A stretch of DNA of 64,000 nt from Candidatus Latescibacterota bacterium. Its GTDB lineage: Bacteria > JAAXHH01. The stretch covers positions 37,240 to 101,239 of the forward strand of contig JAAXHH010000013.1 of NCBI GenBank assembly GCA_012270975.1, given 5' to 3'. Under the pieces are notes generated by a model, which was not told where the DNA came from, did not search any database, and saw only the letters and a list, made by a program, of their open reading frames with translations. The translations under genes and the position numbers were made by a program. This document shows, piece by piece, positions 1 through 64,000 of the stretch. The first letter of the stretch is position 1, and every line of letters begins with the position of its first letter.

Positions 1-1909
1 ATACGGTGACGCCGGCCAGCAGGCCGCCGAGCGTCTCCGGGCCGAAGACGAAACCCACGACTACGGGCGTCAGAACGGCCAGCAGGCCGGGAAGGACCAT
101 GCGGCGAATGGCCGCCTTGGTGGAGATCTCCACGCACCGGGCGTACTCCGGCTTGCCGCTCGCCGCCTCGAAGACGTCCCGGTCCTCCTGGGTCCAGTCC
201 CCTTCGTCCACCCCGTCGTTCTTCTTCATCACCGACAGTGCGGCCTTGAGCTCCGGGATGGCGTTGAACTGGCGCCGGACCTCCTCGATCATGGCCATGG
301 CCGCCTGTCCCACGGCGTTCATGGCGAGGGCGGAGAAGAGGAAGGGCAGCATGCCGCCCACGAAGAGTCCCGCCATGACACGGGGATTGGCGATGTCGAT
401 GCTCGAAATGCCCACCTGCACCATGTAGGCCGCGAAGAGCGCCAGCGCGGTCAGGGCCGCGGAGCCGATGGCGAAACCCTTGCCGATGGCCGCGGTCGTG
501 TTGCCCACCGCGTCGAGCTTGTCGGTTCGCTGGCGGACCTCGGGCGGAAGCTCCGCCATCTCGGCCACGCCGCCCGCGTTGTCGGAAATGGGACCGTAGG
601 CGTCCACCGCCAGCTGGATCCCCGTGTTGGACAGCATGCCCAGGGCTGCCATGGCGATCCCGTACAGTCCGGCGAAATAGTAAGCGCCCATGATGCCCGC
701 GGCGATGATCAGGATGGGAATGGCCGTGGACCGCATGCCGATGCCCAGTCCGGCGATGATGTTGGTCGCCGTGCCCGTCACGGACTGCCGCGAAATGGAC
801 GTGACCGGACCGGTATGAGTGCCCGTGTAGTGTTCGGTGATCAGGCCGATGCCCAGGCCGGCCAGCAGGCCGATCGTAGCCGCGATGAAGACGCCCAGGC
901 TGGTGTAGGTCTCCCCGCCCAGGGTGAAGTCGCCGGGCAGGAGGTAGTCGATAAGCAGGTACATGACGGCGACCATGATGGCGGAGGAGCCGAATTCGCC
1001 CTTGTTCAGGCCGGACTGGGGATTGCCGCCCTCCTTGACCGATACCATGAAGGTGCCGAGGATCGAGATGATGATGCCCGCGCCCGCGATGATCAGGGGC
1101 AGGGTGATGAAGACCGGATCGTATACGCCCGCGACGAGGATGCCGGCGCCCAGCACCATGGAGCCGAGGATGGAGCCCACGTAGGATTCGAAGAGGTCGG
1201 CGCCCATGCCGGCCACGTCGCCCACGTTGTCTCCCACGTTGTCGGCGATGGAGGCCGGATTAAGGGGATGGTCCTCGGGAATCCCCGCCTCCACCTTGCC
1301 CACCAGGTCGGCGCCCACGTCGGCCGCCTTGGTGTAGATGCCCCCGCCCACGCGGGCGAAGAGGGCGATCGACGAAGCGCCCAGCGAAAAGCCGGAAATG
1401 ACGTTCAGCACCCGGCCGATGCCGGACTCGTCAATGCCGAAGAGGCCCGTGTAGAGAATGAACAGGCCGCCGAGCCCCAGGACGCCCAGGCCCACCACGT
1501 TCAGTCCCATGACCGACCCGCCGGCGAATGCCACGTTCAGCGCCCGGGCCAGTCCGGTCCGTGCCGCGTGGGTCGTCCGCGTGTTGGCCCGTACGGCCAC
1601 GCGCATGCCCAGGAAGCCGGCCAGGCCCGAAGCCAGCGCGCCGGTGACGAAGGACAGGGCGATGAGGGCGCTGGACTCGACCTTGCCCATGTTCGCCACG
1701 GCCAGCAGCGCGGCCACGACCACGACGAAAATCGCCAGAACACGGTACTCCGCCTTGAGGAAGGCCATGGCGCCCTCGGAAATGCTGGCGCCAATGGACT
1801 TCATCTTGTCCGTTCCCTCATCCTGTCCGTTTATCCAGGCCGTCCTCCAGATGGCGTAAATCAATCCCAGCAGACCCGCGCCGATCACACCGTACATCAA
1901 CTCGTTCAT
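1..1909 (-). CDS. hppA: Membrane-bound (K+-dependent type) ion-translocating pyrophosphatase, 3' end truncated by window edge
   Basis: Manual translation from ATG at 1909: [19 protein letters not shown]...[59 protein letters not shown]...[35 protein letters not shown] is the mPPase substrate-binding signature. Absent from ORF track because it runs off the left edge. Confidence 0.96.
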
Positions 1910-2005
1910 ATCCCGAAACCTTCTCCCTTGAAATCGATCTCCCCTGAATAACGCACACCCGTTATTCTGTCGTCAGATGAATGTAATGCGAACGTCCACA
2001 CACAC

Positions 2006-2032
2006 AGAGGGCGGGTCTGGAACCCGCCCTCT
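2006..2032 (-). terminator. Perfect 11-bp inverted repeat (AGAGGGCGGGT-ctgga-ACCCGCCCTCT) between tonB-like gene and hppA
   Basis: Direct reading of stem-loop downstream of the minus-strand stop at 2100; no strong U-tract, so intrinsic termination is likely but not certain. Confidence 0.6.
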
Positions 2033-2099
2033 GTTCTACCAAAACTGCCAGAAGGTATGCGCCGCGACGACAACCCGGTGGCGACGCTGAAAACCGGCC

Positions 2100-2840
2100 T
2101 CAGCGTAATCTGAACACCACGGACTGCGCAACCCAGACGGCCACCGGCCGGTTATTCTGGATCGCGGGCGTGTAGATCGTCCGCCTGATTGCTTCGATCG
2201 CCGCTTCATCCAGGCCGGCGCCAACGCCTCTTGCGAGTATCGTTTCTCGAACCCTGCCTTCCTTGTCGACCAGGATCCTGACGATCACCGTGCCCTCTAT
2301 ACCTGCCTTGCGAGCAAGTTCCGGGTATTCGGGCGAGATCGGCGTGGTTGGCTGGGGGCCGACCTCAAAGGGTATAAACGCATCGGGCGGCGGCAGCGCC
2401 TCATCCTCTATGGCGATGTTTTCTTCTTCCGGCGCCTCGATGATGATATTCTCTTCCTCGATATCCTGGATCACCGGCGCGATGCTCTGGCTCATCTCGG
2501 TCTGCGTGGCGATCGTCATCTCCGCGGATACTTCGGCGTCATCCACGGGTTCCGGGATGCCGATCACCGGCCGGGAAGGCGCCTCCACCGGTACCTCCGG
2601 CATTTCCGGTGCGTCGGTGAGCGCCGGCGGCGGCCCCAGGTCGGCATACGTCACGATCGTAGTCGCGTACTGCCGGTTCATCTCCTGGAGATACCAGACG
2701 GTCCAGTAGGTACCCAGCGCAATCATGTGAATGATGATGGCTGCGAGGATGCCCCGTTTGGCGTTCCTCTGGTAGAAGAACTTGATGGGGGATTCTTTCT
2801 TCAGAGGAAAATGTTCGACGCTGAGCAGCGATCCGATCAT
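2100..2840 (-). CDS. Energy transducer TonB-family protein
   Basis: N-terminal TM segment, acidic/proline-rich linker, C-terminal TonB domain (YPELARKAGIEGTVIVRILVDKEGRVRE...AAIEAIRRTIYTPAIQNNRPVAVWV). Confidence 0.92.
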   Translation of the reverse strand: MIGSLLSVEHFPLKKESPIKFFYQRNAKRGILAAIIIHMIALGTYWTVWYLQEMNRQYATTIVTYADLGPPPALTDAPEMPEVPVEAPSRPVIGIPEPVDDAEVSAEMTIATQTEMSQSIAPVIQDIEEENIIIEAPEEENIAIEDEALPPPDAFIPFEVGPQPTTPISPEYPELARKAGIEGTVIVRILVDKEGRVRETILARGVGAGLDEAAIEAIRRTIYTPAIQNNRPVAVWVAQSVVFRLR

Positions 2841-3355
2841 GAGCCAAACACCTCCTCGTACTTATCCTGCTCCAGAACCGTAATACTGAAACGGTCGATG
2901 GCGCCCAACTGAAGTTCGTCCATGACGTTGACCATCTGCTCGTAGGGACTCGTGCGCTGTATCATCACCAGGGTCACCAGCTTGGATTCGCCGTCATGCT
3001 CTTCGGCGTTCTCCGCTTCCTTCTCCTTGATGAAATCCTGGACATCATCCAGCGTAAGCAGTTCCGGCGTCATGTCCCTGCCGATCTGCCAGAACATGCG
3101 ATCATCGTCCAGCATGTAGATCAGCAGCACGTTCGATTCCGCGATCTCGACCTTGTCGTCCTTGTCGGGCGGAATGTTGAGCTCCATGGTCTGCGGCGCT
3201 CTGAACACCGTGGTGACCATAAAGAAGATGAGCAGGAGGAATGCGATGTCCACCATGGGCGTCATGTCGATGAAAATCTGGTCGCGCGGCTTTTTCTTCT
3301 TAGCGCCTTCCTTCTTCCTGTCGCTGGCTTTCTGAGTGCCCTGGACAGCTGCCAT
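2837..3355 (-). CDS. Biopolymer transporter ExbD/TolR family protein
   Basis: DMTPMVDIAFLLLIFFMVTTVFRAPQTMELNIP motif; overlaps tonB start by 4 bp. Confidence 0.92.
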   Translation of the reverse strand: MAAVQGTQKASDRKKEGAKKKKPRDQIFIDMTPMVDIAFLLLIFFMVTTVFRAPQTMELNIPPDKDDKVEIAESNVLLIYMLDDDRMFWQIGRDMTPELLTLDDVQDFIKEKEAENAEEHDGESKLVTLVMIQRTSPYEQMVNVMDELQLGAIDRFSITVLEQDKYEEVFGS

Positions 3356-3361
3356 GTGTCA

Positions 3362-3850
3362 TCACCTCCTTACCAGGTCGTGGTTGACCGGCCTCAGGCT
3401 GGTGGGCTCGTCGTCGGACGACGAGCCGCCGTCGTCCTCGAAGTTGGTCACCAGGTTGAACCGGGTATTGTTCGTTTTCTGGAGAATTTCCATCATGTCG
3501 CTGATAACGCCAAACTCGGCATCCTTGTGCGCCTTGATGGCGATACGCAGCCTGGGATTGCGGATACGCGCTTCCACCAGCGCCTTCTCCATTTCGGACA
3601 TCTCGATCGATACCTCGGGCTGGGGTTCCAGCCGCCAGAACATCTGGTTTTCGGGTTTTGGACCGACCGTCAGAATCACGACGTCCGATTCAGGCAGCTT
3701 GATCACCGAATGCGATTCCGGCAAAAGAATGGGGATCGATTCCGGTGCCTTGAACTGGGTCGTCGCCATGAAGAAGATGAGCAGCAGGAAGGCGATATCC
3801 ACCATAGGGGTCATGTCGATCATGACCGGCTTGTGTTTTCCGTGCGCCAT
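3362..3850 (-). CDS. Biopolymer transporter ExbD/TolR family protein (second copy)
   Basis: MIDMTPMVDIAFLLLIFFMATTQFKAPESIPILLPES motif. Confidence 0.92.
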   Translation of the reverse strand: MAHGKHKPVMIDMTPMVDIAFLLLIFFMATTQFKAPESIPILLPESHSVIKLPESDVVILTVGPKPENQMFWRLEPQPEVSIEMSEMEKALVEARIRNPRLRIAIKAHKDAEFGVISDMMEILQKTNNTRFNLVTNFEDDGGSSSDDEPTSLRPVNHDLVRR

Positions 3851-3876
3851 ATCTCAGACTCCTTAATGCCGCCCGA

Positions 3877-4593
3877 TTAGGCCCGGCCGGTAAGAATGGC
3901 CAGGACTTCCTGTGCCACTTCGTCGACGGCGTAGGTGAACATGTCCACCTTGTTGACGAAGTAATTGTACGCGACGATACCCATGATGGCCGCGGCCAGT
4001 CCGCCCGCCGTGTTGATCAGCGCTTCCGAGATGCCGAGGGCGAGCTGAATGGCGTCCGGCGCACCTTCGTTGGCCATGGCGGCAAAGGCGCGGATCATGC
4101 CGATCGTCGTCCCGAGCAGCCCCACCAGGGTGGCGATGGTCGCGATGGTCTGCAGCGCGATCAGGTTGCGTTCGAGCAACGGCGTCTCGAGGGCATTGGC
4201 TTCTTCGAAGGCCCGCTTGATCTCCTGCACCTGCCGGTCGCTCGTCAGGTTCTCATCGGCGATGGTCTCGAAACGCTCGAGGCCTGCGCGCAGCACGTTC
4301 GCCATGGTGCCCTGCTGGGCATTGCACAGGTTGACCGCCCGGGTGATATCGTTGTTGCGTATCGCGCCCATGGCGTCCTTGAGAAAGGCCACCTGCGACC
4401 GCTTCCCGCGGGCTTTCTTCAGCGTCAGCGACCGCTCGATGATGAAGGTGATATCCAGCATGGTGAGCACCATGAGGCCGATTACCACCGGTCCGCCGTC
4501 CTTTACGAACTGTGGCAGAAAGTACTCGAAGATTATCCATGAAACTATAAAGCAAAGGACGATAATGATCATGATAAAGGCGCCTGGCCGCAT
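3877..4593 (-). CDS. MotA/TolQ/ExbB proton channel family protein
   Basis: IATIATLVGLLGTTIGMIRAFAAMAN...ISEALINTAGGLAAAIMGIVAYNYF signature. Confidence 0.93.
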   Translation of the reverse strand: MRPGAFIMIIIVLCFIVSWIIFEYFLPQFVKDGGPVVIGLMVLTMLDITFIIERSLTLKKARGKRSQVAFLKDAMGAIRNNDITRAVNLCNAQQGTMANVLRAGLERFETIADENLTSDRQVQEIKRAFEEANALETPLLERNLIALQTIATIATLVGLLGTTIGMIRAFAAMANEGAPDAIQLALGISEALINTAGGLAAAIMGIVAYNYFVNKVDMFTYAVDEVAQEVLAILTGRA

Positions 4594-4868
4594 ATCAATT
4601 TCTCCTTAAACTTTGTTCTGGTACGATTGTGAACGGAATACTGAAACTATCATCTCACTGTTAGATCATCCCTGCCAGATAAACCGAAATACTACAGGAT
4701 CTTAACGAGTCCTTTTAACTTCGGCGGGACAAACGCCTTTCTTGACCACCACCTTTCCATCCGTGTCCTGTGTGTCGCCTGTGAACAGGCTTTGGTAATG
4801 TTCCGAATGCCGGTTCTTCCCCAACACGCGCTACGCGCAGCGCGGCGGGCCGGTAATATGACCGATTC

Positions 4869-6866
4869 TCAACCGCCCTGCAATTGCTCGTAGATCTCCC
4901 GCACGGTGTTCAACTGTTCCCGCGCCCTGCCATTGTTCGGATCCAGCTTCAGGCACTCCCTGTAATGGCGGATCGCCGGGCCGAGTTGTTGGGAATTCGT
5001 ATAGGCCTGGGCGAGCAGGAGATGGTAGGAAGCCTCGTCCGGCTTCAACTCGATGGCCTTCCGGAGCCGGCCGATGGCACCGCCCCAGTCCTCGTTCATC
5101 ACCCGGTCGAATCCAAGCCGGTAATAGGCTTCGTGATCGGTAGGATCGATTTCGAGCACGCGCTGAAACGTCGTGCGCGCATTCGAAAAGTCCTCTAGGA
5201 TCAGGTATGCCGTACCCAGGAACTTCAACGGCTGGAGAATAGACTTCGGATCTTCCTCAGCCTCTTCGGACCTGAGGTTCAGGGCATGCATCAAGGCATC
5301 CCGGGCGACCGCGCCTTCACTGGCCACCAGCCCGGCGATACCCATGTTCAGAAAGGCCGTGTAGGACGTACTGTCGTGGGAGACCTTGGCGCGGTACATA
5401 TCTATCGAAGCGGAGTAGATGGCTGGCCGCTGGTCGCGCTCCACGTCGCGCGCTTCGCCGTATATCTCTCTGCCGAGATTATAGTACACATTGCTCAGCG
5501 TGAGTTTTGTCCGTTCGTTCTCCGCCGCCTGTATCGCCGGCTCCAGCACTGCTTTGACGGCCGTCACGGCCTGCCCGTATTGTCCCTGCTTGATGAACGA
5601 ACGTCCGTAGTAGGCGTATGGATTCTGATCATTCGGATTGACCCTGATGGCCTCTTCGAGGTATGGAATGGCCTCCCCGTACTTCTCCTGGTCGAAATAG
5701 ACCAGCGCCAGCTGGATGTAGGGCTTCTCCGACGAACCGTCCAGTTCAATGGACTTCTTCAGATTGACGATGCCTTCGTCGTACAGGCCCACCTCCGGCT
5801 GCGTCTGTACCCAGCCCAGGCTGAAATGCAACTCCGCGTTGTCCGCGTTCTGCATCAGGGCTTCCTTGTAGGCGTTGACCGCCTCTGTGTACATGCCTTC
5901 GGCCACCAGTCCGTCCCCCATGGGCAGATAGGCTTCAATCTTGCCCGGATCCAGCTCGACGGTCTTCATGTAATGCGGCACCGCCATTTTGATCCGTCTC
6001 GTCTTGTTGAGCGACTCGGCCAGCATGAAATAGGCCTCGGCGTTCGTATCGTCGAGGGCGACGTACTTTTCCAACGGCTCGACGGCGAGGGGATACCGTT
6101 CGGCGACGTACTGGATGAACCCCTGCTGGAACCAGGCGTCTTTCAGGGTGGGATCAAGTTCCGTCGCTTTCCGGAATCCGGCGTAGGATTCGTTCCACTG
6201 CCGCGCCTTGAAATGCAACTGGCCGATCCGGTAGTGGGTCATGGCCGCGTCCGGGGAATCGGGCTGCATGGCGAGGGCCTGCCGGTAGTTGGTGATGGCC
6301 AGCCCCCAGACGTTCTGGGCCTCGTAGACGTCGCCCAGCCCCTGTACGTACAGCGGGTTCTGCGGGTCGATTCCACGCGCCCGTGTGAAGAGAACCATGG
6401 CGCTCTGCAGATCGTCCTGGGCAATGGCCAGCTGACCCTCGGAATAGAAGAACCTCGCGTCCTTCTCCTTGGTGCGCTTCAGACCTTCCCGGATCGACTT
6501 CTCCGCTTCCTCGAACTGGCCCTTTTCGATCTGCAGCAGGCTCAGTTCGAAACGGGCGTCGTGGTTTTTCTTCTGCTGGTCCACGGCGATGTCGAATTCG
6601 GACAGGGCTTCATCCGTGTGTCCCTGCCTTTTCAATGCCAGGCCGAGCAGGTAATGGGCGTCCGTATTTTTCTTCCCGTTGCTGAGCACGTCCCGGAGTA
6701 TGGAAATGGCTTCGTCGTAATTCCCGCCGTCGTAGGCCGCCCGGGCGGCGCCCACGCTTTGCGCTTCCGCCGGCTCCGGCGCTCCGGCCATGCCGGCCAG
6801 CAACAGCACGCCCAGGGCGAGGAATACGCCGAGGCATTTCCCGCGGTACAATCCTGCGATCCACAT
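4869..6866 (-). CDS. Tetratricopeptide repeat protein, exported (signal-peptide-like N-terminus)
   Basis: Many TPR units (e.g. ALKRQGHTDEALSEFDIAV; AYYRLGFDRVMNEDWGGAIGRLRKAIELKPDEASYHLLLAQAY). Confidence 0.9.
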   Translation of the reverse strand: MWIAGLYRGKCLGVFLALGVLLLAGMAGAPEPAEAQSVGAARAAYDGGNYDEAISILRDVLSNGKKNTDAHYLLGLALKRQGHTDEALSEFDIAVDQQKKNHDARFELSLLQIEKGQFEEAEKSIREGLKRTKEKDARFFYSEGQLAIAQDDLQSAMVLFTRARGIDPQNPLYVQGLGDVYEAQNVWGLAITNYRQALAMQPDSPDAAMTHYRIGQLHFKARQWNESYAGFRKATELDPTLKDAWFQQGFIQYVAERYPLAVEPLEKYVALDDTNAEAYFMLAESLNKTRRIKMAVPHYMKTVELDPGKIEAYLPMGDGLVAEGMYTEAVNAYKEALMQNADNAELHFSLGWVQTQPEVGLYDEGIVNLKKSIELDGSSEKPYIQLALVYFDQEKYGEAIPYLEEAIRVNPNDQNPYAYYGRSFIKQGQYGQAVTAVKAVLEPAIQAAENERTKLTLSNVYYNLGREIYGEARDVERDQRPAIYSASIDMYRAKVSHDSTSYTAFLNMGIAGLVASEGAVARDALMHALNLRSEEAEEDPKSILQPLKFLGTAYLILEDFSNARTTFQRVLEIDPTDHEAYYRLGFDRVMNEDWGGAIGRLRKAIELKPDEASYHLLLAQAYTNSQQLGPAIRHYRECLKLDPNNGRAREQLNTVREIYEQLQGG

Positions 6867-6943
6867 TATCGATTCCTCCTGTTTTCTAACGATTCAAGCG
6901 AAGAAGCCCAGGTCCGTGATGCGACGTGGCCGTCTTCGTTCAG

Positions 6944-7879
6944 TCATTCCGTCAGCTTGACCACCCTGACCGGCATGGTCGCCGGTACGATTCCTCCATC
7001 GATGGCGAGTTGCTGTCCCTTTACCGCGGTCAGGAAGGTTACGAATCCCGAGACCAGGTTTACGTCGAAGGACGAGCTTTTGAAATAGCAAAGTACGAAC
7101 GGACGGCGCAGCGGATAGAGCTTCTTGTGTATCTTGTTCGGTTCTTCAAGAATCTTGTTCTGAGTAGGCAGTATGTATTGTCCGCCTTCCTCTTCCGCCA
7201 CGCGAATGGCCTTGTAGTACCCCATCGTTTGGGGATGGGTCGTCATCAGGAGGCCCGTGATTCCGATCGATCCGGGATGGCTGCCGGCCAGACCCGTCAA
7301 AATGGCCATCGTGCTGCAGGGATAGACACCGGCGCCGTATTCCGCGTCACCGAGTACGCGTTCCTGGAAGACTTCGTATGTACCGGAATTCCGATCCCGG
7401 ACCAGGGGGCGGATCCGAATGTCCCTGCCGCCCACCTCCCGCCAGTTGGTAATCTTTCCCGTGTAAATGTCCTTCAACTGCCCCACGGTCAGTTCATCGA
7501 CGGGATTGTCTCCATGAAGGATGACCACGAGGGCGTCGTGGGCTACCGTCCGGGTGACAAACTGGCGCTCTCCGGTCGACAGTGCCGCGATCTCCGCCTC
7601 GTTCGGCTCTCGAGACATCACCGCCATGCGGCTTCGGCCCTCGGCGAGGTCCACCAGCGCTTCCCGCGAAGTCGTCCGGCCCACGTCGACGAAGGCTTCG
7701 TTGTAAGTCAACTCGAACTTTTGCGCCGAGCTTTCTATGTAGGGAAAGGCGACCTCCGCGCTGGATACTCTGATGTAACCCTTCGTAGCCGTTTCATCGG
7801 GTTCACTGCAACCTGCCGCGAATACGAGACAGGCTGCGGCCATGCACGCTGCCAGGTTTAGGACCCCGAACTTTTCCAT
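6944..7879 (-). CDS. PstS-family phosphate-type substrate-binding lipoprotein
   Basis: Lipobox-like LVFAAGCS, TSREALVDLAEGRSRMAVMSREP, DNPVDELTVGQLKDIYTGKITNWREVGG, RDRNSGTYEVF - typical PstS-like features. Confidence 0.88.
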   Translation of the reverse strand: MEKFGVLNLAACMAAACLVFAAGCSEPDETATKGYIRVSSAEVAFPYIESSAQKFELTYNEAFVDVGRTTSREALVDLAEGRSRMAVMSREPNEAEIAALSTGERQFVTRTVAHDALVVILHGDNPVDELTVGQLKDIYTGKITNWREVGGRDIRIRPLVRDRNSGTYEVFQERVLGDAEYGAGVYPCSTMAILTGLAGSHPGSIGITGLLMTTHPQTMGYYKAIRVAEEEGGQYILPTQNKILEEPNKIHKKLYPLRRPFVLCYFKSSSFDVNLVSGFVTFLTAVKGQQLAIDGGIVPATMPVRVVKLTE

Positions 7880-8166
7880 GAATCATCCTCTAGGATCGAG
7901 CGGGTTTCCTGGGTCCTCTTTTCGGAATAATAGGCCGAAAAGAACCTGAAAACCCCGTACAGGATGAGCACACTGCCGAAGACCAGTCTCAACTGTTCCG
8001 TCTGAATGAAGACTGTCAGGAGGTTTCCGGTCACGACCAGTACGCCGATAACGACCATCGCCACCGCAACCAGGTAGCCGAGGAATTGCCGAAATGACGT
8101 GATACGGATCATACGCGGGCGAGACGGAATCCAGCGTGCGGGCGTTACCGGCGCATTTTCGTTCAT
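7858..8166 (-). CDS. Small membrane protein of unknown function
   Basis: Two hydrophobic segments (FLGYLVAVAMVVIGVLVV; LRLVFGSVLILYGVFRFF); overlaps start of PstS-like gene by 22 bp; start chosen at MNENAPV (ORF track start is 8283). Confidence 0.6.
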   Translation of the reverse strand: MNENAPVTPARWIPSRPRMIRITSFRQFLGYLVAVAMVVIGVLVVTGNLLTVFIQTEQLRLVFGSVLILYGVFRFFSAYYSEKRTQETRSILEDDSWKSSGS

Positions 8167-8370
8167 TAATTCACCGCAGAATACGACCGACGAAACCACC
8201 TTGTCCAGCCCTGTGCGGCAACGACTTCGATTCATCAGCGGCCAGGCAGGGAAATTCAGGATTCCAAGGGTCGCGGTTTCCATTTGTTTCGATTCTATCT
8301 AAATAAACGCAGCAGTCCTGATTGTCAAGAAAAAGTTATGGCTGTTTGATGCGTTTCAGATGACCGTAAA

Positions 8371-8386
8371 GTGACGTTTTCGTCAC
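8371..8386. promoter_or_regulatory. Inverted repeat GTGACG-tttt-CGTCAC, candidate operator or hairpin
   Basis: Direct reading of perfect 6-bp dyad in the intergenic region. Confidence 0.35.
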
Positions 8387-8400
8387 ATGACGGTCCGCGT

Positions 8401-8853
8401 CTAGTGACGGTCCGAGGCGCGCTCGCAGAGTTCGATCAGCACCCCGTTCGCGCTTCGGGGGTGGACGAAGGCGACCCGCGCGCCGCCGGCCCCCGTGCGC
8501 GGCGTTTCGTCGATCAGCCGGAATCCCTGCTCGCGCAGGACCCCCAGCGCTTCTTCCACGTCGTCGACCTCGAAGGCTACGTGATGTACGCCCTCGCCGC
8601 GCTTCTCGATGAAACGGGCCACCGGGCTCTCCGGGTCCGTCGCCTCCAGGAGTTCCACCCGGGTATCGCCTATGGGGAGAAAAGCCACGTTAACGTGGTC
8701 GATTTCCACCGTTTCCCGGCCTTGCAATGGCAATCCGAGGGCATCGTGATAGAGGCGCAGCGCTTCGTCCAGGTTCCGCACCGCGATTCCAATGTGCGCG
8801 ATCCGTGCGGTCCGTGCAGACCGGGCGATTCTGTGCGGAAGTTCTCCCGACAT
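8401..8853 (-). CDS. mce: Methylmalonyl-CoA epimerase (VOC fold)
   Basis: RIAHIGIAVRNLDEALRLYHDALGLPL...VEIDHVNVAFLPIGDTRVELLEAT...EGVHHVAFEVDDV; adjacent to mutase; start moved to MSGELPH so it does not overlap mutase. Confidence 0.9.
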   Translation of the reverse strand: MSGELPHRIARSARTARIAHIGIAVRNLDEALRLYHDALGLPLQGRETVEIDHVNVAFLPIGDTRVELLEATDPESPVARFIEKRGEGVHHVAFEVDDVEEALGVLREQGFRLIDETPRTGAGGARVAFVHPRSANGVLIELCERASDRH

Positions 8854-8923
8854 GGTATAAGGGTCTCCTGGTACACGGCCGACGATACGAGTGGCCGGCA
8901 CCGGGCCGGCTCCGGTTGATGCG

Positions 8924-10597
8924 TCAGAAACGCTCGGGTCTTCGGTATTCTCCAAATACGCCGCGGAGCGTATCGCAGATTTCACCCAGCGTCGCCCGCT
9001 GGCGCACGGCATCGATGATCAGCGGCATCAGGTTGTCTTCGGTACGGGCCGCCGATTCCAGGACCCGAAGCGCCCGCGCCGCGGCCTGCCCGTCCCGTGC
9101 CCGCCTGAACGCGCGGACCCTTTCGACCTGGCGGACTTCGATGGCGGGATCGATGGGAAAAGGCGCAGGTCCCTGCTCCTCGGCGTCGGTGAAGCGGTTT
9201 ACCCCGACGATGATCTGTTCTTCCCGCTCGACGGCCATCTGGTAAGCATAGGCGCTGCGACTGATCTCCTCCTGGGGAAAACCCGCTTCGATGGCGCCCA
9301 GGGCGCCTCCGAACTCGTCGATTCGCTCCAGGTAGGCCATGGCCGCCTTTTCGATCTCGCCGGTCAGCGCTTCCACGAAGTAGGATCCGGCAAAGGGATC
9401 CACCGTGTCGGCCACCCCGGTCTCGTGGGCGATGACCTGCTGTGTCCTCAGGGCGAGTGTCGCCGCCGATTCGGACGGCAGGGCGAGCGCTTCGTCGAGG
9501 CTGTTGGTATGGAGGGACTGCGTGCCGCCGCACACCGCCGCCAGGGCCTGCAGCGCCACCCGGACGACGTTGTTCTCCGGTTGCTGCGCGGTCAGCGTCG
9601 ATCCGCCGGTCTGGGTATGGAACCTGAGTTGCCAGGACCGGGGGTTCTTCGCTCCTACCCGTTCCCGCATCAGCCGGGCCCACAGCCGCCGGGCCGCGCG
9701 GAACTTGGCCACCTCTTCGAAGAACTGGTTGTGGGCGTTGAAGAAGAACGAGAGCTGGGGCGCAAAGGCGTCGACGTCGACGCCCGCGTCCATCACCGCC
9801 TTCACGTACCCCAGCCCGTTGGCGAGGGTGAAGGCGACCTCCTGCACGGCCGTGGCTCCCGCTTCCCGGATGTGGTACCCGCTGATGCTGATGGGATTCC
9901 ATTTCGGCATGCTGTCGGCGCAGAAACGGATGAGGTCGGTGGCCAGGCGCAGAGAGGGACCCGGCGGGTAGATGAAGGTGCCCCTGGCGATGTATTCCTT
10001 GAGAATGTCGTTCTGGACCGTGCCCGCGAGGCGTTCCAGCGGAATGCCGCGCTCCTCGGCCACGGCCGCGTAGAGCGCCACGAGCACCGTGGCCGTGGCG
10101 TTGATGGTGAGCGATGTGCTGACGGTCTCCTGCGGAATGTCATCGAACAGGGTCCGCATGTCGTCGATGGTGGAGATCGCCACGCCCGTGCGGCCCACCT
10201 CGCCGGCCACCGTGGGATGATCGGAATCGTAGCCGATCTGGGTGGGCAGGTCGAAGGCCACGGAGAGCCCGGTCTGTCCCTGGGACAGCAGGTACCGGTA
10301 GCGGGCGTTGGTTTCTTCGGCCGAACCGAACCCCGCGTACTGACGCATCGTCCAGAGCCGGCCGCGGTACATGGTCGGGCGGATTCCCCGGGTAAAGGGG
10401 TACTGGCCCGGGTCCCCGATATCGGCGTCCGGATCGATGTCCGCCGTGTCCTCGGGCGTGTACAGCCTCTTTACGGGAATACCGGAGCCGGTCTCGAACC
10501 GCTCGCGGCGTTCGGGCAGCCGTTCCAGTGCCGGTTCGAGTTTTTTCTTCTCCCATTCCTTCCGGGCTTTTGCCAGGGCTTCGTTGCCAGCATCCAT
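8924..10597 (-). CDS. Methylmalonyl-CoA mutase, catalytic (TIM-barrel) subunit without B12-binding domain
   Basis: [73 protein letters not shown]; ends after about 557 aa without the DxHxxG cobalamin-binding domain. Confidence 0.93.
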
Positions 10598-10790
10598 GAC
10601 CGGGGCATCCGCGTTGCAGACGGGTGGAAGGGTTGATGAACGAGCCCTGAAATCTACACCGGAATCACCCGGAAGTCAACGGGTTTGCGGGGTCGGTGGT
10701 CGGGCTTTGCGGCCGACCATTCAGGGAGAGGATGCCGGGCGCCACAAGCAACATCCCGCCGCTGTTGTAACCGGTGCGCCGATTGTCCGG

Positions 10791-11258
10791 TTACCGCGGG
10801 ATGTTGCGGTCATTGTTCGTTTCCTTCGGGCTGGCTGGCGGAGTTTCGCGATCCGGAACGGCAGCAGGTATACCCAAATGCCCTTCGATACGAGAAAGTC
10901 TGGTGTTCATACGAAAAAGTCTGGTGTTTATTTCAGCTATTTTCTGATCGATGACTTGCAGTCGATTCTCAATATGGGTTACTAACGCCTCAAAACGCCT
11001 GTCCATCGCCTCGAAACGATTATCCATCGCCTCGAAACGATTATCCATCGCCTCGAAACGATTATCCATCGCCTCGAAACGATTATCTATCGCCTCGAAA
11101 CGGCTGTTCATGGTTTGCAGTCCCGTGAAGAAAACAACAAGGATCGTCAATATCGTTCCGACGAACCCCCCGAGCATGATCCAATCCTTGCGCTCCACTG
11201 TTTTCTCCGGGATTGTGAATGGATGTAGGCAGCGAGATCGAGCATACGATCCCTTCAT
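10791..11258 (-). CDS. Small TM + heptad-repeat coiled-coil protein
   Basis: IMLGGFVGTILTILVVFFTGLQ then six (M/I)D(N/R)RFEA-type heptads; start uncertain. Confidence 0.6.
   Translation of the reverse strand: MKGSYARSRCLHPFTIPEKTVERKDWIMLGGFVGTILTILVVFFTGLQTMNSRFEAIDNRFEAMDNRFEAMDNRFEAMDNRFEAMDRRFEALVTHIENRLQVIDQKIAEINTRLFRMNTRLSRIEGHLGIPAAVPDRETPPASPKETNNDRNIPR
10986..11111 (-). repeat. Six tandem 21-bp repeats (cgcctcgaaacgattatccat) encoding RFEAMDN heptads
   Basis: Direct reading; three central units identical. Confidence 0.95.
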
Positions 11259-11373
11259 CTAATGTACTAGCCGTGACAGCGTACGGATATCTCGTAAGAA
11301 AAACAATTTAAAGGTAAAAAACGACCAGGTGGAAATCGCCTTCGGAACGCCTGGCCCCTGAACGCCTGAACGC

Positions 11374-11933
11374 CTAGGATCCGGCCAGGCCCAGCGCCTC
11401 CGCCTCGCCCTGCATGGCCTCGATGACTTGGGCGATATGATCGGCCAGGTCGAGCCTCAGGCTTTCGGCGCCTTCCGTGATGTCCTCCCTGGACACAGCG
11501 CGGGCGAAGGCCACCGCCTTCATTTTCTTGCGGACGGAACGGACTTTCACCTCGTGTATGCGCCGGAGGGCCGCACGAGGGCGACGGCGGTGATGAATCC
11601 CACGAGTTCGTCGACGGCGAAGAGCGTCTTGTCCATCAGGCTGCGGCGTTCGAGTCCGAGGTAGGTGGCGTGGGACTTGATGGCGTAGATGACGTCCTCG
11701 GGATATCCCTGTTCCTCCAGGATCGCCGCTCCGCGCATGGGGTGGTCCTTCGGGTCGGGGGTTGCTTCGTAGTCGAAATCGTGCAGCAGGCCCACGATGC
11801 CCCATTTCTCCTCGTCCTCGCCGTACTTCCGTGCGTAGTGCCGCATGGCCGCCTCTACGCCAAGAGCATGTTTACGCAGGCTGTCCGTCTTCGTATGCTC
11901 GTGCAGTAATTTCAGCGCGTCTTCGCGGTTCAC
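11374..11933 (-). pseudogene. HD-domain hydrolase apparently split by a single-base frameshift near 11564-11567
   Basis: ORF 11547..11933 (HALGVEAAMRHYARKYGEDEEKWGIVGLLHDFDYE...KTLFAVDELVGFITAVALVRPS) continues in another frame as RRIHEVKVRSVRKKMKAVAFARAVSREDI of ORF 11374..11805. Confidence 0.75.
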
Positions 11934-12070
11934 ATCGATTCCTTTCGGTTCGTGGCTTTGCCGGGACCGGACGAAGCGATTTCCGTCAGTCGATTATCAG
12001 GTTTGTCGGGTCGAGTGATTGGGCCAGACGGCCCGGAATGCTGAATCGTGACGGGACACCGTAACCGGGG

Positions 12071-14059
12071 TTACCGGACAAGGGCCCGGCCATAGTAGTA
12101 CGGCAGGGCCTGGGCGGAAGGACGGTAGGACCAGGCCAGGCGGGCTTTTCCGATATTGGCGCCCGGACCGGCGTCGGCTTCGTCCCCGTCGTATATGACC
12201 AGGTTGAAGCCGATGGTCTCTCCCGCCGAAGGCGCGGTACCGCCGGGCATGTCGGACCAGGGAATGGCGGTCTCGATGATATAGCCGCTTCCGGTGAACC
12301 TGGACGCCACCCGCATACCCGGCGCGGTCTTCTCGATCACGCCCTGCCGGGCGTCGGCGTCCCGGGCGGCCCGGGGCTCGCGGCCCGCCGTGGTGCCTGG
12401 GAAGATGCCCGCCTTGAATACCGTCAGCGTGTTGTCGCTCCGGCCGGATGGATCGACACAGATCTCCACGGCATCGGAACGCCAGTGTCCCTTGACGTCG
12501 TCCGGGGCGATATTGCAGACCACCACGTCGTCCCGCACGTCCACGGCCACGTACAGGTTTTCCTGGTCGTAGGCGACCCGGAACTCCGCGCTGCAGTCGG
12601 CATCGCCGCCCGGCACGGAACCCGACCAGATGTGGTCCGAAGAAACGGCGTGGGTTTCGATCCCGTCCCAGTCGGCAAGATCACCGTCGATCCGCGGAGG
12701 TCCGGTCGCCGGCGCGAGATCCATGACCGGCAACACGTCGATCATCCCGCTGCCTGCTACGGTCAGCCCTCCCGAGGAGGTCGACAGCCGCACCGGGTAG
12801 CTTCCCTGCTCAACGTGACTCGGTACATGGACAGTAAATGGAACGGTCGCCCTGTCTTTCCCCGGTACCTCGTACTCCGCCTCCAGTGGACCATCCGCCC
12901 ACCCATCCGGCAGATCAAGCGTCACCCGGCCAGCCGTGGCCGGCTGCCTCCGGCTGCTCACCTCGGCCTCCAGGGTACCGGTCATGCCCGAACCGATAGA
13001 CAGCGCGGAGGGCAACAGGTCCGCGACCCACGATACCTGGTGATCTTCGGCCCAGCGACGGTACCGGACGATGTCAGAACGGGGCACCATGCCGATGGAC
13101 AACGGTTCCGTCAAAGGCGGTGGACCCAGCACGACTCCGGTGTCGCGGGGACCTTCGAGGCCCCCCAGGAGGGTCTTGAGGCCTTTCGGCGAAGGCGGTA
13201 CGAGGGTCTTGACCAGCAGGAACGACTCCGCCCCCGCACTGCGCGGCGGAACCGTGGCCCTTCGGTCGAAACCCTGCGACCTGAAGTTGCGCAACGCCAG
13301 GGACTTGATCTCAGCGTAGCTGAGAAACCTGCTGGGCGAAATGTCGCCCGTAGGAATGAAAATGGCTCCAAGCCGTCGGGAATTGTAGTACAGTTTCACC
13401 GGCTGCCATGTACGCAGATACTCGTCGTCGATCTGTTCCGGAAACTGTTCGGGTTCCGCCGCGGCGGTGAAGGCCTCCGTGGCGAGCCGGGCCGCCACCT
13501 GGTGATGTCCGTGGGTGCCCGGGCCGGGCCACATGGTCACGATGACGTCCGGCCGGAGCAGCCGGACCAGCCGCACGATCTTGCCCAGCGTGTCCTCGTA
13601 GCCCCACACGTCGTACGTGGCCTTGTCGCTCAGCGTGTAAAAGAAATCGGTCTTGTTCAGGAAGTAGACCAGGTCCACCCCGTATTCGGCCGCGGACCGT
13701 CGGATCTCGGCTTCCCGCAATATGCCCAGCGAGGGCCCGAGCTCCCGGCCGATGGCATTGCCGCCGCCCTCGCCGCGCGTGATGAGGACGATGCCCGCCT
13801 TTGCTCCCCCGTCGAGGACCTCCCGGGCGAAGGTGGCCGTTACCCCGCTTTCATCGTCGGGATGGGCGCCAATGTAGAGCAGGTCGACTTTCAGTAAGTG
13901 GTCCGATTGCATCTGTTCGATGGACTGTGCCGCGGCAAAGCCGGACAGCAGGATGGAGACGAGGAAGACAGCGAACCATCTTCCTGCAAGGAAGCAGGAA
14001 CCACGCATCATATCAAGTCTGATCGAAGGAAATGGACGGAACCTGGTTTGAACAGGCAA
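12071..14059 (-). CDS. Secreted PIG-L/LmbE-family deacetylase with C-terminal CBM9-like domain
   Basis: Signal peptide FAVFLVSILLSGFAAAQ; AHPDDE motif, ITRGEGGGNAIG, GPGTHGHHQVAARL; C-terminal PRIDGDLADWDGIETHAV...CSAEFRVAYDQENLYVAVDVRDD resembles family 9 carbohydrate-binding domains. Confidence 0.85.
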   Translation of the reverse strand: MPVQTRFRPFPSIRLDMMRGSCFLAGRWFAVFLVSILLSGFAAAQSIEQMQSDHLLKVDLLYIGAHPDDESGVTATFAREVLDGGAKAGIVLITRGEGGGNAIGRELGPSLGILREAEIRRSAAEYGVDLVYFLNKTDFFYTLSDKATYDVWGYEDTLGKIVRLVRLLRPDVIVTMWPGPGTHGHHQVAARLATEAFTAAAEPEQFPEQIDDEYLRTWQPVKLYYNSRRLGAIFIPTGDISPSRFLSYAEIKSLALRNFRSQGFDRRATVPPRSAGAESFLLVKTLVPPSPKGLKTLLGGLEGPRDTGVVLGPPPLTEPLSIGMVPRSDIVRYRRWAEDHQVSWVADLLPSALSIGSGMTGTLEAEVSSRRQPATAGRVTLDLPDGWADGPLEAEYEVPGKDRATVPFTVHVPSHVEQGSYPVRLSTSSGGLTVAGSGMIDVLPVMDLAPATGPPRIDGDLADWDGIETHAVSSDHIWSGSVPGGDADCSAEFRVAYDQENLYVAVDVRDDVVVCNIAPDDVKGHWRSDAVEICVDPSGRSDNTLTVFKAGIFPGTTAGREPRAARDADARQGVIEKTAPGMRVASRFTGSGYIIETAIPWSDMPGGTAPSAGETIGFNLVIYDGDEADAGPGANIGKARLAWSYRPSAQALPYYYGRALVR

Positions 14060-14105
14060 ACCCGGTCCTGACCGGCAGAATCCGCGCCGGTGTTCGTGTA
14101 ACCGC

Positions 14106-14597
14106 TTACGGCAGCAGTTTTAATACGGCAACGGCAAGTGCGACGATAACTCCAACGGTCCACCTTAATCCGTTGACGCTCTCCTTTACATCCTCTTTGA
14201 TTTCTCTGCGGAGATCTCGCAGGTCATCCCTGAAGCTCTTTTGCAGGTCATCACGTGTGGATTGTATCCTGTCACCGATGGATTGTATCCTGCCATCCAT
14301 GGACTGAATCCTGCCATCCATGGACTGTATCTTGCCATCCATGGACTGTATCTTGCCATCCATGGATTTGAATCTTTCATTGGTATGCGCGATCACTTTT
14401 GCGATCAAATCCCGGATACCCTGCATATCATCGGCGACCTTGGCAAATGATCTCTGCAACGTGTCGACCAGGTCCTCGTAGTTTGTTTTGATCGCGTCCA
14501 CGTCTGACTCCAGGGCCGATACCCTTTGATCGATGTCTTCGGTGTGATCTATTACTTGCGGTTTATTCAATTTAACCCTCCGTTTTAAATTGTCCAA
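14106..14597 (-). CDS. Small coiled-coil protein with C-terminal TM segment
   Basis: (I/M)(D/G)(G/D)(K/R)IQS heptads followed by LRWTVGVIVALAVAVLKLLP. Confidence 0.6.
   Translation of the reverse strand: MDNLKRRVKLNKPQVIDHTEDIDQRVSALESDVDAIKTNYEDLVDTLQRSFAKVADDMQGIRDLIAKVIAHTNERFKSMDGKIQSMDGKIQSMDGRIQSMDGRIQSIGDRIQSTRDDLQKSFRDDLRDLRREIKEDVKESVNGLRWTVGVIVALAVAVLKLLP
14260..14364 (-). repeat. Five tandem about 21-bp repeats encoding DG(K/R)IQSM heptads
   Basis: Direct reading of units gactgtatcttgccatccatg and variants. Confidence 0.92.
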
Positions 14598-14830
14598 GGA
14601 TTACAATCCTGGTCGTCCTCAGACCAGGGCCGCCTTGATGAATGCCGTCTCAAAGGATTTAGTCGCAAAACATCTGCGTGTTCTCGACTCTTTTCTTTTA
14701 TTTTCACCATTGTGCTACATAGGATAACCCGGTCGGCCCTCGAGGTTACCTGGTTGTATTGCAGCGGAATATCCTTTGTGCCTGCCGCCGACGAGGCGAC
14801 TTTACAGCTTACCAACCGGAGGTTTTCGAC

Positions 14831-15841
14831 ATGGACGATCTGATCGTCGTTCATCCTGATTTCGACGGGGTCTGGCCCTTTGCCGCAGACCACTTCCGCA
14901 CGCTGTGGCCCGGCGCGGAGTTCATTCGCCTGGCTCACGGGGACGAGCATCCCCTGGGTGAAGTCGTCGAGGAACCGGACCGGGTGACGCGGCTCGTTAC
15001 GCTTGGGATGCCTGTGACGCTCAATTGCCTGAAGCGATTCAGCGCGTTGCGGGAAGCAACTTTTCAGGGGGCTTACGGCCGGCAGTTGGGCGAGGGCTGC
15101 TGCGAGTATCTTGCCGTGGCCGGCGTCGCCGTCTATGACCATCCGAGCGAGGGGTTCTGGTCGCAGACCGTGGCGGAATTCGGCCTGGCCCTGACGCTGT
15201 GCGGACTGAGGCGTATCCCGCAGCTGCACCGGGAAATCATCCACAGCCAGGCGCCCTGGGACTATGAGCCGCCGGAAGGCCGGGGCCGGCCCGGGGCCCG
15301 GGGCCAGCAGTTCGGCGACGATCCCGCCTTCTCCAACGGCACGCTGTCCGGCAAGCGGGTGCGTATTGTGGGTGCGGGCAACATCGGCAGCCGATACGCC
15401 AGCTTCGCATCCATGCTGGGCGCCGACGTGGCGGCATGGGACCCCTTCGCTCCCGAGCCCGGCTTCCACCGGGCCGGTTCGCGCCGGGTTTACCACCTGG
15501 ATCAGCTCGTCGCGGACGCGGAGATATTCGCGCCCATGGTGCCGCTCACGGAATCCACGCAGGGTCTGGTCGCGGCGGAGCATATCGACGCGCTGCCCAG
15601 GGGCTGCCTGGTGGTACTCGTGACCCGGGCCGGAATCTGCGACATGGAGACGATCCGGCGGCGGGTACTGGCCGACGAACTGAGCCTGGCGGCGGACGTG
15701 TGGGACGAAGAGCCCCTGCCCCTGGACGACCCGCTACTGGGACGCCAAAACGTGGTGCATACGCCGCACAACGCCGGCCGTACGATCGATGCGAACAGGG
15801 CTTGGGCGGAGAAGCTGGCCGTGCAGTTCAGGCCGCGGTAG
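14831..15841 (+). CDS. D-isomer-specific 2-hydroxyacid dehydrogenase, NAD-binding
   Basis: RIVGAGNIGSRYASFASMLGADVAAWDPF (Rossmann), PMVPLTESTQGLVAAEHIDALPRGCLVVLVTRAGICD, ADVWDEEPLPLDDPLLGRQNVVHTPHNAG. Confidence 0.88.
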   Translation: MDDLIVVHPDFDGVWPFAADHFRTLWPGAEFIRLAHGDEHPLGEVVEEPDRVTRLVTLGMPVTLNCLKRFSALREATFQGAYGRQLGEGCCEYLAVAGVAVYDHPSEGFWSQTVAEFGLALTLCGLRRIPQLHREIIHSQAPWDYEPPEGRGRPGARGQQFGDDPAFSNGTLSGKRVRIVGAGNIGSRYASFASMLGADVAAWDPFAPEPGFHRAGSRRVYHLDQLVADAEIFAPMVPLTESTQGLVAAEHIDALPRGCLVVLVTRAGICDMETIRRRVLADELSLAADVWDEEPLPLDDPLLGRQNVVHTPHNAGRTIDANRAWAEKLAVQFRPR

Positions 15842-15895
15842 GCGACCTGCCGCGCGTTACATAGGGTTTTTTGAAAACGGACGGAAGGGAGAGAA

Positions 15896-15967
15896 TAGCG
15901 GTACGGGGAATCGAACCCCGGTTTGATGGCTGAGAACCACCCGTCCTAACCACTAGACGATACCGCC
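15896..15967 (-). tRNA. tRNA-Glu (CUC anticodon)
   Basis: Reverse complement GGCGGTATCGTCTAGTGGTTAGGACGGGTGGTTCTCAGCCATCAAACCGGGGTTCGATTCCCCGTACCGCTA folds as cloverleaf; anticodon loop TTCTCAG. Confidence 0.93.
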
Positions 15968-16088
15968 ATGTCGCTAAAAAATATACCCCGCGCGCATGCC
16001 CATGTCAAGCCGTTTTGGGCGTGCGCCCTCATAGCCGAGGCCACGACTATATCAAGAAATGATCCTGCCACTGCGACGTAACGGCAAA

Positions 16089-16159
16089 CTGGGGGGCAGG
16101 GATTCGAACCCCGATTCCATGGTCCAGAGCCATGTGTCCTACCCTTGAACGACCCCCCA
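16089..16159 (-). tRNA. tRNA-Gln (CUG anticodon)
   Basis: Reverse complement TGGGGGGTCGTTCAAGGGTAGGACACATGGCTCTGGACCATGGAATCGGGGTTCGAATCCCTGCCCCCCAG; anticodon loop CTCTGGA. Confidence 0.94.
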
Positions 16160-16328
16160 ATGGGAATGACGCAAGGCAACGGGCCGGCCCGCCGCCACCG
16201 CCGCGTGTATAATACGGATTTACAGGGAAAGATCAAGTAAAATCAGGCCGTAGAGACGCGGTCGAGGCACCGCCAAACGGCTGACTACGGCCCGGTGCGC
16301 CGGGTATCCGGGCGCCTGTATCCACGCC

Positions 16329-17480
16329 TCAAACCCGCTCGTAGGGATCGAACAGACGCTCGTATTCCCGCAGGGCATAGCGGTCGGTCATACCCGCGAT
16401 GTAGTCGCATACCGTTCGCTCGAGGGGCGCGTCCTCGTCGCGTCGAAGGTCGGTGGGGGGCAACTGCCGCGGGTCTGCGAGGTATTCGTTGAAGAGGCTT
16501 TCGATGAAACGGGTCGCCTTGCGGGACATGCGGATCAGCCGGTAATGCCGGTAGAAGTTGTCCGTGAGGAAGGCGCGGAGCTGGCTGTTCTTTTCGGTCA
16601 TCGAAGGACTGTAGTCCACCACGGGGAAATCCAGCTGGCGCACTTCATCGGGTGACTTCACGCCGTGGCGTTCCAGGTTCTCGTGGGTCGTCTGCACGAC
16701 GTCGGTGATCTGCTGGTTGATCAGTGCCCGTATGATCCGGTAACGCTTCCGTGTGGGATCGAGGTGCCGGACCCTGTCCACCTCCTCCTGTATGGCCCCG
16801 TCCCATATGTCCAGTTCGGTAAGCTGATCGAGATTCAGGATACCCGCGCTCACTCCGTCGTCCAGGTCGTGGGAGTTATAGGCGATTTCGTCGGCGAGAT
16901 TGGCGATCTGGGCCTCCACGGAGGCATACTGGCCGGGCTTGAATTCGTCCAGGTCGAACCCGTGCGGGGCATTGTGCTTGGCGATGCCCTCCCGCGTTTC
17001 CCACGTCAGGTTGAGGCCCGGAAAGGAAGGATAGCGCCATTCCAACAGGTCGATGACCCGGAGACTCTGCTGGTTGTGCTGGAATCCTCCGTGTTCCTGC
17101 ATCAGCCCGTCGAGGGCTTCCTCTCCGCAGTGTCCGAACGGGGGATGTCCGAGGTCGTGGGCCAGGGCGATGGCGGCCGCAAGATCGAGGTTGGCACCCA
17201 GGTTCCGCGCGATCGTCTCCGAAATGCCGGCCGTTTCCATGGTGTGCGTGAGCCGCGTCCGGTAATGGTCTCCCTCGTGGTAGACGAAGACCTGCGTCTT
17301 GTATTCCAGTCTCCGGAAGGCCTTGGAGTGGACGATACGGTCGCGGTCCCGCTGGAAGGGCGTCCGCCACGGCGCCTCCTCCTCGGGATGCTCGCGTCCC
17401 CGGCACGCGCTGCTCATCACGGCGTACGGAGCGAGCGTCCGTTCCTCCACGTCTTCCAATCGGGCTCGATCAACGATCAT
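16329..17480 (-). CDS. dgt: Deoxyguanosinetriphosphate triphosphohydrolase-like protein (HD superfamily)
   Basis: RDRDRIVHSKAFRRLEYKTQVFVYHEGDHYRTRLTHTMETAGISETIARNLGANLDLAAAIALAHDLGHPPFGHCGEEAL. Confidence 0.95.
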   Translation of the reverse strand: MIVDRARLEDVEERTLAPYAVMSSACRGREHPEEEAPWRTPFQRDRDRIVHSKAFRRLEYKTQVFVYHEGDHYRTRLTHTMETAGISETIARNLGANLDLAAAIALAHDLGHPPFGHCGEEALDGLMQEHGGFQHNQQSLRVIDLLEWRYPSFPGLNLTWETREGIAKHNAPHGFDLDEFKPGQYASVEAQIANLADEIAYNSHDLDDGVSAGILNLDQLTELDIWDGAIQEEVDRVRHLDPTRKRYRIIRALINQQITDVVQTTHENLERHGVKSPDEVRQLDFPVVDYSPSMTEKNSQLRAFLTDNFYRHYRLIRMSRKATRFIESLFNEYLADPRQLPPTDLRRDEDAPLERTVCDYIAGMTDRYALREYERLFDPYERV

Positions 17481-17532
17481 CCGGGGTCCTCCGGTACCAG
17501 TCGTTCCGTTTTGCACGATCAATGTGCTGCGG

Positions 17533-18923
17533 TCAGGTTCCCGCGATCAGGGCGCCGCCCAGGTCGATGTCCTGGACCATGGTGGCGTTGAAGGCCGCCT
17601 CGACCAGCCGCTGCTTCACTTCAAGCCAGTCGGGATCGTCCCACAGGTTCTCGAATTCCCAGGGATCGTTGTCCAGGTCATACAACTCGCCCTTGCCGTG
17701 GGTGTAGTAAACCACCAGCTTGAACCGCTCGTCCCGGTACATGGTGGCGTAGCTCAGCGGTTCGGCGTGGACGGCGTCGTAATACTCGGACCGGACGAAA
17801 TCGCGGTGATGGCCAGGATCCGCTTCGCCCGTCAAAATGGGCAGCAGGCTGCGGCCCTGGAAGGCCTCCGGAGGATCCACGCCGCCCAGGTCCGGCATCG
17901 TCGCCGACATGTCGATCAACTCCACGAGCGCGTCGCTCCTGAGATCCGCCCGCATATGTCCGGGATGGGAGAAGATCAGCGGCACCCGCACGAGTCCTTC
18001 GTAGAACCGGCATCCCTTCCACAGCAGGCCGTGGTCGCCCAGGCACTCGCCGTGGTCGCTTGTGAAGATGATCACGGTGTCCTCCCGCTGGCCGGTGCGT
18101 TCGAGTTCGCGCAGGATGCGGGCAAACTGATCGTCGATCTGCCGGATCATGGCGTAGTAGAGCGCCTGCTGCTTTTTGCCGTCGAAGCTGTCGGGGTGAC
18201 GCGATTCGGACTGGAAGAACACGTCCTGGAGTTCCGCCTGCTGGGCCAGGTCGCTTTCCCGGAAATGGGGGCCGGGCATTTCGGCGGGATCGAACAGGTC
18301 CGCGTAGGTGCGGGGCGGAATCAGCGGCTCGTGGGGACTGTAGGGATTGAGCGTCAACATCCAGGGAGTGCTATCGTCCCGGGCCTGGTTGATGAACTCG
18401 AGGGCGCACTCGGTGACCCAGGTCGTCTGGTGCAGTTCCGGCGGCACCCGGTCCTCGCTGAAACGCAGGGCGTCGAGGTCGCCGCCCCGCTCGCGCACCC
18501 AGTCGCCGTAGTCGTGACCCTCCGGCCAGTCGTCCCGCGGCGCGTGGCTGAAGCGCCAGTACCGGTAGCCGTCGTCCATGCGGGGCTCCGTGCGTTGCCC
18601 CGCGCTCTGGAGGTGGAATTTGCCCGCCAGGCCGCAGTCGTATCCGCTGTCCGCCAGCAGTTTGGAAATCAGGGGAGGCGGATTCACGAACGATCCGTTG
18701 CCGTTGCGGCAGTTGTGAATCCGCCCGGGGTACATGCCGGTCATGAAGCTCGATCGGCTGGGCGTGCAAATCGGGCTTTGGCTGTAAGCCCGTGTGAAGG
18801 CGACGCCTTCCCGCACCAGTCCGTCGAGCGCCGGCGTACTCACGTGGGGATTGCCGAGCGCGCCGATGGTGTCGAATCGCTGCTGATCCGTGCAGTACCA
18901 GAGAATGTTGGGGCGCGTGGGCA
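17533..18923 (-). CDS. Sulfatase family protein
   Basis: RPNILWYCTDQQRFDTIGALGN, CTPSRSSFMTGMYPGRIHN (formylglycine site CxPxR), VIIFTSDHGECLGDHGLLWKG. Confidence 0.95.
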
Positions 18924-18952
18924 TGTTGCTTATGCACCCGCCGCCTTGGATC

Positions 18953-19526
18953 TTATTGGGCAGGCTGCGTGGTGGCTTCCTCTCCGCCCATGGACTCTCC
19001 CGAGTCGCCTTCGTCCATACCCTCTTCGTCCATTTCGCCTTCACCTTCGCCCATCTCGCCTTCGCCCATCTCGCCTTCGCCCGCATCCGGGGGAGCATCG
19101 GCAGTCATAACATGCAGCATGTCTCCCACCGCGGCACCGATCTCGGTCGCGGCGTTTCCGCCGTTGAGGGCGATCTGAAGCGTGCCGGACTCCTCGTCGA
19201 TCCGTGCGAGCCAGCCACCCTCGGCCACGTCGCTGTAATCCACGACCATCGGCATGACAAGGGTGTGTTCGTTATGGGTGATCGAAATCCAGCCATCCGA
19301 GGCAAAGCCGGCTTCCATCAACTGATCGCTCGTGGTGTTCGTGTTGATGTTGGCGAATTCCTCACTGATACTGGTAATCTCGACGTTGATCATGGGAACA
19401 TCAGCGGCCATCTCTTCCATGGCCGCCTCTTCCGTGGCCGTTTCTTCGGTTTCTGCCCCGCCGCATCCGGACAGTCCGAACATCCCGACGAAACAGACCA
19501 GCAGGTATGATGTGAATCGGGTCATG
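18953..19526 (-). CDS. Lipoprotein with domain resembling the C-terminal domain of SAM hydroxide adenosyltransferases; acidic Gly/Glu/Met repeat tail
   Basis: Lipobox MFGLSGCGG; GWLARIDEESGTLQIALNGGNAATEIGAAVGDML; tail GEGEMGEGEMGEGEGEMDEEGMDEG. Confidence 0.55.
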
Positions 19527-19703
19527 ATCTCGTTCCTTTCATGTGGATTCCCGCATCGCGGGACATGTTGGAATAAAGAATGAATAACGGATGAATTGTG
19601 AGATTTGGAGGCTGGAACAGTATGTTTAACGCAAAACTGCAATACGCCTTATACATTTATATTTCAGTCTTCACGCATTTGCAACTACAAATCGAAGGAA
19701 TCT

Positions 19704-20507
19704 TCAGACGACGCCATGTTCGGCTGTGTCGACGAGATCCGCCCACTGCCTGCGCCCCACCTCCTTGACCAGGCCGTCGTCCCACTTTTCCAGCGGACGG
19801 TAGGACGGGTGGCCGGGACGGTCCTGGCAGGGATTGTGGCGGGTGTTGTAGCAACAGATGAGGCTCCACCGCGGGTCGTCGCTCTCGTTCGGGTCCGAAC
19901 GGTGCAGTACGTTCGCGTGGAAGAACAACGCGGTGCCGGGCGACATTTCGCAGAACACGTGGTCCAGGTGTTCCAGCGCGAGCTCCACCCGCTTCGGGTC
20001 GGCCCCCACCTGCGTGCCGTACCGGCCGTGTTCGATCCTTCCCAGGCGGTGCGAACCCCGGATGACCTGCAGACATCCGTTCCCCCGGTGAGCCCGGTCC
20101 ACGGCGATGTAGCAACTGGCCATGTCGGGATACAGCGCCTGGTTGTGGTACCAGTAGCCGTAGTCCTGGTGCCACTCCCACGCGCCGCCGACACGGGGTT
20201 CCTTGACCATCATCTTGTAATGGTACAGGTAGACCTCGTCACCCATGAGCCGTTCCAGGGTATCGACCATGCGCCGGCCGTGGCAGATGGCGTTGTAGAT
20301 GTCCTCCCGGTCTGTATCCGAGGTCAGCCAGAGCTTGCTTTCGCGGCCTTCCGTGTCCTCGGCCGCCCGGACGAGGGCGGCCTTCTCCCCGTCGATGCGC
20401 CCCACGTTGAGCAGGAGTTCCATTTCCTCCTCGTCGTACAGACCTTCCACCATCAGGTAGCCGTCTTCCCGGAACCGATGTTCATGTTCTTCGGTGAGCC
20501 GGAACAT
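19704..20507 (-). CDS. Phytanoyl-CoA dioxygenase (PhyH) family protein
   Basis: FREDGYLMVEGLYDEEEMELLL...EWHQDYGYWYHNQALYPDMASCYIAVDRAHRGNGCLQVIRGSHRLGRIEH...ALFFHANVLHRSDPNES. Confidence 0.92.
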   Translation of the reverse strand: MFRLTEEHEHRFREDGYLMVEGLYDEEEMELLLNVGRIDGEKAALVRAAEDTEGRESKLWLTSDTDREDIYNAICHGRRMVDTLERLMGDEVYLYHYKMMVKEPRVGGAWEWHQDYGYWYHNQALYPDMASCYIAVDRAHRGNGCLQVIRGSHRLGRIEHGRYGTQVGADPKRVELALEHLDHVFCEMSPGTALFFHANVLHRSDPNESDDPRWSLICCYNTRHNPCQDRPGHPSYRPLEKWDDGLVKEVGRRQWADLVDTAEHGVV

Positions 20508-20567
20508 GTGATTCTCCGTGTTCTCCGCGTTCTGGACAGAAGGACCGCGTCCCCGGTGGCGCCGTGT

Positions 20568-21806
20568 CTACACTCCGATGCGGTCGCGGTGGCGCCGTTC
20601 GATGTGGTGCGAGACCGAGCGGCACACCCGGGAGATGCCTTCGCCGATGAGCGACTGGTCGAGAAAGCTGTAGCACAGGCGGAACTGGTTCGCTCCCCGA
20701 CCGTCGGTATAGAACGAAGGGCCGGCCACGTAGGCTACCTTCTCATGTTCCACGGCCCAGGCCAGCATCGCCGAAGCGTCGATCCCCTCGGGTGCGGTCA
20801 ACCACACGTAGAATCCTCCGTCCGGCCGGGTCCAGGTCATGCCGGGCGGGGAATGCTCCGACAGCGCGTCCAGCGTGACATTGCGCTTGGTCTGGTAAAG
20901 CGCCCTGGACAGTACGATCTGGGAATCCATCAGTCCCTGGCGGCCGTATTCGTAGACGATGCGCTGTCCAAGCGTGCTGGAACACTGGTCGCTGCCCAGC
21001 TTCGCCTGGCACAACTGGGCGATGACGGGCGGCGGCGCGGCGATCCATCCGAGACGGATGCCCGGTCCGAAGATCTTGGAGAAAGTGCTGACGAACAGGA
21101 CGCCGTCGGGATTGAGTGCCTTGAGCGAAGGAGGGGGCGCATGGTCGAAGTACAGTTCCGCGTAAGCGTGGTCTTCCAGGATGGGGATATTGTACCGGTC
21201 GGCGAGTTCGACCAGCCTGCGCCGCCGTTCCAGGGGCATGGTGACGCCGCCCGGATTCTGAAACGCCGGCATGGTGTAAATCAGCTTGGCGCGCTTGCCC
21301 CGGCGTTCCAGTTCCCTCAACTGTTCTTCCAGGAGATCCACGCGCATGCCGTCGTCGTCGATATCCACCGCGACGAAATCCACGTCGTAACACCGGAAGA
21401 CCGAGAACGCGGTCAGGTAGGTTGGGGCTTCCACGATGACGATATCGCCGGGGTTGAGCAGCGTCTTGGCGATGAGATCCATGGCCTCGATCCCGCCCGT
21501 GGTGACGATAATGTCGTCCATCGTGGCGGTCACGCCTTCGACGGGTCCCATGCGGTCGGCGATCCATTCCCTGAGGGCGGTGTAACCCGCCGTGGGACCG
21601 TATTGCAGCGACATGCTCCCGTGCGTTTCGAAGACCTGGACGGCGACTTCCTTCATCGCGTCCATGGGGAACGTGGCGGCATCCGGCAAACCGCCGGCAA
21701 ATGATAGGACATCCGGCCGTTCCGCCAGCTTGAGCAGCTCAATGACCGCGGTGTCGCCAATGAGTTCCATGCGATCTGCTAATACATCCCGCCAGTCCAT
21801 CAACAA
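20568..21806 (-). CDS. PLP-dependent aminotransferase (class I/II; 2-aminoadipate transaminase/MocR-like fold)
   Basis: LSFAGGLPDAATFP...LQYGPTAGYTALREWIADRM...DIIVTTGGIEAMDLIAKTLLNPGDIVIVEAPTYLTAFSVF...STFSKIFGPGIRLGWIAAP. Confidence 0.93.
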   Translation of the reverse strand: MLMDWRDVLADRMELIGDTAVIELLKLAERPDVLSFAGGLPDAATFPMDAMKEVAVQVFETHGSMSLQYGPTAGYTALREWIADRMGPVEGVTATMDDIIVTTGGIEAMDLIAKTLLNPGDIVIVEAPTYLTAFSVFRCYDVDFVAVDIDDDGMRVDLLEEQLRELERRGKRAKLIYTMPAFQNPGGVTMPLERRRRLVELADRYNIPILEDHAYAELYFDHAPPPSLKALNPDGVLFVSTFSKIFGPGIRLGWIAAPPPVIAQLCQAKLGSDQCSSTLGQRIVYEYGRQGLMDSQIVLSRALYQTKRNVTLDALSEHSPPGMTWTRPDGGFYVWLTAPEGIDASAMLAWAVEHEKVAYVAGPSFYTDGRGANQFRLCYSFLDQSLIGEGISRVCRSVSHHIERRHRDRIGV

Positions 21807-22067
21807 CCCCCTGCGCGTAGTGCGAATGTAAAACGAACCGAACCACAGCCGGTCTCACGACCGGTGATTCCGGACCGGTGTCTTCCGGTCCTTTAAAAAC
21901 ACCGCGAAAAACGATCCGCACGATCTCCTTCCGCGTGCATTATTGTATGATTCGGCCCGCGGGAAAACAAGGCCAAAATTCCTTGACATCCTCGAAGGGT
22001 CTGGGGTTATCATGGCGAACGAATAGTGTCCTATTCACGCCCATCCCCTGCCCTGAGAGGTTATTAC

Positions 22068-22325
22068 ATGGCCGAGGACAGCCAGGTCGTAGCAAGCTTT
22101 CAGAAGAACAGCCAGGAGGAGTTCCGTTTCACCATCACGTCGTTCCGGGGAAACGAATACGCCGACATCCGCATCTACTACGAAAACGAAGGCGATTTCC
22201 TGCCCAGCAGGAAGGGCATTACCGTCTCGCCTGATGCGTGGTCAGCGTTCAGGTCCTGCCTCGACAAACTGGAGTCGGAACTCAGGGAGCGCAATCTGCT
22301 CAAAGACGACGACGGCGAGGCCTGA
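22068..22325 (+). CDS. Transcriptional coactivator p15/PC4-family ssDNA-binding protein
   Basis: EEFRFTITSFRGNEYADIRIYYENEGDFLPSRKGITVSPDAWSAFRSCLDKLESEL. Confidence 0.8.
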   Translation: MAEDSQVVASFQKNSQEEFRFTITSFRGNEYADIRIYYENEGDFLPSRKGITVSPDAWSAFRSCLDKLESELRERNLLKDDDGEA

Positions 22326-22383
22326 TCCGTAACGCCGGCTATCGGCCTCCGGTCCCGGCCGGATTACTGCGCCCGACGCCGTA

Positions 22384-23610
22384 CTACCCGACCCGGTGCC
22401 CGTCCCGGGCGAGAAAGCACTCCGGGTCGTGGTGGATCGGGAGATATCCGGTGCTCATGAGAAACTCGCCGACGATCTCCGGGCCCATGAACCGGAAGGT
22501 CTTCCTGAACACCGCGACCCATTCGTCCAGTGACGCGCAGGGCTGGACATCCAGCCACGCCTTGAAGGATCCGTACGACCGCCTGATCTCCTGGAATACC
22601 CGCGCGTTGTGGATGGCCGCGTCGATCTTGAGCCGGTTTCGGATTATGCCAGTGTCCGCGAGCAGGCGCGCGCGGTCTTTTTCACCGTAGGCCGCGACTC
22701 GGTCCACATCGAACCCGTCGAATGCCTCCCGCAGCGCCCTTCGCTTCTTCAGGACCGTCAGCCAGCTCAGCCCCGCCTGGTTGATCTCCAGCACGAGCCG
22801 CTCGAGGAAATCGTCGTCCCTGGCCAGGGGAAAACCGTATTCGTCGTCGTGGTAAGCGGCCAGCAGCGGGTCTTTCAACGTCCAGGCGCACCGGGTCCGG
22901 TCGCCGTCCTCCTCTACGTACTCGCCGGTATGGAAGGGACGGCTGTCCGTCCCGGTGATCCACGCCTCGGGCAGGTGGCGCGTGCAGTTCATCAGCGCCA
23001 GGTGGGTGTAGGTGGGCGTGATGATGAACCGCGTCACGGACGTATTGGCGAACCAGTCGATACGGTCGTGCCCCATGCCCGGTGTGCCCAGGATCACGCC
23101 CACGAGAAACCGCATGAACGCGCCGTGACTGATCAGCACCACACGTTCGCCGGTGTCGCCGAATTCGTCGTGAATCCTGCGGGCAACCTCCTCGGCCCGT
23201 TTCTGGGCGGACTCGTAGTCCTCCCAGGGCCGGCACTTCCACCATCCCGATTCGTCGAATTCGTCACCCAGCCGGACTTCCGGGAATCCCTGCTCGATCT
23301 CCGAACGCTTCATGCCGGGCCGTCCCTCGTAGTCCGCGTTGCCGGCGCCGGCCTGGACTCCGCCCTGTTCGTGTAGGTCGATCCATGCTTCCACGGACTG
23401 CCCCGTCTCCCGGATGTACGGTGCGATGGTTTCCAGCGTGCGCAGGAAGGGGCTGACGAAGATGCGGGTCGGGCGCATGTGGCGGATGCGGTTCACGAGG
23501 TATTCCGCCTGCCGGTATCCGAGGGCGGACAGGGTGGGATCCTCGGTGCGCTCTTCCTGCGGCCGGGCGTTGTTCTCGGACTCCGCGTGACGGATTATGT
23601 AAAGTTCCAT
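22384..23610 (-). CDS. Histidine phosphatase domain fused to DNA-3-methyladenine glycosylase I (TAG) domain
   Basis: N-term MELYIIRHAESENNARP...LSALGYRQAEYLVNRIRHM...VVLISHGAFMRFLVGVILG; C-term RCAWTLKDPLLAAYHDDEYGFPLARDDDFLERLVLEINQAGLSWLTVLKKRRALREAFDGFDVDRVAAYGEKDRARLLADTGIIRNRLKIDAAIHNA...FRFMGPEIVGEFLMSTGYLPIHHDPEC. Confidence 0.92.
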   Translation of the reverse strand: MELYIIRHAESENNARPQEERTEDPTLSALGYRQAEYLVNRIRHMRPTRIFVSPFLRTLETIAPYIRETGQSVEAWIDLHEQGGVQAGAGNADYEGRPGMKRSEIEQGFPEVRLGDEFDESGWWKCRPWEDYESAQKRAEEVARRIHDEFGDTGERVVLISHGAFMRFLVGVILGTPGMGHDRIDWFANTSVTRFIITPTYTHLALMNCTRHLPEAWITGTDSRPFHTGEYVEEDGDRTRCAWTLKDPLLAAYHDDEYGFPLARDDDFLERLVLEINQAGLSWLTVLKKRRALREAFDGFDVDRVAAYGEKDRARLLADTGIIRNRLKIDAAIHNARVFQEIRRSYGSFKAWLDVQPCASLDEWVAVFRKTFRFMGPEIVGEFLMSTGYLPIHHDPECFLARDGHRVG

Positions 23611-23857
23611 TGGGTTGCCGGTCTTTCTCCTGGCGGTCTGCCGGTTCAGGGTGAATGGTTCCGGATGGCTCCAGCGCCCGGGTTCAACGTGACGTTTTGC
23701 AGCGCGGATCACGGTTTCGCTTACTTCCGGGCACGACTTCCGTAAGGTATATTCCCGGTCTTTCCGTAAAAAGGAAAACGATTGACAGGCATGGCGGCGA
23801 AGGTTAAGGTTTCCCTCTCGTGCCGGAACGGATTTCCCACGACAGGAGCGTGCTCAG

Positions 23858-24967
23858 ATGGACGGGTCAGGCCAGCCCTACGTCGAATACCGAAAGGTCA
23901 GCAAAAGCTACGACGGGAAGTCCACGGTGGTCAACGACGTGGACCTGGAAATCCGCAAGGGAGAGTTCCTGACCCTCCTGGGGCCCTCCGGTTCGGGAAA
24001 AACTACCTGCCTGATGATGCTGGCCGGTTTCGAGTCGATCACGTCGGGCGAGATACGTGTAAACGGCCGGTCCATCCACACCCTGCCGCCCCGCAGTCGC
24101 GGCATCGGCATGGTCTTCCAGAACTACGCCCTCTTCCCTCATATGACCGTAGGGGCCAACCTGGCGTTCCCCCTCGAGGCCCGGGGCATGGACCGCGACA
24201 CGTGCCGGGAACGGGTGGAACGGGCTCTGCGACTGGTACGACTCGAAGGGTACGAGAACAGGCGTCCCGGCCAGCTCTCCGGGGGACAGCAGCAGCGCGT
24301 GGCCATCGCCCGGGCGCTGGTCTTCGATCCGGAACTGGTGCTCATGGACGAACCGCTCGGCGCGCTCGACCGCAGGCTTCGAGAGGAGATGCAGTACGAG
24401 ATCCGCCGCATCCACAAGACCCTGGGCGTCACCGTCGTATACGTCACCCACGACCAGCAGGAGGCCATGGTCATGTCGGACCGTATCGCCGTGCTCCGAG
24501 GCGGCATGATCGAGCAGGTCGCCGATCCCGAGACGCTCTACGAGGAACCTCAGAGCTCCTTCGTGGCCAGATTCATCGGAGAGAACAACCGCCTGCACGG
24601 CAGGGTGGCCGGCATGGACGGGGATATCTGCGAAGTGGAGACGGGCGGCGAGACCATACGGGCGATCCGAATCGCTCCCTGCCAGGCCGGCGACGAAACC
24701 ACCCTGTCCATACGGCCCGAGCGCGTGGCCATCACGCCGGAGCCCGGCCTCTATACCAACGAACTGGAGGCCCTGATCGAGGACATCACCTTCCTGGGCG
24801 ACTACCTGCGCCTTCGCGTTTCGGTGTGCGGAACATCGGATTTCGTCATCAAGATACCAAACGTCGTCGGCCACGGCGCGCTGCTGACAGGCGACCGGAT
24901 CCGTATCGGGTGGACGCCCACCGACTGCCGGGTGCTCGATCCGGACCACGAAGGAGAAGTTTCATGA
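23858..24967 (+). CDS. ABC transporter ATP-binding protein (polyamine/PotA-like)
   Basis: Walker A GPSGSGKTT, LSGGQQQRVAIARAL, LVLMDEPLGALDRRLREEMQYEIRRI, C-terminal TOBE domain. Confidence 0.95.
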   Translation: MDGSGQPYVEYRKVSKSYDGKSTVVNDVDLEIRKGEFLTLLGPSGSGKTTCLMMLAGFESITSGEIRVNGRSIHTLPPRSRGIGMVFQNYALFPHMTVGANLAFPLEARGMDRDTCRERVERALRLVRLEGYENRRPGQLSGGQQQRVAIARALVFDPELVLMDEPLGALDRRLREEMQYEIRRIHKTLGVTVVYVTHDQQEAMVMSDRIAVLRGGMIEQVADPETLYEEPQSSFVARFIGENNRLHGRVAGMDGDICEVETGGETIRAIRIAPCQAGDETTLSIRPERVAITPEPGLYTNELEALIEDITFLGDYLRLRVSVCGTSDFVIKIPNVVGHGALLTGDRIRIGWTPTDCRVLDPDHEGEVS

Positions 24968-26070
24968 CTCGTGCGTTTCTCGTAAAATGCTTACCGGTTC
25001 TGGCCACGGCCGCGCTGGTCTCCCTGCCCTGCGGAAGTACAGCCGCACAGGAACAGTCGCTTACGCTCGTCAGCTGGGGCGGTTCTTACGCCCGGGCCTG
25101 TGTGAAGGGTTTTATCGAGCGGTTCGAAGCAGAAACAGGCATAGACGTAATCATTGAGGACTACAATGGGGGACTGGCGCAGATCCGCGCCCAGGTGGAC
25201 GTCGGCAACGTGTACTGGGACGTCGTCGACATGGAGCTTGCCGACCTCGCCCGGGGCTGCGACGAAGGGCTGCTCGTCCCGATCGATATTGACGAGGATG
25301 TGGCTCCGGGACCCGGCGGTGTATCCGCGGAAGAGGATTTCGTCGACGGCAGTATCTCCGAATGCGGCGCGAACTACCTCTTCTACTCGACGGTGTTCGC
25401 GTATAACGACGAACGCATCGGGAGCAGGAAGCCAGCCGTGATCGCCGATTTCTTCGACCTGGCGAAGTTCCCGGGACGCCGGGGCATGCGGCGCTCGCCC
25501 CAGGCCAACCTGGAATTCGCGCTCATGGCCGACGGCGTACCGCTGGACGAGGTCTATGCCATGCTGGATACAGAGGAAGGCGTTGCCCGTGCCTTCCGGA
25601 AGCTGGATACGATCAAGGACCACGTCGTGTGGTGGGAGGCCGGCGCCCAGCCGCCCCAGATGCTGGCCGACGGCGAGGTGGTGATGACCACGGCCTACAA
25701 CGGCCGCGTCTTCAACGCGCAGGTCCTGGAGGGCCAGCCCTTCGTAATCGTCTGGGACGGCCAGGTCCTGGATACGGGCGGTTTCGGCATCGTCGAGGGC
25801 ACGGGCAATCTCGAAGCCGCGAAGAAGTTCGTCCGGTTCGCCACTTCGACGCAGTCCATGGTCGGCGTCACCCGTTACATCGCCTACAGTCCGACGCGCC
25901 GCTCGGCGGCATCGTTGATCACGACCCATGCCGAGACCGGGGTGGACATGAATCCCCATATGCCCACGAGTCCGGAAAACGTGGGCGGGGCCCTGAACAA
26001 CGACTGGGAATGGTGGACCGACAACGGGGAAGAGATGAACGAGCGCTTCAGTACCTGGCTGGCGAGGTGA
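24964..26070 (+). CDS. Extracellular solute-binding protein (PotD-like)
   Basis: Signal peptide; LTLVSWGGSYARACVKGFIERFEAETGIDVIIEDYNGGLAQIRAQVDVGNVYWDVVDMELADLARGCDEGLLVPID; overlaps ATPase stop. Confidence 0.93.
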   Translation: MTRAFLVKCLPVLATAALVSLPCGSTAAQEQSLTLVSWGGSYARACVKGFIERFEAETGIDVIIEDYNGGLAQIRAQVDVGNVYWDVVDMELADLARGCDEGLLVPIDIDEDVAPGPGGVSAEEDFVDGSISECGANYLFYSTVFAYNDERIGSRKPAVIADFFDLAKFPGRRGMRRSPQANLEFALMADGVPLDEVYAMLDTEEGVARAFRKLDTIKDHVVWWEAGAQPPQMLADGEVVMTTAYNGRVFNAQVLEGQPFVIVWDGQVLDTGGFGIVEGTGNLEAAKKFVRFATSTQSMVGVTRYIAYSPTRRSAASLITTHAETGVDMNPHMPTSPENVGGALNNDWEWWTDNGEEMNERFSTWLAR

Positions 26071-26082
26071 GGACAGACGGAC

Positions 26083-27300
26083 ATGAGCGAAGCACCTGAG
26101 AAGCCCGGACGAATCAGGTCCGGTCCCAGGCTGCGGGCCGCGCTCCTCGTGCTGCCCCTGCTGGCGTTTATCGGCGTAACCTTCCTGGCGCCGCTCGCCA
26201 ACATGCTCGTCCGCAGCGTCTACGACCCTGTTGTGTCCGATGCGCTTCCAGGGACGCTCGAGAAACTACGCAACTGGGACGCTCAGGCACTCCCTGACGA
26301 GACCGTGTACGAAACGCTGGCCGGGGAACTCCTGAAAGCCCGCGAGGACCGAACGCTCGGCCAGGTCGCCACCCGGATCAACCGGGTTCAGTCCGGACTG
26401 CGAAGCGTGCTCACGCGCAGCGCCAGGAGGCTGCGGAACGTCGATGAGGGTCCGTGGCGGGAAGCCATGACCGGGATCCACGCGGCCTGGGGAGAGACCG
26501 GAACCTGGCGCGCGCTGCGCGAGGCCGGTGCGCGGTATACTTCTCGCCACTACCTGAACGCCGTCGATCTGCAACGCGATTCCGACGGCTCCATCGTCCC
26601 CCAGCCGGAAGACCGGCGGATCTACCTCACCCTGTTCTGGCGGACCCTGCTCGTGAGCCTGGGAGTGACCGCCCTCTGCCTGCTCATCGGCTACCCCGTC
26701 GCGCGTCTGATCGCCCACGCCCCGCCCAGGCGCGCCTATCTGCTCCTCATCCTGGTCCTCGTGCCGTTCTGGACTTCGCTGCTCGTACGCACGACATCTT
26801 GGATCGTGCTCCTGCAGAACCAGGGCGTCCTCAACGACATGCTCGTCTACGTCGGGCTCGTCGGCGACGACGGCCGGATCGCCATGATCTACAACATGAC
26901 CGGCACCTTCGTGGCCATGACCCACGTGCTGCTGCCTTTCATGGTGCTGCCGCTCTACTCGGTCATGAGCGCCATTCCGCGGGTGCAGACGAGTGCGGCG
27001 GAATCGTTGGGCGCGTCTCCGTGGCAGTCGTTCTGGCGGGTGTACTGGCCCCAGACGCTGCCCGGCGTGGGCGCCGGTTCCCTGCTCGTTTTCATCCTGG
27101 CCATCGGATACTACATCACGCCGGCCCTGGTGGGCGGCAGCACGGGGCAGCTCATCTCCAACATGATCGCCTTCCACATGCAGTCGTCGCTGAACTGGAG
27201 TCTCGCGGCGGCGCTGGGAGGCATCCTGCTGGTGTGCGTGGCGGGGTTGTACGTGCTCTATGACCGGCTCGTGGGCATCGAGCGGATGAGGCTGGGCTGA
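26083..27300 (+). CDS. ABC transporter permease (PotB-like) with large extracytoplasmic insertion after TM1
   Basis: FWRTLLVSLGVTALCLLIGYPVARLIAHAPP...SAAESLGASPWQSFWRVYWPQTLPGVGAGSLLVFI (EAA loop). Confidence 0.94.
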   Translation: MSEAPEKPGRIRSGPRLRAALLVLPLLAFIGVTFLAPLANMLVRSVYDPVVSDALPGTLEKLRNWDAQALPDETVYETLAGELLKAREDRTLGQVATRINRVQSGLRSVLTRSARRLRNVDEGPWREAMTGIHAAWGETGTWRALREAGARYTSRHYLNAVDLQRDSDGSIVPQPEDRRIYLTLFWRTLLVSLGVTALCLLIGYPVARLIAHAPPRRAYLLLILVLVPFWTSLLVRTTSWIVLLQNQGVLNDMLVYVGLVGDDGRIAMIYNMTGTFVAMTHVLLPFMVLPLYSVMSAIPRVQTSAAESLGASPWQSFWRVYWPQTLPGVGAGSLLVFILAIGYYITPALVGGSTGQLISNMIAFHMQSSLNWSLAAALGGILLVCVAGLYVLYDRLVGIERMRLG

Positions 27301-28118
27301 TGACGATGACCGCTGAACAGGGATTCTGGCGCGCCGCGTACCTGGGATTCTGCGCGCTCGTATTCGCCTTCCTGCTCGCGCCGATCCTGGTGATCGTGCC
27401 GCTGAGCTTTAACGCCGAACCCTATTTCACCTTCACCGAGGGCATGCTCCGCCTGGACGCCGACGCCTGGTCGCTCAGGTGGTACCGGCAGATCGTGGAG
27501 GACGAGGAGTGGTCGCGGGCGCTGGCCAACAGCCTGGTCATCGGGGTCTCCGCCACGGTCCTTGCGACCGTGCTGGGCACGCTCGCAGCCCTGGGCCTGG
27601 CGAACACGGCCATGCCGGCGCGCCGTTTCGTCACGGGGCTCCTGATTTCACCCATGGTCACGCCCGTGATCATTTCGGCCGCGGGAATGTTTTTCTTCTA
27701 CTCGAACCTGGGTCTTGCCCAGACCCACCTCGGACTGATCCTCGCCCACGCCGCCCTCGGAACGCCCTTCGTCGTGATCACGGTAACGGCCACGCTGGCC
27801 GGGTACGACACGAACCTGTCGCGGGCAGCCGCCAGCCTCGGTGCGGGCCCCTTGAGGATCTTCCGGCGCGTCCAACTGCCCCTGATCGCGCCAGGGGTCG
27901 TCTCCGGTGCGATCTTCGCTTTCGCCGCGTCCTTCGACGAGGTCGTCGTGGTGCTCTTCATGGGCGGGATCGAGCAGCGGACCATACCGCGCCAGATGTG
28001 GTCGGGCATCCGCGAGGAGATCAGCCCCGCCATCCTGGCCGTGGCCGTCTTCCTCATCGTATTCGCGGTGCTGTTCCTGTTGACCGTGGAGTGGCTCAGG
28101 AGGCGGAACGCGAGGTAG
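27300..28118 (+). CDS. ABC transporter permease (PotC-like)
   Basis: WSRALANSLVIGVSATVLATVLGTLAALGLAN...RAAASLGAGPLRIFRRVQLPLIAPGVVSGAIFAFAASFDEVVVVLF. Confidence 0.95.
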   Translation: MTMTAEQGFWRAAYLGFCALVFAFLLAPILVIVPLSFNAEPYFTFTEGMLRLDADAWSLRWYRQIVEDEEWSRALANSLVIGVSATVLATVLGTLAALGLANTAMPARRFVTGLLISPMVTPVIISAAGMFFFYSNLGLAQTHLGLILAHAALGTPFVVITVTATLAGYDTNLSRAAASLGAGPLRIFRRVQLPLIAPGVVSGAIFAFAASFDEVVVVLFMGGIEQRTIPRQMWSGIREEISPAILAVAVFLIVFAVLFLLTVEWLRRRNAR

Positions 28119-28130
28119 GAGAGCCGTGGG

Positions 28131-28184
28131 GGCGAACCTGGACGCACGGGTGAACCTGGACGCACGGGCGAACCGGGACGCGCG
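28131..28184. repeat. Three tandem 18-bp repeats (ggcgaacctggacgcacg) between potC-like and Rieske genes
   Basis: Direct reading. Confidence 0.9.
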
Positions 28185-28193
28185 ACAGGGCGA

Positions 28194-29285
28194 TCAGTCC
28201 GATTCCGCGCCGTTCATGTACTCGTTCATCAGCGAATGGAAGTGGTGCACGCCGTTCTCCCGCTTGACGGAGAACCGGCCCTGGTTGTAGGAAGCGGACT
28301 GCAGCCCGCGCTGGACATGCTCGCAGATGAAGATGTCCTCTTCCTGGATCTCGTCCCCGAAGTCCACCAGGTTTTCCACGTCCTGTTCCATGTCGGGCGA
28401 CAGGTACCATTCGAAGATGGTCAGGCATCGGTCGTGGCCCATGGGCACCACCAGGTTGGTCTGCATCTGGCCCAGGTAGATGTTGAGCATGAGCGTGGGA
28501 AAGACCCAGTAGTACTGCGTGTCGCCCTGGTCCTGCTCTGTCGGCAGGTAGCGTCGCGGCCCCTTGTACCCCTTCTTCTCCGGGCCGAAGATCGGGGCGT
28601 GCTGGATAGAGTAGTAGCGGAAGGGCTCCACCCGGTAGGCGTCGTAGTCGATCTCGCGGTACAACCCCGGATGCACGACCGGCAGGTGATAACCTTCCAG
28701 GTAGTTGTCCACGTACACCTTCCAGTTGCAGTCCATCTCGTAGTCGCGGCGTTTGGCCCACTTCATCTCGCCGATGTTGTGGGCGGCGGCGCGTTTTTCG
28801 ATGTCGCCCAGAAAGGCCTCCAGGGGCGGCGCCGTCTCGTCCAGGTTGACGAACAGCAGAGGTCCCCACTGGCTCACGCGCACCGGTTTCAGCGCCATGG
28901 CGCAGCGGTCGAGGGCCTGCACGTCTTCGAATTCGGGTGCGTGGCGCAGCGATCCGTCCAGGTTGTAGGTCCACCCGTGGTAATAGCAGACGAAGGTCCG
29001 CCGGTTGCCCTGCTCGAGGGCCACGGGCCCGGCGCGGTGCTTGCACACGTTGAAGAACGCGCGGACCACGTCGTCGGCACCGCGGGCGATGACCACCGGC
29101 TCCCCCGCCACGTCTACCGTGAAGTAGTCTCCGACGCGGGCCACCTGGTCCGCCCGTCCCACGAGCTGCCACGTCCTGCGGAATATGTCCCTGTATTCCC
29201 GCTGCAGGAACGCCGGATCGGTGTACCAGGAAGACGGAATCGTCCAGGCGGTCTCGATGTTCTGATCGAATGGATGATCGTTCAT
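28194..29285 (-). CDS. Rieske aromatic/quaternary-amine ring-hydroxylating-type oxygenase alpha subunit
   Basis: FFNVCKHRAGPVALEQGNRRTFVCYYHGWTYNLDGSLRHAPEFE (Rieske CxH..CxxH) and NWKVYVDNYLEGYHLPVVHPGLYREID (Fe ligand region). Confidence 0.95.
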   Translation of the reverse strand: MNDHPFDQNIETAWTIPSSWYTDPAFLQREYRDIFRRTWQLVGRADQVARVGDYFTVDVAGEPVVIARGADDVVRAFFNVCKHRAGPVALEQGNRRTFVCYYHGWTYNLDGSLRHAPEFEDVQALDRCAMALKPVRVSQWGPLLFVNLDETAPPLEAFLGDIEKRAAAHNIGEMKWAKRRDYEMDCNWKVYVDNYLEGYHLPVVHPGLYREIDYDAYRVEPFRYYSIQHAPIFGPEKKGYKGPRRYLPTEQDQGDTQYYWVFPTLMLNIYLGQMQTNLVVPMGHDRCLTIFEWYLSPDMEQDVENLVDFGDEIQEEDIFICEHVQRGLQSASYNQGRFSVKRENGVHHFHSLMNEYMNGAESD

Positions 29286-29390
29286 GCGATCGAATCTCCT
29301 TGCTTTCACCGTCCTGGTCTGCCGCTCAGGTTCAGCAGCCGGTCCACATGCGAAATATCGGCTATTTCGGGAAGCCGCGCCATCTTTTTG

Positions 29391-32096
29391 CTAAAGCCCT
29401 TCCGAGTCCAGAACCTCGGCCGTCGCGAGTCCCTTTTCGGCCAACTGCGCCTCGATCCCGGCGCGGTCTCCCACGAGCAGATAGCCCGCGCGCGACTGTT
29501 TGAGGTACTGGCGGGCGGCGTTTCTCACGTCATCCAGCGTGACGGACTCGAGGTTCCCCATCGCATCCTGTATGTCCGTCATGGGCCTTCCCGAGCTCCA
29601 GAGTCCGCCGATACTGCCCGCGATGCGCCGCAGGGATTCGAACTGCTGGGCGTATCCCCGGATCCGGCCCGTCCGCGCCTCCTCCAGTTCTTCGCCGCCT
29701 ACCGGCCGTTCGCCGGCCAGCCCCCGCATTTCCGACATCAGCTCCTGCACGACCTCGCCGGTCTTATCGGCCTGGATCGACGTCTGAACTTTCCAGTAGC
29801 CGGCCACGCCGAGCAGGCCCAGCATAGTCGATACCCCGTATGTGTAGCCTTTTTCTTCCCGGAGGTTCAGGTTCAGGCGGGACTGGAAACCGCCGCCCCA
29901 GACCGCGTCCACGAGTCGAAGGGCGTAATAGTCGGGTGTGTCGCGCCCCGGCGCCTCGCTGAACTGGCAGACCACCGTTTGTGGGGCACCGGGACGATCG
30001 ACGAGCCAGGTCCGGTTCATCTTGCGCTCCGGCGAAGGATCCGGCACCGTTGCGGCCGGCCTGACGTCACCCTTCCAGGACCCGAACCGGTTCTCCGCCA
30101 GTTTCATCGCCTGGTCGCGGGTGATGTCGCCTGCGAACACCAGGGCGGACTGGTCCGGCCGCCAGTTATCTTCGTAGGCCCGGGCGAGATCGTATCTCGT
30201 CACGTCGGCCACCGTGGACGCGTACCCCTGTACGGGACGCCCGTAAGGATGATCGCCGCCGAAGACCAGTCTGGGGCATAGCCGCTGGGCCAGCGCCTGC
30301 GGGTGGGAGGCCTGCTGCGCCAGGTAGTCCAGGTGCCGATGCCGCTCGCGCTCCAGTTCCTCCTCGGGAAACTGGGGGTTGCGCACGACCTCCGCGAAGA
30401 GGGTCATGGCCGCGGCCAGGTTTCCCGTAAGCACATCCAACCCCAGGCGGGCGGATTCGAGATACATGGATTTTCGTATTACCGTACCCAGCCGGCTCAG
30501 CGTTTCGTCAATCGCCAGCGCACCGTAACCCCGCGTGCCCTTGTCCATGGTCTGCAGCATGAGCTGCGCCACGCCGCACCGCTCCGGCGTATCGTTTACG
30601 CTGCCCGATTTCACGGCCAGCGACACGGCCACCTTGGGGAGATCGTGGTGTTCGACGACCAGGACCTCGAGTCCGTTGTCGAGCCGTTCCTCGTGAACCA
30701 CGGGCGTCTGGAAGGGCGTATCCTTGCCTAACGCGGGCACACGCGACCGATCCAGTGTCTCGGCGGCCTCCGCTGGCGCACTCTGATCGGCCCCCTGCGG
30801 CAGCGTGTCGGGGTAATACCGGAGCAGCAGGCCGTGCCGGGAGACCAGCCACCGCTGGACCGTCTGCGCGATTACCGAACCATTCAGCTCGAGGAACCGG
30901 TCGTGTTCGACGTGGAAGTACCCCGGGTCGTTCCGGTAGGTGTTCGACTCGTTCAGCCGGTCCGCCTTGCCGCCGAAACCTCCGATGCGCTCGAGGCTCG
31001 AGACGTACTGGTACTCCCAAACGGTCCGGGCGCGCTCCACCTCGTCCCGGGTCGGTCCGCTGGCCGCCAGCCGCGCGATTTCCCTCGTGACCAGGTCCTC
31101 GACCTCCAGGACGTCGCCGCCGGGGCGGACGGTGGCGACGACCCCGAACAACCCGGCGATTTCCTGCGCGTAGTTGAAAGTGCTGACCTCGGTGCACAGC
31201 CTCCGGTCGTATACCAGGAGTTTCTCAAGCCGGGAAGACAGGCCGTCTCCAAGTACGGCCGCGGCCGCGTCCAGTGCGATCTCGTCCGTTTCGAACCTTG
31301 CCGGCGCCGGCCAGACCATGTGGACCCGGGCCTGGGGGACGCGGTCGGTGACCTCCACGATCTTGCTTTCGGGCAGGGAAGGCACCCAGCGCCGCTGCCG
31401 GTCAATCAGGGGACCGGGTTCCAGTCCGCCGTAGTAATGGGCCACGCGGTCCCGGGCATGGTCTTCGTCGAAATCTCCGGCAATGACCAGCGAAAGGTTG
31501 CTGGGCGTGTAGTAGGTCCGGAAAAACTCGGCCACTTCGTCCACCGTGGCGGCTTCCAGGTCTTCGTGCCTTCCGATGACGGGCCAGGAATAGGGATGGC
31601 CGGTGGGATAGAGGTGCTCGTTGACCAGTTCGAACCAGCGGCCGTAGGGCTGGTTCTCCGTGGTCTGGCGGCGTTCGTTCCGGACGACCTCGCGCTGGTT
31701 CTCGAAGTTCTCCTTCGTGAGCGCGTCGGCCAGCGTGGCGATCCGGTCCGATTCCAGCCACAGCACGTACTCCAGGTTGCCCGAGGGCACGGTGGCGAAG
31801 TAGTTGGTGCGATCGTAACTCGTCGTACCGTTGACGCCGCCTTCCCGCAGGTTGCCGCCCGCCTGTTCGATGTACTTGAAGTATCCCCCGGGCGCGTTTT
31901 CCGACCCCTCGAACATCAGGTGCTCGAAGAGATGAGCGAACCCCGTGCGGCCGGGGCGCTCCACCTTGGACCCCACGTGGAACCAGTGATTTACATGTAC
32001 CACGGGCAACTTGCGGTCGATGTGCAGGATAACCTGCAATCCATTCGCAAGGGTATACTTCTCAAAAGATACCCGCGGCAGGGACTTCTCCGCCAT
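29391..32096 (-). CDS. M16-family zinc metallopeptidase, double domain
   Basis: GRTGFAHLFEHLMFEGSENAPGGYFKYIEQAGGNLREGGVNGTTSYDRTNYF (HxxEH); second M16 domain lacks HxxEH. Confidence 0.95.
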   Translation of the reverse strand: MAEKSLPRVSFEKYTLANGLQVILHIDRKLPVVHVNHWFHVGSKVERPGRTGFAHLFEHLMFEGSENAPGGYFKYIEQAGGNLREGGVNGTTSYDRTNYFATVPSGNLEYVLWLESDRIATLADALTKENFENQREVVRNERRQTTENQPYGRWFELVNEHLYPTGHPYSWPVIGRHEDLEAATVDEVAEFFRTYYTPSNLSLVIAGDFDEDHARDRVAHYYGGLEPGPLIDRQRRWVPSLPESKIVEVTDRVPQARVHMVWPAPARFETDEIALDAAAAVLGDGLSSRLEKLLVYDRRLCTEVSTFNYAQEIAGLFGVVATVRPGGDVLEVEDLVTREIARLAASGPTRDEVERARTVWEYQYVSSLERIGGFGGKADRLNESNTYRNDPGYFHVEHDRFLELNGSVIAQTVQRWLVSRHGLLLRYYPDTLPQGADQSAPAEAAETLDRSRVPALGKDTPFQTPVVHEERLDNGLEVLVVEHHDLPKVAVSLAVKSGSVNDTPERCGVAQLMLQTMDKGTRGYGALAIDETLSRLGTVIRKSMYLESARLGLDVLTGNLAAAMTLFAEVVRNPQFPEEELERERHRHLDYLAQQASHPQALAQRLCPRLVFGGDHPYGRPVQGYASTVADVTRYDLARAYEDNWRPDQSALVFAGDITRDQAMKLAENRFGSWKGDVRPAATVPDPSPERKMNRTWLVDRPGAPQTVVCQFSEAPGRDTPDYYALRLVDAVWGGGFQSRLNLNLREEKGYTYGVSTMLGLLGVAGYWKVQTSIQADKTGEVVQELMSEMRGLAGERPVGGEELEEARTGRIRGYAQQFESLRRIAGSIGGLWSSGRPMTDIQDAMGNLESVTLDDVRNAARQYLKQSRAGYLLVGDRAGIEAQLAEKGLATAEVLDSEGL

Positions 32097-32219
32097 GGCT
32101 CATCCCGGTTACAGTTACTGGCGGCACAGGCTGGGGAGTACAGATATGCGGCTATGCGGCGCCAGGATGAATGTGCTTCCAAACGGCGGTGGCCGGGCAG
32201 GCCCGTTACACCGGATCCA

Positions 32220-33284
32220 CTACACCGGCTCTACCTTGCCCGACTTCGCGGAACGGTACGCGGCGTCCAGGATCATGACGGAACGCATGGCCGCGGTGCC
32301 GGGCGTGAAGTTCTCCACGTCGCGGCCGAGGATCAGGTCGGCGAAGTTCTCCGGAGGCCCTTCGCAGCTGTAGGCGCCGGCGTCGGGGGCCACGTCGTGG
32401 ACCTGGTCCCGTCCGTCGTGCCGATGGACCGCGAGGCGCGCCCGCTCGACATCAAGGAGGAGCATGCCCTCGGAACCGAAGATCCGGATGTCGAGCTGGA
32501 ACATCTGTCCTTCGGGGATGTCCCCCGACCCGGAGAGCGCGCCGATCACGCCGTCCTCGAAGCGGACGGTCACGGCGTCGTACATCTCCACCCGGGACCC
32601 GGCTTCCGCCATCATGGCGAAGACCTCGCCGGGGACGAGTCCCGTGAGCCAGGACAGCAGGCCCAGGCTGTGGGACATCTGCGCATGGCCGTAGCCGCCG
32701 TCGGCCACCACGGGATCGGCCCAGGTGGCCGGATCGGGCGCGAAGAGACCGCCGCCGTTGGCCTCGTGGTCGAAGTCCAGGCCCTGGAGCAGGCCCCGTA
32801 TGGGAGAAGCCATGTGGCAGAGCACGGACTCGATCTTTCCCACGACTCCGGCGTCGAGCTGCCGCTTGGCCGCCTGGATGTACGGCTTGTGGTGCCACCC
32901 GTAGGGGACGAGCAGGTGAAGACCCTTCTCGTCCGCCAGCCGGACAAGTTCTCTGGCGTCGGCGCTCTTCGTGCACATGGGCTTTTCGACCATGACGTGC
33001 AACCCGCGTTCCAGGGCCGCGCTCGCGTGCTCGAAGTGCAGCGTATGAGGACTGGACACCACCACGCCGTCCAGCTCGACTTCGTCCAGCATCCGGCGGT
33101 AGTCTTCCGTCCCGTACGGCACGCCGAAAGCCTCCTGCACCTGGCGCAGTTCGGCCGCCCCGAGCCGGCAGACGGCCGACAGTTCCACGTCCCCCGCCTC
33201 GTCGGCCCGCTTCCGCAGCACCGGCAGGTGGTTGGCCGTCGCCCACCACCCGGTGCCGATGAATCCTATGTGCGCTTTATCCAT
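32220..33284 (-). CDS. Gfo/Idh/MocA family oxidoreductase
   Basis: DKAHIGFIGTGWWATANHLPVLRKRADEAGDVELSAVC...DGVVVSSPHTLHFEHASAALERGLHVMVEKPMCTKSADARELV. Confidence 0.93.
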   Translation of the reverse strand: MDKAHIGFIGTGWWATANHLPVLRKRADEAGDVELSAVCRLGAAELRQVQEAFGVPYGTEDYRRMLDEVELDGVVVSSPHTLHFEHASAALERGLHVMVEKPMCTKSADARELVRLADEKGLHLLVPYGWHHKPYIQAAKRQLDAGVVGKIESVLCHMASPIRGLLQGLDFDHEANGGGLFAPDPATWADPVVADGGYGHAQMSHSLGLLSWLTGLVPGEVFAMMAEAGSRVEMYDAVTVRFEDGVIGALSGSGDIPEGQMFQLDIRIFGSEGMLLLDVERARLAVHRHDGRDQVHDVAPDAGAYSCEGPPENFADLILGRDVENFTPGTAAMRSVMILDAAYRSAKSGKVEPV

Positions 33285-33370
33285 ACTCGATTCCTCGTTG
33301 TTTACAGTCCTCGTCTTTTCAGTCATCGACTTGTCTGCCCGTGCCGTTGCTATGAACGCGTGCACTTGAA

Positions 33371-34003
33371 CTAAACCGAACGCGTGCCCCGGAATACGCC
33401 GCCCGTCGTGGCGTCCACGATCCAGACCTCATTCTGCCAGAGGGTAAACCCATGGGGTTCCGGACCCTCCACGTCCAACCGGTCCAGTTGCTTTCCCGTA
33501 TCGGGATCGTACAGGAAAATCGCCCGGTGATTGGTTTCCACGCACCAGAGCTTTCCGTTTTCCCACGCAATGCCGTGGGGCCGGTCTCCCGGGGCCGGGA
33601 AGGACTGCAGCACGGTCCATTCTTCGGGATCCATCCGGTAGATAGTGGCGTCGGGAGGCGATGACATCCACAGTTCCCCGTCCCGCCATTCCAGCCCGTG
33701 GGCCCCGGTTTTCTTCGCGCCCGGCGTGGCGTAACGTTTCAGCGTATTTCCCGACGCGGGATCGATCTTCAGGGTCTCGCAACTGTAGGTGGAAGATACC
33801 CAGAGATGGGTGCCGCTGTGGGTGATCCCGCTGCCCCGGTCGGAGTCGCTGTCGAAGATGCGCAACGTCGCGCCGTCGCGGTAGTCGTGACAGCTGATCC
33901 GGTTGTCGCCCTGGTCCAGTATCCAGAGCCCCTCGGTGGTGGCCTGCAGCCCGTTGGGGTGGGGGCCGGGCGCATCAAAGACGTGGCTGAGCGACAGTTT
34001 CAT
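33371..34003 (-). CDS. Beta-propeller (NHL/SMP-30-like) protein
   Basis: Repeated GLWILDQGDNRISCHDYRDG / THLWVSSTYSCETLKIDPASGN / HGLEWRDGELWMSSPPDATIYRMDPE-type blades. Confidence 0.7.
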   Translation of the reverse strand: MKLSLSHVFDAPGPHPNGLQATTEGLWILDQGDNRISCHDYRDGATLRIFDSDSDRGSGITHSGTHLWVSSTYSCETLKIDPASGNTLKRYATPGAKKTGAHGLEWRDGELWMSSPPDATIYRMDPEEWTVLQSFPAPGDRPHGIAWENGKLWCVETNHRAIFLYDPDTGKQLDRLDVEGPEPHGFTLWQNEVWIVDATTGGVFRGTRSV

Positions 34004-34173
34004 TCAACAGCCTTTCCGCGATCAGGTACCGGGGGCCGGACAACACTCCAAAAATGCAACCGGTCCCCGTGCACTGTCAAGACACAAAGGCGGGCGTTCA
34101 TATGGTAATCCCGAATGGCGATCGGGGACCGGGTCCAGGCCGGGCGCGTCGACCCGGGCCGGAACGAAAAGTG

Positions 34174-34211
34174 TTGACGTCCTGGTGATATATCTATATT
34201 TTTAGAAATAT
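34174..34211 (+). promoter_or_regulatory. Candidate arsR promoter (TTGACG ... TATATT) with inverted repeat ATATTT-ttag-AAATAT overlapping the start codon
   Basis: Direct reading of dyad at 34196-34211 and hexamers at 34174-34179 and 34195-34200 (spacer 15 nt, short). Confidence 0.5.
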
Positions 34212-34524
34212 GGAAATGATCAACACCATATTTGCCGCCGCGGACCTCGAAGCCGAAGAGAAACACGCGTCGGCCTTCAAGGCGCTGAGCCACAAGACGC
34301 GCCTGGCCATCTTCTATCACCTCGTCAGGAAAGGCGAAGCGGGGGATACCGTCGGGAACCTGCAGGAGGCCGTCGCCATTCCGTGGGCGACCCTGTCCCA
34401 TCACCTGGACGTCCTGCACCGGGCGGATCTTCTGGAGTCCCGGCGCGAAGAGCGGTATATCTTTTACCGCGTGCGGCCCGAAAAGGTAAGTGACTTGGTA
34501 CGTCTGCTTACCGCATGTTGTTAA
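34210..34524 (+). CDS. arsR: ArsR/SmtB-family HTH regulator with C-terminal vicinal Cys
   Basis: AFKALSHKTRLAIFYHLVRKGEAGDTVGNLQEAVAIPWATLSHHLDVLHRADLLESRREERYIFYRV...LLTACC. Confidence 0.88.
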   Translation: MEMINTIFAAADLEAEEKHASAFKALSHKTRLAIFYHLVRKGEAGDTVGNLQEAVAIPWATLSHHLDVLHRADLLESRREERYIFYRVRPEKVSDLVRLLTACC

Positions 34525-34554
34525 CTGTCCCAACGGAGATACCGGAGGAAATCC

Positions 34555-35034
34555 ATGTCAGACTATCCCAAGATCCACCTGTCGTTTCCCGTCCGTGACC
34601 TGGACCGGAGTGTCGCATTTTACAAGAAGTTCTTCGGCGAGGATCCCGTGAAGACCCAGCCCGGTTACGTCAAGTTCCTGCCTTCCATCGCACCCTTGAA
34701 CCTGGCCCTGTATTCGGATGGGAAGGCCGTGGGCGATACGGCAAATCATTTCGGCATCGAAGTTCAGGATCACGAAACGGTCCTGCGACATCTGCTGCGG
34801 ATCAGGACATCCGGACTGGAAACCCGGGAAGAGATGGACTGCGACTGCTGTTACGCCAACCAGGACAAGTTCTGGGTGGAGGATCCGGATGGCCGTGAAT
34901 GGGAGATCTACGTGCTGAACCGGGACCTGGATGAATCCGGCGGGCGGGATGAAGAAGCCTGTTGCGCGGAACCGGAAGCCAGTGACGATGCCGGCCGGGC
35001 GTGTTCGACCGAAGTACCGGCCTGCTGCGGATAG
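34555..35034 (+). CDS. ArsI/CadI-like VOC-family protein (putative C-As lyase)
   Basis: IHLSFPVRDLDRSVAFYKKFFGEDPVKTQPGYVKFLP...NHFGIEVQD...EEMDCDCCYANQDKFWVEDPDGREWEIYVL; vicinal Cys pair and Cys-rich C-terminus. Confidence 0.85.
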   Translation: MSDYPKIHLSFPVRDLDRSVAFYKKFFGEDPVKTQPGYVKFLPSIAPLNLALYSDGKAVGDTANHFGIEVQDHETVLRHLLRIRTSGLETREEMDCDCCYANQDKFWVEDPDGREWEIYVLNRDLDESGGRDEEACCAEPEASDDAGRACSTEVPACCG

Positions 35035-35077
35035 CGTACCGCGCCGGTTACGTATTGTTGCCGAACAGGAGCAGATC

Positions 35078-36196
35078 ATGAAAACAGACACGCTGCTGGT
35101 CCACGCCGGAGGAGGATTGGAACCCGACTCGGGCGCCATTTCGCCTTCCATTCACCTCTCGACAACGTTTGAGCACACGCCGGACGGGGAGGCGACGCAC
35201 GACCACGTCTACATCCGGATGGGCAATCCGACCCAGGACCGGCTGGAAGAGGCCCTGTCGGCCATCGAGGACGGCGCGAAGTCCCTCGTCTACGCGTCGG
35301 GCATGGCGGCGGTAACGGGCTGTGTGCAGACGCTCGCCCCCGGTGCCCACCTGCTGATGCACAGGGACGTGTACAGCGTTACCCGCGCGATCGGACGGGA
35401 ACTCCTGCCGAACTGGAACATCGAGGTGACCGACGTGGACATGTCCGACCTCGAAGCGGTCGGACGCGCCATGCGGCCCGATACGGCACTGCTCTGGGCG
35501 GAGACCCCGTCGAATCCCGCCATGGACGTCATCGACATCGGCGCGGTGGCCGGTATCGCACACGACGCCGGCGCCTTGCTGGCCGTCGACAACACCTTCG
35601 CCACGCCGGTAGTACAGCGTCCCATTCAGCACGGCGCCGATATCGTCATGCATTCCATGACCAAGTACCTGGGCGGCCACAGCGACGTGCAGGGCGGAGT
35701 GCTGGTGTTTCGGGAAGACGGAGACGGGGTCGAACGCGCCCGGCGCGTGCGGACGATCACCGGCGGAGTGCTTTCGCCCTTCAACGCCTGGCTGGTCCTG
35801 CGCGGACTGCGCTCATTGGGCTGCCGCATGGCGCGTCATGTCGCCAACGCAGAGGCCATCGCCTCGGCGCTGGCCGGTCATCCCGGGATCGAGGGCGTCG
35901 ATTATCCCGGCCTGCCCGATCACCCGGGACACGCCGTCGCGACACGACAGATGGATGGATACGGCGGCATGCTTTCCCTGCGGGTCAAGGGCACGCGGGA
36001 GGACGCGCTGCGGGTTGCAAGCCGGGTCCGGCTGATTCGAAATGCCACGAGCCTGGGCGGGGTCGAAAGCCTGATCGAGCACCGGCAGTCCATCGAGGGG
36101 CCCGGAACGGTAACCGCGCCCAACCTCCTCCGCCTTTCCACCGGACTGGAAGCGGCCGAGGACCTGATCGGCGACCTGATCCAGGCGCTGGAATAA
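35078..36196 (+). CDS. Trans-sulfuration PLP-dependent enzyme (cystathionine gamma-synthase/lyase family)
   Basis: DTLLVHAGGGLEPDSGAISPSIHLSTTFEHTPDGE...VYIRMGNPTQDRLEEALSAIEDGAKSLVYASGMAAV...HSMTKYLGGHSDVQGGVLV; start chosen at MKTDTLL. Confidence 0.94.
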   Translation: MKTDTLLVHAGGGLEPDSGAISPSIHLSTTFEHTPDGEATHDHVYIRMGNPTQDRLEEALSAIEDGAKSLVYASGMAAVTGCVQTLAPGAHLLMHRDVYSVTRAIGRELLPNWNIEVTDVDMSDLEAVGRAMRPDTALLWAETPSNPAMDVIDIGAVAGIAHDAGALLAVDNTFATPVVQRPIQHGADIVMHSMTKYLGGHSDVQGGVLVFREDGDGVERARRVRTITGGVLSPFNAWLVLRGLRSLGCRMARHVANAEAIASALAGHPGIEGVDYPGLPDHPGHAVATRQMDGYGGMLSLRVKGTREDALRVASRVRLIRNATSLGGVESLIEHRQSIEGPGTVTAPNLLRLSTGLEAAEDLIGDLIQALE

Positions 36197-36285
36197 GGCT
36201 GACGGTCCACACTGATTGGGGTCGGACAGGTGGGGTATGGGGCTGCCGGTTCCGCCGGAATGAAGTCGTCGGTACCGCGCGGGGC

Positions 36286-36594
36286 TTACTCGTCGGGCGA
36301 GCAGGTTCCGCAGGGCGCGTATTCTTCCACCGCTTTATCGACGGCGATGGCCTTGGCGTTGCCGTTCAGGAAACGGCAGTCGGACCGGTGGTACTTCGTA
36401 CCGCCGTCTGTGACGTAGACGATGGGCACATCGGCGTCCCGTTCGGGCTTCGAGGGCCAGAACCTGTTATTGACGGTCAGTTCGATGCCCTTGTCGAGCA
36501 GGTCGTCCACGACCGCACGGATCAATCTGCGTTTATGCCAGGTGAGGGCGGTGAGCGCTGCCGTGGCGGCCACGGCAAAGATCAGTCTCAGCAT
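36286..36594 (-). CDS. Small membrane-anchored protein with Cys/His motif (YHRSDCRFL...YAPCGTC)
   Basis: N-terminal hydrophobic segment and YHxxxC...A...Y.PCxxC pattern. Confidence 0.55.
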   Translation of the reverse strand: MLRLIFAVAATAALTALTWHKRRLIRAVVDDLLDKGIELTVNNRFWPSKPERDADVPIVYVTDGGTKYHRSDCRFLNGNAKAIAVDKAVEEYAPCGTCSPDE

Positions 36595-36780
36595 GGTATT
36601 CTTCTTCCTCGGTATCGGTGCACTCAGCGAACGACGATATCAACGCCTTGCGTCAGGGAAGCATCGGACATGCATCACGTAACGCCGCGTTGCCAGCAAG
36701 GATGTCAATATAACACACAAGCCCTCTGGAGACAAGCAGGGAATGCGACCCGAGGGGCCGGCCTCGACTTCTCCCGAGTC

Positions 36781-36835
36781 TTGACATGCCAATGCCCGTC
36801 CCCTATTATAAGTCGTTCTGATACGCCCGTATCAG
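36781..36835 (+). promoter_or_regulatory. Sigma70-like promoter TTGACA-N17-TATTAT with 18-bp palindromic operator CTGATACG-cc-CGTATCAG at predicted start
   Basis: Direct reading: -35 at 36781-36786, -10 at 36804-36809, dyad at 36818-36835. Confidence 0.7.
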
Positions 36836-36888
36836 GGCATGACTTACAGGTATTTTCGCGGTAGAATTCAAGACTTTCGGGAGCAATC

Positions 36889-38157
36889 ATGTCAAAAATC
36901 AGACTGGGACTGGTCGGCTGCGGCGGCATGGGGCACCGGCACCTTTACGGCCTGGCGGAACTGCACCGCGCCGGGCTCTGCCGGTTCGAGCCCGTGGTGG
37001 CCTGCGACCCCCGCAGGGAGAACGCCGAATCCTTGGCCGGACACGTTGAAGACCATTTCGGCATCCGTCCTGCGGTGGTCGCGAGCCTCGACGAGGTGGA
37101 CGCCGGCGACCTGCAGGCCGTCGACATCTGCACCGACCCGCGCTTCCATCACACGGTGTGCGCCGATGCGGCGTCCAGGGGATGGGACGTGATGACGGAG
37201 AAGCCCATGGGACTCACCGTGCGCGCCTGCCGCCTGATGCGCGAAGCTACGGACGGCGCCGGGCGGATCCTGTCGGTGGCCGAGAACTATCGCCGGGATC
37301 CGGTGAACCGGCTCGCCAAGGCCCTGCTGGACGCCGGCGTGATCGGAACGCCCCGCTACATGGTCCACAACACGGCCGGCGGCAGCAACAAGATGATGAT
37401 CACCGTGTGGCGGCATCTGAAGAACGTCAGCGGCCTGCTCCTCGACGTGGGCGTTCACTTCGCCGACATCCTGGAGTACTTCATGGGGCCGGTGTCGGAC
37501 ATTTACGCCCAGACGCGGCTCCATGAGCAGATCCGCTACAACGACATGGCGGGCAAAGATCCCGCGACGGCTTCCCGCAACTCGCCGGCAGGCGTCTACG
37601 AGCACTGGCAGGCGGAGATGCCCGCGGAATTCGAGGTGACTGCCGAAGACGCGGCCTATGCCACACTGACCTTCCAGAGCGGTGCGGTCTGCCAGTACCT
37701 CGAAGAGCACGCGACCTTCGGCAAGGGATTTTGGCACAGGGGCATCTACGGTTCGGCGGGAGCGATGGAATTGCCCGGGGACCGGTCCGGCCAGGCGTTT
37801 TCCATTGCCCTGGAAGGCAAAACCATCGAGGGAGACGCCCTCCTGGACCTCGTGCCGGACTTTGCCCTGGACGAGGCGACCGCCGCGCTGTTCGGAGGCG
37901 ACCGCCTGTGGAAATACAGTTTTCCCTTCCCGGAAACGGACCGAAAGATCATCGCCATCGAGTACGCCGATTTCGCGGAGGCCATCGATGAAGGCCGCCA
38001 GCCCGAGGTCGACGGCTACATGGGCATGCGTTCGGTCGCGGTCTCCTACGGCATCATGGAATCGGGGCAGGCGGGCAGGGCCGTCACCATGGACGAAATG
38101 ATGGCGGACGAATTAGGCGACTACCAGCGGGAAATCAACGACAGTCTGGGGATCTGA
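36889..38157 (+). CDS. Gfo/Idh/MocA family oxidoreductase
   Basis: KIRLGLVGCGGMGHRHLYGLAELHRAG...VDICTDPRFHHTVCADAASRGWDVMTEKPMGLTVRACRLM. Confidence 0.94.
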   Translation: MSKIRLGLVGCGGMGHRHLYGLAELHRAGLCRFEPVVACDPRRENAESLAGHVEDHFGIRPAVVASLDEVDAGDLQAVDICTDPRFHHTVCADAASRGWDVMTEKPMGLTVRACRLMREATDGAGRILSVAENYRRDPVNRLAKALLDAGVIGTPRYMVHNTAGGSNKMMITVWRHLKNVSGLLLDVGVHFADILEYFMGPVSDIYAQTRLHEQIRYNDMAGKDPATASRNSPAGVYEHWQAEMPAEFEVTAEDAAYATLTFQSGAVCQYLEEHATFGKGFWHRGIYGSAGAMELPGDRSGQAFSIALEGKTIEGDALLDLVPDFALDEATAALFGGDRLWKYSFPFPETDRKIIAIEYADFAEAIDEGRQPEVDGYMGMRSVAVSYGIMESGQAGRAVTMDEMMADELGDYQREINDSLGI

Positions 38158-38168
38158 GGCGGAAGTTC

Positions 38169-39011
38169 ATGAAACTCGGCTATTCCACCTGGGGCATGCC
38201 GACAGTCGAGATGGACGAAGCGGTGCCCCACCTGGCGTTCCTGGGTTACGACGGCATCGAAATCACCGTCATCCCGGGCTATGTGACGGAACTGGGCACG
38301 CTCGACGCCGAGGAACGCCGCCGGATCCGCGGCCTCTTCGCGCAGCACGGCGTGGAGATGCCCGCCATTGCCGGGCATACCAGCCTCCTTGAACCCGACG
38401 TGCGGCTGCACGCCGCCAACATGAAACGGCTCAAGGATACCGTGGAACTCTGCGCGGATCTGACTATGGACCATCTCGTGCCCTGCCTGGACACCACGCC
38501 CGGCGGCCGGCCGGAGGATTGGACCGGCGCGCGGGACCGGCTGCTGAACGAGACGGGCGATCTCGTGGACCATGGCGCCCGCCACGGCGTGGTCATCGCC
38601 ATGGAGCCCCACATTGGCTGCTGCCTGTGCGACGTGGAGCGGACCCTGTGGCTGCTCGAACAGATCGATTCCGAGTACCTGAAGCTCAATTACGACATCA
38701 GCCACTTCGACGTGGCGGGCGTGCCCACGGCGGAAAGCGTGGCGGCCCTGGCGCCCCACACCGTGCACACCCACGTGAAGGACCAGCGGGGCCGTGCCCC
38801 CGACTTCGAGTTCCTTATTCCCGGTGAGGGCGATTTCGACTACGTGGAGTACCTGGACGCCATGAAGGCGGCGGGATACGACGACTACATCACCGTGGAA
38901 GTAAGCATGATGGTGCAGCAGCGGGAGGATTACGATCCACTCGACGCGGCAGGACTGGCCTACCGAACCCTGGAGACGGCTTTCGAGGCATCGGAGGCGG
39001 AAAGGATTTAG
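38169..39011 (+). CDS. Sugar phosphate isomerase/epimerase (xylose-isomerase-like TIM barrel)
   Basis: MKLGYSTWGMPTVEMDEAVPHLAFLGYDGIEITV...LKLNYDISHFDVAG...VHTHVKDQRGR...GEGDFDYVEYLDAMKAAGYDDYITVEV. Confidence 0.92.
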   Translation: MKLGYSTWGMPTVEMDEAVPHLAFLGYDGIEITVIPGYVTELGTLDAEERRRIRGLFAQHGVEMPAIAGHTSLLEPDVRLHAANMKRLKDTVELCADLTMDHLVPCLDTTPGGRPEDWTGARDRLLNETGDLVDHGARHGVVIAMEPHIGCCLCDVERTLWLLEQIDSEYLKLNYDISHFDVAGVPTAESVAALAPHTVHTHVKDQRGRAPDFEFLIPGEGDFDYVEYLDAMKAAGYDDYITVEVSMMVQQREDYDPLDAAGLAYRTLETAFEASEAERI

Positions 39012-39072
39012 TACGGCCGCGACGTCCGGCAAAGTATATTGATGATATGAGTAGTATAGCGAGGTTTAATAG

Positions 39073-39094
39073 CGATCACCGCTCGAGGTGATCG
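39073..39094. promoter_or_regulatory. Inverted repeat CGATCACC-gctcga-GGTGATCG upstream of bacilliredoxin gene
   Basis: Direct reading of perfect 8-bp dyad. Confidence 0.5.
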
Positions 39095-39128
39095 TGAGCG
39101 CCACCATAAATCGAGGAGGCATCATACC

Positions 39129-39542
39129 ATGTACGATCCTGTTCTCGTTGAACCCATGCGCCGGGAACTGACGGACCTGGGCGTGGAGGAGTTGAAGACC
39201 GCCGACGAGGTGGACGCGCTGCTGGAGGAGCACGAAGGTACAGCGCTGGTCGTGGTCAATTCCGTCTGCGGCTGCGCGGCGGCCAATGCCCGGCCGGGCG
39301 TCGCCATGGCGCTGCAAAACAGGAAAAAGCCGGATCGGGTCACCACGGTTTTCGCCGGCATGGACCTGGAAGCCACGAGCAAGGCGCGGGATTACTTCAA
39401 GGGGTATTTCCCGTCGTCTCCGCAGATTGCGCTGATGAAGGACGGCCAGGTGGCGTTCATGCTGGAGCGCCATGATATCGAGGGGCGCACGGCACTGGAT
39501 GTGGCCCAGCGCCTGATGATGGCCTTCAACGAACACTGCTGA
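39129..39542 (+). CDS. BrxA/BrxB-family bacilliredoxin
   Basis: ALVVVNSVCGCAAANARPGVAMALQNRKKPDRVTTVFAGMDLEATSKARDYFKGYFPSSPQIALMKDGQVAFMLERHDIEGR (CGC active site). Confidence 0.93.
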   Translation: MYDPVLVEPMRRELTDLGVEELKTADEVDALLEEHEGTALVVVNSVCGCAAANARPGVAMALQNRKKPDRVTTVFAGMDLEATSKARDYFKGYFPSSPQIALMKDGQVAFMLERHDIEGRTALDVAQRLMMAFNEHC

Positions 39543-39555
39543 AAACCGGCCGGAC

Positions 39556-39954
39556 CTAATCCTTCTCGTACTCCGCCGTGCAGACCGTGTGGATGCCGCC
39601 GCGGATCCGGTAATCGGTGCTGACCGTCATGCGGACCGGCCGTACGGCGGTGACGAGGTCGTCGAGGATACGGCGCGTGACGTGCTCCTGCACCATGCCG
39701 ACGTTCCGGTACGATAGCAGGTAGTACTTGTAGGACCGCAGTTCCAGGACCTTCTCGTCCGGCACGTAGGAAACGATTACCTCACCGAAATCGGGCAGTC
39801 CCGTCCAGGGACAGACCGCCGTAAACTCGTCCGTATCGATATCCACGTCGAGGGGATCGCCCTTGGACTCGTAGGGGAAGGTCTCCAGGACTTCAGGCCT
39901 GATGGCCTCGGGTCCGTCGAAGTCGAACTGCTTCTGTCGGGGTTCGATGTTCAT
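39556..39954 (-). CDS. queF: NADPH-dependent 7-cyano-7-deazaguanine reductase (preQ1 synthase)
   Basis: DEFTAVCPWTGLPDFGEVIVSYVPDEKVLELRSYKYYLLSYRNVGMVQEHVTRRILDDL. Confidence 0.92.
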   Translation of the reverse strand: MNIEPRQKQFDFDGPEAIRPEVLETFPYESKGDPLDVDIDTDEFTAVCPWTGLPDFGEVIVSYVPDEKVLELRSYKYYLLSYRNVGMVQEHVTRRILDDLVTAVRPVRMTVSTDYRIRGGIHTVCTAEYEKD

Positions 39955-39983
39955 CGGTTCCTTTTCCTCAAACTCTTCTTCCC

Positions 39984-41180
39984 TCACACTCTTCCCGTGA
40001 TATCCGGCGCATCGGGGTCCACGCTGCCGCCCTCCGGCTGGGAGGCGAGCGGCCGGCAGGGCATTTCAGTATAGGAGTTATACGCGACGTCGAGCCACGG
40101 GGTTTCGATCCGGCGGTGACCCTCGTACCGGCTGTTCATCACGGCGTCGACGATGCCGGTGACCAGGAGCGTCCGGTCGGGCGGATACGGCGCGGCACCG
40201 GACAGGAAGAACCGCTGGATATTGGCGCACAGGTAGCCGAAGTGGGCGTGGTTGCCCTGGCGGACCAGGTTGAAACAGGTGCCGTGCGCTTGGCCGTCGA
40301 CCCGGGCGGCGTAGGCCCAGGTTTCGATGAAGCCGCCGAGCATTAGGACGGTCGTCCGCAGCCCGTCACGGTGTTCCACCAGGAAGGCCGCCGGTTCCGT
40401 CGCGTGTTCCCGCGCCGATCCGTCGGGCTTGCCGGGTATGGTGTCGAGGGCCGCATCCATCAGATCCCGCGACCAGAGACCTTCGTCGCAGGCCCGCCAC
40501 ATTTCATCGCCTTCCAGGCACTGCACCGAAGCCACGCCCGTCTCACCCCCGCGGCGCCGCTCGATCATGCACTGCAACGCTTCGAGGGTGTGGTAGCCAT
40601 AGGATTCGATCCCGCCGAACCCCACGGTGAGCGCCTCCTCGACGTTGGTCTCCAGGTCGTACTCGATCCACGGATCCCGCCAGGCCAGCGGCAGGGAGGA
40701 GCCGGCCATCAGGGGGATTTCCAGGTCTTTCGCCCGGTTCCACATCCACAGGGCGTCCCGGTAGTCATAGGCTAAATGCTTGTCGCTGAAGACGGGCACC
40801 GAGCGTCCGCTTTCGGCGAAAACGCCGGCGATCTGCTCGAAGAAGTACCGCCGCGGGTACATGTGACGGCCCCGTTCGTTCCATGGGTAGTCGCCGTGCT
40901 CGCCGATGAGCAGCACCGCGTCCACCCCCAGGCTGTCGCCGCCCGCGTGCAGCGCACGGCGGATGCTCGGGTAAACGGGCACGCCGAACTTCTCGGCCAG
41001 TTGCAGGCCGATGTCGTTCTCGAGGACATGGTCGATGTAGAGGGACACGACGTCCACTTCGGGAGCGAAGTATCCCTCGTCGATCGACCAGCCCTTCAGG
41101 AACTTGGAGACGATGACATCCGCGTGGGCGCCGGGGAAGTAAATCGTGCAGACGGCGGCGACGCGAAGGCGCTTGGCCAT
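39984..41180 (-). CDS. Conserved hypothetical protein
   Basis: Long ORF in the gene-dense minus cluster, start MAKRLRVAAVCTIYFPGAHADVIVSKFLKGW; family not recognised. Confidence 0.7.
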   Translation of the reverse strand: MAKRLRVAAVCTIYFPGAHADVIVSKFLKGWSIDEGYFAPEVDVVSLYIDHVLENDIGLQLAEKFGVPVYPSIRRALHAGGDSLGVDAVLLIGEHGDYPWNERGRHMYPRRYFFEQIAGVFAESGRSVPVFSDKHLAYDYRDALWMWNRAKDLEIPLMAGSSLPLAWRDPWIEYDLETNVEEALTVGFGGIESYGYHTLEALQCMIERRRGGETGVASVQCLEGDEMWRACDEGLWSRDLMDAALDTIPGKPDGSAREHATEPAAFLVEHRDGLRTTVLMLGGFIETWAYAARVDGQAHGTCFNLVRQGNHAHFGYLCANIQRFFLSGAAPYPPDRTLLVTGIVDAVMNSRYEGHRRIETPWLDVAYNSYTEMPCRPLASQPEGGSVDPDAPDITGRV

Positions 41181-41196
41181 GATACCCTGTTCTCCG

Positions 41197-42351
41197 TCAG
41201 CTGCCGAGAACAGGCTCTTCGACCGGTACTTCCGCGGGAGTCTCCGCGGGCGCTTCCGCGGGCCGGGCCGTCTTCTGGCCGTACTCCTCGATGAACTCCT
41301 CCACCAGCCGGCGGCACACGTCGTCGGCATACTGCTCAGGCGGGGACTTCATGAAGTAGGAAGATGGACCGAGCTGGGGACCGCTGAGACCGTTGTCCAG
41401 GGCCAGCTTGCAGCACCGCACCGCGTCTATGACCACACCGGCCGAGTTGGGCGAATCCCAGACCTCCAGCTTGAGTTCGAGGTTCAGCGGCACGCCGCCG
41501 AAGGTCTCGCCTTCCATACGGATATGGCACCACTTGCGGTCCTCGAGCCACGGCACGTGATCGCTGGGACCGACGTGGATGTTGTCGTCGCCCATGTCGT
41601 AGCTGAGCTGGGACGTCACCGCGTTGGTCTTGCTGATCTTCTTGGACTCGAGCCGCGAGCGCTCCAGCATGTTGTAGAAGTCGGTGTTACCGCCGAAGTT
41701 GAGCTGGTAGGAGCGCAGGACCTTGACGCCCCGGTCCGCGAACAGTCGCGTCAGCACGCGGTGGGTAATGGTGGCGCCCACCTGGGACTTGATGTCGTCG
41801 CCGATGATGGGCAGGCCGTGCTTGCGGAACCGCTCCGGCCAGTGGCCCGTGCTCGCGATGAAGACCGGGACGCAGTTCACGAACCCGCAGCCGGCCTGCA
41901 GGATCTGCTCCACGTACCACTTCGTGGCTTCCTCGCTGCCCACGGGCAGGTAGCTCACCACCACGTCCGTCTTCGTTTCCTTGAGCACCTCGACCACGTC
42001 GACGGTGTCGCCCGCGTCCTTCTCGATGACTTCGCTGAGGTACTTGCCGAGTCCGTCGTGGGTCATACCACGCTGCACCGGCACACCCAGGTTCGTCACG
42101 TCGGCGAATTTCACCGTGTTGTTGGGATGGGCGAAAATGGCCTCGCTGAGGTCCTTGCCCACCTTGTCCGCGCCCACGTCGAAGGCGGCCGAGAACTCCA
42201 CGTCGCTGATGTGATAGCCACCGAGGTTGGCGTGCATCAGGCCGGGTATGAACTCGTCCTGCGCAGCGCCGCGGTAGTACTCCACGCCCTGCACCAGGGA
42301 CGAGGCGCAGTTGCCCACGCCGACGATGGCCACTCTGACTTTGCTGCTCAT
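41197..42351 (-). CDS. ino1: Inositol-3-phosphate synthase
   Basis: [22 protein letters not shown]...[23 protein letters not shown]...NCVPVFIAS...[21 protein letters not shown]...[16 protein letters not shown]. Confidence 0.94.
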
Positions 42352-42383
42352 GTTTTCCCCGCTTTCCTTCCGTCGCCGGGCCC

Positions 42384-42439
42384 GCGTCACGCGCTAAGCG
42401 TCACGTGTTCAACGTCACGCGCTAAGCGTCACGCGCTCC
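42384..42439. repeat. Four tandem 14-bp repeats (gcgtcacgcgctaa consensus) between ino1 and divergent lysR
   Basis: Direct reading. Confidence 0.9.
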
Positions 42440-42595
42440 CGGAGTATTGAAGAATGAATGAAATGCTCAATGGGATCTCCGATACATCTAACGCAATAAG
42501 AAACCTCATTTTTCATATAACTCAAATAAATAATAGTTATATTATCTATAGGCGTTATCTATAGTTTGAGGCGCACAGTTGGAGGAGCACACACC

Positions 42596-43522
42596 ATGAA
42601 CCTGTACTACCTGCAGTACTTCCTGGCCGTCGCGCGGCGCGAGAGTTTCTCCCGGGCGGCCCGGGACATGCACGTGACGCAGCCCACGGTGAGCAACGGC
42701 GTGCGGGAACTGGAGGAGACGCTGGGCGTGAAGCTGTTCAACCGGGGAAGCCGCCACGTTTCACTGACCATGGAGGGCCGGGCGCTGGTCGACTACGCCG
42801 TGCGCATCCAGGACCTCGCCGAGGAGGCGGAAAACCGCCTGGCCAGTGGGGACGTGCTGCCCGGCGAGGGATTCGCCTTCGGCGCCACCGACGCCGCGGT
42901 GACCTACCTGCTCACGGACATCCTCAAGCGCTACGTGGAGCGGTATCCTGAACTGGAACTGTCCGTGCACGTCTCGCCCTCCCAGTACCTGGTGGAGGAA
43001 CTCCTTGCCAACCGGTCGGAGTTCGCCCTGATCACCCTGCCTTACAGTCACCCCCGGATCGAGACCATGTCCATTTACCACGACGCCATGCCGCTCGTGG
43101 TCGGTGGCGGGCATCCCTTCGCCGGCCGGACGTCGGTCGCGCTGACGGAGGTAGCGGAACAGCCTCTGATCCTCTTCCACGAGGATTCCGTGTCCCGCCG
43201 GATCGTGGACGAACGATTCACCGAGGTGGGCGTGTCGCCGCGCGTGGTCATGGAAATGCGCAGTCCGGAGGCCATGGGGAATCTGGTCGAGGCGGGGGTC
43301 GGGATTTCCTTTCTGCCTTCGTTGACAGTTCAGGAATCCATCGTGGCCGGCACGCTTCGCGAGGTAGTCGTCGAGGGCTTCGAATTCAGCCGTGATATCG
43401 GCGTTGCCTGGCGCCGCGGCCGGTACTTCAGCCCCGCGCTGGAAGTGCTGTTGGAGGATATCTTTGAAAGTTACGGCGAGGGTGAGGCCTGGGCGGAGCG
43501 ACAGGTAAGGGATCAGTCGTAG
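42596..43522 (+). CDS. LysR-family transcriptional regulator
   Basis: MNLYYLQYFLAVARRESFSRAARDMHVTQPTVSNGVRELEETLGVKLFNRGSRHVSLT. Confidence 0.94.
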   Translation: MNLYYLQYFLAVARRESFSRAARDMHVTQPTVSNGVRELEETLGVKLFNRGSRHVSLTMEGRALVDYAVRIQDLAEEAENRLASGDVLPGEGFAFGATDAAVTYLLTDILKRYVERYPELELSVHVSPSQYLVEELLANRSEFALITLPYSHPRIETMSIYHDAMPLVVGGGHPFAGRTSVALTEVAEQPLILFHEDSVSRRIVDERFTEVGVSPRVVMEMRSPEAMGNLVEAGVGISFLPSLTVQESIVAGTLREVVVEGFEFSRDIGVAWRRGRYFSPALEVLLEDIFESYGEGEAWAERQVRDQS

Positions 43523-44007
43523 GCGTTCAGTTCGGCGTCGATGCGGTCCCTGTGCCGGGAATCGGTGCTTGGACCGACGCCGCCTTCGGAGTCACCGCGG
43601 CTCAGTCGTCCGGTCCGCCACCGGCGCAGCGTGATGAAGATGACCCCGGCGCCGACGAGGAACATGAGCGGCGTAAAGAGATAGGCCATGCGGTTGAAAC
43701 CGGCATTGGGGGGGGAGGAGAGGATGCGTTCCCCGTACATGGCCTTGTAATGATCGATGATCTCCTCCTGCGTCTGCCCGTTGGCGAGCATTTGCCGGAG
43801 ATCTTCTTTCATCCTTTCCGCGGTACCCGAGTAATGCTGGCTGAGCGGCGCGCGCCAGCAGCAAGGCGCGATCAGTTGCTCCTCGACTATAGCGGCGATG
43901 CGTTCCCTGGCTTCGTCCACGACCGCGTCTGCCTGTGAAACGGCCGTGCCGGGGGTTGACAGAAACACAAGTACCGGAAGTATGAAGAAGAGTGCGGTAC
44001 GTCGCAT
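43513..44007 (-). CDS. CcmH/NrfF-like cytochrome c biogenesis protein with CC motif
   Basis: Signal peptide; IVEEQLIAPCCWRAPLSQHYSGTAERMKEDLRQMLANGQTQEEIIDHYKAMYGERILSSPPNAG then TM. Confidence 0.85.
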   Translation of the reverse strand: MRRTALFFILPVLVFLSTPGTAVSQADAVVDEARERIAAIVEEQLIAPCCWRAPLSQHYSGTAERMKEDLRQMLANGQTQEEIIDHYKAMYGERILSSPPNAGFNRMAYLFTPLMFLVGAGVIFITLRRWRTGRLSRGDSEGGVGPSTDSRHRDRIDAELNAYD

Positions 44008-44115
44008 GGTTCCAGTCGGACGGGTTGTGGGTTGAGGCAGCAGTCCTATGCTATATTAATAATGTACGCCATTCGGCTCGGTTGTCAATTCGATTTTTAA
44101 AACCAGCTTACGGCA

Positions 44116-44712
44116 TCAGCTCACGGAAGCCCGACCTGTTCTGGAAGCCGTTCTGTCCTGCTTCAACTCGTTGACATCCGCGCTGACTCCTTCGATTTTC
44201 GTGTCCATTCTTTCGATTTTAACGTCCATCCCTCGGATCCTGACGTCCAATCCCTCGATTTTGGCGTCCATCTCGTCCACCCGCCCATCCAGGGCCGCCA
44301 TCCTTTCGTCCAATCTGCTTTGCTGAATTTCGACGGAGTTTAGTCGTTCCTCCACACGGTCAAACCGCCGGTCAACAGCATCGAATCGCGCGTCCACTGT
44401 TTTGAATTTCTCGTCAAACCGCCTGCCTACTTCATCAAACCGATCGTTCATAGTTGCAAATTGCGCGTCGAACCGATCACTCATGGCTGCAAATCGCGCG
44501 TCGAACCGATCACTCATGGCTGCAAATCGCGCGTCGAATCGCTCGTCTTTCGCTTCCAGTTTTTCGTCCATCCGGTCGAGTATCCTTTTTTCTACTTCTA
44601 GCATTTCGGCCCTCACATCCCGCCTGCTCCCCTTGGCCTCCCGCCAGAAGAAAATGAAGGCCGTCACCAGTACGGCTGGCTGGATCCAGATCGATAGGGT
44701 TTCCACTTCCAT
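44116..44712 (-). CDS. Small TM + hendecad/heptad coiled-coil protein
   Basis: LSIWIQPAVLVTAFIFFW then (S)DRFDARFAAM 11-residue repeats and following heptads. Confidence 0.6.
   Translation of the reverse strand: MEVETLSIWIQPAVLVTAFIFFWREAKGSRRDVRAEMLEVEKRILDRMDEKLEAKDERFDARFAAMSDRFDARFAAMSDRFDAQFATMNDRFDEVGRRFDEKFKTVDARFDAVDRRFDRVEERLNSVEIQQSRLDERMAALDGRVDEMDAKIEGLDVRIRGMDVKIERMDTKIEGVSADVNELKQDRTASRTGRASVS
44458..44540 (-). repeat. About 2.5 tandem 33-bp repeats (gctgcaaatcgcgcgtcgaaccgatcactcatg)
   Basis: Direct reading; encodes SDRFDARFAAM. Confidence 0.88.
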
Positions 44713-44799
44713 GCTCCTTTCAAATGAACCGATACTATCGGGTTTATATATGGTTTAGTGGAAATGACGGCCACGATTCTCGCTTTTTCTTTTATATTC

Positions 44800-44829
44800 T
44801 TGACGTTACCGGCGTGGCACTCCTATTCT
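44800..44829 (+). promoter_or_regulatory. Sigma70-like promoter TTGACG-N18-TATTCT for the MFS-HEAT gene
   Basis: Direct reading of hexamers upstream of ATG at 44891. Confidence 0.5.
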
Positions 44830-44890
44830 GTGGCGCATTTATCGGAACCAAGGGACCGCCAGTCCAGACAGGCCAACGGAGTTTTTCAAC

Positions 44891-47164
44891 ATGCTTTCAC
44901 GGGGTGATGTCAACCGATCGCTTCGATCCTTTATCGTCGTGAGAGGACTCTGGGGGGCCTGGGGTCAGATGGTCGGCACAAATACCGCCGTCTTTGCGGG
45001 GTTCGTGCTGTCCCTCGGCGCGGACGCGTCGGACATCGCCTTCTACTCCGCGATCGCCTCGATCCTCGCGCCGGTGCAGATCATTTCCTCCCTCTTCAGC
45101 AAGTCCATCGAGAACAAGAAGCGCTGGGTCGTCTGGAACGGCGTGCTGGAAGCGTTGTTCCGGGGGCTCATGATTACGATCCCCTTCCTATTCGTCGAAT
45201 CGCTGCACCAGCGGATGCTGCTCATCTTCCTGGTCGCCGGGCTGACCGCGGGATACATCTACACGCCCTTCTACTCGAGTTGGGTCGCCGGCACCGTCCC
45301 GGAAAACATCCGCGCCCGATTCACGAGCCGGCAGACCATCGTCAACAGTCTCGTGGGCGCGGCGGTGGGCGTCATGACGGGCCGATTCGTGGACTGGTTT
45401 CCGGGTGACGAAAAGCTCATGGCCTTCGTGGTGGTCTTCATCGTGGGGACTCTCTGCGGCGCCGCCGGGCCGTTGTTTCTCAGGCGTACGCCCTACCCGT
45501 CCCGTGTCGACGAGACCGAGACCCGGAATCCCCTGCGCTACCTGCTGCAGCCTTTTCGCGATCAGAACTTCCGCCGGCTGGTCGTGTTCTACGCGTCCTG
45601 GCAGTTCGCCCTCGGACTCTCCGGCCCGCTCTTCAGCGTGTTCATGCTCGACCGGTTGGGGTTCGGCTATACCGCCATCTCCCTGCTGAGCGCGCTGGGT
45701 ACGCTCGCCACCATCGCGGGGTACCGCGCCTGGAGCGTGATCATCGACCGCTTCGGCAGCAAGCCGGTCCTCCAGATCCTCATCATCCCCGGTGCGCTGA
45801 ACGCCTTTCTGTGGGGGCTGTGCCAGCCCGGAAACCACGCCATGGTCGCCGCCGCCATGTTGCTCTCCGGCCTCATCATGGGGGGCATCAACCTGGGCGT
45901 CACGCCCCTGCAGTACGCGCTGCTTCCGAAGGAGAACCAGGACGAACGGGTCGCCTATATGGCCTCGTGGTCCACGTCGATCAACCTGCTCTACGCCATC
46001 GGACCGCTCCTGGGCGGGATCCTGGTGGCTTCGCTGGCAGGAGTCCGCTTCACCGTGGCCGGGTTCCTGATCCAGGACATCAATCTCCTGTTCTTCCTGA
46101 GCGGAATCATGCGATTCGTGCCGCTGTTCCTGCTCCGGCCGGTACGCGACGCCCGCTCCATCTCGTCCCAGCAGCTCCTTTCGAACATGTTCCGCGGCAA
46201 CCTGCTGAGCTACACCTTCAACTACATCGTGTTCAACGTGGCCACGGCCGAAGACCGGCGCGCGCGGGCGGCCTATCGATTGGGCCGGTCCCGGAATCCT
46301 ATGGCCATCGACCACCTCGTCCAGGCCCTGTCCGACGCCAGCTCCAAGGTACGCCGGCAGGCCGCGCGGGCGCTGGGTGAAACCGGATCGGAAGCGGCGG
46401 TCGACACCCTCATCAGGGAGCTCGAAAGTCCCTCCTCGGACATCCGCAGCGAAGCGGCCGAGGCCCTGGGCAGGCTGAAGCACGCCCGGGCGGTGGACGC
46501 CCTCCTGGAGGCCCTGGAAGACGAAGATCCCAGGGTGCGGATCAGCGCCATTTCCGGACTGGGACAGATGGAAGGCGACGACGTGCAGGAACTCTTGTTC
46601 TGGCACTTCTCGAACAACGCGGACCCGTTGACCTTCCCTACGCTCGTGGAAGCCCTGAGCCACCGCGAAGACTACCGCATCATCAAGCCGACCTTCGATC
46701 GGCTCGGATCCTTCACATCACCCGCGGTGAGGCTGCAGCTGCTCAACAATATCTGCCGGACGCTGGGCGCCGGAGACCGCTTCTACAAGCTGTTGTCCAT
46801 GGAGGAAAACGAACGCTACGGCGAACTGGAGCGCATCATCAAGCGGACCGTTTCCCGGTTTGCCGACTCGAAGGCCGTTCCCGAGGACACCCGCCGGAGC
46901 GTGGAAAGCCTCTTCGCGCTGTTCATCCAGGCCTATGAACGCAACGACGTGCCGGCCATGATGGAACAGGCCCGGTTGCTCGCGGCGCTCATCCGCGACA
47001 GCCACCCCGTCGTGGAACAGAGTCCCCTTGACACCCTGTCGGTGTATCTCATAATCATGACCATGAACCACTTCATCGAAAGTGATGCCCACCAGGACCT
47101 GCCCGGCGCGCAGGAGATCTTCCTGGCGGTGTGCATGCGGCGGATCGCCACGTTGGTGGACTGA
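44891..47164 (+). CDS. MFS transporter with C-terminal HEAT-repeat domain
   Basis: About 12 hydrophobic TM segments, then MAIDHLVQALSDASSKVRRQAARALGETGSEAAVDTLIRELESPSSDIRSEAAEALGRLKHARAVDALLEALEDEDPRVRISAISGLGQM. Confidence 0.9.
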   Translation: MLSRGDVNRSLRSFIVVRGLWGAWGQMVGTNTAVFAGFVLSLGADASDIAFYSAIASILAPVQIISSLFSKSIENKKRWVVWNGVLEALFRGLMITIPFLFVESLHQRMLLIFLVAGLTAGYIYTPFYSSWVAGTVPENIRARFTSRQTIVNSLVGAAVGVMTGRFVDWFPGDEKLMAFVVVFIVGTLCGAAGPLFLRRTPYPSRVDETETRNPLRYLLQPFRDQNFRRLVVFYASWQFALGLSGPLFSVFMLDRLGFGYTAISLLSALGTLATIAGYRAWSVIIDRFGSKPVLQILIIPGALNAFLWGLCQPGNHAMVAAAMLLSGLIMGGINLGVTPLQYALLPKENQDERVAYMASWSTSINLLYAIGPLLGGILVASLAGVRFTVAGFLIQDINLLFFLSGIMRFVPLFLLRPVRDARSISSQQLLSNMFRGNLLSYTFNYIVFNVATAEDRRARAAYRLGRSRNPMAIDHLVQALSDASSKVRRQAARALGETGSEAAVDTLIRELESPSSDIRSEAAEALGRLKHARAVDALLEALEDEDPRVRISAISGLGQMEGDDVQELLFWHFSNNADPLTFPTLVEALSHREDYRIIKPTFDRLGSFTSPAVRLQLLNNICRTLGAGDRFYKLLSMEENERYGELERIIKRTVSRFADSKAVPEDTRRSVESLFALFIQAYERNDVPAMMEQARLLAALIRDSHPVVEQSPLDTLSVYLIIMTMNHFIESDAHQDLPGAQEIFLAVCMRRIATLVD

Positions 47165-47165
47165 T

Positions 47166-48302
47166 ATGAGCAATAACGGTGAACAGTTCCACCTTGGCAT
47201 CGCCGGGGCGTGCGGCCGGGGCATGAGCTTCCGCGCCGCCTGCGACGCCCTCCCGCGGGTCCGCGTCCACGCCGTGTGCGACATCGACGCCGGCGCGCTG
47301 CCCGCCACCGCGGAGTTGCTGGGCGCCTCGGAGCAGTACACCGACTACGATGAAATGCTCGAACGGTCCGACCTGGACGGGGTGATCATCGCCACGCCCA
47401 TGCCGCTGCACGCGCCGCAGGCCATCGTCGCGCTGGACCGGGGGCTGCACGTCTTCAGCGAGGTCCCGGCGGCGGTTTCGGTGGAGGAATGCCGGGGAAT
47501 CGTCCGGGCGGCAAGGGTCTCCGGACGCGTGTACATGATGGGCGAAAACTACACCTACATCCGGGAGAACGTACTGGTGAAGGCGCTCGTGAAGGCGGGG
47601 CATTTCGGCACGCCCTATTACGCCGAGGGGGAGTACCTCCACGAGCTCAAGGGATACGACGAGCATCGCCTGGCGGCCCGGGGACTGCCGCCCGAACAGG
47701 TCTGGCGCCGCCACTGGCAGTCCGGTATCGACGGCATCACCTACGGGACCCACAGCCTCGGACCCATCCTCCAGTGGTTCGACGACCGCGTGGCGTACGT
47801 GACCTGCCACGGCAGCGGCCACCACTACCTGGACGCGGAGGGCAAGCCCTACGCCCAGGACACGAGCGTCATGCTCTGCAAGATGGCGGGCGGCGGCCTG
47901 GCCAAAATCCGCATGGACCTCACCTCCGACCGGCCCCACGCCCTGACCAATTACCAGCTCCAGGGAACCGACGGCTGCTACGAATCGGCCCGCGGCCGGG
48001 GACAGCCGTACCGCGTCTGGCTCAAGTCCCGCTGCGCGGACGACAACACGTGGATGGACCTTCACGAACTGGAGGAAGAGTTCCTGCCGGAATGGATGCG
48101 GGCGGCGGCCGCGAAAGGCGCCGGGCACGGCGGGAGCGACTACCACGAACTGGTCGAATTCATCGAAGCCGCGGAAGGCCGGCGCACGCCGTCCATCGGC
48201 TTGCACGAGGCCATGGACATGACCCTGCCCGGTCTCGTCAGCCAGCAGTCCATCGCCGAGAACGGCCGTTCGCTGCCCGTCCCGGATTCGAGGGAGTGGT
48301 AG
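47166..48302 (+). CDS. Gfo/Idh/MocA family oxidoreductase
   Basis: HLGIAGACGRGMSFRAACDALPRVRVHAVCDID...DGVIIATPMPLHAPQAIVALDRGLHVFSEVPAAVSVEECRGIV. Confidence 0.92.
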   Translation: MSNNGEQFHLGIAGACGRGMSFRAACDALPRVRVHAVCDIDAGALPATAELLGASEQYTDYDEMLERSDLDGVIIATPMPLHAPQAIVALDRGLHVFSEVPAAVSVEECRGIVRAARVSGRVYMMGENYTYIRENVLVKALVKAGHFGTPYYAEGEYLHELKGYDEHRLAARGLPPEQVWRRHWQSGIDGITYGTHSLGPILQWFDDRVAYVTCHGSGHHYLDAEGKPYAQDTSVMLCKMAGGGLAKIRMDLTSDRPHALTNYQLQGTDGCYESARGRGQPYRVWLKSRCADDNTWMDLHELEEEFLPEWMRAAAAKGAGHGGSDYHELVEFIEAAEGRRTPSIGLHEAMDMTLPGLVSQQSIAENGRSLPVPDSREW

Positions 48303-48440
48303 GGGGATCCTTAAGGGCGCTGGTCGCCGGCTGGCGGCCGCGGCGAAGTTCAGATTAGGCTATACTCTACCGTCCCGTCGGCTATACATTGACGATACAC
48401 TAACCGGCTCAAATCTATCGAATAATCTGGAGTACGCCTC

Positions 48441-49529
48441 ATGGCCCGTCCCGGCAGTCCGATCGAAGACATCGACACCCCGGCCCTGGTGATCGACCTG
48501 GACCTGATGGAAGGCAACATCGCCCGCATGGCGGCGTTCTTCGCCGACAAGGACGCCTACTTGCGGCCCCACACCAAGACGCACAAGACCCCGGTCCTGG
48601 CCCACCGGCAGATCGAGGCCGGCGCCCGGGGCGTCACCTGCGCCAAGCTGGGTGAAGCCGAGGTCATGGCGGCGGCGGGCATTCGCGACATCCTCGTGGC
48701 CAACCAGGTCGTCGGGCGGGTCAAGATCGACCGCCTCGTCGCCCTCGCGCGCCATTCGGACGTCATCGTAGCCTCGGACCACGAAGAAAACGTCCGGGAG
48801 ATCTCCGACGCGGCGGTGGCCGCCGGCACCCGGGTGAACATGATCATCGAAGTCGACGTGGGCATGGAGCGCTGCGGCGTGCCGCCCGGCGAACCCGCCT
48901 GGCAACTCGCCCAGGCCATCGACCGGCATCCCGGCGTCGTCTTCCGCGGGGTGATGGGCTACGAGGGCCACATCATCGGCAACCCGAACGACGAGGAACG
49001 GTACGCCGGCTGCCGGACGTCCATGACCATGCTGACCCAGACGGCCGACTACATCCGCGAGCGGGGCCTGCCTGTGGACCTGGTCAGCGGCGGCGGCACG
49101 GGGACGTACAAGGTCACCGGGACGTTTCCGGGCGTGAACGAAGTGCAGGCGGGGTCCTACATCCTGATGGACGGCACCTACCAGAAACGCATCCCCGAGT
49201 TCGACTGCGCGCTCACCATCTACGCCACCATCGTCAGCCGGCCCGGCGGCGAACTCGCCGTCGCCGACGCGGGCCTGAAGACCATGACGAACGACATGGG
49301 CTTGCAGACCGTGCGCGGCGTGAAAGGCGCGTCCATCCTGCGCCAGTCCGAGGAACACGTCAAGATCGAGCTGCCCGGCCCGTCCTGCGCGCTCAGGCCG
49401 GGCGACAAGTTTCACATCGTCCCGAGCCACTGCTGCACGACCATCAACCTCCACGACCGGTTCTACGGCGTGCGCGCCGGCACCGTCGAATCCGTCTGGG
49501 ACATCGCGGCGCGCGGGAAGCTACAATAG
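48441..49529 (+). CDS. D-threonine aldolase/D-serine dehydratase-like PLP enzyme (DSD1 family)
   Basis: IDTPALVIDLDLMEGNIARMAAFF...LRPHTKTHKTPVLAHRQIEAGARGVTCAKLGEAEVMAAAGI...VSGGGTGTY...HIVPSHCCTTINLHD. Confidence 0.94.
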   Translation: MARPGSPIEDIDTPALVIDLDLMEGNIARMAAFFADKDAYLRPHTKTHKTPVLAHRQIEAGARGVTCAKLGEAEVMAAAGIRDILVANQVVGRVKIDRLVALARHSDVIVASDHEENVREISDAAVAAGTRVNMIIEVDVGMERCGVPPGEPAWQLAQAIDRHPGVVFRGVMGYEGHIIGNPNDEERYAGCRTSMTMLTQTADYIRERGLPVDLVSGGGTGTYKVTGTFPGVNEVQAGSYILMDGTYQKRIPEFDCALTIYATIVSRPGGELAVADAGLKTMTNDMGLQTVRGVKGASILRQSEEHVKIELPGPSCALRPGDKFHIVPSHCCTTINLHDRFYGVRAGTVESVWDIAARGKLQ

Positions 49530-49537
49530 GAGCACCC

Positions 49538-50638
49538 ATGGATCCCCGATACCTCGTAACCAACGTCGATGAGATTCCCAGTCCGTCCATGCTGGTCTAC
49601 CGCGAGCGGCTCAAGGAGAACATCGACCGGACCCTGGAGATCGCGGGCGGCCCCGAACGCCTGCGTCCCCACATAAAGACCCACAAGATGCGCGCCGTCA
49701 TCGAGATGCAGCGCGCGGCCGGGATCGACAAGTTCAAGTGCGCCACGATATACGAAGCGCGGATGCTGGCGGAGATGGGCGTGGAAGACGTCTTCATCGC
49801 CTACCAGTTGATCGGACCCAACATCGGGCGGCTGGTCGACCTCGCCGGCCGCTTTCCCGTGACGACCTTCCGCAGCATGGTGGACGACCGGGGCGCCGCC
49901 GAGGCACTGTCTGCGGCTGCCACCGAAGCCGGCGTGACCATCGACGTGCTGCTGGACTTCGACGTGGGGCAGCACCGCACCGGGATCGCGGCCGGTCCGG
50001 AAGCGCTCGAACTCTACGCGATGCTCGACCACCTGCCCGGTATTACGCCCGGCGGCTTGCACGGCTACGACGGCCATAACCACCAGGAAGACCTCGACGA
50101 ACGCAGGCGGGCCTGCGGTACCGCGCTGGACCAGGTGCGGGCTTTCCAGGCCCAACTGGAGTCCCGGGACCTGCCCGTGCCGCGGCGCGTCATGGGCGGT
50201 TCCATATCCTTTCCGTGCTATGCTCCAGCGGGAGACGTGGAGCCCTCGCCCGGCACCTCGGTATTTTGGGACTGGGGATACAGCAGCCGCTTCCCCGACC
50301 TGCCCTTCGAAGCCGCGGCCCTGCTCCTGAGCCGCATCATCAGCATCCCTGCCGCTACGCGGGTGACCCTCGACCTCGGCAACAAGGCCATCGCCTCGGA
50401 CCCGGCCGGTCAGCGCGGCATCCCCTGGAACCTTCCCGGTGCCGAACCCGGACTCCACAACGAGGAACACTGGATCATGGATTGCCCCGACACGGCCGGC
50501 CTGGCGGTAGGCGATCCCATCTACGTCTTCCCAACCCACGTGTGTCCCTGCACCGCGCTGCATCGCCAGGTGTACGTGATCGACGGCGACGGCCGCTACC
50601 GCGAGCAGTGGACGGTCGACGCGCGCGACCGGGAATAG
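49538..50638 (+). CDS. D-threonine aldolase-like PLP enzyme (DSD1 family), second copy
   Basis: IPSPSMLVYRERLKENIDRTLEIAGGPERLRPHIKTHKMRAVIEMQRAAGIDKFKCATIYEARMLAEMGVEDVFIAYQLIG...FPTHVCPCTALHRQVYVID. Confidence 0.9.
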   Translation: MDPRYLVTNVDEIPSPSMLVYRERLKENIDRTLEIAGGPERLRPHIKTHKMRAVIEMQRAAGIDKFKCATIYEARMLAEMGVEDVFIAYQLIGPNIGRLVDLAGRFPVTTFRSMVDDRGAAEALSAAATEAGVTIDVLLDFDVGQHRTGIAAGPEALELYAMLDHLPGITPGGLHGYDGHNHQEDLDERRRACGTALDQVRAFQAQLESRDLPVPRRVMGGSISFPCYAPAGDVEPSPGTSVFWDWGYSSRFPDLPFEAAALLLSRIISIPAATRVTLDLGNKAIASDPAGQRGIPWNLPGAEPGLHNEEHWIMDCPDTAGLAVGDPIYVFPTHVCPCTALHRQVYVIDGDGRYREQWTVDARDRE

Positions 50639-50740
50639 CGTTCAGGATCGCATGCTTCCGGCCCGTCGCCGCCCGCGAAACCTCCTCCGAAGTCCCCTCG
50701 CAGTTATGTGACAAACGTGTTACGATTTTTTACTTTCCTA

Positions 50741-50769
50741 TTGACGAAGTGACGTAAATACATTATCTT
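50741..50769 (+). promoter_or_regulatory. Sigma70-like promoter TTGACG-N17-TATCTT for enoyl-CoA hydratase gene
   Basis: Direct reading, ATG at 50865. Confidence 0.5.
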
Positions 50770-50864
50770 AAACTGTTCGCGCTTTTCGCGAAAACCGGGC
50801 CGCTTTCCATGGGAATCGTCCCGGTTGTATGGGTTGTTTTCGGGCACGTCGACAAGGCGCTTGC

Positions 50865-51644
50865 ATGTCGTTTGAGCAGATCCTCATCGAGCAGGACGGC
50901 GGGGTGGTCACGATCACGATCGACCATCCTCCCCTGAACGTGCTCAGCGCCCAGGTCGGACGAGAGCTCGGTGAAGCGCTCGACCAGATTGACGACGACC
51001 CGGCTGCTTCCGTGGTGATTCTCACGGGGAGCGGCGACCGGGCCTTTGCCGCCGGGGCCGACATCCGCGAACTGCAGCGGCTGTCGGGTTCGGACGCCGA
51101 GGAAATGACCCATCGCTGGCATCGTCTCTTCCGGCGGATCGAAGGATTCAGGCTGCCGGTCATAGCCGCCGTGAACGGGGTGGCGCTCGGAGGCGGATGC
51201 GAACTGGCCATGGCGTGCGACCTGCGTTACGCCTCGGAGAAAGCCCGGTTCGGCCAGCCGGAAATCAACCTTGGCCTGGTCCCGGGATGGGGCGGCACGC
51301 AGCGGTTGCCGCGGCTCATCGGCCGGGGACGGGCCCTCGAGTTGATGATGACGGGCGATATGTTCGATGCCGCGGAGGCCGAGCGCCTCGGGCTCGTCAA
51401 TCGTGTCACGGCGCCGGAAGCACTGATGGAGACGGTCGGGGAACTGGCCGGGCGCATGGCCGCCAAGGGCGGCGTAGCCCTCGCTTCCATCAAGACCTGC
51501 GTCAACGAAGGGCTGGACCAGGCGCTGGACGAAGCCCTGGCACTGGAGGCCCGTGAATTTGGAGCGGTGAGCTCCACAGAGGACAAGGCGGAAGGCATCG
51601 CGGCGTTTCTAGAGAAACGTCCCGCGGCATTCCGGGGTCGCTGA
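50865..51644 (+). CDS. Enoyl-CoA hydratase/isomerase family protein
   Basis: VVTITIDHPPLNVLSAQVGRELGEALDQI...VVILTGSGDRAFAAGADIRELQ...IAAVNGVALGGGCELAMACDLRYASEKARFGQPEINLGLVPGWGGTQRLPRLIGRGRALELMMTGDMFDAAEAERLGLVNRV. Confidence 0.96.
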   Translation: MSFEQILIEQDGGVVTITIDHPPLNVLSAQVGRELGEALDQIDDDPAASVVILTGSGDRAFAAGADIRELQRLSGSDAEEMTHRWHRLFRRIEGFRLPVIAAVNGVALGGGCELAMACDLRYASEKARFGQPEINLGLVPGWGGTQRLPRLIGRGRALELMMTGDMFDAAEAERLGLVNRVTAPEALMETVGELAGRMAAKGGVALASIKTCVNEGLDQALDEALALEAREFGAVSSTEDKAEGIAAFLEKRPAAFRGR

Positions 51645-51691
51645 GTCGAGGCGTGCGCACTCAATAAGCGACCTGGATTTCATCGGTAACC

Positions 51692-52042
51692 ATGGGCACG
51701 CGGCAGGAAGAGAGCGATCGTATGCAGCAGCTGGGACCCACTGAGGGCGAATACATTCAGGTGACAGGCGAATTCGAAAAGCGTGAAGCCATCGAGTTCT
51801 GTGTTCAGGATCTGAACAGCAAGAACATGGAATTCGGCGTCTGCGAGCAGGACGGCAAGTTCTTCGTGGCCCGGGTCATCGTACCGGACGAAGAGATCGA
51901 TACCCGCTCCAAGATCGTCACAGTGCGCAGCGACCGGGTGGACATACACGGGAATCCGCGCGGGATCATCCGCAAGGGTGTCTACAACTTCGTGGAATGG
52001 TACGCGGACGGAGAAGTCACCGCCCAGGAAGCCGCCGTCTGA
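51692..52042 (+). CDS. Small conserved hypothetical protein
   Basis: ORF of 116 aa with good spacing to neighbours; family not recognised. Confidence 0.55.
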   Translation: MGTRQEESDRMQQLGPTEGEYIQVTGEFEKREAIEFCVQDLNSKNMEFGVCEQDGKFFVARVIVPDEEIDTRSKIVTVRSDRVDIHGNPRGIIRKGVYNFVEWYADGEVTAQEAAV

Positions 52043-52216
52043 ATCACGGGCCGGCCTGACCCGACCCGGCGAGACCCGCTCACTTGTAAAGGGCGGCCCC
52101 GGCGTGTCAGCATCCGTACAAAGACCTACCCGGCCCGGAAGTGCCTGGACAGGCCTCTGCCTGGCCGGGTCGCACGCATACAAAATGCCGGACTGAGTGC
52201 ATCCCACTCGAAGAAA

Positions 52217-52252
52217 CCATGGAAGCTTTCGGCCAGCCTTCCATGGTTTTTT
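52217..52252 (+). terminator. Rho-independent terminator CCATGGAAG-N12-CTTCCATGG-TTTTTT
   Basis: Direct reading: perfect 9-bp stem and U6 tract, 114 nt upstream of ABC-F start. Confidence 0.85.
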
Positions 52253-52366
52253 AGTAATATCCGCATACATTCCGCAAACGCGACTTTCGCCGAAACGGTT
52301 TCCTCGAACACGACTTCTGTGGACGCGATGACCGCAAACGCGACGACCGCGAACACGAATTGACCC

Positions 52367-54316
52367 ATGCCGCTCGTATCCTTCCATAAAGTAGCGAAAT
52401 ACTACGGTGCGCAGTGTGTCCTGCAGGGCATCAGCTGGGGCATCGACCCCGGCCAGCACGTGGGCCTGATCGGTTCCAACGGGACCGGCAAGACGACCAT
52501 GCTGCAGCTCATCACCGGCGACCTGTCGCCGGACGAGGGCGAGATCTCCCGTCGGCGGGACCTCCGGACCGGCTACCTGACCCAGGACGCGCACCTGACC
52601 GCCGCCAACTCGGTTCTGGACGAGGCGCTGAGCAGCTTCGAACGAATTCACGAACTGGAAAGGCAGCTGCGCGCGGCCGAAGCGGCGCTGGAAAAGGCGA
52701 AGGGCGACGCGGAAGAGACCGAGCGTCGGCTCGGGCTGTACGGCCGGCTGACGGAAGAATTCGAGCGGGCGGGCGGTTACACCTACCAGCACCGCGCAAA
52801 GACCGTGCTCCACGGCCTGGGTTTCAAGGAGGAGGACCTGCCCCTGCCGGTCAACGTGCTGAGCGGGGGACAGAAAACGCGCCTGCGCCTGGGCAAGCTG
52901 CTGCTGGGCGATATGGACCTGCTGCTCCTGGACGAGCCGGAAAGCCACCTGGACGTGGCCGCGACGGAGTGGTTGGAGGAATACATCACCGACCATCCGG
53001 CGGCCATCCTGCTCGTTTCCCACGACCGCTACTTCCTCGACCGGACCGTGAACCGGATCGCCGAGCTGGAAGACCTGGGTCTGCAGAACTTCCCGGGCAA
53101 CTACACCCGGGCCATGGAGGTCAAGGCCGAACGACTCAAGGCGCGGCAGCGCGCGTACGACCAGCAGCAGGCCTTCATCAAGGAGCGGGAGGAGTTCATC
53201 CGACGGACCATCGAGGGTGTCAAGACCAAGCAGGCCCAGGGAAGGAGAAGTCACCTGGCGCGCCTGAAGCGCCTCGAGAAGCCGCGGACGAAGCACCGGT
53301 CGGCCTCCCTCAACTTCGGGACGATGAAGCGCAGCGGCCGGGATGTACTCGCGCTCGATGACCTGTCCAAGAGCTACGGCACGCGGACGCTGTTCTCGGA
53401 GCTGCACTTCACCCAGCACCTGGGCGACCGCGTGGGCCTGATCGGGTACAACGGCGCGGGCAAGACCACGCTGCTTCGCATGATCGTGGGCCAGGAGACG
53501 CCTTCGTCCGGGAGCATCCGCCTGGGTACGGGCGTGGACATCGGCTACTACGACCAGGAACGGGCCAGCCTGACAGGCGAGCGGTCCGTGCTGAACGAAC
53601 TCTGGTCGGTCAGGCCGGCCATGAACGAGGGAACCGTCCGCAACCTCCTCGGCCGGTTCCTCTTCCGCGGAGACGACGTCTTCAAGCAGGTGAACCTGCT
53701 GAGCGGCGGGGAGCAGGGGCGCCTGGCGCTGGCCAAGCTGATCCTGGAGGAGCCGAACTTCCTGGTCCTCGACGAACCGACCAACCACCTCGACATCCTC
53801 TCCAGGCAAGCCCTCGAGCAGGCCCTGGCCGACTACCCCGGCACGCTCATGGTGGCGTCCCACGACCGGTATTTCCTCGACCAGATGGTCAGCGCGCTGC
53901 TGATCTTCGAGCAGGACGGCGTCCGCCACTGGGAAGGCACCTATTCGGAATACCGGGCTTTCAAGGAGGAGCAGCGACTCGAAGCCGCGCGGGCAAAGGA
54001 GAAGAAGCCGCGCCGCAAGACCGAGTCGGCCGCCGGGACGAATGCCGGGACGACGGGCGGGACGGCTGCCGGGACGGCCTACGATCCCCGGAAGAAGGAA
54101 CGCAAGGAGCAGCGGATGATGGCCGAGGCGCTGGAAGAGGCCATCCGGAAGAAGGAGGCGGAGATCGAACGACTCGAGGGCGACCTCGGCGAGGAAGGGA
54201 CCTTCTCCGACCGGGAGCAGGTCGAACGGGTCGGCAGCGCCTACGCACGCGCCCGGCAGGAACTGGAGGACCTCTACCTGGAGTGGGAGGTCGTCGCCAT
54301 GGAACTGGAAGACTAG
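52367..54316 (+). CDS. ABC-F family ATP-binding cassette protein (two ABC domains, no TM)
   Basis: GSNGTGKTTMLQLITG, LSGGQKTRLRLGKLLL, DEPESHLDV; GYNGAGKTTLLRMIVG, LSGGEQGRLALAKLIL, DEPTNHLDI; inter-domain linker. Confidence 0.94.
   Translation: MPLVSFHKVAKYYGAQCVLQGISWGIDPGQHVGLIGSNGTGKTTMLQLITGDLSPDEGEISRRRDLRTGYLTQDAHLTAANSVLDEALSSFERIHELERQLRAAEAALEKAKGDAEETERRLGLYGRLTEEFERAGGYTYQHRAKTVLHGLGFKEEDLPLPVNVLSGGQKTRLRLGKLLLGDMDLLLLDEPESHLDVAATEWLEEYITDHPAAILLVSHDRYFLDRTVNRIAELEDLGLQNFPGNYTRAMEVKAERLKARQRAYDQQQAFIKEREEFIRRTIEGVKTKQAQGRRSHLARLKRLEKPRTKHRSASLNFGTMKRSGRDVLALDDLSKSYGTRTLFSELHFTQHLGDRVGLIGYNGAGKTTLLRMIVGQETPSSGSIRLGTGVDIGYYDQERASLTGERSVLNELWSVRPAMNEGTVRNLLGRFLFRGDDVFKQVNLLSGGEQGRLALAKLILEEPNFLVLDEPTNHLDILSRQALEQALADYPGTLMVASHDRYFLDQMVSALLIFEQDGVRHWEGTYSEYRAFKEEQRLEAARAKEKKPRRKTESAAGTNAGTTGGTAAGTAYDPRKKERKEQRMMAEALEEAIRKKEAEIERLEGDLGEEGTFSDREQVERVGSAYARARQELEDLYLEWEVVAMELED
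54032..54079 (+). repeat. Four 12-bp degenerate repeats (gccgggacgaat) coding AGT-rich linker in ABC-F
   Basis: Direct reading; encodes AGTNAGTTGGTAAGTA. Confidence 0.8.
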
Positions 54317-54329
54317 GATCGGAGGAAAC

Positions 54330-55301
54330 TTGTACGACGCCGTCATCATCGGAGCCGGGCCGGCGGGACTCGCCGCGGCCTACGCGGCCAAACAGGCCGG
54401 ACTCGAATACGTGGTCTTGGAACGCCAGTGCATCGTCCACACCATCTACCAGTTCCCCACGGGCCTGATCTTCTACTCGACCCCGGAACTCATCTCGCTG
54501 GGCGACGTGCCCATGATCGTCCAAGGGCTCAAGCCCACCCGGGAAGAGGCGCTGAACTACTACCTGAAATTCGTCGAGTCCCAGAGCCTCAAGGTGAACA
54601 CCTACGAAGAGGTCCATACCATCTCCGGCCAGGACGGCGATTTCGAGATTAAATCGGTCTCTCAGCGGGAGGGTGACCGGCGCTACCGGACCCGGAAGGT
54701 CATCCTGGCCACCGGCGCCTTCGACAGCGCCAACCGGATCGGCGTGCCCGGCGAGGAACTGTCCAAGGTATTCCACTACTTCAAGGAAGGCCATCCCTAC
54801 TTCGACCGGGACGTCCTCGTCGTGGGCGGCAAGAGCTCCGCCGTGGAAACGGCCCTCACCCTGTACCGCGCCGGCGCCCGGGTCACCATGTCCTACCGCC
54901 GCAGCGCGTTCCGGGGCATCAAGTACTGGGTTCTGCCCGACCTGGAAAACCGCATTGCCGAAGGATCGATCACGGCCATCATGGATTCCACCCTGAAGGA
55001 GATCCGGCAGACCGAGGTGGTCCTCGACGCGGCGGGTTCCGAGCGCGTGATCCCGAACGACTTCGTCTTCTGCATGACGGGCCACGGCCCCGACGTGCCC
55101 TTTCTGAGCGGTACGGGCGTCGAGGTCCAACCCGAAAACAACATCCCGGTGCACGACCCCGACACCTTCGAATCCAACGCACCCGGTATCTACATCATCG
55201 GCGTCATCACGGCCGGCAATGTGAGCAGCGACATCTTCATCGAAAATAGCCGCTTGCATGGACCTAAGGTGGTGGAGCATATTCTGTCGCAGGACGGGTG
55301 A
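54330..55301 (+). CDS. YpdA-family (bacillithiol disulfide reductase-like) FAD/NAD(P)-binding protein, TTG start
   Basis: YDAVIIGAGPAGLAAAYAAKQAGLEYVVLERQCIVHTIYQFPTGLIFYSTPELISLGDVPM...RDVLVVGGKSSAVETALTLYRAGARVTMSYRRSAF...IKYWVLPDLENRI. Confidence 0.92.
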   Translation: MYDAVIIGAGPAGLAAAYAAKQAGLEYVVLERQCIVHTIYQFPTGLIFYSTPELISLGDVPMIVQGLKPTREEALNYYLKFVESQSLKVNTYEEVHTISGQDGDFEIKSVSQREGDRRYRTRKVILATGAFDSANRIGVPGEELSKVFHYFKEGHPYFDRDVLVVGGKSSAVETALTLYRAGARVTMSYRRSAFRGIKYWVLPDLENRIAEGSITAIMDSTLKEIRQTEVVLDAAGSERVIPNDFVFCMTGHGPDVPFLSGTGVEVQPENNIPVHDPDTFESNAPGIYIIGVITAGNVSSDIFIENSRLHGPKVVEHILSQDG

Positions 55302-55423
55302 CGCATGCGAGATTTGTAACGATAGATTTGATTTCGCGGCGCGCCTTGCGAGCTCGTGGCGACATTTCATACGCTCGCTTAGATTACCCACGCCAATGCA
55401 CATGTCGTTGAAGAGGTAAATCC

Positions 55424-55927
55424 ATGAGCAAATCAAGTTCTTCTCCCAATCCCCTCGTCGGCGTGGTCATGGGCAGCAAGTCCGACTGGGACACCATGCA
55501 AAACGTCCGGGAGGTGCTTGAGCAGTTCGACGTGCCCCACGAATGCCGGATCGTCTCGGCCCACCGCACGCCCCTATGGCTGGCCGAATACGCGGCCGAG
55601 GCCGAGGGACGGGGACTCGAAGTCATCATCGCGGGCGCCGGCGGCGCGGCCCACCTACCCGGCATGATGGCGGCCCAGACGCTCCTGCCCGTCCTCGGCG
55701 TGCCCGTGGAAAGCAAGGCGCTCAAGGGCATGGATTCCCTGCTCTCCATCGTCCAGATGCCCCGCGGCATCCCCGTGGGCACCCTGGCCATCGGTCAGTC
55801 CGGCGCCGTGAACGCGGGCCTGCTCGCCGTGGCCATCCTGGCCAACTCGCGGCCGGAACTCCGGGAGAAACTCAGACAGTATCGGGAGGATCAGGCCGGT
55901 AAGGTCATGGGGGACGAGCTGACGTGA
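55424..55927 (+). CDS. purE: 5-(carboxyamino)imidazole ribonucleotide mutase
   Basis: [83 protein letters not shown]. Confidence 0.97.
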
Positions 55928-57078
55928 GCGATATGACCAGTCCCGTTCTCCCCGGCGCGACCATTGGTATCCTCGGCAGCGGGCAACTCGGCCGCATGAT
56001 CGCCATCGCCGCCCGGCGCATGGGTTACCGCGTCCACACCCTTTCGCCCGAATCCGACTCGCCCACCGGTCACGTCGCCGACCGTGAAGTCGTGGCCGCC
56101 TATGACGACGTGGAGGCCGTGAAACGCTTCGCCGCGGACGTGGACGTCATCACCCTCGAATTCGAGAACATATCCGCCGTCTGCGTCGATGCCGCTTGGC
56201 CCATCGCACCTGTTCGTCCCAAGGGCAGCGTGCTTCACACGACGCAGAACCGCCTGAGAGAGAAGACTTTTTTGGCGGAACATGGTTTTCCGGTCGCGCC
56301 GTTTCGCCATGTCAAGTCGCGCGAAGAGTTGGCGGCGGCCGTCGCTGAAATCGGTACGCCTGCCGTGCTCAAAACCGCGGGATTCGGCTACGACGGCAAG
56401 GGGCAGGTAAGGATCGACTCGGCGGATGACGTAGACCGCGCGTGGACGTCCATGGCGGGACAGGAAGCCGTCCTCGAAGCGTTCATCGACTTTGACCGGG
56501 AACTATCGGTCGTAGCCGCGAGGGGATTGACTGGCGATTTCGCGCACTACGGCGCCGTAGAGAACAAGCACAGTCGACACATTCTCGACCTCACGACCGC
56601 CCCGGCAGACGTGACCGGCGCGGTAAACATCACCGCCGTTAACCTCACGCGTAAGGTCTTCGAAGCCCTTGACGTCGTCGGGGTCGCCTGTGTCGAGTAC
56701 TTCCTCGATCGCGGCGAAAACCTCATCATCAACGAGATCGCACCCCGCGTCCACAACTCGGGCCACTTCACCTTCGACGCCTGCGTCACCAGCCAGTTCG
56801 AGCAGCAGGTCCGCGCCGTGTGCGGTCTGCCCCTCGGATCGACCGAACAGCCCCACCCCGCAGCGATGGCAAATCTTCTGGGAGATCTTTGGGAAAACAG
56901 CGAGCCTGACTGGGCGGCAGCCTTGGCCATACCGGAAGTCAAGCTGCACCTGTACGGCAAACAGGAAGCCCGCCCCGGACGTAAGATGGGTCATTTGACG
57001 GCGATGGCGGATACGCGGGAGCAGGCGGTGGAACGGGTTGTGGAGGCGAGGAGGGTGTTGGTACATAAGACATCTTAG
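55924..57078 (+). CDS. purK: 5-(carboxyamino)imidazole ribonucleotide synthase
   Basis: [40 protein letters not shown]...EFENI...[18 protein letters not shown]...[36 protein letters not shown]; 4-bp overlap with purE. Confidence 0.96.
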
Positions 57079-57127
57079 ATGTGCAGAGTTGTATCTGAAC
57101 TCTTGGGAACGGGCTAGATTAAGCGCT

Positions 57128-57727
57128 TCAACAGTAGCGATTATCCACGTTGCTCGGCGTATCCAACTCGCGACAATCCGAACCTAGAAGATCCCAATGT
57201 TCTGGAAATCCGGCCACGGCCAGAACCTCTAAAGCCTCACATCGATCCTTACGATCACATTTCGTGTCGGTTATGTAAGGCACGCGCTGTAACATTGATT
57301 GATATTTGGCGCCCAGGTCGTGCTCAAGCACTCCGGCTATAACGAGCGCGAGATACCAATCATAGGGTTTGATATTGGGTTCAGTATACGAGGCGAGGTA
57401 GGTTCTCGCGTAGACGATTTCGTCATTTCTGGTTAGATGAACGGGAAATTTGTCGCAACGATAGTAACCTTTCCCTTTTCCAGCCCCTTCGTAGCGATTG
57501 AGCGATTTACAGTCGGTTATTGGAATTCTGAATAGCACGCCCGGAGTACTGTGACCGGCCTGCTGTCGAAGTGTAGCTTTACCGGAACAGTCTTTGGTGC
57601 TTCGCTTACTAAACTCAATAACTCTGTCTGCGGCGTAAGCACGCTCGACTTTATAGGGAAATATGCAACGTTTCCTCAGGCGGGCAGTCAGCATATTTGA
57701 ACCGTAGGCGAAGTAGTCAAACGTCAT
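57128..57727 (-). CDS. Gamma-glutamylcyclotransferase-like (GGCT/AIG2 fold) protein
   Basis: DYFAYGSNMLTARLRKR...LNRYEGAGKGKGYYRCDKFPV...YARTYLAS...PYDWYLALVIAGVLEH. Confidence 0.8.
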   Translation of the reverse strand: MTFDYFAYGSNMLTARLRKRCIFPYKVERAYAADRVIEFSKRSTKDCSGKATLRQQAGHSTPGVLFRIPITDCKSLNRYEGAGKGKGYYRCDKFPVHLTRNDEIVYARTYLASYTEPNIKPYDWYLALVIAGVLEHDLGAKYQSMLQRVPYITDTKCDRKDRCEALEVLAVAGFPEHWDLLGSDCRELDTPSNVDNRYC

Positions 57728-57836
57728 AGTTGGGCTCCGTTCCTTGGTGTTCATAGTTCCGGGATGTTCGGATATTCAGTCGGCAAAGCGGGTGACTGAT
57801 CTCTGATTGGTACTACTTCTTAAGCCAAATTGACAC

Positions 57837-58952
57837 TTACAACATCCCCCTCAACAGCCCAACCACCTCGTCCAGGTACTCGTCTTGGGTCAGATCTCCC
57901 TCGACCAGGTCCGGCCGGTGACCGCCCCACTGCGTAGCCAGCACCAGCGTCTCGCCGATATCCCATAGCGTCCAGGCGTTCGCGAAAATCGGCAGGCAGT
58001 CCAGTTCCTGCTGGGTCAATGGGCGTATCTGGTTGTATCCTTCCAGGAAACAGCGCCAGATCTCGTCCGTCAGATGGTCGGGTACCGTCTCGATGATGTT
58101 GTACTTGAACGTCGCCACGTCATACGCCCGCCAGCCGTACGCACACTGGTCGAAATCCAGGATGCAGTATCCGTTCTCGGGATGATACAGGATGTTTCCG
58201 ACGTGCAGATCGGCGTGGATGAGACCGTAGATATCCTTGCCCTTGCCAAGCCCGTCGATCTGCCGGCGCATGTGTTCGGCATATTCCTTAAAGAACGCAA
58301 GGTCCTCGCCTCGCCGCTCCTTCAGGATGGATTCCAGCGTATGCAGCGGATCGTTCAGCAGGTATTTCAGGTCGAAATGATGACGGCAGTAAGGTATTGG
58401 AAACTGGTCTGCCCGCTGGTGTATCTCAGCCACTGCAACACCGAAGGAGATCACGACCGGTTCGTTCACTTCGGGATACCAGGTAACGTGCTCCTCGCCC
58501 TCGAAGAAGTGGAAGAGCGCACCGCATCGGACGCCGGCGCGAGGTCCGGTCTTCGGATCGGATAGAGGGACAGATGGTGGGCCGGACCGCGGGACGGAGG
58601 GTGGGCTGGCTGAGTAATCGGTTGCAGCGTCCATCATGCTCAGCCGCTGGCCATCCAGTCGCTTGACCGATTCAGGTACCGCCAGCTTGTATTCGCGAAG
58701 GTATGCCAGCAGGTCGAGCTCGTACTGATAGGCCTCGGGATTACGGACGTAGAAGTCGTGGTCGGTATAGACTCTAAAGACATACCGTCTACCCTGTGAC
58801 GTAACGAGATAGTTCCTGTTGGCCCCGCGCTCCAGTTCGCGAACATCGACGGGTTGAGCAAGGCCGTAATGATCCGCCAGGTATGCAGCGACGGCGGAGC
58901 AGGAAGAATCAGGAGATTCGGCAGATGAGGACGAGTCAGAAGTATTGTTCAT
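57837..58952 (-). CDS. Phosphotransferase (APH-like kinase fold) family protein
   Basis: ELERGANRNYLVTSQGRRYVFRVY...YGLIHADLHVGNILYHPENGYCILDFDQCAYGWRAYDVATF. Confidence 0.9.
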   Translation of the reverse strand: MNNTSDSSSSAESPDSSCSAVAAYLADHYGLAQPVDVRELERGANRNYLVTSQGRRYVFRVYTDHDFYVRNPEAYQYELDLLAYLREYKLAVPESVKRLDGQRLSMMDAATDYSASPPSVPRSGPPSVPLSDPKTGPRAGVRCGALFHFFEGEEHVTWYPEVNEPVVISFGVAVAEIHQRADQFPIPYCRHHFDLKYLLNDPLHTLESILKERRGEDLAFFKEYAEHMRRQIDGLGKGKDIYGLIHADLHVGNILYHPENGYCILDFDQCAYGWRAYDVATFKYNIIETVPDHLTDEIWRCFLEGYNQIRPLTQQELDCLPIFANAWTLWDIGETLVLATQWGGHRPDLVEGDLTQDEYLDEVVGLLRGML

Positions 58953-59074
58953 AATGGTACCCAATATGAGGGAGTATCCTTGACCGTGACAACAGGTTTA
59001 AGTTCATTGCTTGAACTGCATTATGCCATTAATTGAATACTGAATGCTACGCAGTATAGGCGCCAGTTGCTTTT

Positions 59075-59144
59075 GTCGAATGATCACCCATGCCTTCGTC
59101 GAATGGTCACTCATGCCTTCGTCTAGTGGGCATCCATTATCTTC
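59075..59144. repeat. Three about 23-bp tandem repeats (gtcgaatgatcacccatgccttc) upstream of sulfatase
   Basis: Direct reading; two well-conserved units and one diverged. Confidence 0.8.
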
Positions 59145-59186
59145 ATTTAGCGTAAAACTGATCGCCGAAGCAGAGAGGAGCGCCCA

Positions 59187-60647
59187 TTGCCCAAACAACC
59201 CAATATCGTCGTCCTGATGTCCGACCAGCAGCGGCTCGACACGGTGAGTTGCTACGGGCTGAACGAGGTGTGCCGGACGCCGCACATCGACGCCCTGGCC
59301 GCGCGGGGGGTGCGCTTCGACTGGGCGTTCACGCCGACGGCGATCTGCTCGCCGGCCCGCGCCTCCTTCTACACGGGCCTCTATCCGCACAATCACGGGG
59401 TGACGGCCAACGGCCTCTGCCTGCGCGAGGGCGTGCGCGGCATCAACCACTACCTGTCGGATGCAGGTTATCGCTGCGGGTACGCCGGCAAGTGGCACGT
59501 GGACCAGGAAACCGGTCCGACGGGCTACGGGTTCACCGGCAAGGACTTCATGGGCTACGGCTTCCCCGGGGGGAATCTGCTTCCCGGCCTGCAGTTCGGC
59601 GGCAGTCTAAGCAGCCACAATCATTACGCCGACTATCTCAAGGAAAAGGGTTTCGATCCGCCGCCCACGGTCTCGCACCGCTACGTCGGCACCAATCCCG
59701 CGAACCAGCGGCAGGAGATGTTCGCCCTGCACGAGGGGCCGGTCGAGTCGTGCATCGAGTATTACGTCGCGGAAGAAGCCCTTCGCGTGCTCGACGAGGT
59801 GGCCACCGGCGAGGAACCCTTCTACCTGTGGGCTAATTTCTGGGGGCCGCACAGCCCTTCGCTGGTCCCGGAGCCGTACTTTTCCATGTACGACCCGAAG
59901 GCCATTCCCGAACATCCGGGATACGCCGAGACCTTCGAGAAAAAGCCCTATCGCCAGCAACTGATCGAACACATGTGGGGGCTGGGCGATTACGGCTGGG
60001 AGGGATTCCAGGAAATCGCGGCGCGCTACTTCGGGCACTGCACACTCATCGACGACATGGTGGGTCGCGTCGTGGCGCACTTGGAGAGACGGGGCGTCCT
60101 TGACAATACCATCATCGTTTATACGTCCGATCACGGTGACTGCCTCGGTGCGCACAAGCTGATCGAGAAGGGCGAGTTCATGTACGACGAGATCTACCGC
60201 ATTCCCCTCGTCATCGCCCATCCCGACTGCCAGGCGCCCGGCACGGCCTGCGACGAGTTCGTCTACCTCCACGAAATCATGCACTCGTCGCTTGACGCCG
60301 CCGGTCTCGAAGTGCCCGTCGGCCTCGACGGCCGGTCCTTCCTGCCGGCCATCGAGGGCCGCCCGTTCTCGAACGGACGCGAGGAAGTCTACTGCGTGTT
60401 CGACCGCCACTTTACGGTGGCCAACCAGCGCATGGTCCGCACCCGCACCCACCAGTTCACCTTCAACTCCACCGATCCCGGCGAACTGTACGATCTGCAG
60501 CGCGACCCCTACCAACTCGACAATGTATACGGCGATCCGGCCTACGATGCCGTGCGCGAGGACCTGAAAGGGCGGATGGAACGCTACATGGAGGAACTGG
60601 GCGACCCGGTGCGCGGGTGGTATGGGAAGGTCAAGGGGGCGTATTGA
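59187..60647 (+). CDS. Sulfatase family protein, TTG start
   Basis: QPNIVVLMSDQQRLDTVSCYGLNEVCRTPHIDALAARGVRFDWAFTPTAICSPARASFYTGLYPHNHGV; VYTSDHGDCLGAHKLIEKG. Confidence 0.95.
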   Translation: MPKQPNIVVLMSDQQRLDTVSCYGLNEVCRTPHIDALAARGVRFDWAFTPTAICSPARASFYTGLYPHNHGVTANGLCLREGVRGINHYLSDAGYRCGYAGKWHVDQETGPTGYGFTGKDFMGYGFPGGNLLPGLQFGGSLSSHNHYADYLKEKGFDPPPTVSHRYVGTNPANQRQEMFALHEGPVESCIEYYVAEEALRVLDEVATGEEPFYLWANFWGPHSPSLVPEPYFSMYDPKAIPEHPGYAETFEKKPYRQQLIEHMWGLGDYGWEGFQEIAARYFGHCTLIDDMVGRVVAHLERRGVLDNTIIVYTSDHGDCLGAHKLIEKGEFMYDEIYRIPLVIAHPDCQAPGTACDEFVYLHEIMHSSLDAAGLEVPVGLDGRSFLPAIEGRPFSNGREEVYCVFDRHFTVANQRMVRTRTHQFTFNSTDPGELYDLQRDPYQLDNVYGDPAYDAVREDLKGRMERYMEELGDPVRGWYGKVKGAY

Positions 60648-60725
60648 GGCCTCGCCAGGGCCGCCGAAGCAGAACGGGTCGAGCGTTCGAGGGGCGTTGG
60701 TCGACACGGTCGGCACCCGCGATGC

Positions 60726-61640
60726 TCAATCCGAGTCCCTCGCCTCCGCCCATTCGCGGAGCGGTACGTCGTCCTTGTCTTCCGACAGCCAGTACCGCGA
60801 CGCGGGATGGTAGTCCGGGTCCGGTCCCATCGGATCGCCCTTCGGGGCCAGGGCGCCCAGCAGCTGCCGCCGGACGGGCGAACATCTTTCGATGAGCCCG
60901 GGGTCCTGCTCGAAGTAATCGGTCGGCCGAAGCCAGCGGTAGTGGTATCCCACGTGCATGATCTTGCGCGTCTTCCGCGAGAGGTTGGGGCCGACGCAGT
61001 GCCATACCGCGGTGCGCCACAACACGGCCGAGCCGATGGGCAATCTGAGTTCGACGGCCCCTTCCGGATCCGTCCCGTTTCCCCGTTCCTGCAGTTCGGC
61101 CGTCCTGCGCCTGTGGCTGCCCGGCACCAGCCACAGATTGCCGCAATCGGATTCCGTCATGTCGTAGAGCACGTAGAAGACCTTGATCTCCATGAACGGA
61201 AGGCGTCCATCGAGGGAGGGCGCCAGGAACAGGTCGTCGCTCGCCAGGTCGGGATGCCAGCCGACGTTGCGGTATCCCGCCTCGTGGTCTTCGCCCCTGC
61301 CGACGCCCGAAATGCGGCCCTTCAGGTCCTCGGGATACGGCGGCCGGTAGTCCAGGTGCGTAGTGCGGATCTGGATGTTCCAGCCGATCGCGTCCACCAC
61401 CAGGGGCAACACGCGCGGATGATCTATGAGGTCCAGGAAGGCCTCGTGATGCGCCAGGGCATTGCGCACGGCAAAGGGATCATCGGATCCCAGCCCCGTC
61501 TCCGACCGAATCCGGTCGCCGACCTCTTCGATGGCCGTAAGCAGCCGGCCGATCTCGGTCTGGTCGAAAAACGCGTCGAGTACGATAAAGCCCTTCTCGT
61601 CGAAGTCTCTGGCCTGTTGAGGCGTCATTGCGAGGGGCAT
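60726..61640 (-). CDS. Phytanoyl-CoA dioxygenase (PhyH) family protein
   Basis: FDEKGFIVLDAFFDQTEIGRLLTAI...GWHPDLASDDLFLAPSLDGRLPFMEIKVFYVLYDMTESDCGNLWLVPGSHRR...AVLWRTAVWHCVGPNLS. Confidence 0.93.
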   Translation of the reverse strand: MPLAMTPQQARDFDEKGFIVLDAFFDQTEIGRLLTAIEEVGDRIRSETGLGSDDPFAVRNALAHHEAFLDLIDHPRVLPLVVDAIGWNIQIRTTHLDYRPPYPEDLKGRISGVGRGEDHEAGYRNVGWHPDLASDDLFLAPSLDGRLPFMEIKVFYVLYDMTESDCGNLWLVPGSHRRRTAELQERGNGTDPEGAVELRLPIGSAVLWRTAVWHCVGPNLSRKTRKIMHVGYHYRWLRPTDYFEQDPGLIERCSPVRRQLLGALAPKGDPMGPDPDYHPASRYWLSEDKDDVPLREWAEARDSD

Positions 61641-61650
61641 ATAAGGCTCC

Positions 61651-62763
61651 TCACCGCGCCAGCCACGTGCTGAAGCGCTCGTTCATCTCTTCGCCGTTGT
61701 CGCTCCACCATTCCCAGTCGTTCTGCAGGGTGCGCGTCGCGTTCTCCGGGGTCGTGGGCATGTGCGGTCTCATGTCCACCCCCGTCTCGGCGTGGGTCGA
61801 GATCAGGGGCATGGCGGAACGGCGCGTCGGACTGTAGGCGATGTACCGGGCGAGGCCGGCCATGGACTCCGCCGTGGTGCCGAAGTCGAGAAACCGGAGC
61901 GCGGCGTCGAGATTGCGCGTGCCCTCGACGATGCCGAACCCGCTTGTATCCAGGACCTGCCCGTCCCAGACGATCACGAAGGGCTGGTCCTCCAGGACCT
62001 GGGCATTGAAGATGCGGCCGTTGTAGGCCGTGGTCATCACCACCTCGCCGTCTGCCAGCATCTGCGGCGGCTGGGCGCCGGTCTCCCACCACACGATGTG
62101 TTCCTTGATGGTATCCAACTTGCGGAAGGCCCGGGCGACACCCGCCTCGGTGTCCAGCGTGGCGTAGACCTCGTCCAGCGGCACGCCGTCCGCCATCAGC
62201 GCGAACTCGAGGTTGACCAGCGGAAACCGTCTCATGCCCCTGCGGCCCGGGAATTTCTCCAGGTCGAAGAAGTCGCCGACAGAAGTGGGCTTCACGTCTC
62301 CGATGCGGGCGTCATTGTAGGCGAAAATCGTCGAGTAGAAGAGCTTCGTCACCCCGCATTCCGTGATCGTGCCCTCGACGAAGTCATCCGCGGCCGGCGT
62401 GCCGTCGGCGCCGGGGGACAGATCGTCGATGTTGATCGGAACGAGGAGCCCCTCGTCGCATCCCCGCACCAGGTCGGGAATCTCCAGGTCGACCACGTCC
62501 CAGTATACGTTGCCCACGTCCACCTGCGCGCGGATCTGCGCCAGCCCGCCGTTGTAGTCCTCGAAGTTGATGTCTATGCCCGTTTCCGCCTTGAACCGTT
62601 CGTGGTAGCCCTTCTCGCAGGCGCGGGAGTAGGAGCCGCCGAAGCTGACGATGGTGATCGTCCGGTTTTGGGCAGATGCCTGGCCCGGGGGATATGCCGT
62701 CAGCAAGGCCAATGCCACCAGGGCTGAAAGGACGACGCGAATCATGGGGAAATTGCTCGACAT
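61651..62763 (-). CDS. Extracellular solute-binding protein (PotD-like), paralogue of 24964..26070
   Basis: TITIVSFGGSYSRACEKGYHERFKAETGIDINFEDYNGGLAQIRAQVDVGNVYWDVVDLEIPDLVRGCDEGLLVPINIDD. Confidence 0.94.
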   Translation of the reverse strand: MSSNFPMIRVVLSALVALALLTAYPPGQASAQNRTITIVSFGGSYSRACEKGYHERFKAETGIDINFEDYNGGLAQIRAQVDVGNVYWDVVDLEIPDLVRGCDEGLLVPINIDDLSPGADGTPAADDFVEGTITECGVTKLFYSTIFAYNDARIGDVKPTSVGDFFDLEKFPGRRGMRRFPLVNLEFALMADGVPLDEVYATLDTEAGVARAFRKLDTIKEHIVWWETGAQPPQMLADGEVVMTTAYNGRIFNAQVLEDQPFVIVWDGQVLDTSGFGIVEGTRNLDAALRFLDFGTTAESMAGLARYIAYSPTRRSAMPLISTHAETGVDMRPHMPTTPENATRTLQNDWEWWSDNGEEMNERFSTWLAR

Positions 62764-62839
62764 ACGGAATGCTCTCCATTTTGCGAATTGGGGACGCGAC
62801 GGTAGGACGGACCTGATGACGCTAAGTTAGGTCAAATAT

Positions 62840-62875
62840 GCTGATTATCAATACAAAGCTGATTATCAACACAAA
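62840..62875. repeat. Two tandem 18-bp repeats (gctgattatcaayacaaa)
   Basis: Direct reading; single mismatch. Confidence 0.88.
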
Positions 62876-62886
62876 ATGGGCGGAAT

Positions 62887-63768
62887 TCAGGGGTGAGCGC
62901 TGTAAATCGCGGGCGAAAGCCGAACGCGATCCGCCAGGGGCGGCTCCAGGCGGTAGGCTCGCCTTCTTCTTCGGAAATCGTATAACCTCACGACCCTGAA
63001 GATCTCGGGATTTTCCTCGGACACGATCAATTCGTTCCTGGTAATGAAGAAGGGGGTTGTCTTCGGACCGTTCGTCGTTTTGATCTCCAGCCAACGCTCG
63101 CGGCTGGCCTCACTGCCTTTGCCTGTTCCGTGGAAGGAACGGATGTCGAAGCCGTAACCGTCCCCATCGTCCCGGGCGACCCAACGCACATTGTTTGCAA
63201 GGTCCTGCCTGCCGAGCATGGACAACCTCTGCCGCTCCAATTCGAACACGAACTCCTCGCCTTCCTTTCCAAGCATTCGATTGCGGGCATCTCTCTCGGC
63301 GGGAGGTTCGAACTTCCGTATGATCTTGCTGATGTCTTCCGGCAATTGAGGACCCGAGATTTCCAGAGGTAACGGCGCGTCTTCATATATCCGTTCCGGA
63401 TCTACTACCTGCTCCAGATCTATTGTAAACTCGGGTGGACGTTCTCTTACCGTGGACGCCTCTCCCGTCAGAGACGCATAAAGAATAGCGTCTTCATGTA
63501 GTCGTGTCTGCACCGCCTCGAACAACGCCCGTTGGTAATTTCGGTATGGTTTGTATCCATCGATCGAGGGAAGCCCGAGTTTCTCTAACACCGCGCTGAT
63601 GTTCATATGCTTGCGTTCAATCGATCCCTTGGTACGCTCGATGGTGTCCATGAGCACAAGACGATGCTCGGTCTTGTTGTAGCCGCGCCCATCCAATTCG
63701 AGCCGGAGCATGTCGAAGTAGTCTTCTACGATGGCGTCGATTTCGGCTTCGGACCAGTTACGGGGCAT
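62887..63768 (-). CDS. DUF3883-like (PD-(D/E)xK-type nuclease-like) domain protein
   Basis: C-terminal GKEGEEFVFELERQRL...DDGDGYGFDIRSFHGTG...RERWLEIKTTNGPKTTPFFITRNELIVSEENPEIFRVVRLYDF. Confidence 0.8.
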   Translation of the reverse strand: MPRNWSEAEIDAIVEDYFDMLRLELDGRGYNKTEHRLVLMDTIERTKGSIERKHMNISAVLEKLGLPSIDGYKPYRNYQRALFEAVQTRLHEDAILYASLTGEASTVRERPPEFTIDLEQVVDPERIYEDAPLPLEISGPQLPEDISKIIRKFEPPAERDARNRMLGKEGEEFVFELERQRLSMLGRQDLANNVRWVARDDGDGYGFDIRSFHGTGKGSEASRERWLEIKTTNGPKTTPFFITRNELIVSEENPEIFRVVRLYDFRRRRRAYRLEPPLADRVRLSPAIYSAHP

Positions 63769-64000
63769 GGGGGGTCATCTATCGTAGTTATTCAGTGTTA
63801 AAACTAACTGCTGGATTCTATATGGCACTATATTACCTATCGATTGTGGACAGGCATGTTGACTAGTCTAATGAGTTTAGGTTCAGTTCGAAGTTAAAAC
63901 AAAGCACCTGATGGAGCAACATTGAGAACGGGATCAACATGAATCCTGAAAATCAAGAGAATGGCCCCATGTCAAACTGGAGTTGACCCGGTTTAATGGA

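Follow-up and report, generated by a model that had tools for sequence, protein, structure and literature searches.

A histidine phosphatase fused to a short TAG-type DNA-3-methyladenine glycosylase in a genus of Candidatus Latescibacterota: probably two independent enzymes in one chain

The DNA-3-methyladenine glycosylase TAG is treated as a minimal stand-alone enzyme. Fusions of histidine phosphatases to nucleic-acid enzymes are already known, namely RNase HI-CobC and MutT1. In the actinobacterial RNase HI-CobC (MSMEG_4305 / Rv2228c) the phosphatase domain is C-terminal and contributes to vitamin B12 synthesis; the domains of this protein are largely independent in vivo, and its fixation in Mycolicibacterium was ascribed by the authors most probably to drift (PMC7466739). 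In the mycobacterial MutT1 a Nudix hydrolase of 8-oxo-(d)GTP is followed by a C-terminal histidine-phosphatase (RHG) domain (PMC11784022). As for glycosylases, a review of their extra domains discusses Tag for its zinc snap, and the parts of that review reached by a term search contain no phosphatase-fused glycosylase (PMC9266487). The initial annotation of the gene described here knew of no histidine phosphatase-TAG enzyme, and our literature search likewise found no published description of one.

Here, we analysed a gene that joins these two domains end to end, located in a 64,000-nucleotide stretch of Candidatus Latescibacterota DNA (the whole stretch is called the window; Table 1). It had been proposed that one uninterrupted minus-strand open reading frame encodes both domains, and this was borne out by the frame, by its translation and by Pfam, where PF00300 and PF03352 were both matched in one protein. 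The product has 408 amino acids, encoded from an ATG at 23610 to a TAG stop. Upstream of this ATG the frame is open as far as a GTG at 23712 (442 aa), and the stop-to-stop lengths vary among the 12 genomes of the genus, while the 408 residues from MELY onwards are gap-free in all of them; the GTG start was rejected since the upstream extension is not conserved. The AGGAG motif before the ATG would act as a ribosome-binding site, with a spacing longer than usual.

Table 1. Features of the fusion locus and its context in the window.
Feature	Coordinates	Strand	Evidence or remark
Fusion gene, histidine phosphatase-linker-TAG-type glycosylase	22384..23610	-	open frame, translation, Pfam; full length in 12/12 genus genomes
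Histidine phosphatase domain, residues 1-209	22984..23610	-	PF00300, structural matches, family alignment
Interdomain linker, residues 222-236	22903..22947	-	pLDDT < 50; dN/dS 0.31 for residues 210-238
Short-type TAG domain, residues 239-400	22411..22896	-	PF03352, PDB TAG match, Foldseek, alignment with stand-alone short TAGs
AGGAG motif upstream of fusion ATG	23627..23631	-	upstream sequences; 16 nt distance constant in nearly all 12 genomes
PC4-like ssDNA-binding protein, 99 aa, convergent neighbour (context only)	22026..22325	+	PF02229, E 1.5e-16
Class I/II aminotransferase, syntenic (context only)	20568..21806	-	PF00155; 64% identical, same side in G013

The fusion is intact and stop-free in all 12 genomes of the genus that were searched, the 11 relatives being 87-93% identical to the window copy; these genomes come from several sequencing projects, and their records are labelled Candidatus Latescibacterota or Gemmatimonadetes MAGs. 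An alignment of the 12 proteins contains no gaps, the linker included. Judged by substitution rates, both halves are under purifying selection (median dN/dS 0.09 for the phosphatase and 0.14 for TAG), and the linker is relaxed and the fastest-evolving part (0.31 for residues 210-238). In this the gene resembles RNase HI-CobC, which also joins a histidine phosphatase to a nucleic-acid enzyme in one clade, with a variable linker and domains under purifying selection; the partner enzyme and the lineage are different, and the order of the domains is reversed (PMC7466739). With MutT1 it has in common that a histidine-phosphatase domain is joined to a genome-maintenance enzyme. An AlphaFold2 model of the fusion (64 sequences; mean pLDDT 86.8, pTM 0.57) gave two confident folds, low confidence at residues 222-236 and no confident arrangement of the domains; the low pTM may still be compatible with the existence of a domain interface.

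The ancestry of the fusion can be read from related loci. Within the genus, the neighbouring genes for a PC4-like protein, an aminotransferase, a PhyH-like protein and ABC transporter components are conserved as far as the contigs reach. In G013, from the same family but another genus, phosphatase (231 aa) and TAG (168 aa) are encoded by adjacent, separate and intact genes in the same orientation, and a GAGGAG shortly precedes the second (TAG) ATG. Since G013 and the window both have genes for an M16 peptidase, a PC4-like protein and an aminotransferase in this region, we regard the two loci as orthologous. In trees the G013 phosphatase groups with the phosphatase half of the fusion (SH-aLRT 100; the group also holds G012), and the G013 TAG with the TAG half (SH-aLRT 87). 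In G012, from another genus, the phosphatase stands alone with an SDR gene after it, and the canonical TAG of this genome is on a different contig; this phosphatase locus has the M16 peptidase and a permease in common with G013. A canonical TAG is present in G014, and no TAG was detected in G015. In G013 a heavy-metal-type ATPase gene (L101:2157-4406, +) lies between TAG and the PC4-like and aminotransferase genes, and is absent from that place in the window. At the genus loci the PC4-like gene keeps its place next to the fusion, and in G013 it lies close to the two separate genes; it is a possible functional neighbour of a repair gene.

Given the adjacent pair in G013 and the lone phosphatase in G012, the fusion most likely arose by joining of an operon pair in the ancestor of the genus. 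The sequences show a stand-alone branch-1 histidine phosphatase in the family and, in the G013 lineage, a short-type TAG gene placed directly downstream as a two-gene operon; in the genus of the window the phosphatase stop and the TAG start have disappeared, leaving the single frame that encodes one chain, probably fixed in the ancestor. In the simplest history, TAG arrived beside a lone phosphatase, or was lost from it in G012, before the joining. Codons 233-234 of the linker in the window copy could be a remnant of the ancestral GAGGAG, which is suggestive only, because other species have GAAGAA there. Production of a separate TAG by internal initiation was rejected, no well-placed in-frame start being conserved. 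The one start codon common to all 12 fusions is ATG 207, which G013 also keeps though its TAG has its own start; other internal starts are scattered, and initiation at TTG 245 would drop the first zinc cysteine.

The phosphatase half matches PF00300 over residues 3-209 (E 5.5e-29, 101.7 bits against a gathering threshold of 21.7; profile positions 1-193 of 194). The catalytic positions of branch-1 histidine phosphatases (R7, H8, R57, E81 and H162) are present and are kept across the fusion set and the stand-alone relatives. Foldseek matches include several histidine phosphatases (phosphoserine phosphatase, PGAM5, PhoE), each at a probability of 1.00, and Bacillus PhoE is matched weakly by sequence in the PDB. 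The fold and the RH/R/E/H positions are thus those of branch-1 enzymes (PF00300; PhoE 1h2e, phosphoserine phosphatase 4ij5, PGAM5). Unlike the named members, however, this half belongs to an unnamed family (motif MELYIIRHxxSxNN ... HExGG ... GWW ... HG) that occurs for the most part in Chloroflexota and Spirochaetota, and it stays well below the curated NCBIfam cut-offs of PspA (42.9 vs 350), RNase HI-CobC (RNase H/acid phosphatase, 23.5 vs 326), GpmB, CobC, SixA and MutT1. Most Chloroflexota and Spirochaetota members carry an insertion of ~20 residues that is missing in the window's family, and no TAG was found near the phosphatase at the Chloroflexota and Spirochaetota loci examined.

On this evidence the gene probably encodes two co-expressed, largely independent enzymes tethered in one chain by gene fusion. 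We favour independent domains because relatives of both halves exist as stand-alone proteins and no other part evolves as fast as the linker; that both halves are active, are expressed as a single chain and work independently is what we infer. The TAG half, its ends held together by the zinc snap, would flip 3-methyladenine out of DNA and excise it, and the resulting abasic site would be dealt with by the usual repair enzymes. The phosphatase half would keep its ancestral job, the hydrolysis of small phosphomonoesters via a phosphohistidine at H8. A flexible linker would connect the halves, both would be produced in the same quantity, and neither channelling nor allostery would be involved.

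After a monofunctional glycosylase has acted, the DNA has an abasic site and no 3'-phosphate, and TAG releases a free base. A role of the phosphatase on DNA 3'-phosphates, one of the activities that the initial annotation proposed to assay, thus finds no support and fits poorly. The same annotation held a bifunctional or coupled DNA-repair protein to be plausible. Such an enzyme, whose phosphatase would act on damaged or methylated nucleotides or on another phosphate connected with repair, with TAG removing the same lesion from DNA, or which would sanitise the pool, is in our opinion unlikely, even though the fusion is conserved, an operon pair exists and a PC4-like ssDNA-binding gene is a conserved neighbour. 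TAG frees a base, so that no phosphate is left to remove. The phosphatase family is otherwise stand-alone and away from TAG at all loci examined, as seen in G012 and in many Chloroflexota and Spirochaetota; numerous relatives of the TAG half also stand alone, and the linker is poorly ordered. Histidine-phosphatase domains are fused elsewhere to nucleotide or nucleic-acid enzymes, MutT1 among them, but the cut-offs of MutT1 and of all named phosphatases are missed here, and mutation of the RHG histidine of MutT1 did not abolish the tested phosphatase activity (PMC11784022). Moreover, in RNase HI-CobC, the analogue that has been studied best, the two domains were judged to be functionally dissociated (PMC7466739). 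In its specific form, in which the substrate of the phosphatase half would be a phosphate-bearing precursor or product of alkylation damage (e.g., a methylated nucleotide), so that pool clean-up is coupled to lesion excision, the idea seems quite unlikely to us.

It is also rather improbable that the phosphatase half is a protein- or DNA-binding regulatory or scaffold domain and not an enzyme. The Foldseek matches do include tau55 of TFIIIC, a histidine-phosphatase domain in a DNA-bound complex, and the RHG domain of MutT1 may play an accessory role (PMC11784022); however, the tau55 match is no better than those to active phosphatases, all catalytic positions are kept, and the domain is under strong constraint.

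Turning to the TAG half, PF03352 is matched over residues 243-353 (E 1.8e-39, 135.9 bits against a gathering threshold of 25; profile positions 1-111 of 177). Solved TAGs are matched in the PDB by sequence (best match 5.4e-27; 2ofi, 1lmz, S. aureus 4aia and others), and TAG structures come first in Foldseek (2ofi/2ofk, probability 1.00). With the solved enzymes (PF03352; 1lmz/1nku, 2ofi/2ofk, S. aureus 4ai4) this half shares the fold, the zinc-snap C/H/H/C and the motifs YHD..(Y/W)G, LE..QAGLSW and IIRxRxK. C241, H254, H394 and C398 fall in the conserved C/H/HxxxC columns when TAGs are aligned, metal binding being predicted, and E275 and W283 correspond to positions in the 'LE..QAGLSW' motif of the solved TAGs; in keeping with the alignments, we take these two residues to have the catalytic roles of E38 and W46. 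The zinc-snap residues, the glutamate and the active-site motifs of both halves that the initial annotation quoted are all present.

The window's TAG differs from the solved ones in being fused C-terminally to a phosphatase, in lacking ~20-25 residues of the canonical C-terminal part, before the last helix, and in missing the cut-off of the TIGR00624 tag subfamily (127.3 vs 232.5 bits). The initial description of it as complete-looking therefore holds for the zinc and catalytic positions but not for this region. The same shortening marks an entire subclade, whose members are stand-alone proteins from Halomonadaceae, Rhodospirillaceae, Azospirillaceae, Gemmatimonadota, Balneolota and other groups and keep the zinc and catalytic positions; plasmids add further members, annotated as DNA-3-methyladenine glycosylase I. 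At loci L028-L044 (Proteobacteria, Gemmatimonadota, Balneolota) the subclade shows a motif like EWVKLFRKTFRFTGGEIVGEFLMSTGYLPGAHxxxCP. A short-TAG stretch, 62% identical, lies at 1224417-1224854 of NZ_CP119142.1, which like NZ_CP119140.1 is a PLSDB record of ~2.17 Mb labelled Neisseria gonorrhoeae; by size both resemble chromosomes filed as plasmids. One locus (L016; G125:C2:557567-558529) carries two adjacent TAG-like genes, one of the short type and the other 40% identical to the window's half. Since no solved structure among the matches comes from the short subclade, 3-methyladenine is assumed as its substrate.

The shortened C-terminal part, the 111 of 177 PF03352 positions matched and the missed subfamily cut-off could be taken to mean that the TAG half is a glycosylase for something other than 3-methyladenine, or an inactive DNA-binding module. 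We consider this very unlikely, as the zinc and catalytic positions are kept, the shortening is common to many stand-alone relatives, TAG structures are the first structural matches and none of the 12 genus genomes has a PF03352 protein other than the fusion. Our survey of alkyl-base glycosylases covered four families (PF03352, PF02245, AlkA_N and PF08713), with other general HhH-class glycosylases outside it. MPG (PF02245) and AlkA_N had no match in the phylum set. AlkD (PF08713) is clearly present in 7-8 of the 12 genomes (strong in G000, G002, G003, G004, G007, G008 and G011, weak in G010), and none was found in G001, G005, G006 and G009; in the near-complete G006 and G001, which consist of few contigs, the fusion is the sole member found of the four families.

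The survey of this architecture proposed initially gave 12 of 12 genomes within the genus and no second case elsewhere. Neither 384 genomes spread over the domain nor viral contigs yielded another phosphatase-TAG fusion, and none came from a pattern scan of 84,980 species, a method that depends on short exact peptide matches and can miss distant cases; on plasmids no record covers 80% of the query, and among the matches listed there are TAG halves only. The best reading is that this is a new architecture. Long open frames around some other TAGs (L061, L071, L104, L105, L106) look, by eye from their translations, like non-coding overhang of high-GC frames and were rejected.

TAG has also been joined, independently, to another unrelated enzyme in Helicobacter, where a canonical full-length TAG is inserted inside the GMP synthase GuaA and not joined end to end with a phosphatase. 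In Helicobacter sp. 10-6591 (L067:4341-6500) a profile scan places TAG between the amidotransferase and synthase parts of GuaA. In related genomes (L114:1501-4182, L115:1501-4122) a GNAT-like stretch of ~150 aa, called by eye and with no Pfam match at 0.001, is followed by TAG, in frame and again between these two parts of GuaA; L116:1501-3633 has a Pfam-supported GNAT domain inside the GuaA amidotransferase domain, and in the relative G385 the guaA matches are broken and TAG occupies a separate frame nearby. In Helicobacter the essential gene guaA looks to be a site of repeated insertion.

That assembly or gene calling wrongly joined two genes in the window is practically excluded: the genomes are metagenome-assembled and the sister genus G013 carries two genes, but the fusion is identical in length and context in 12 genomes from several separate projects, and its whole-frame dN/dS does not exceed 0.16 in any genome pair. 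Decaying read-through and an internal stop are likewise ruled out by the 12 intact copies and the low dN/dS, so that every genus member searched carries the fused, stop-free gene and not separate proteins.

That 12 species have retained the fusion, with no gap in the linker, could hint at an advantage beyond drift. With its three stages in living relatives (the phosphatase alone, the two-gene pair and the single chain), this family offers a clean case for weighing functional linkage against drift. If coupling of the two halves were true, it would suggest an unrecognised phosphatase step around alkylation repair.
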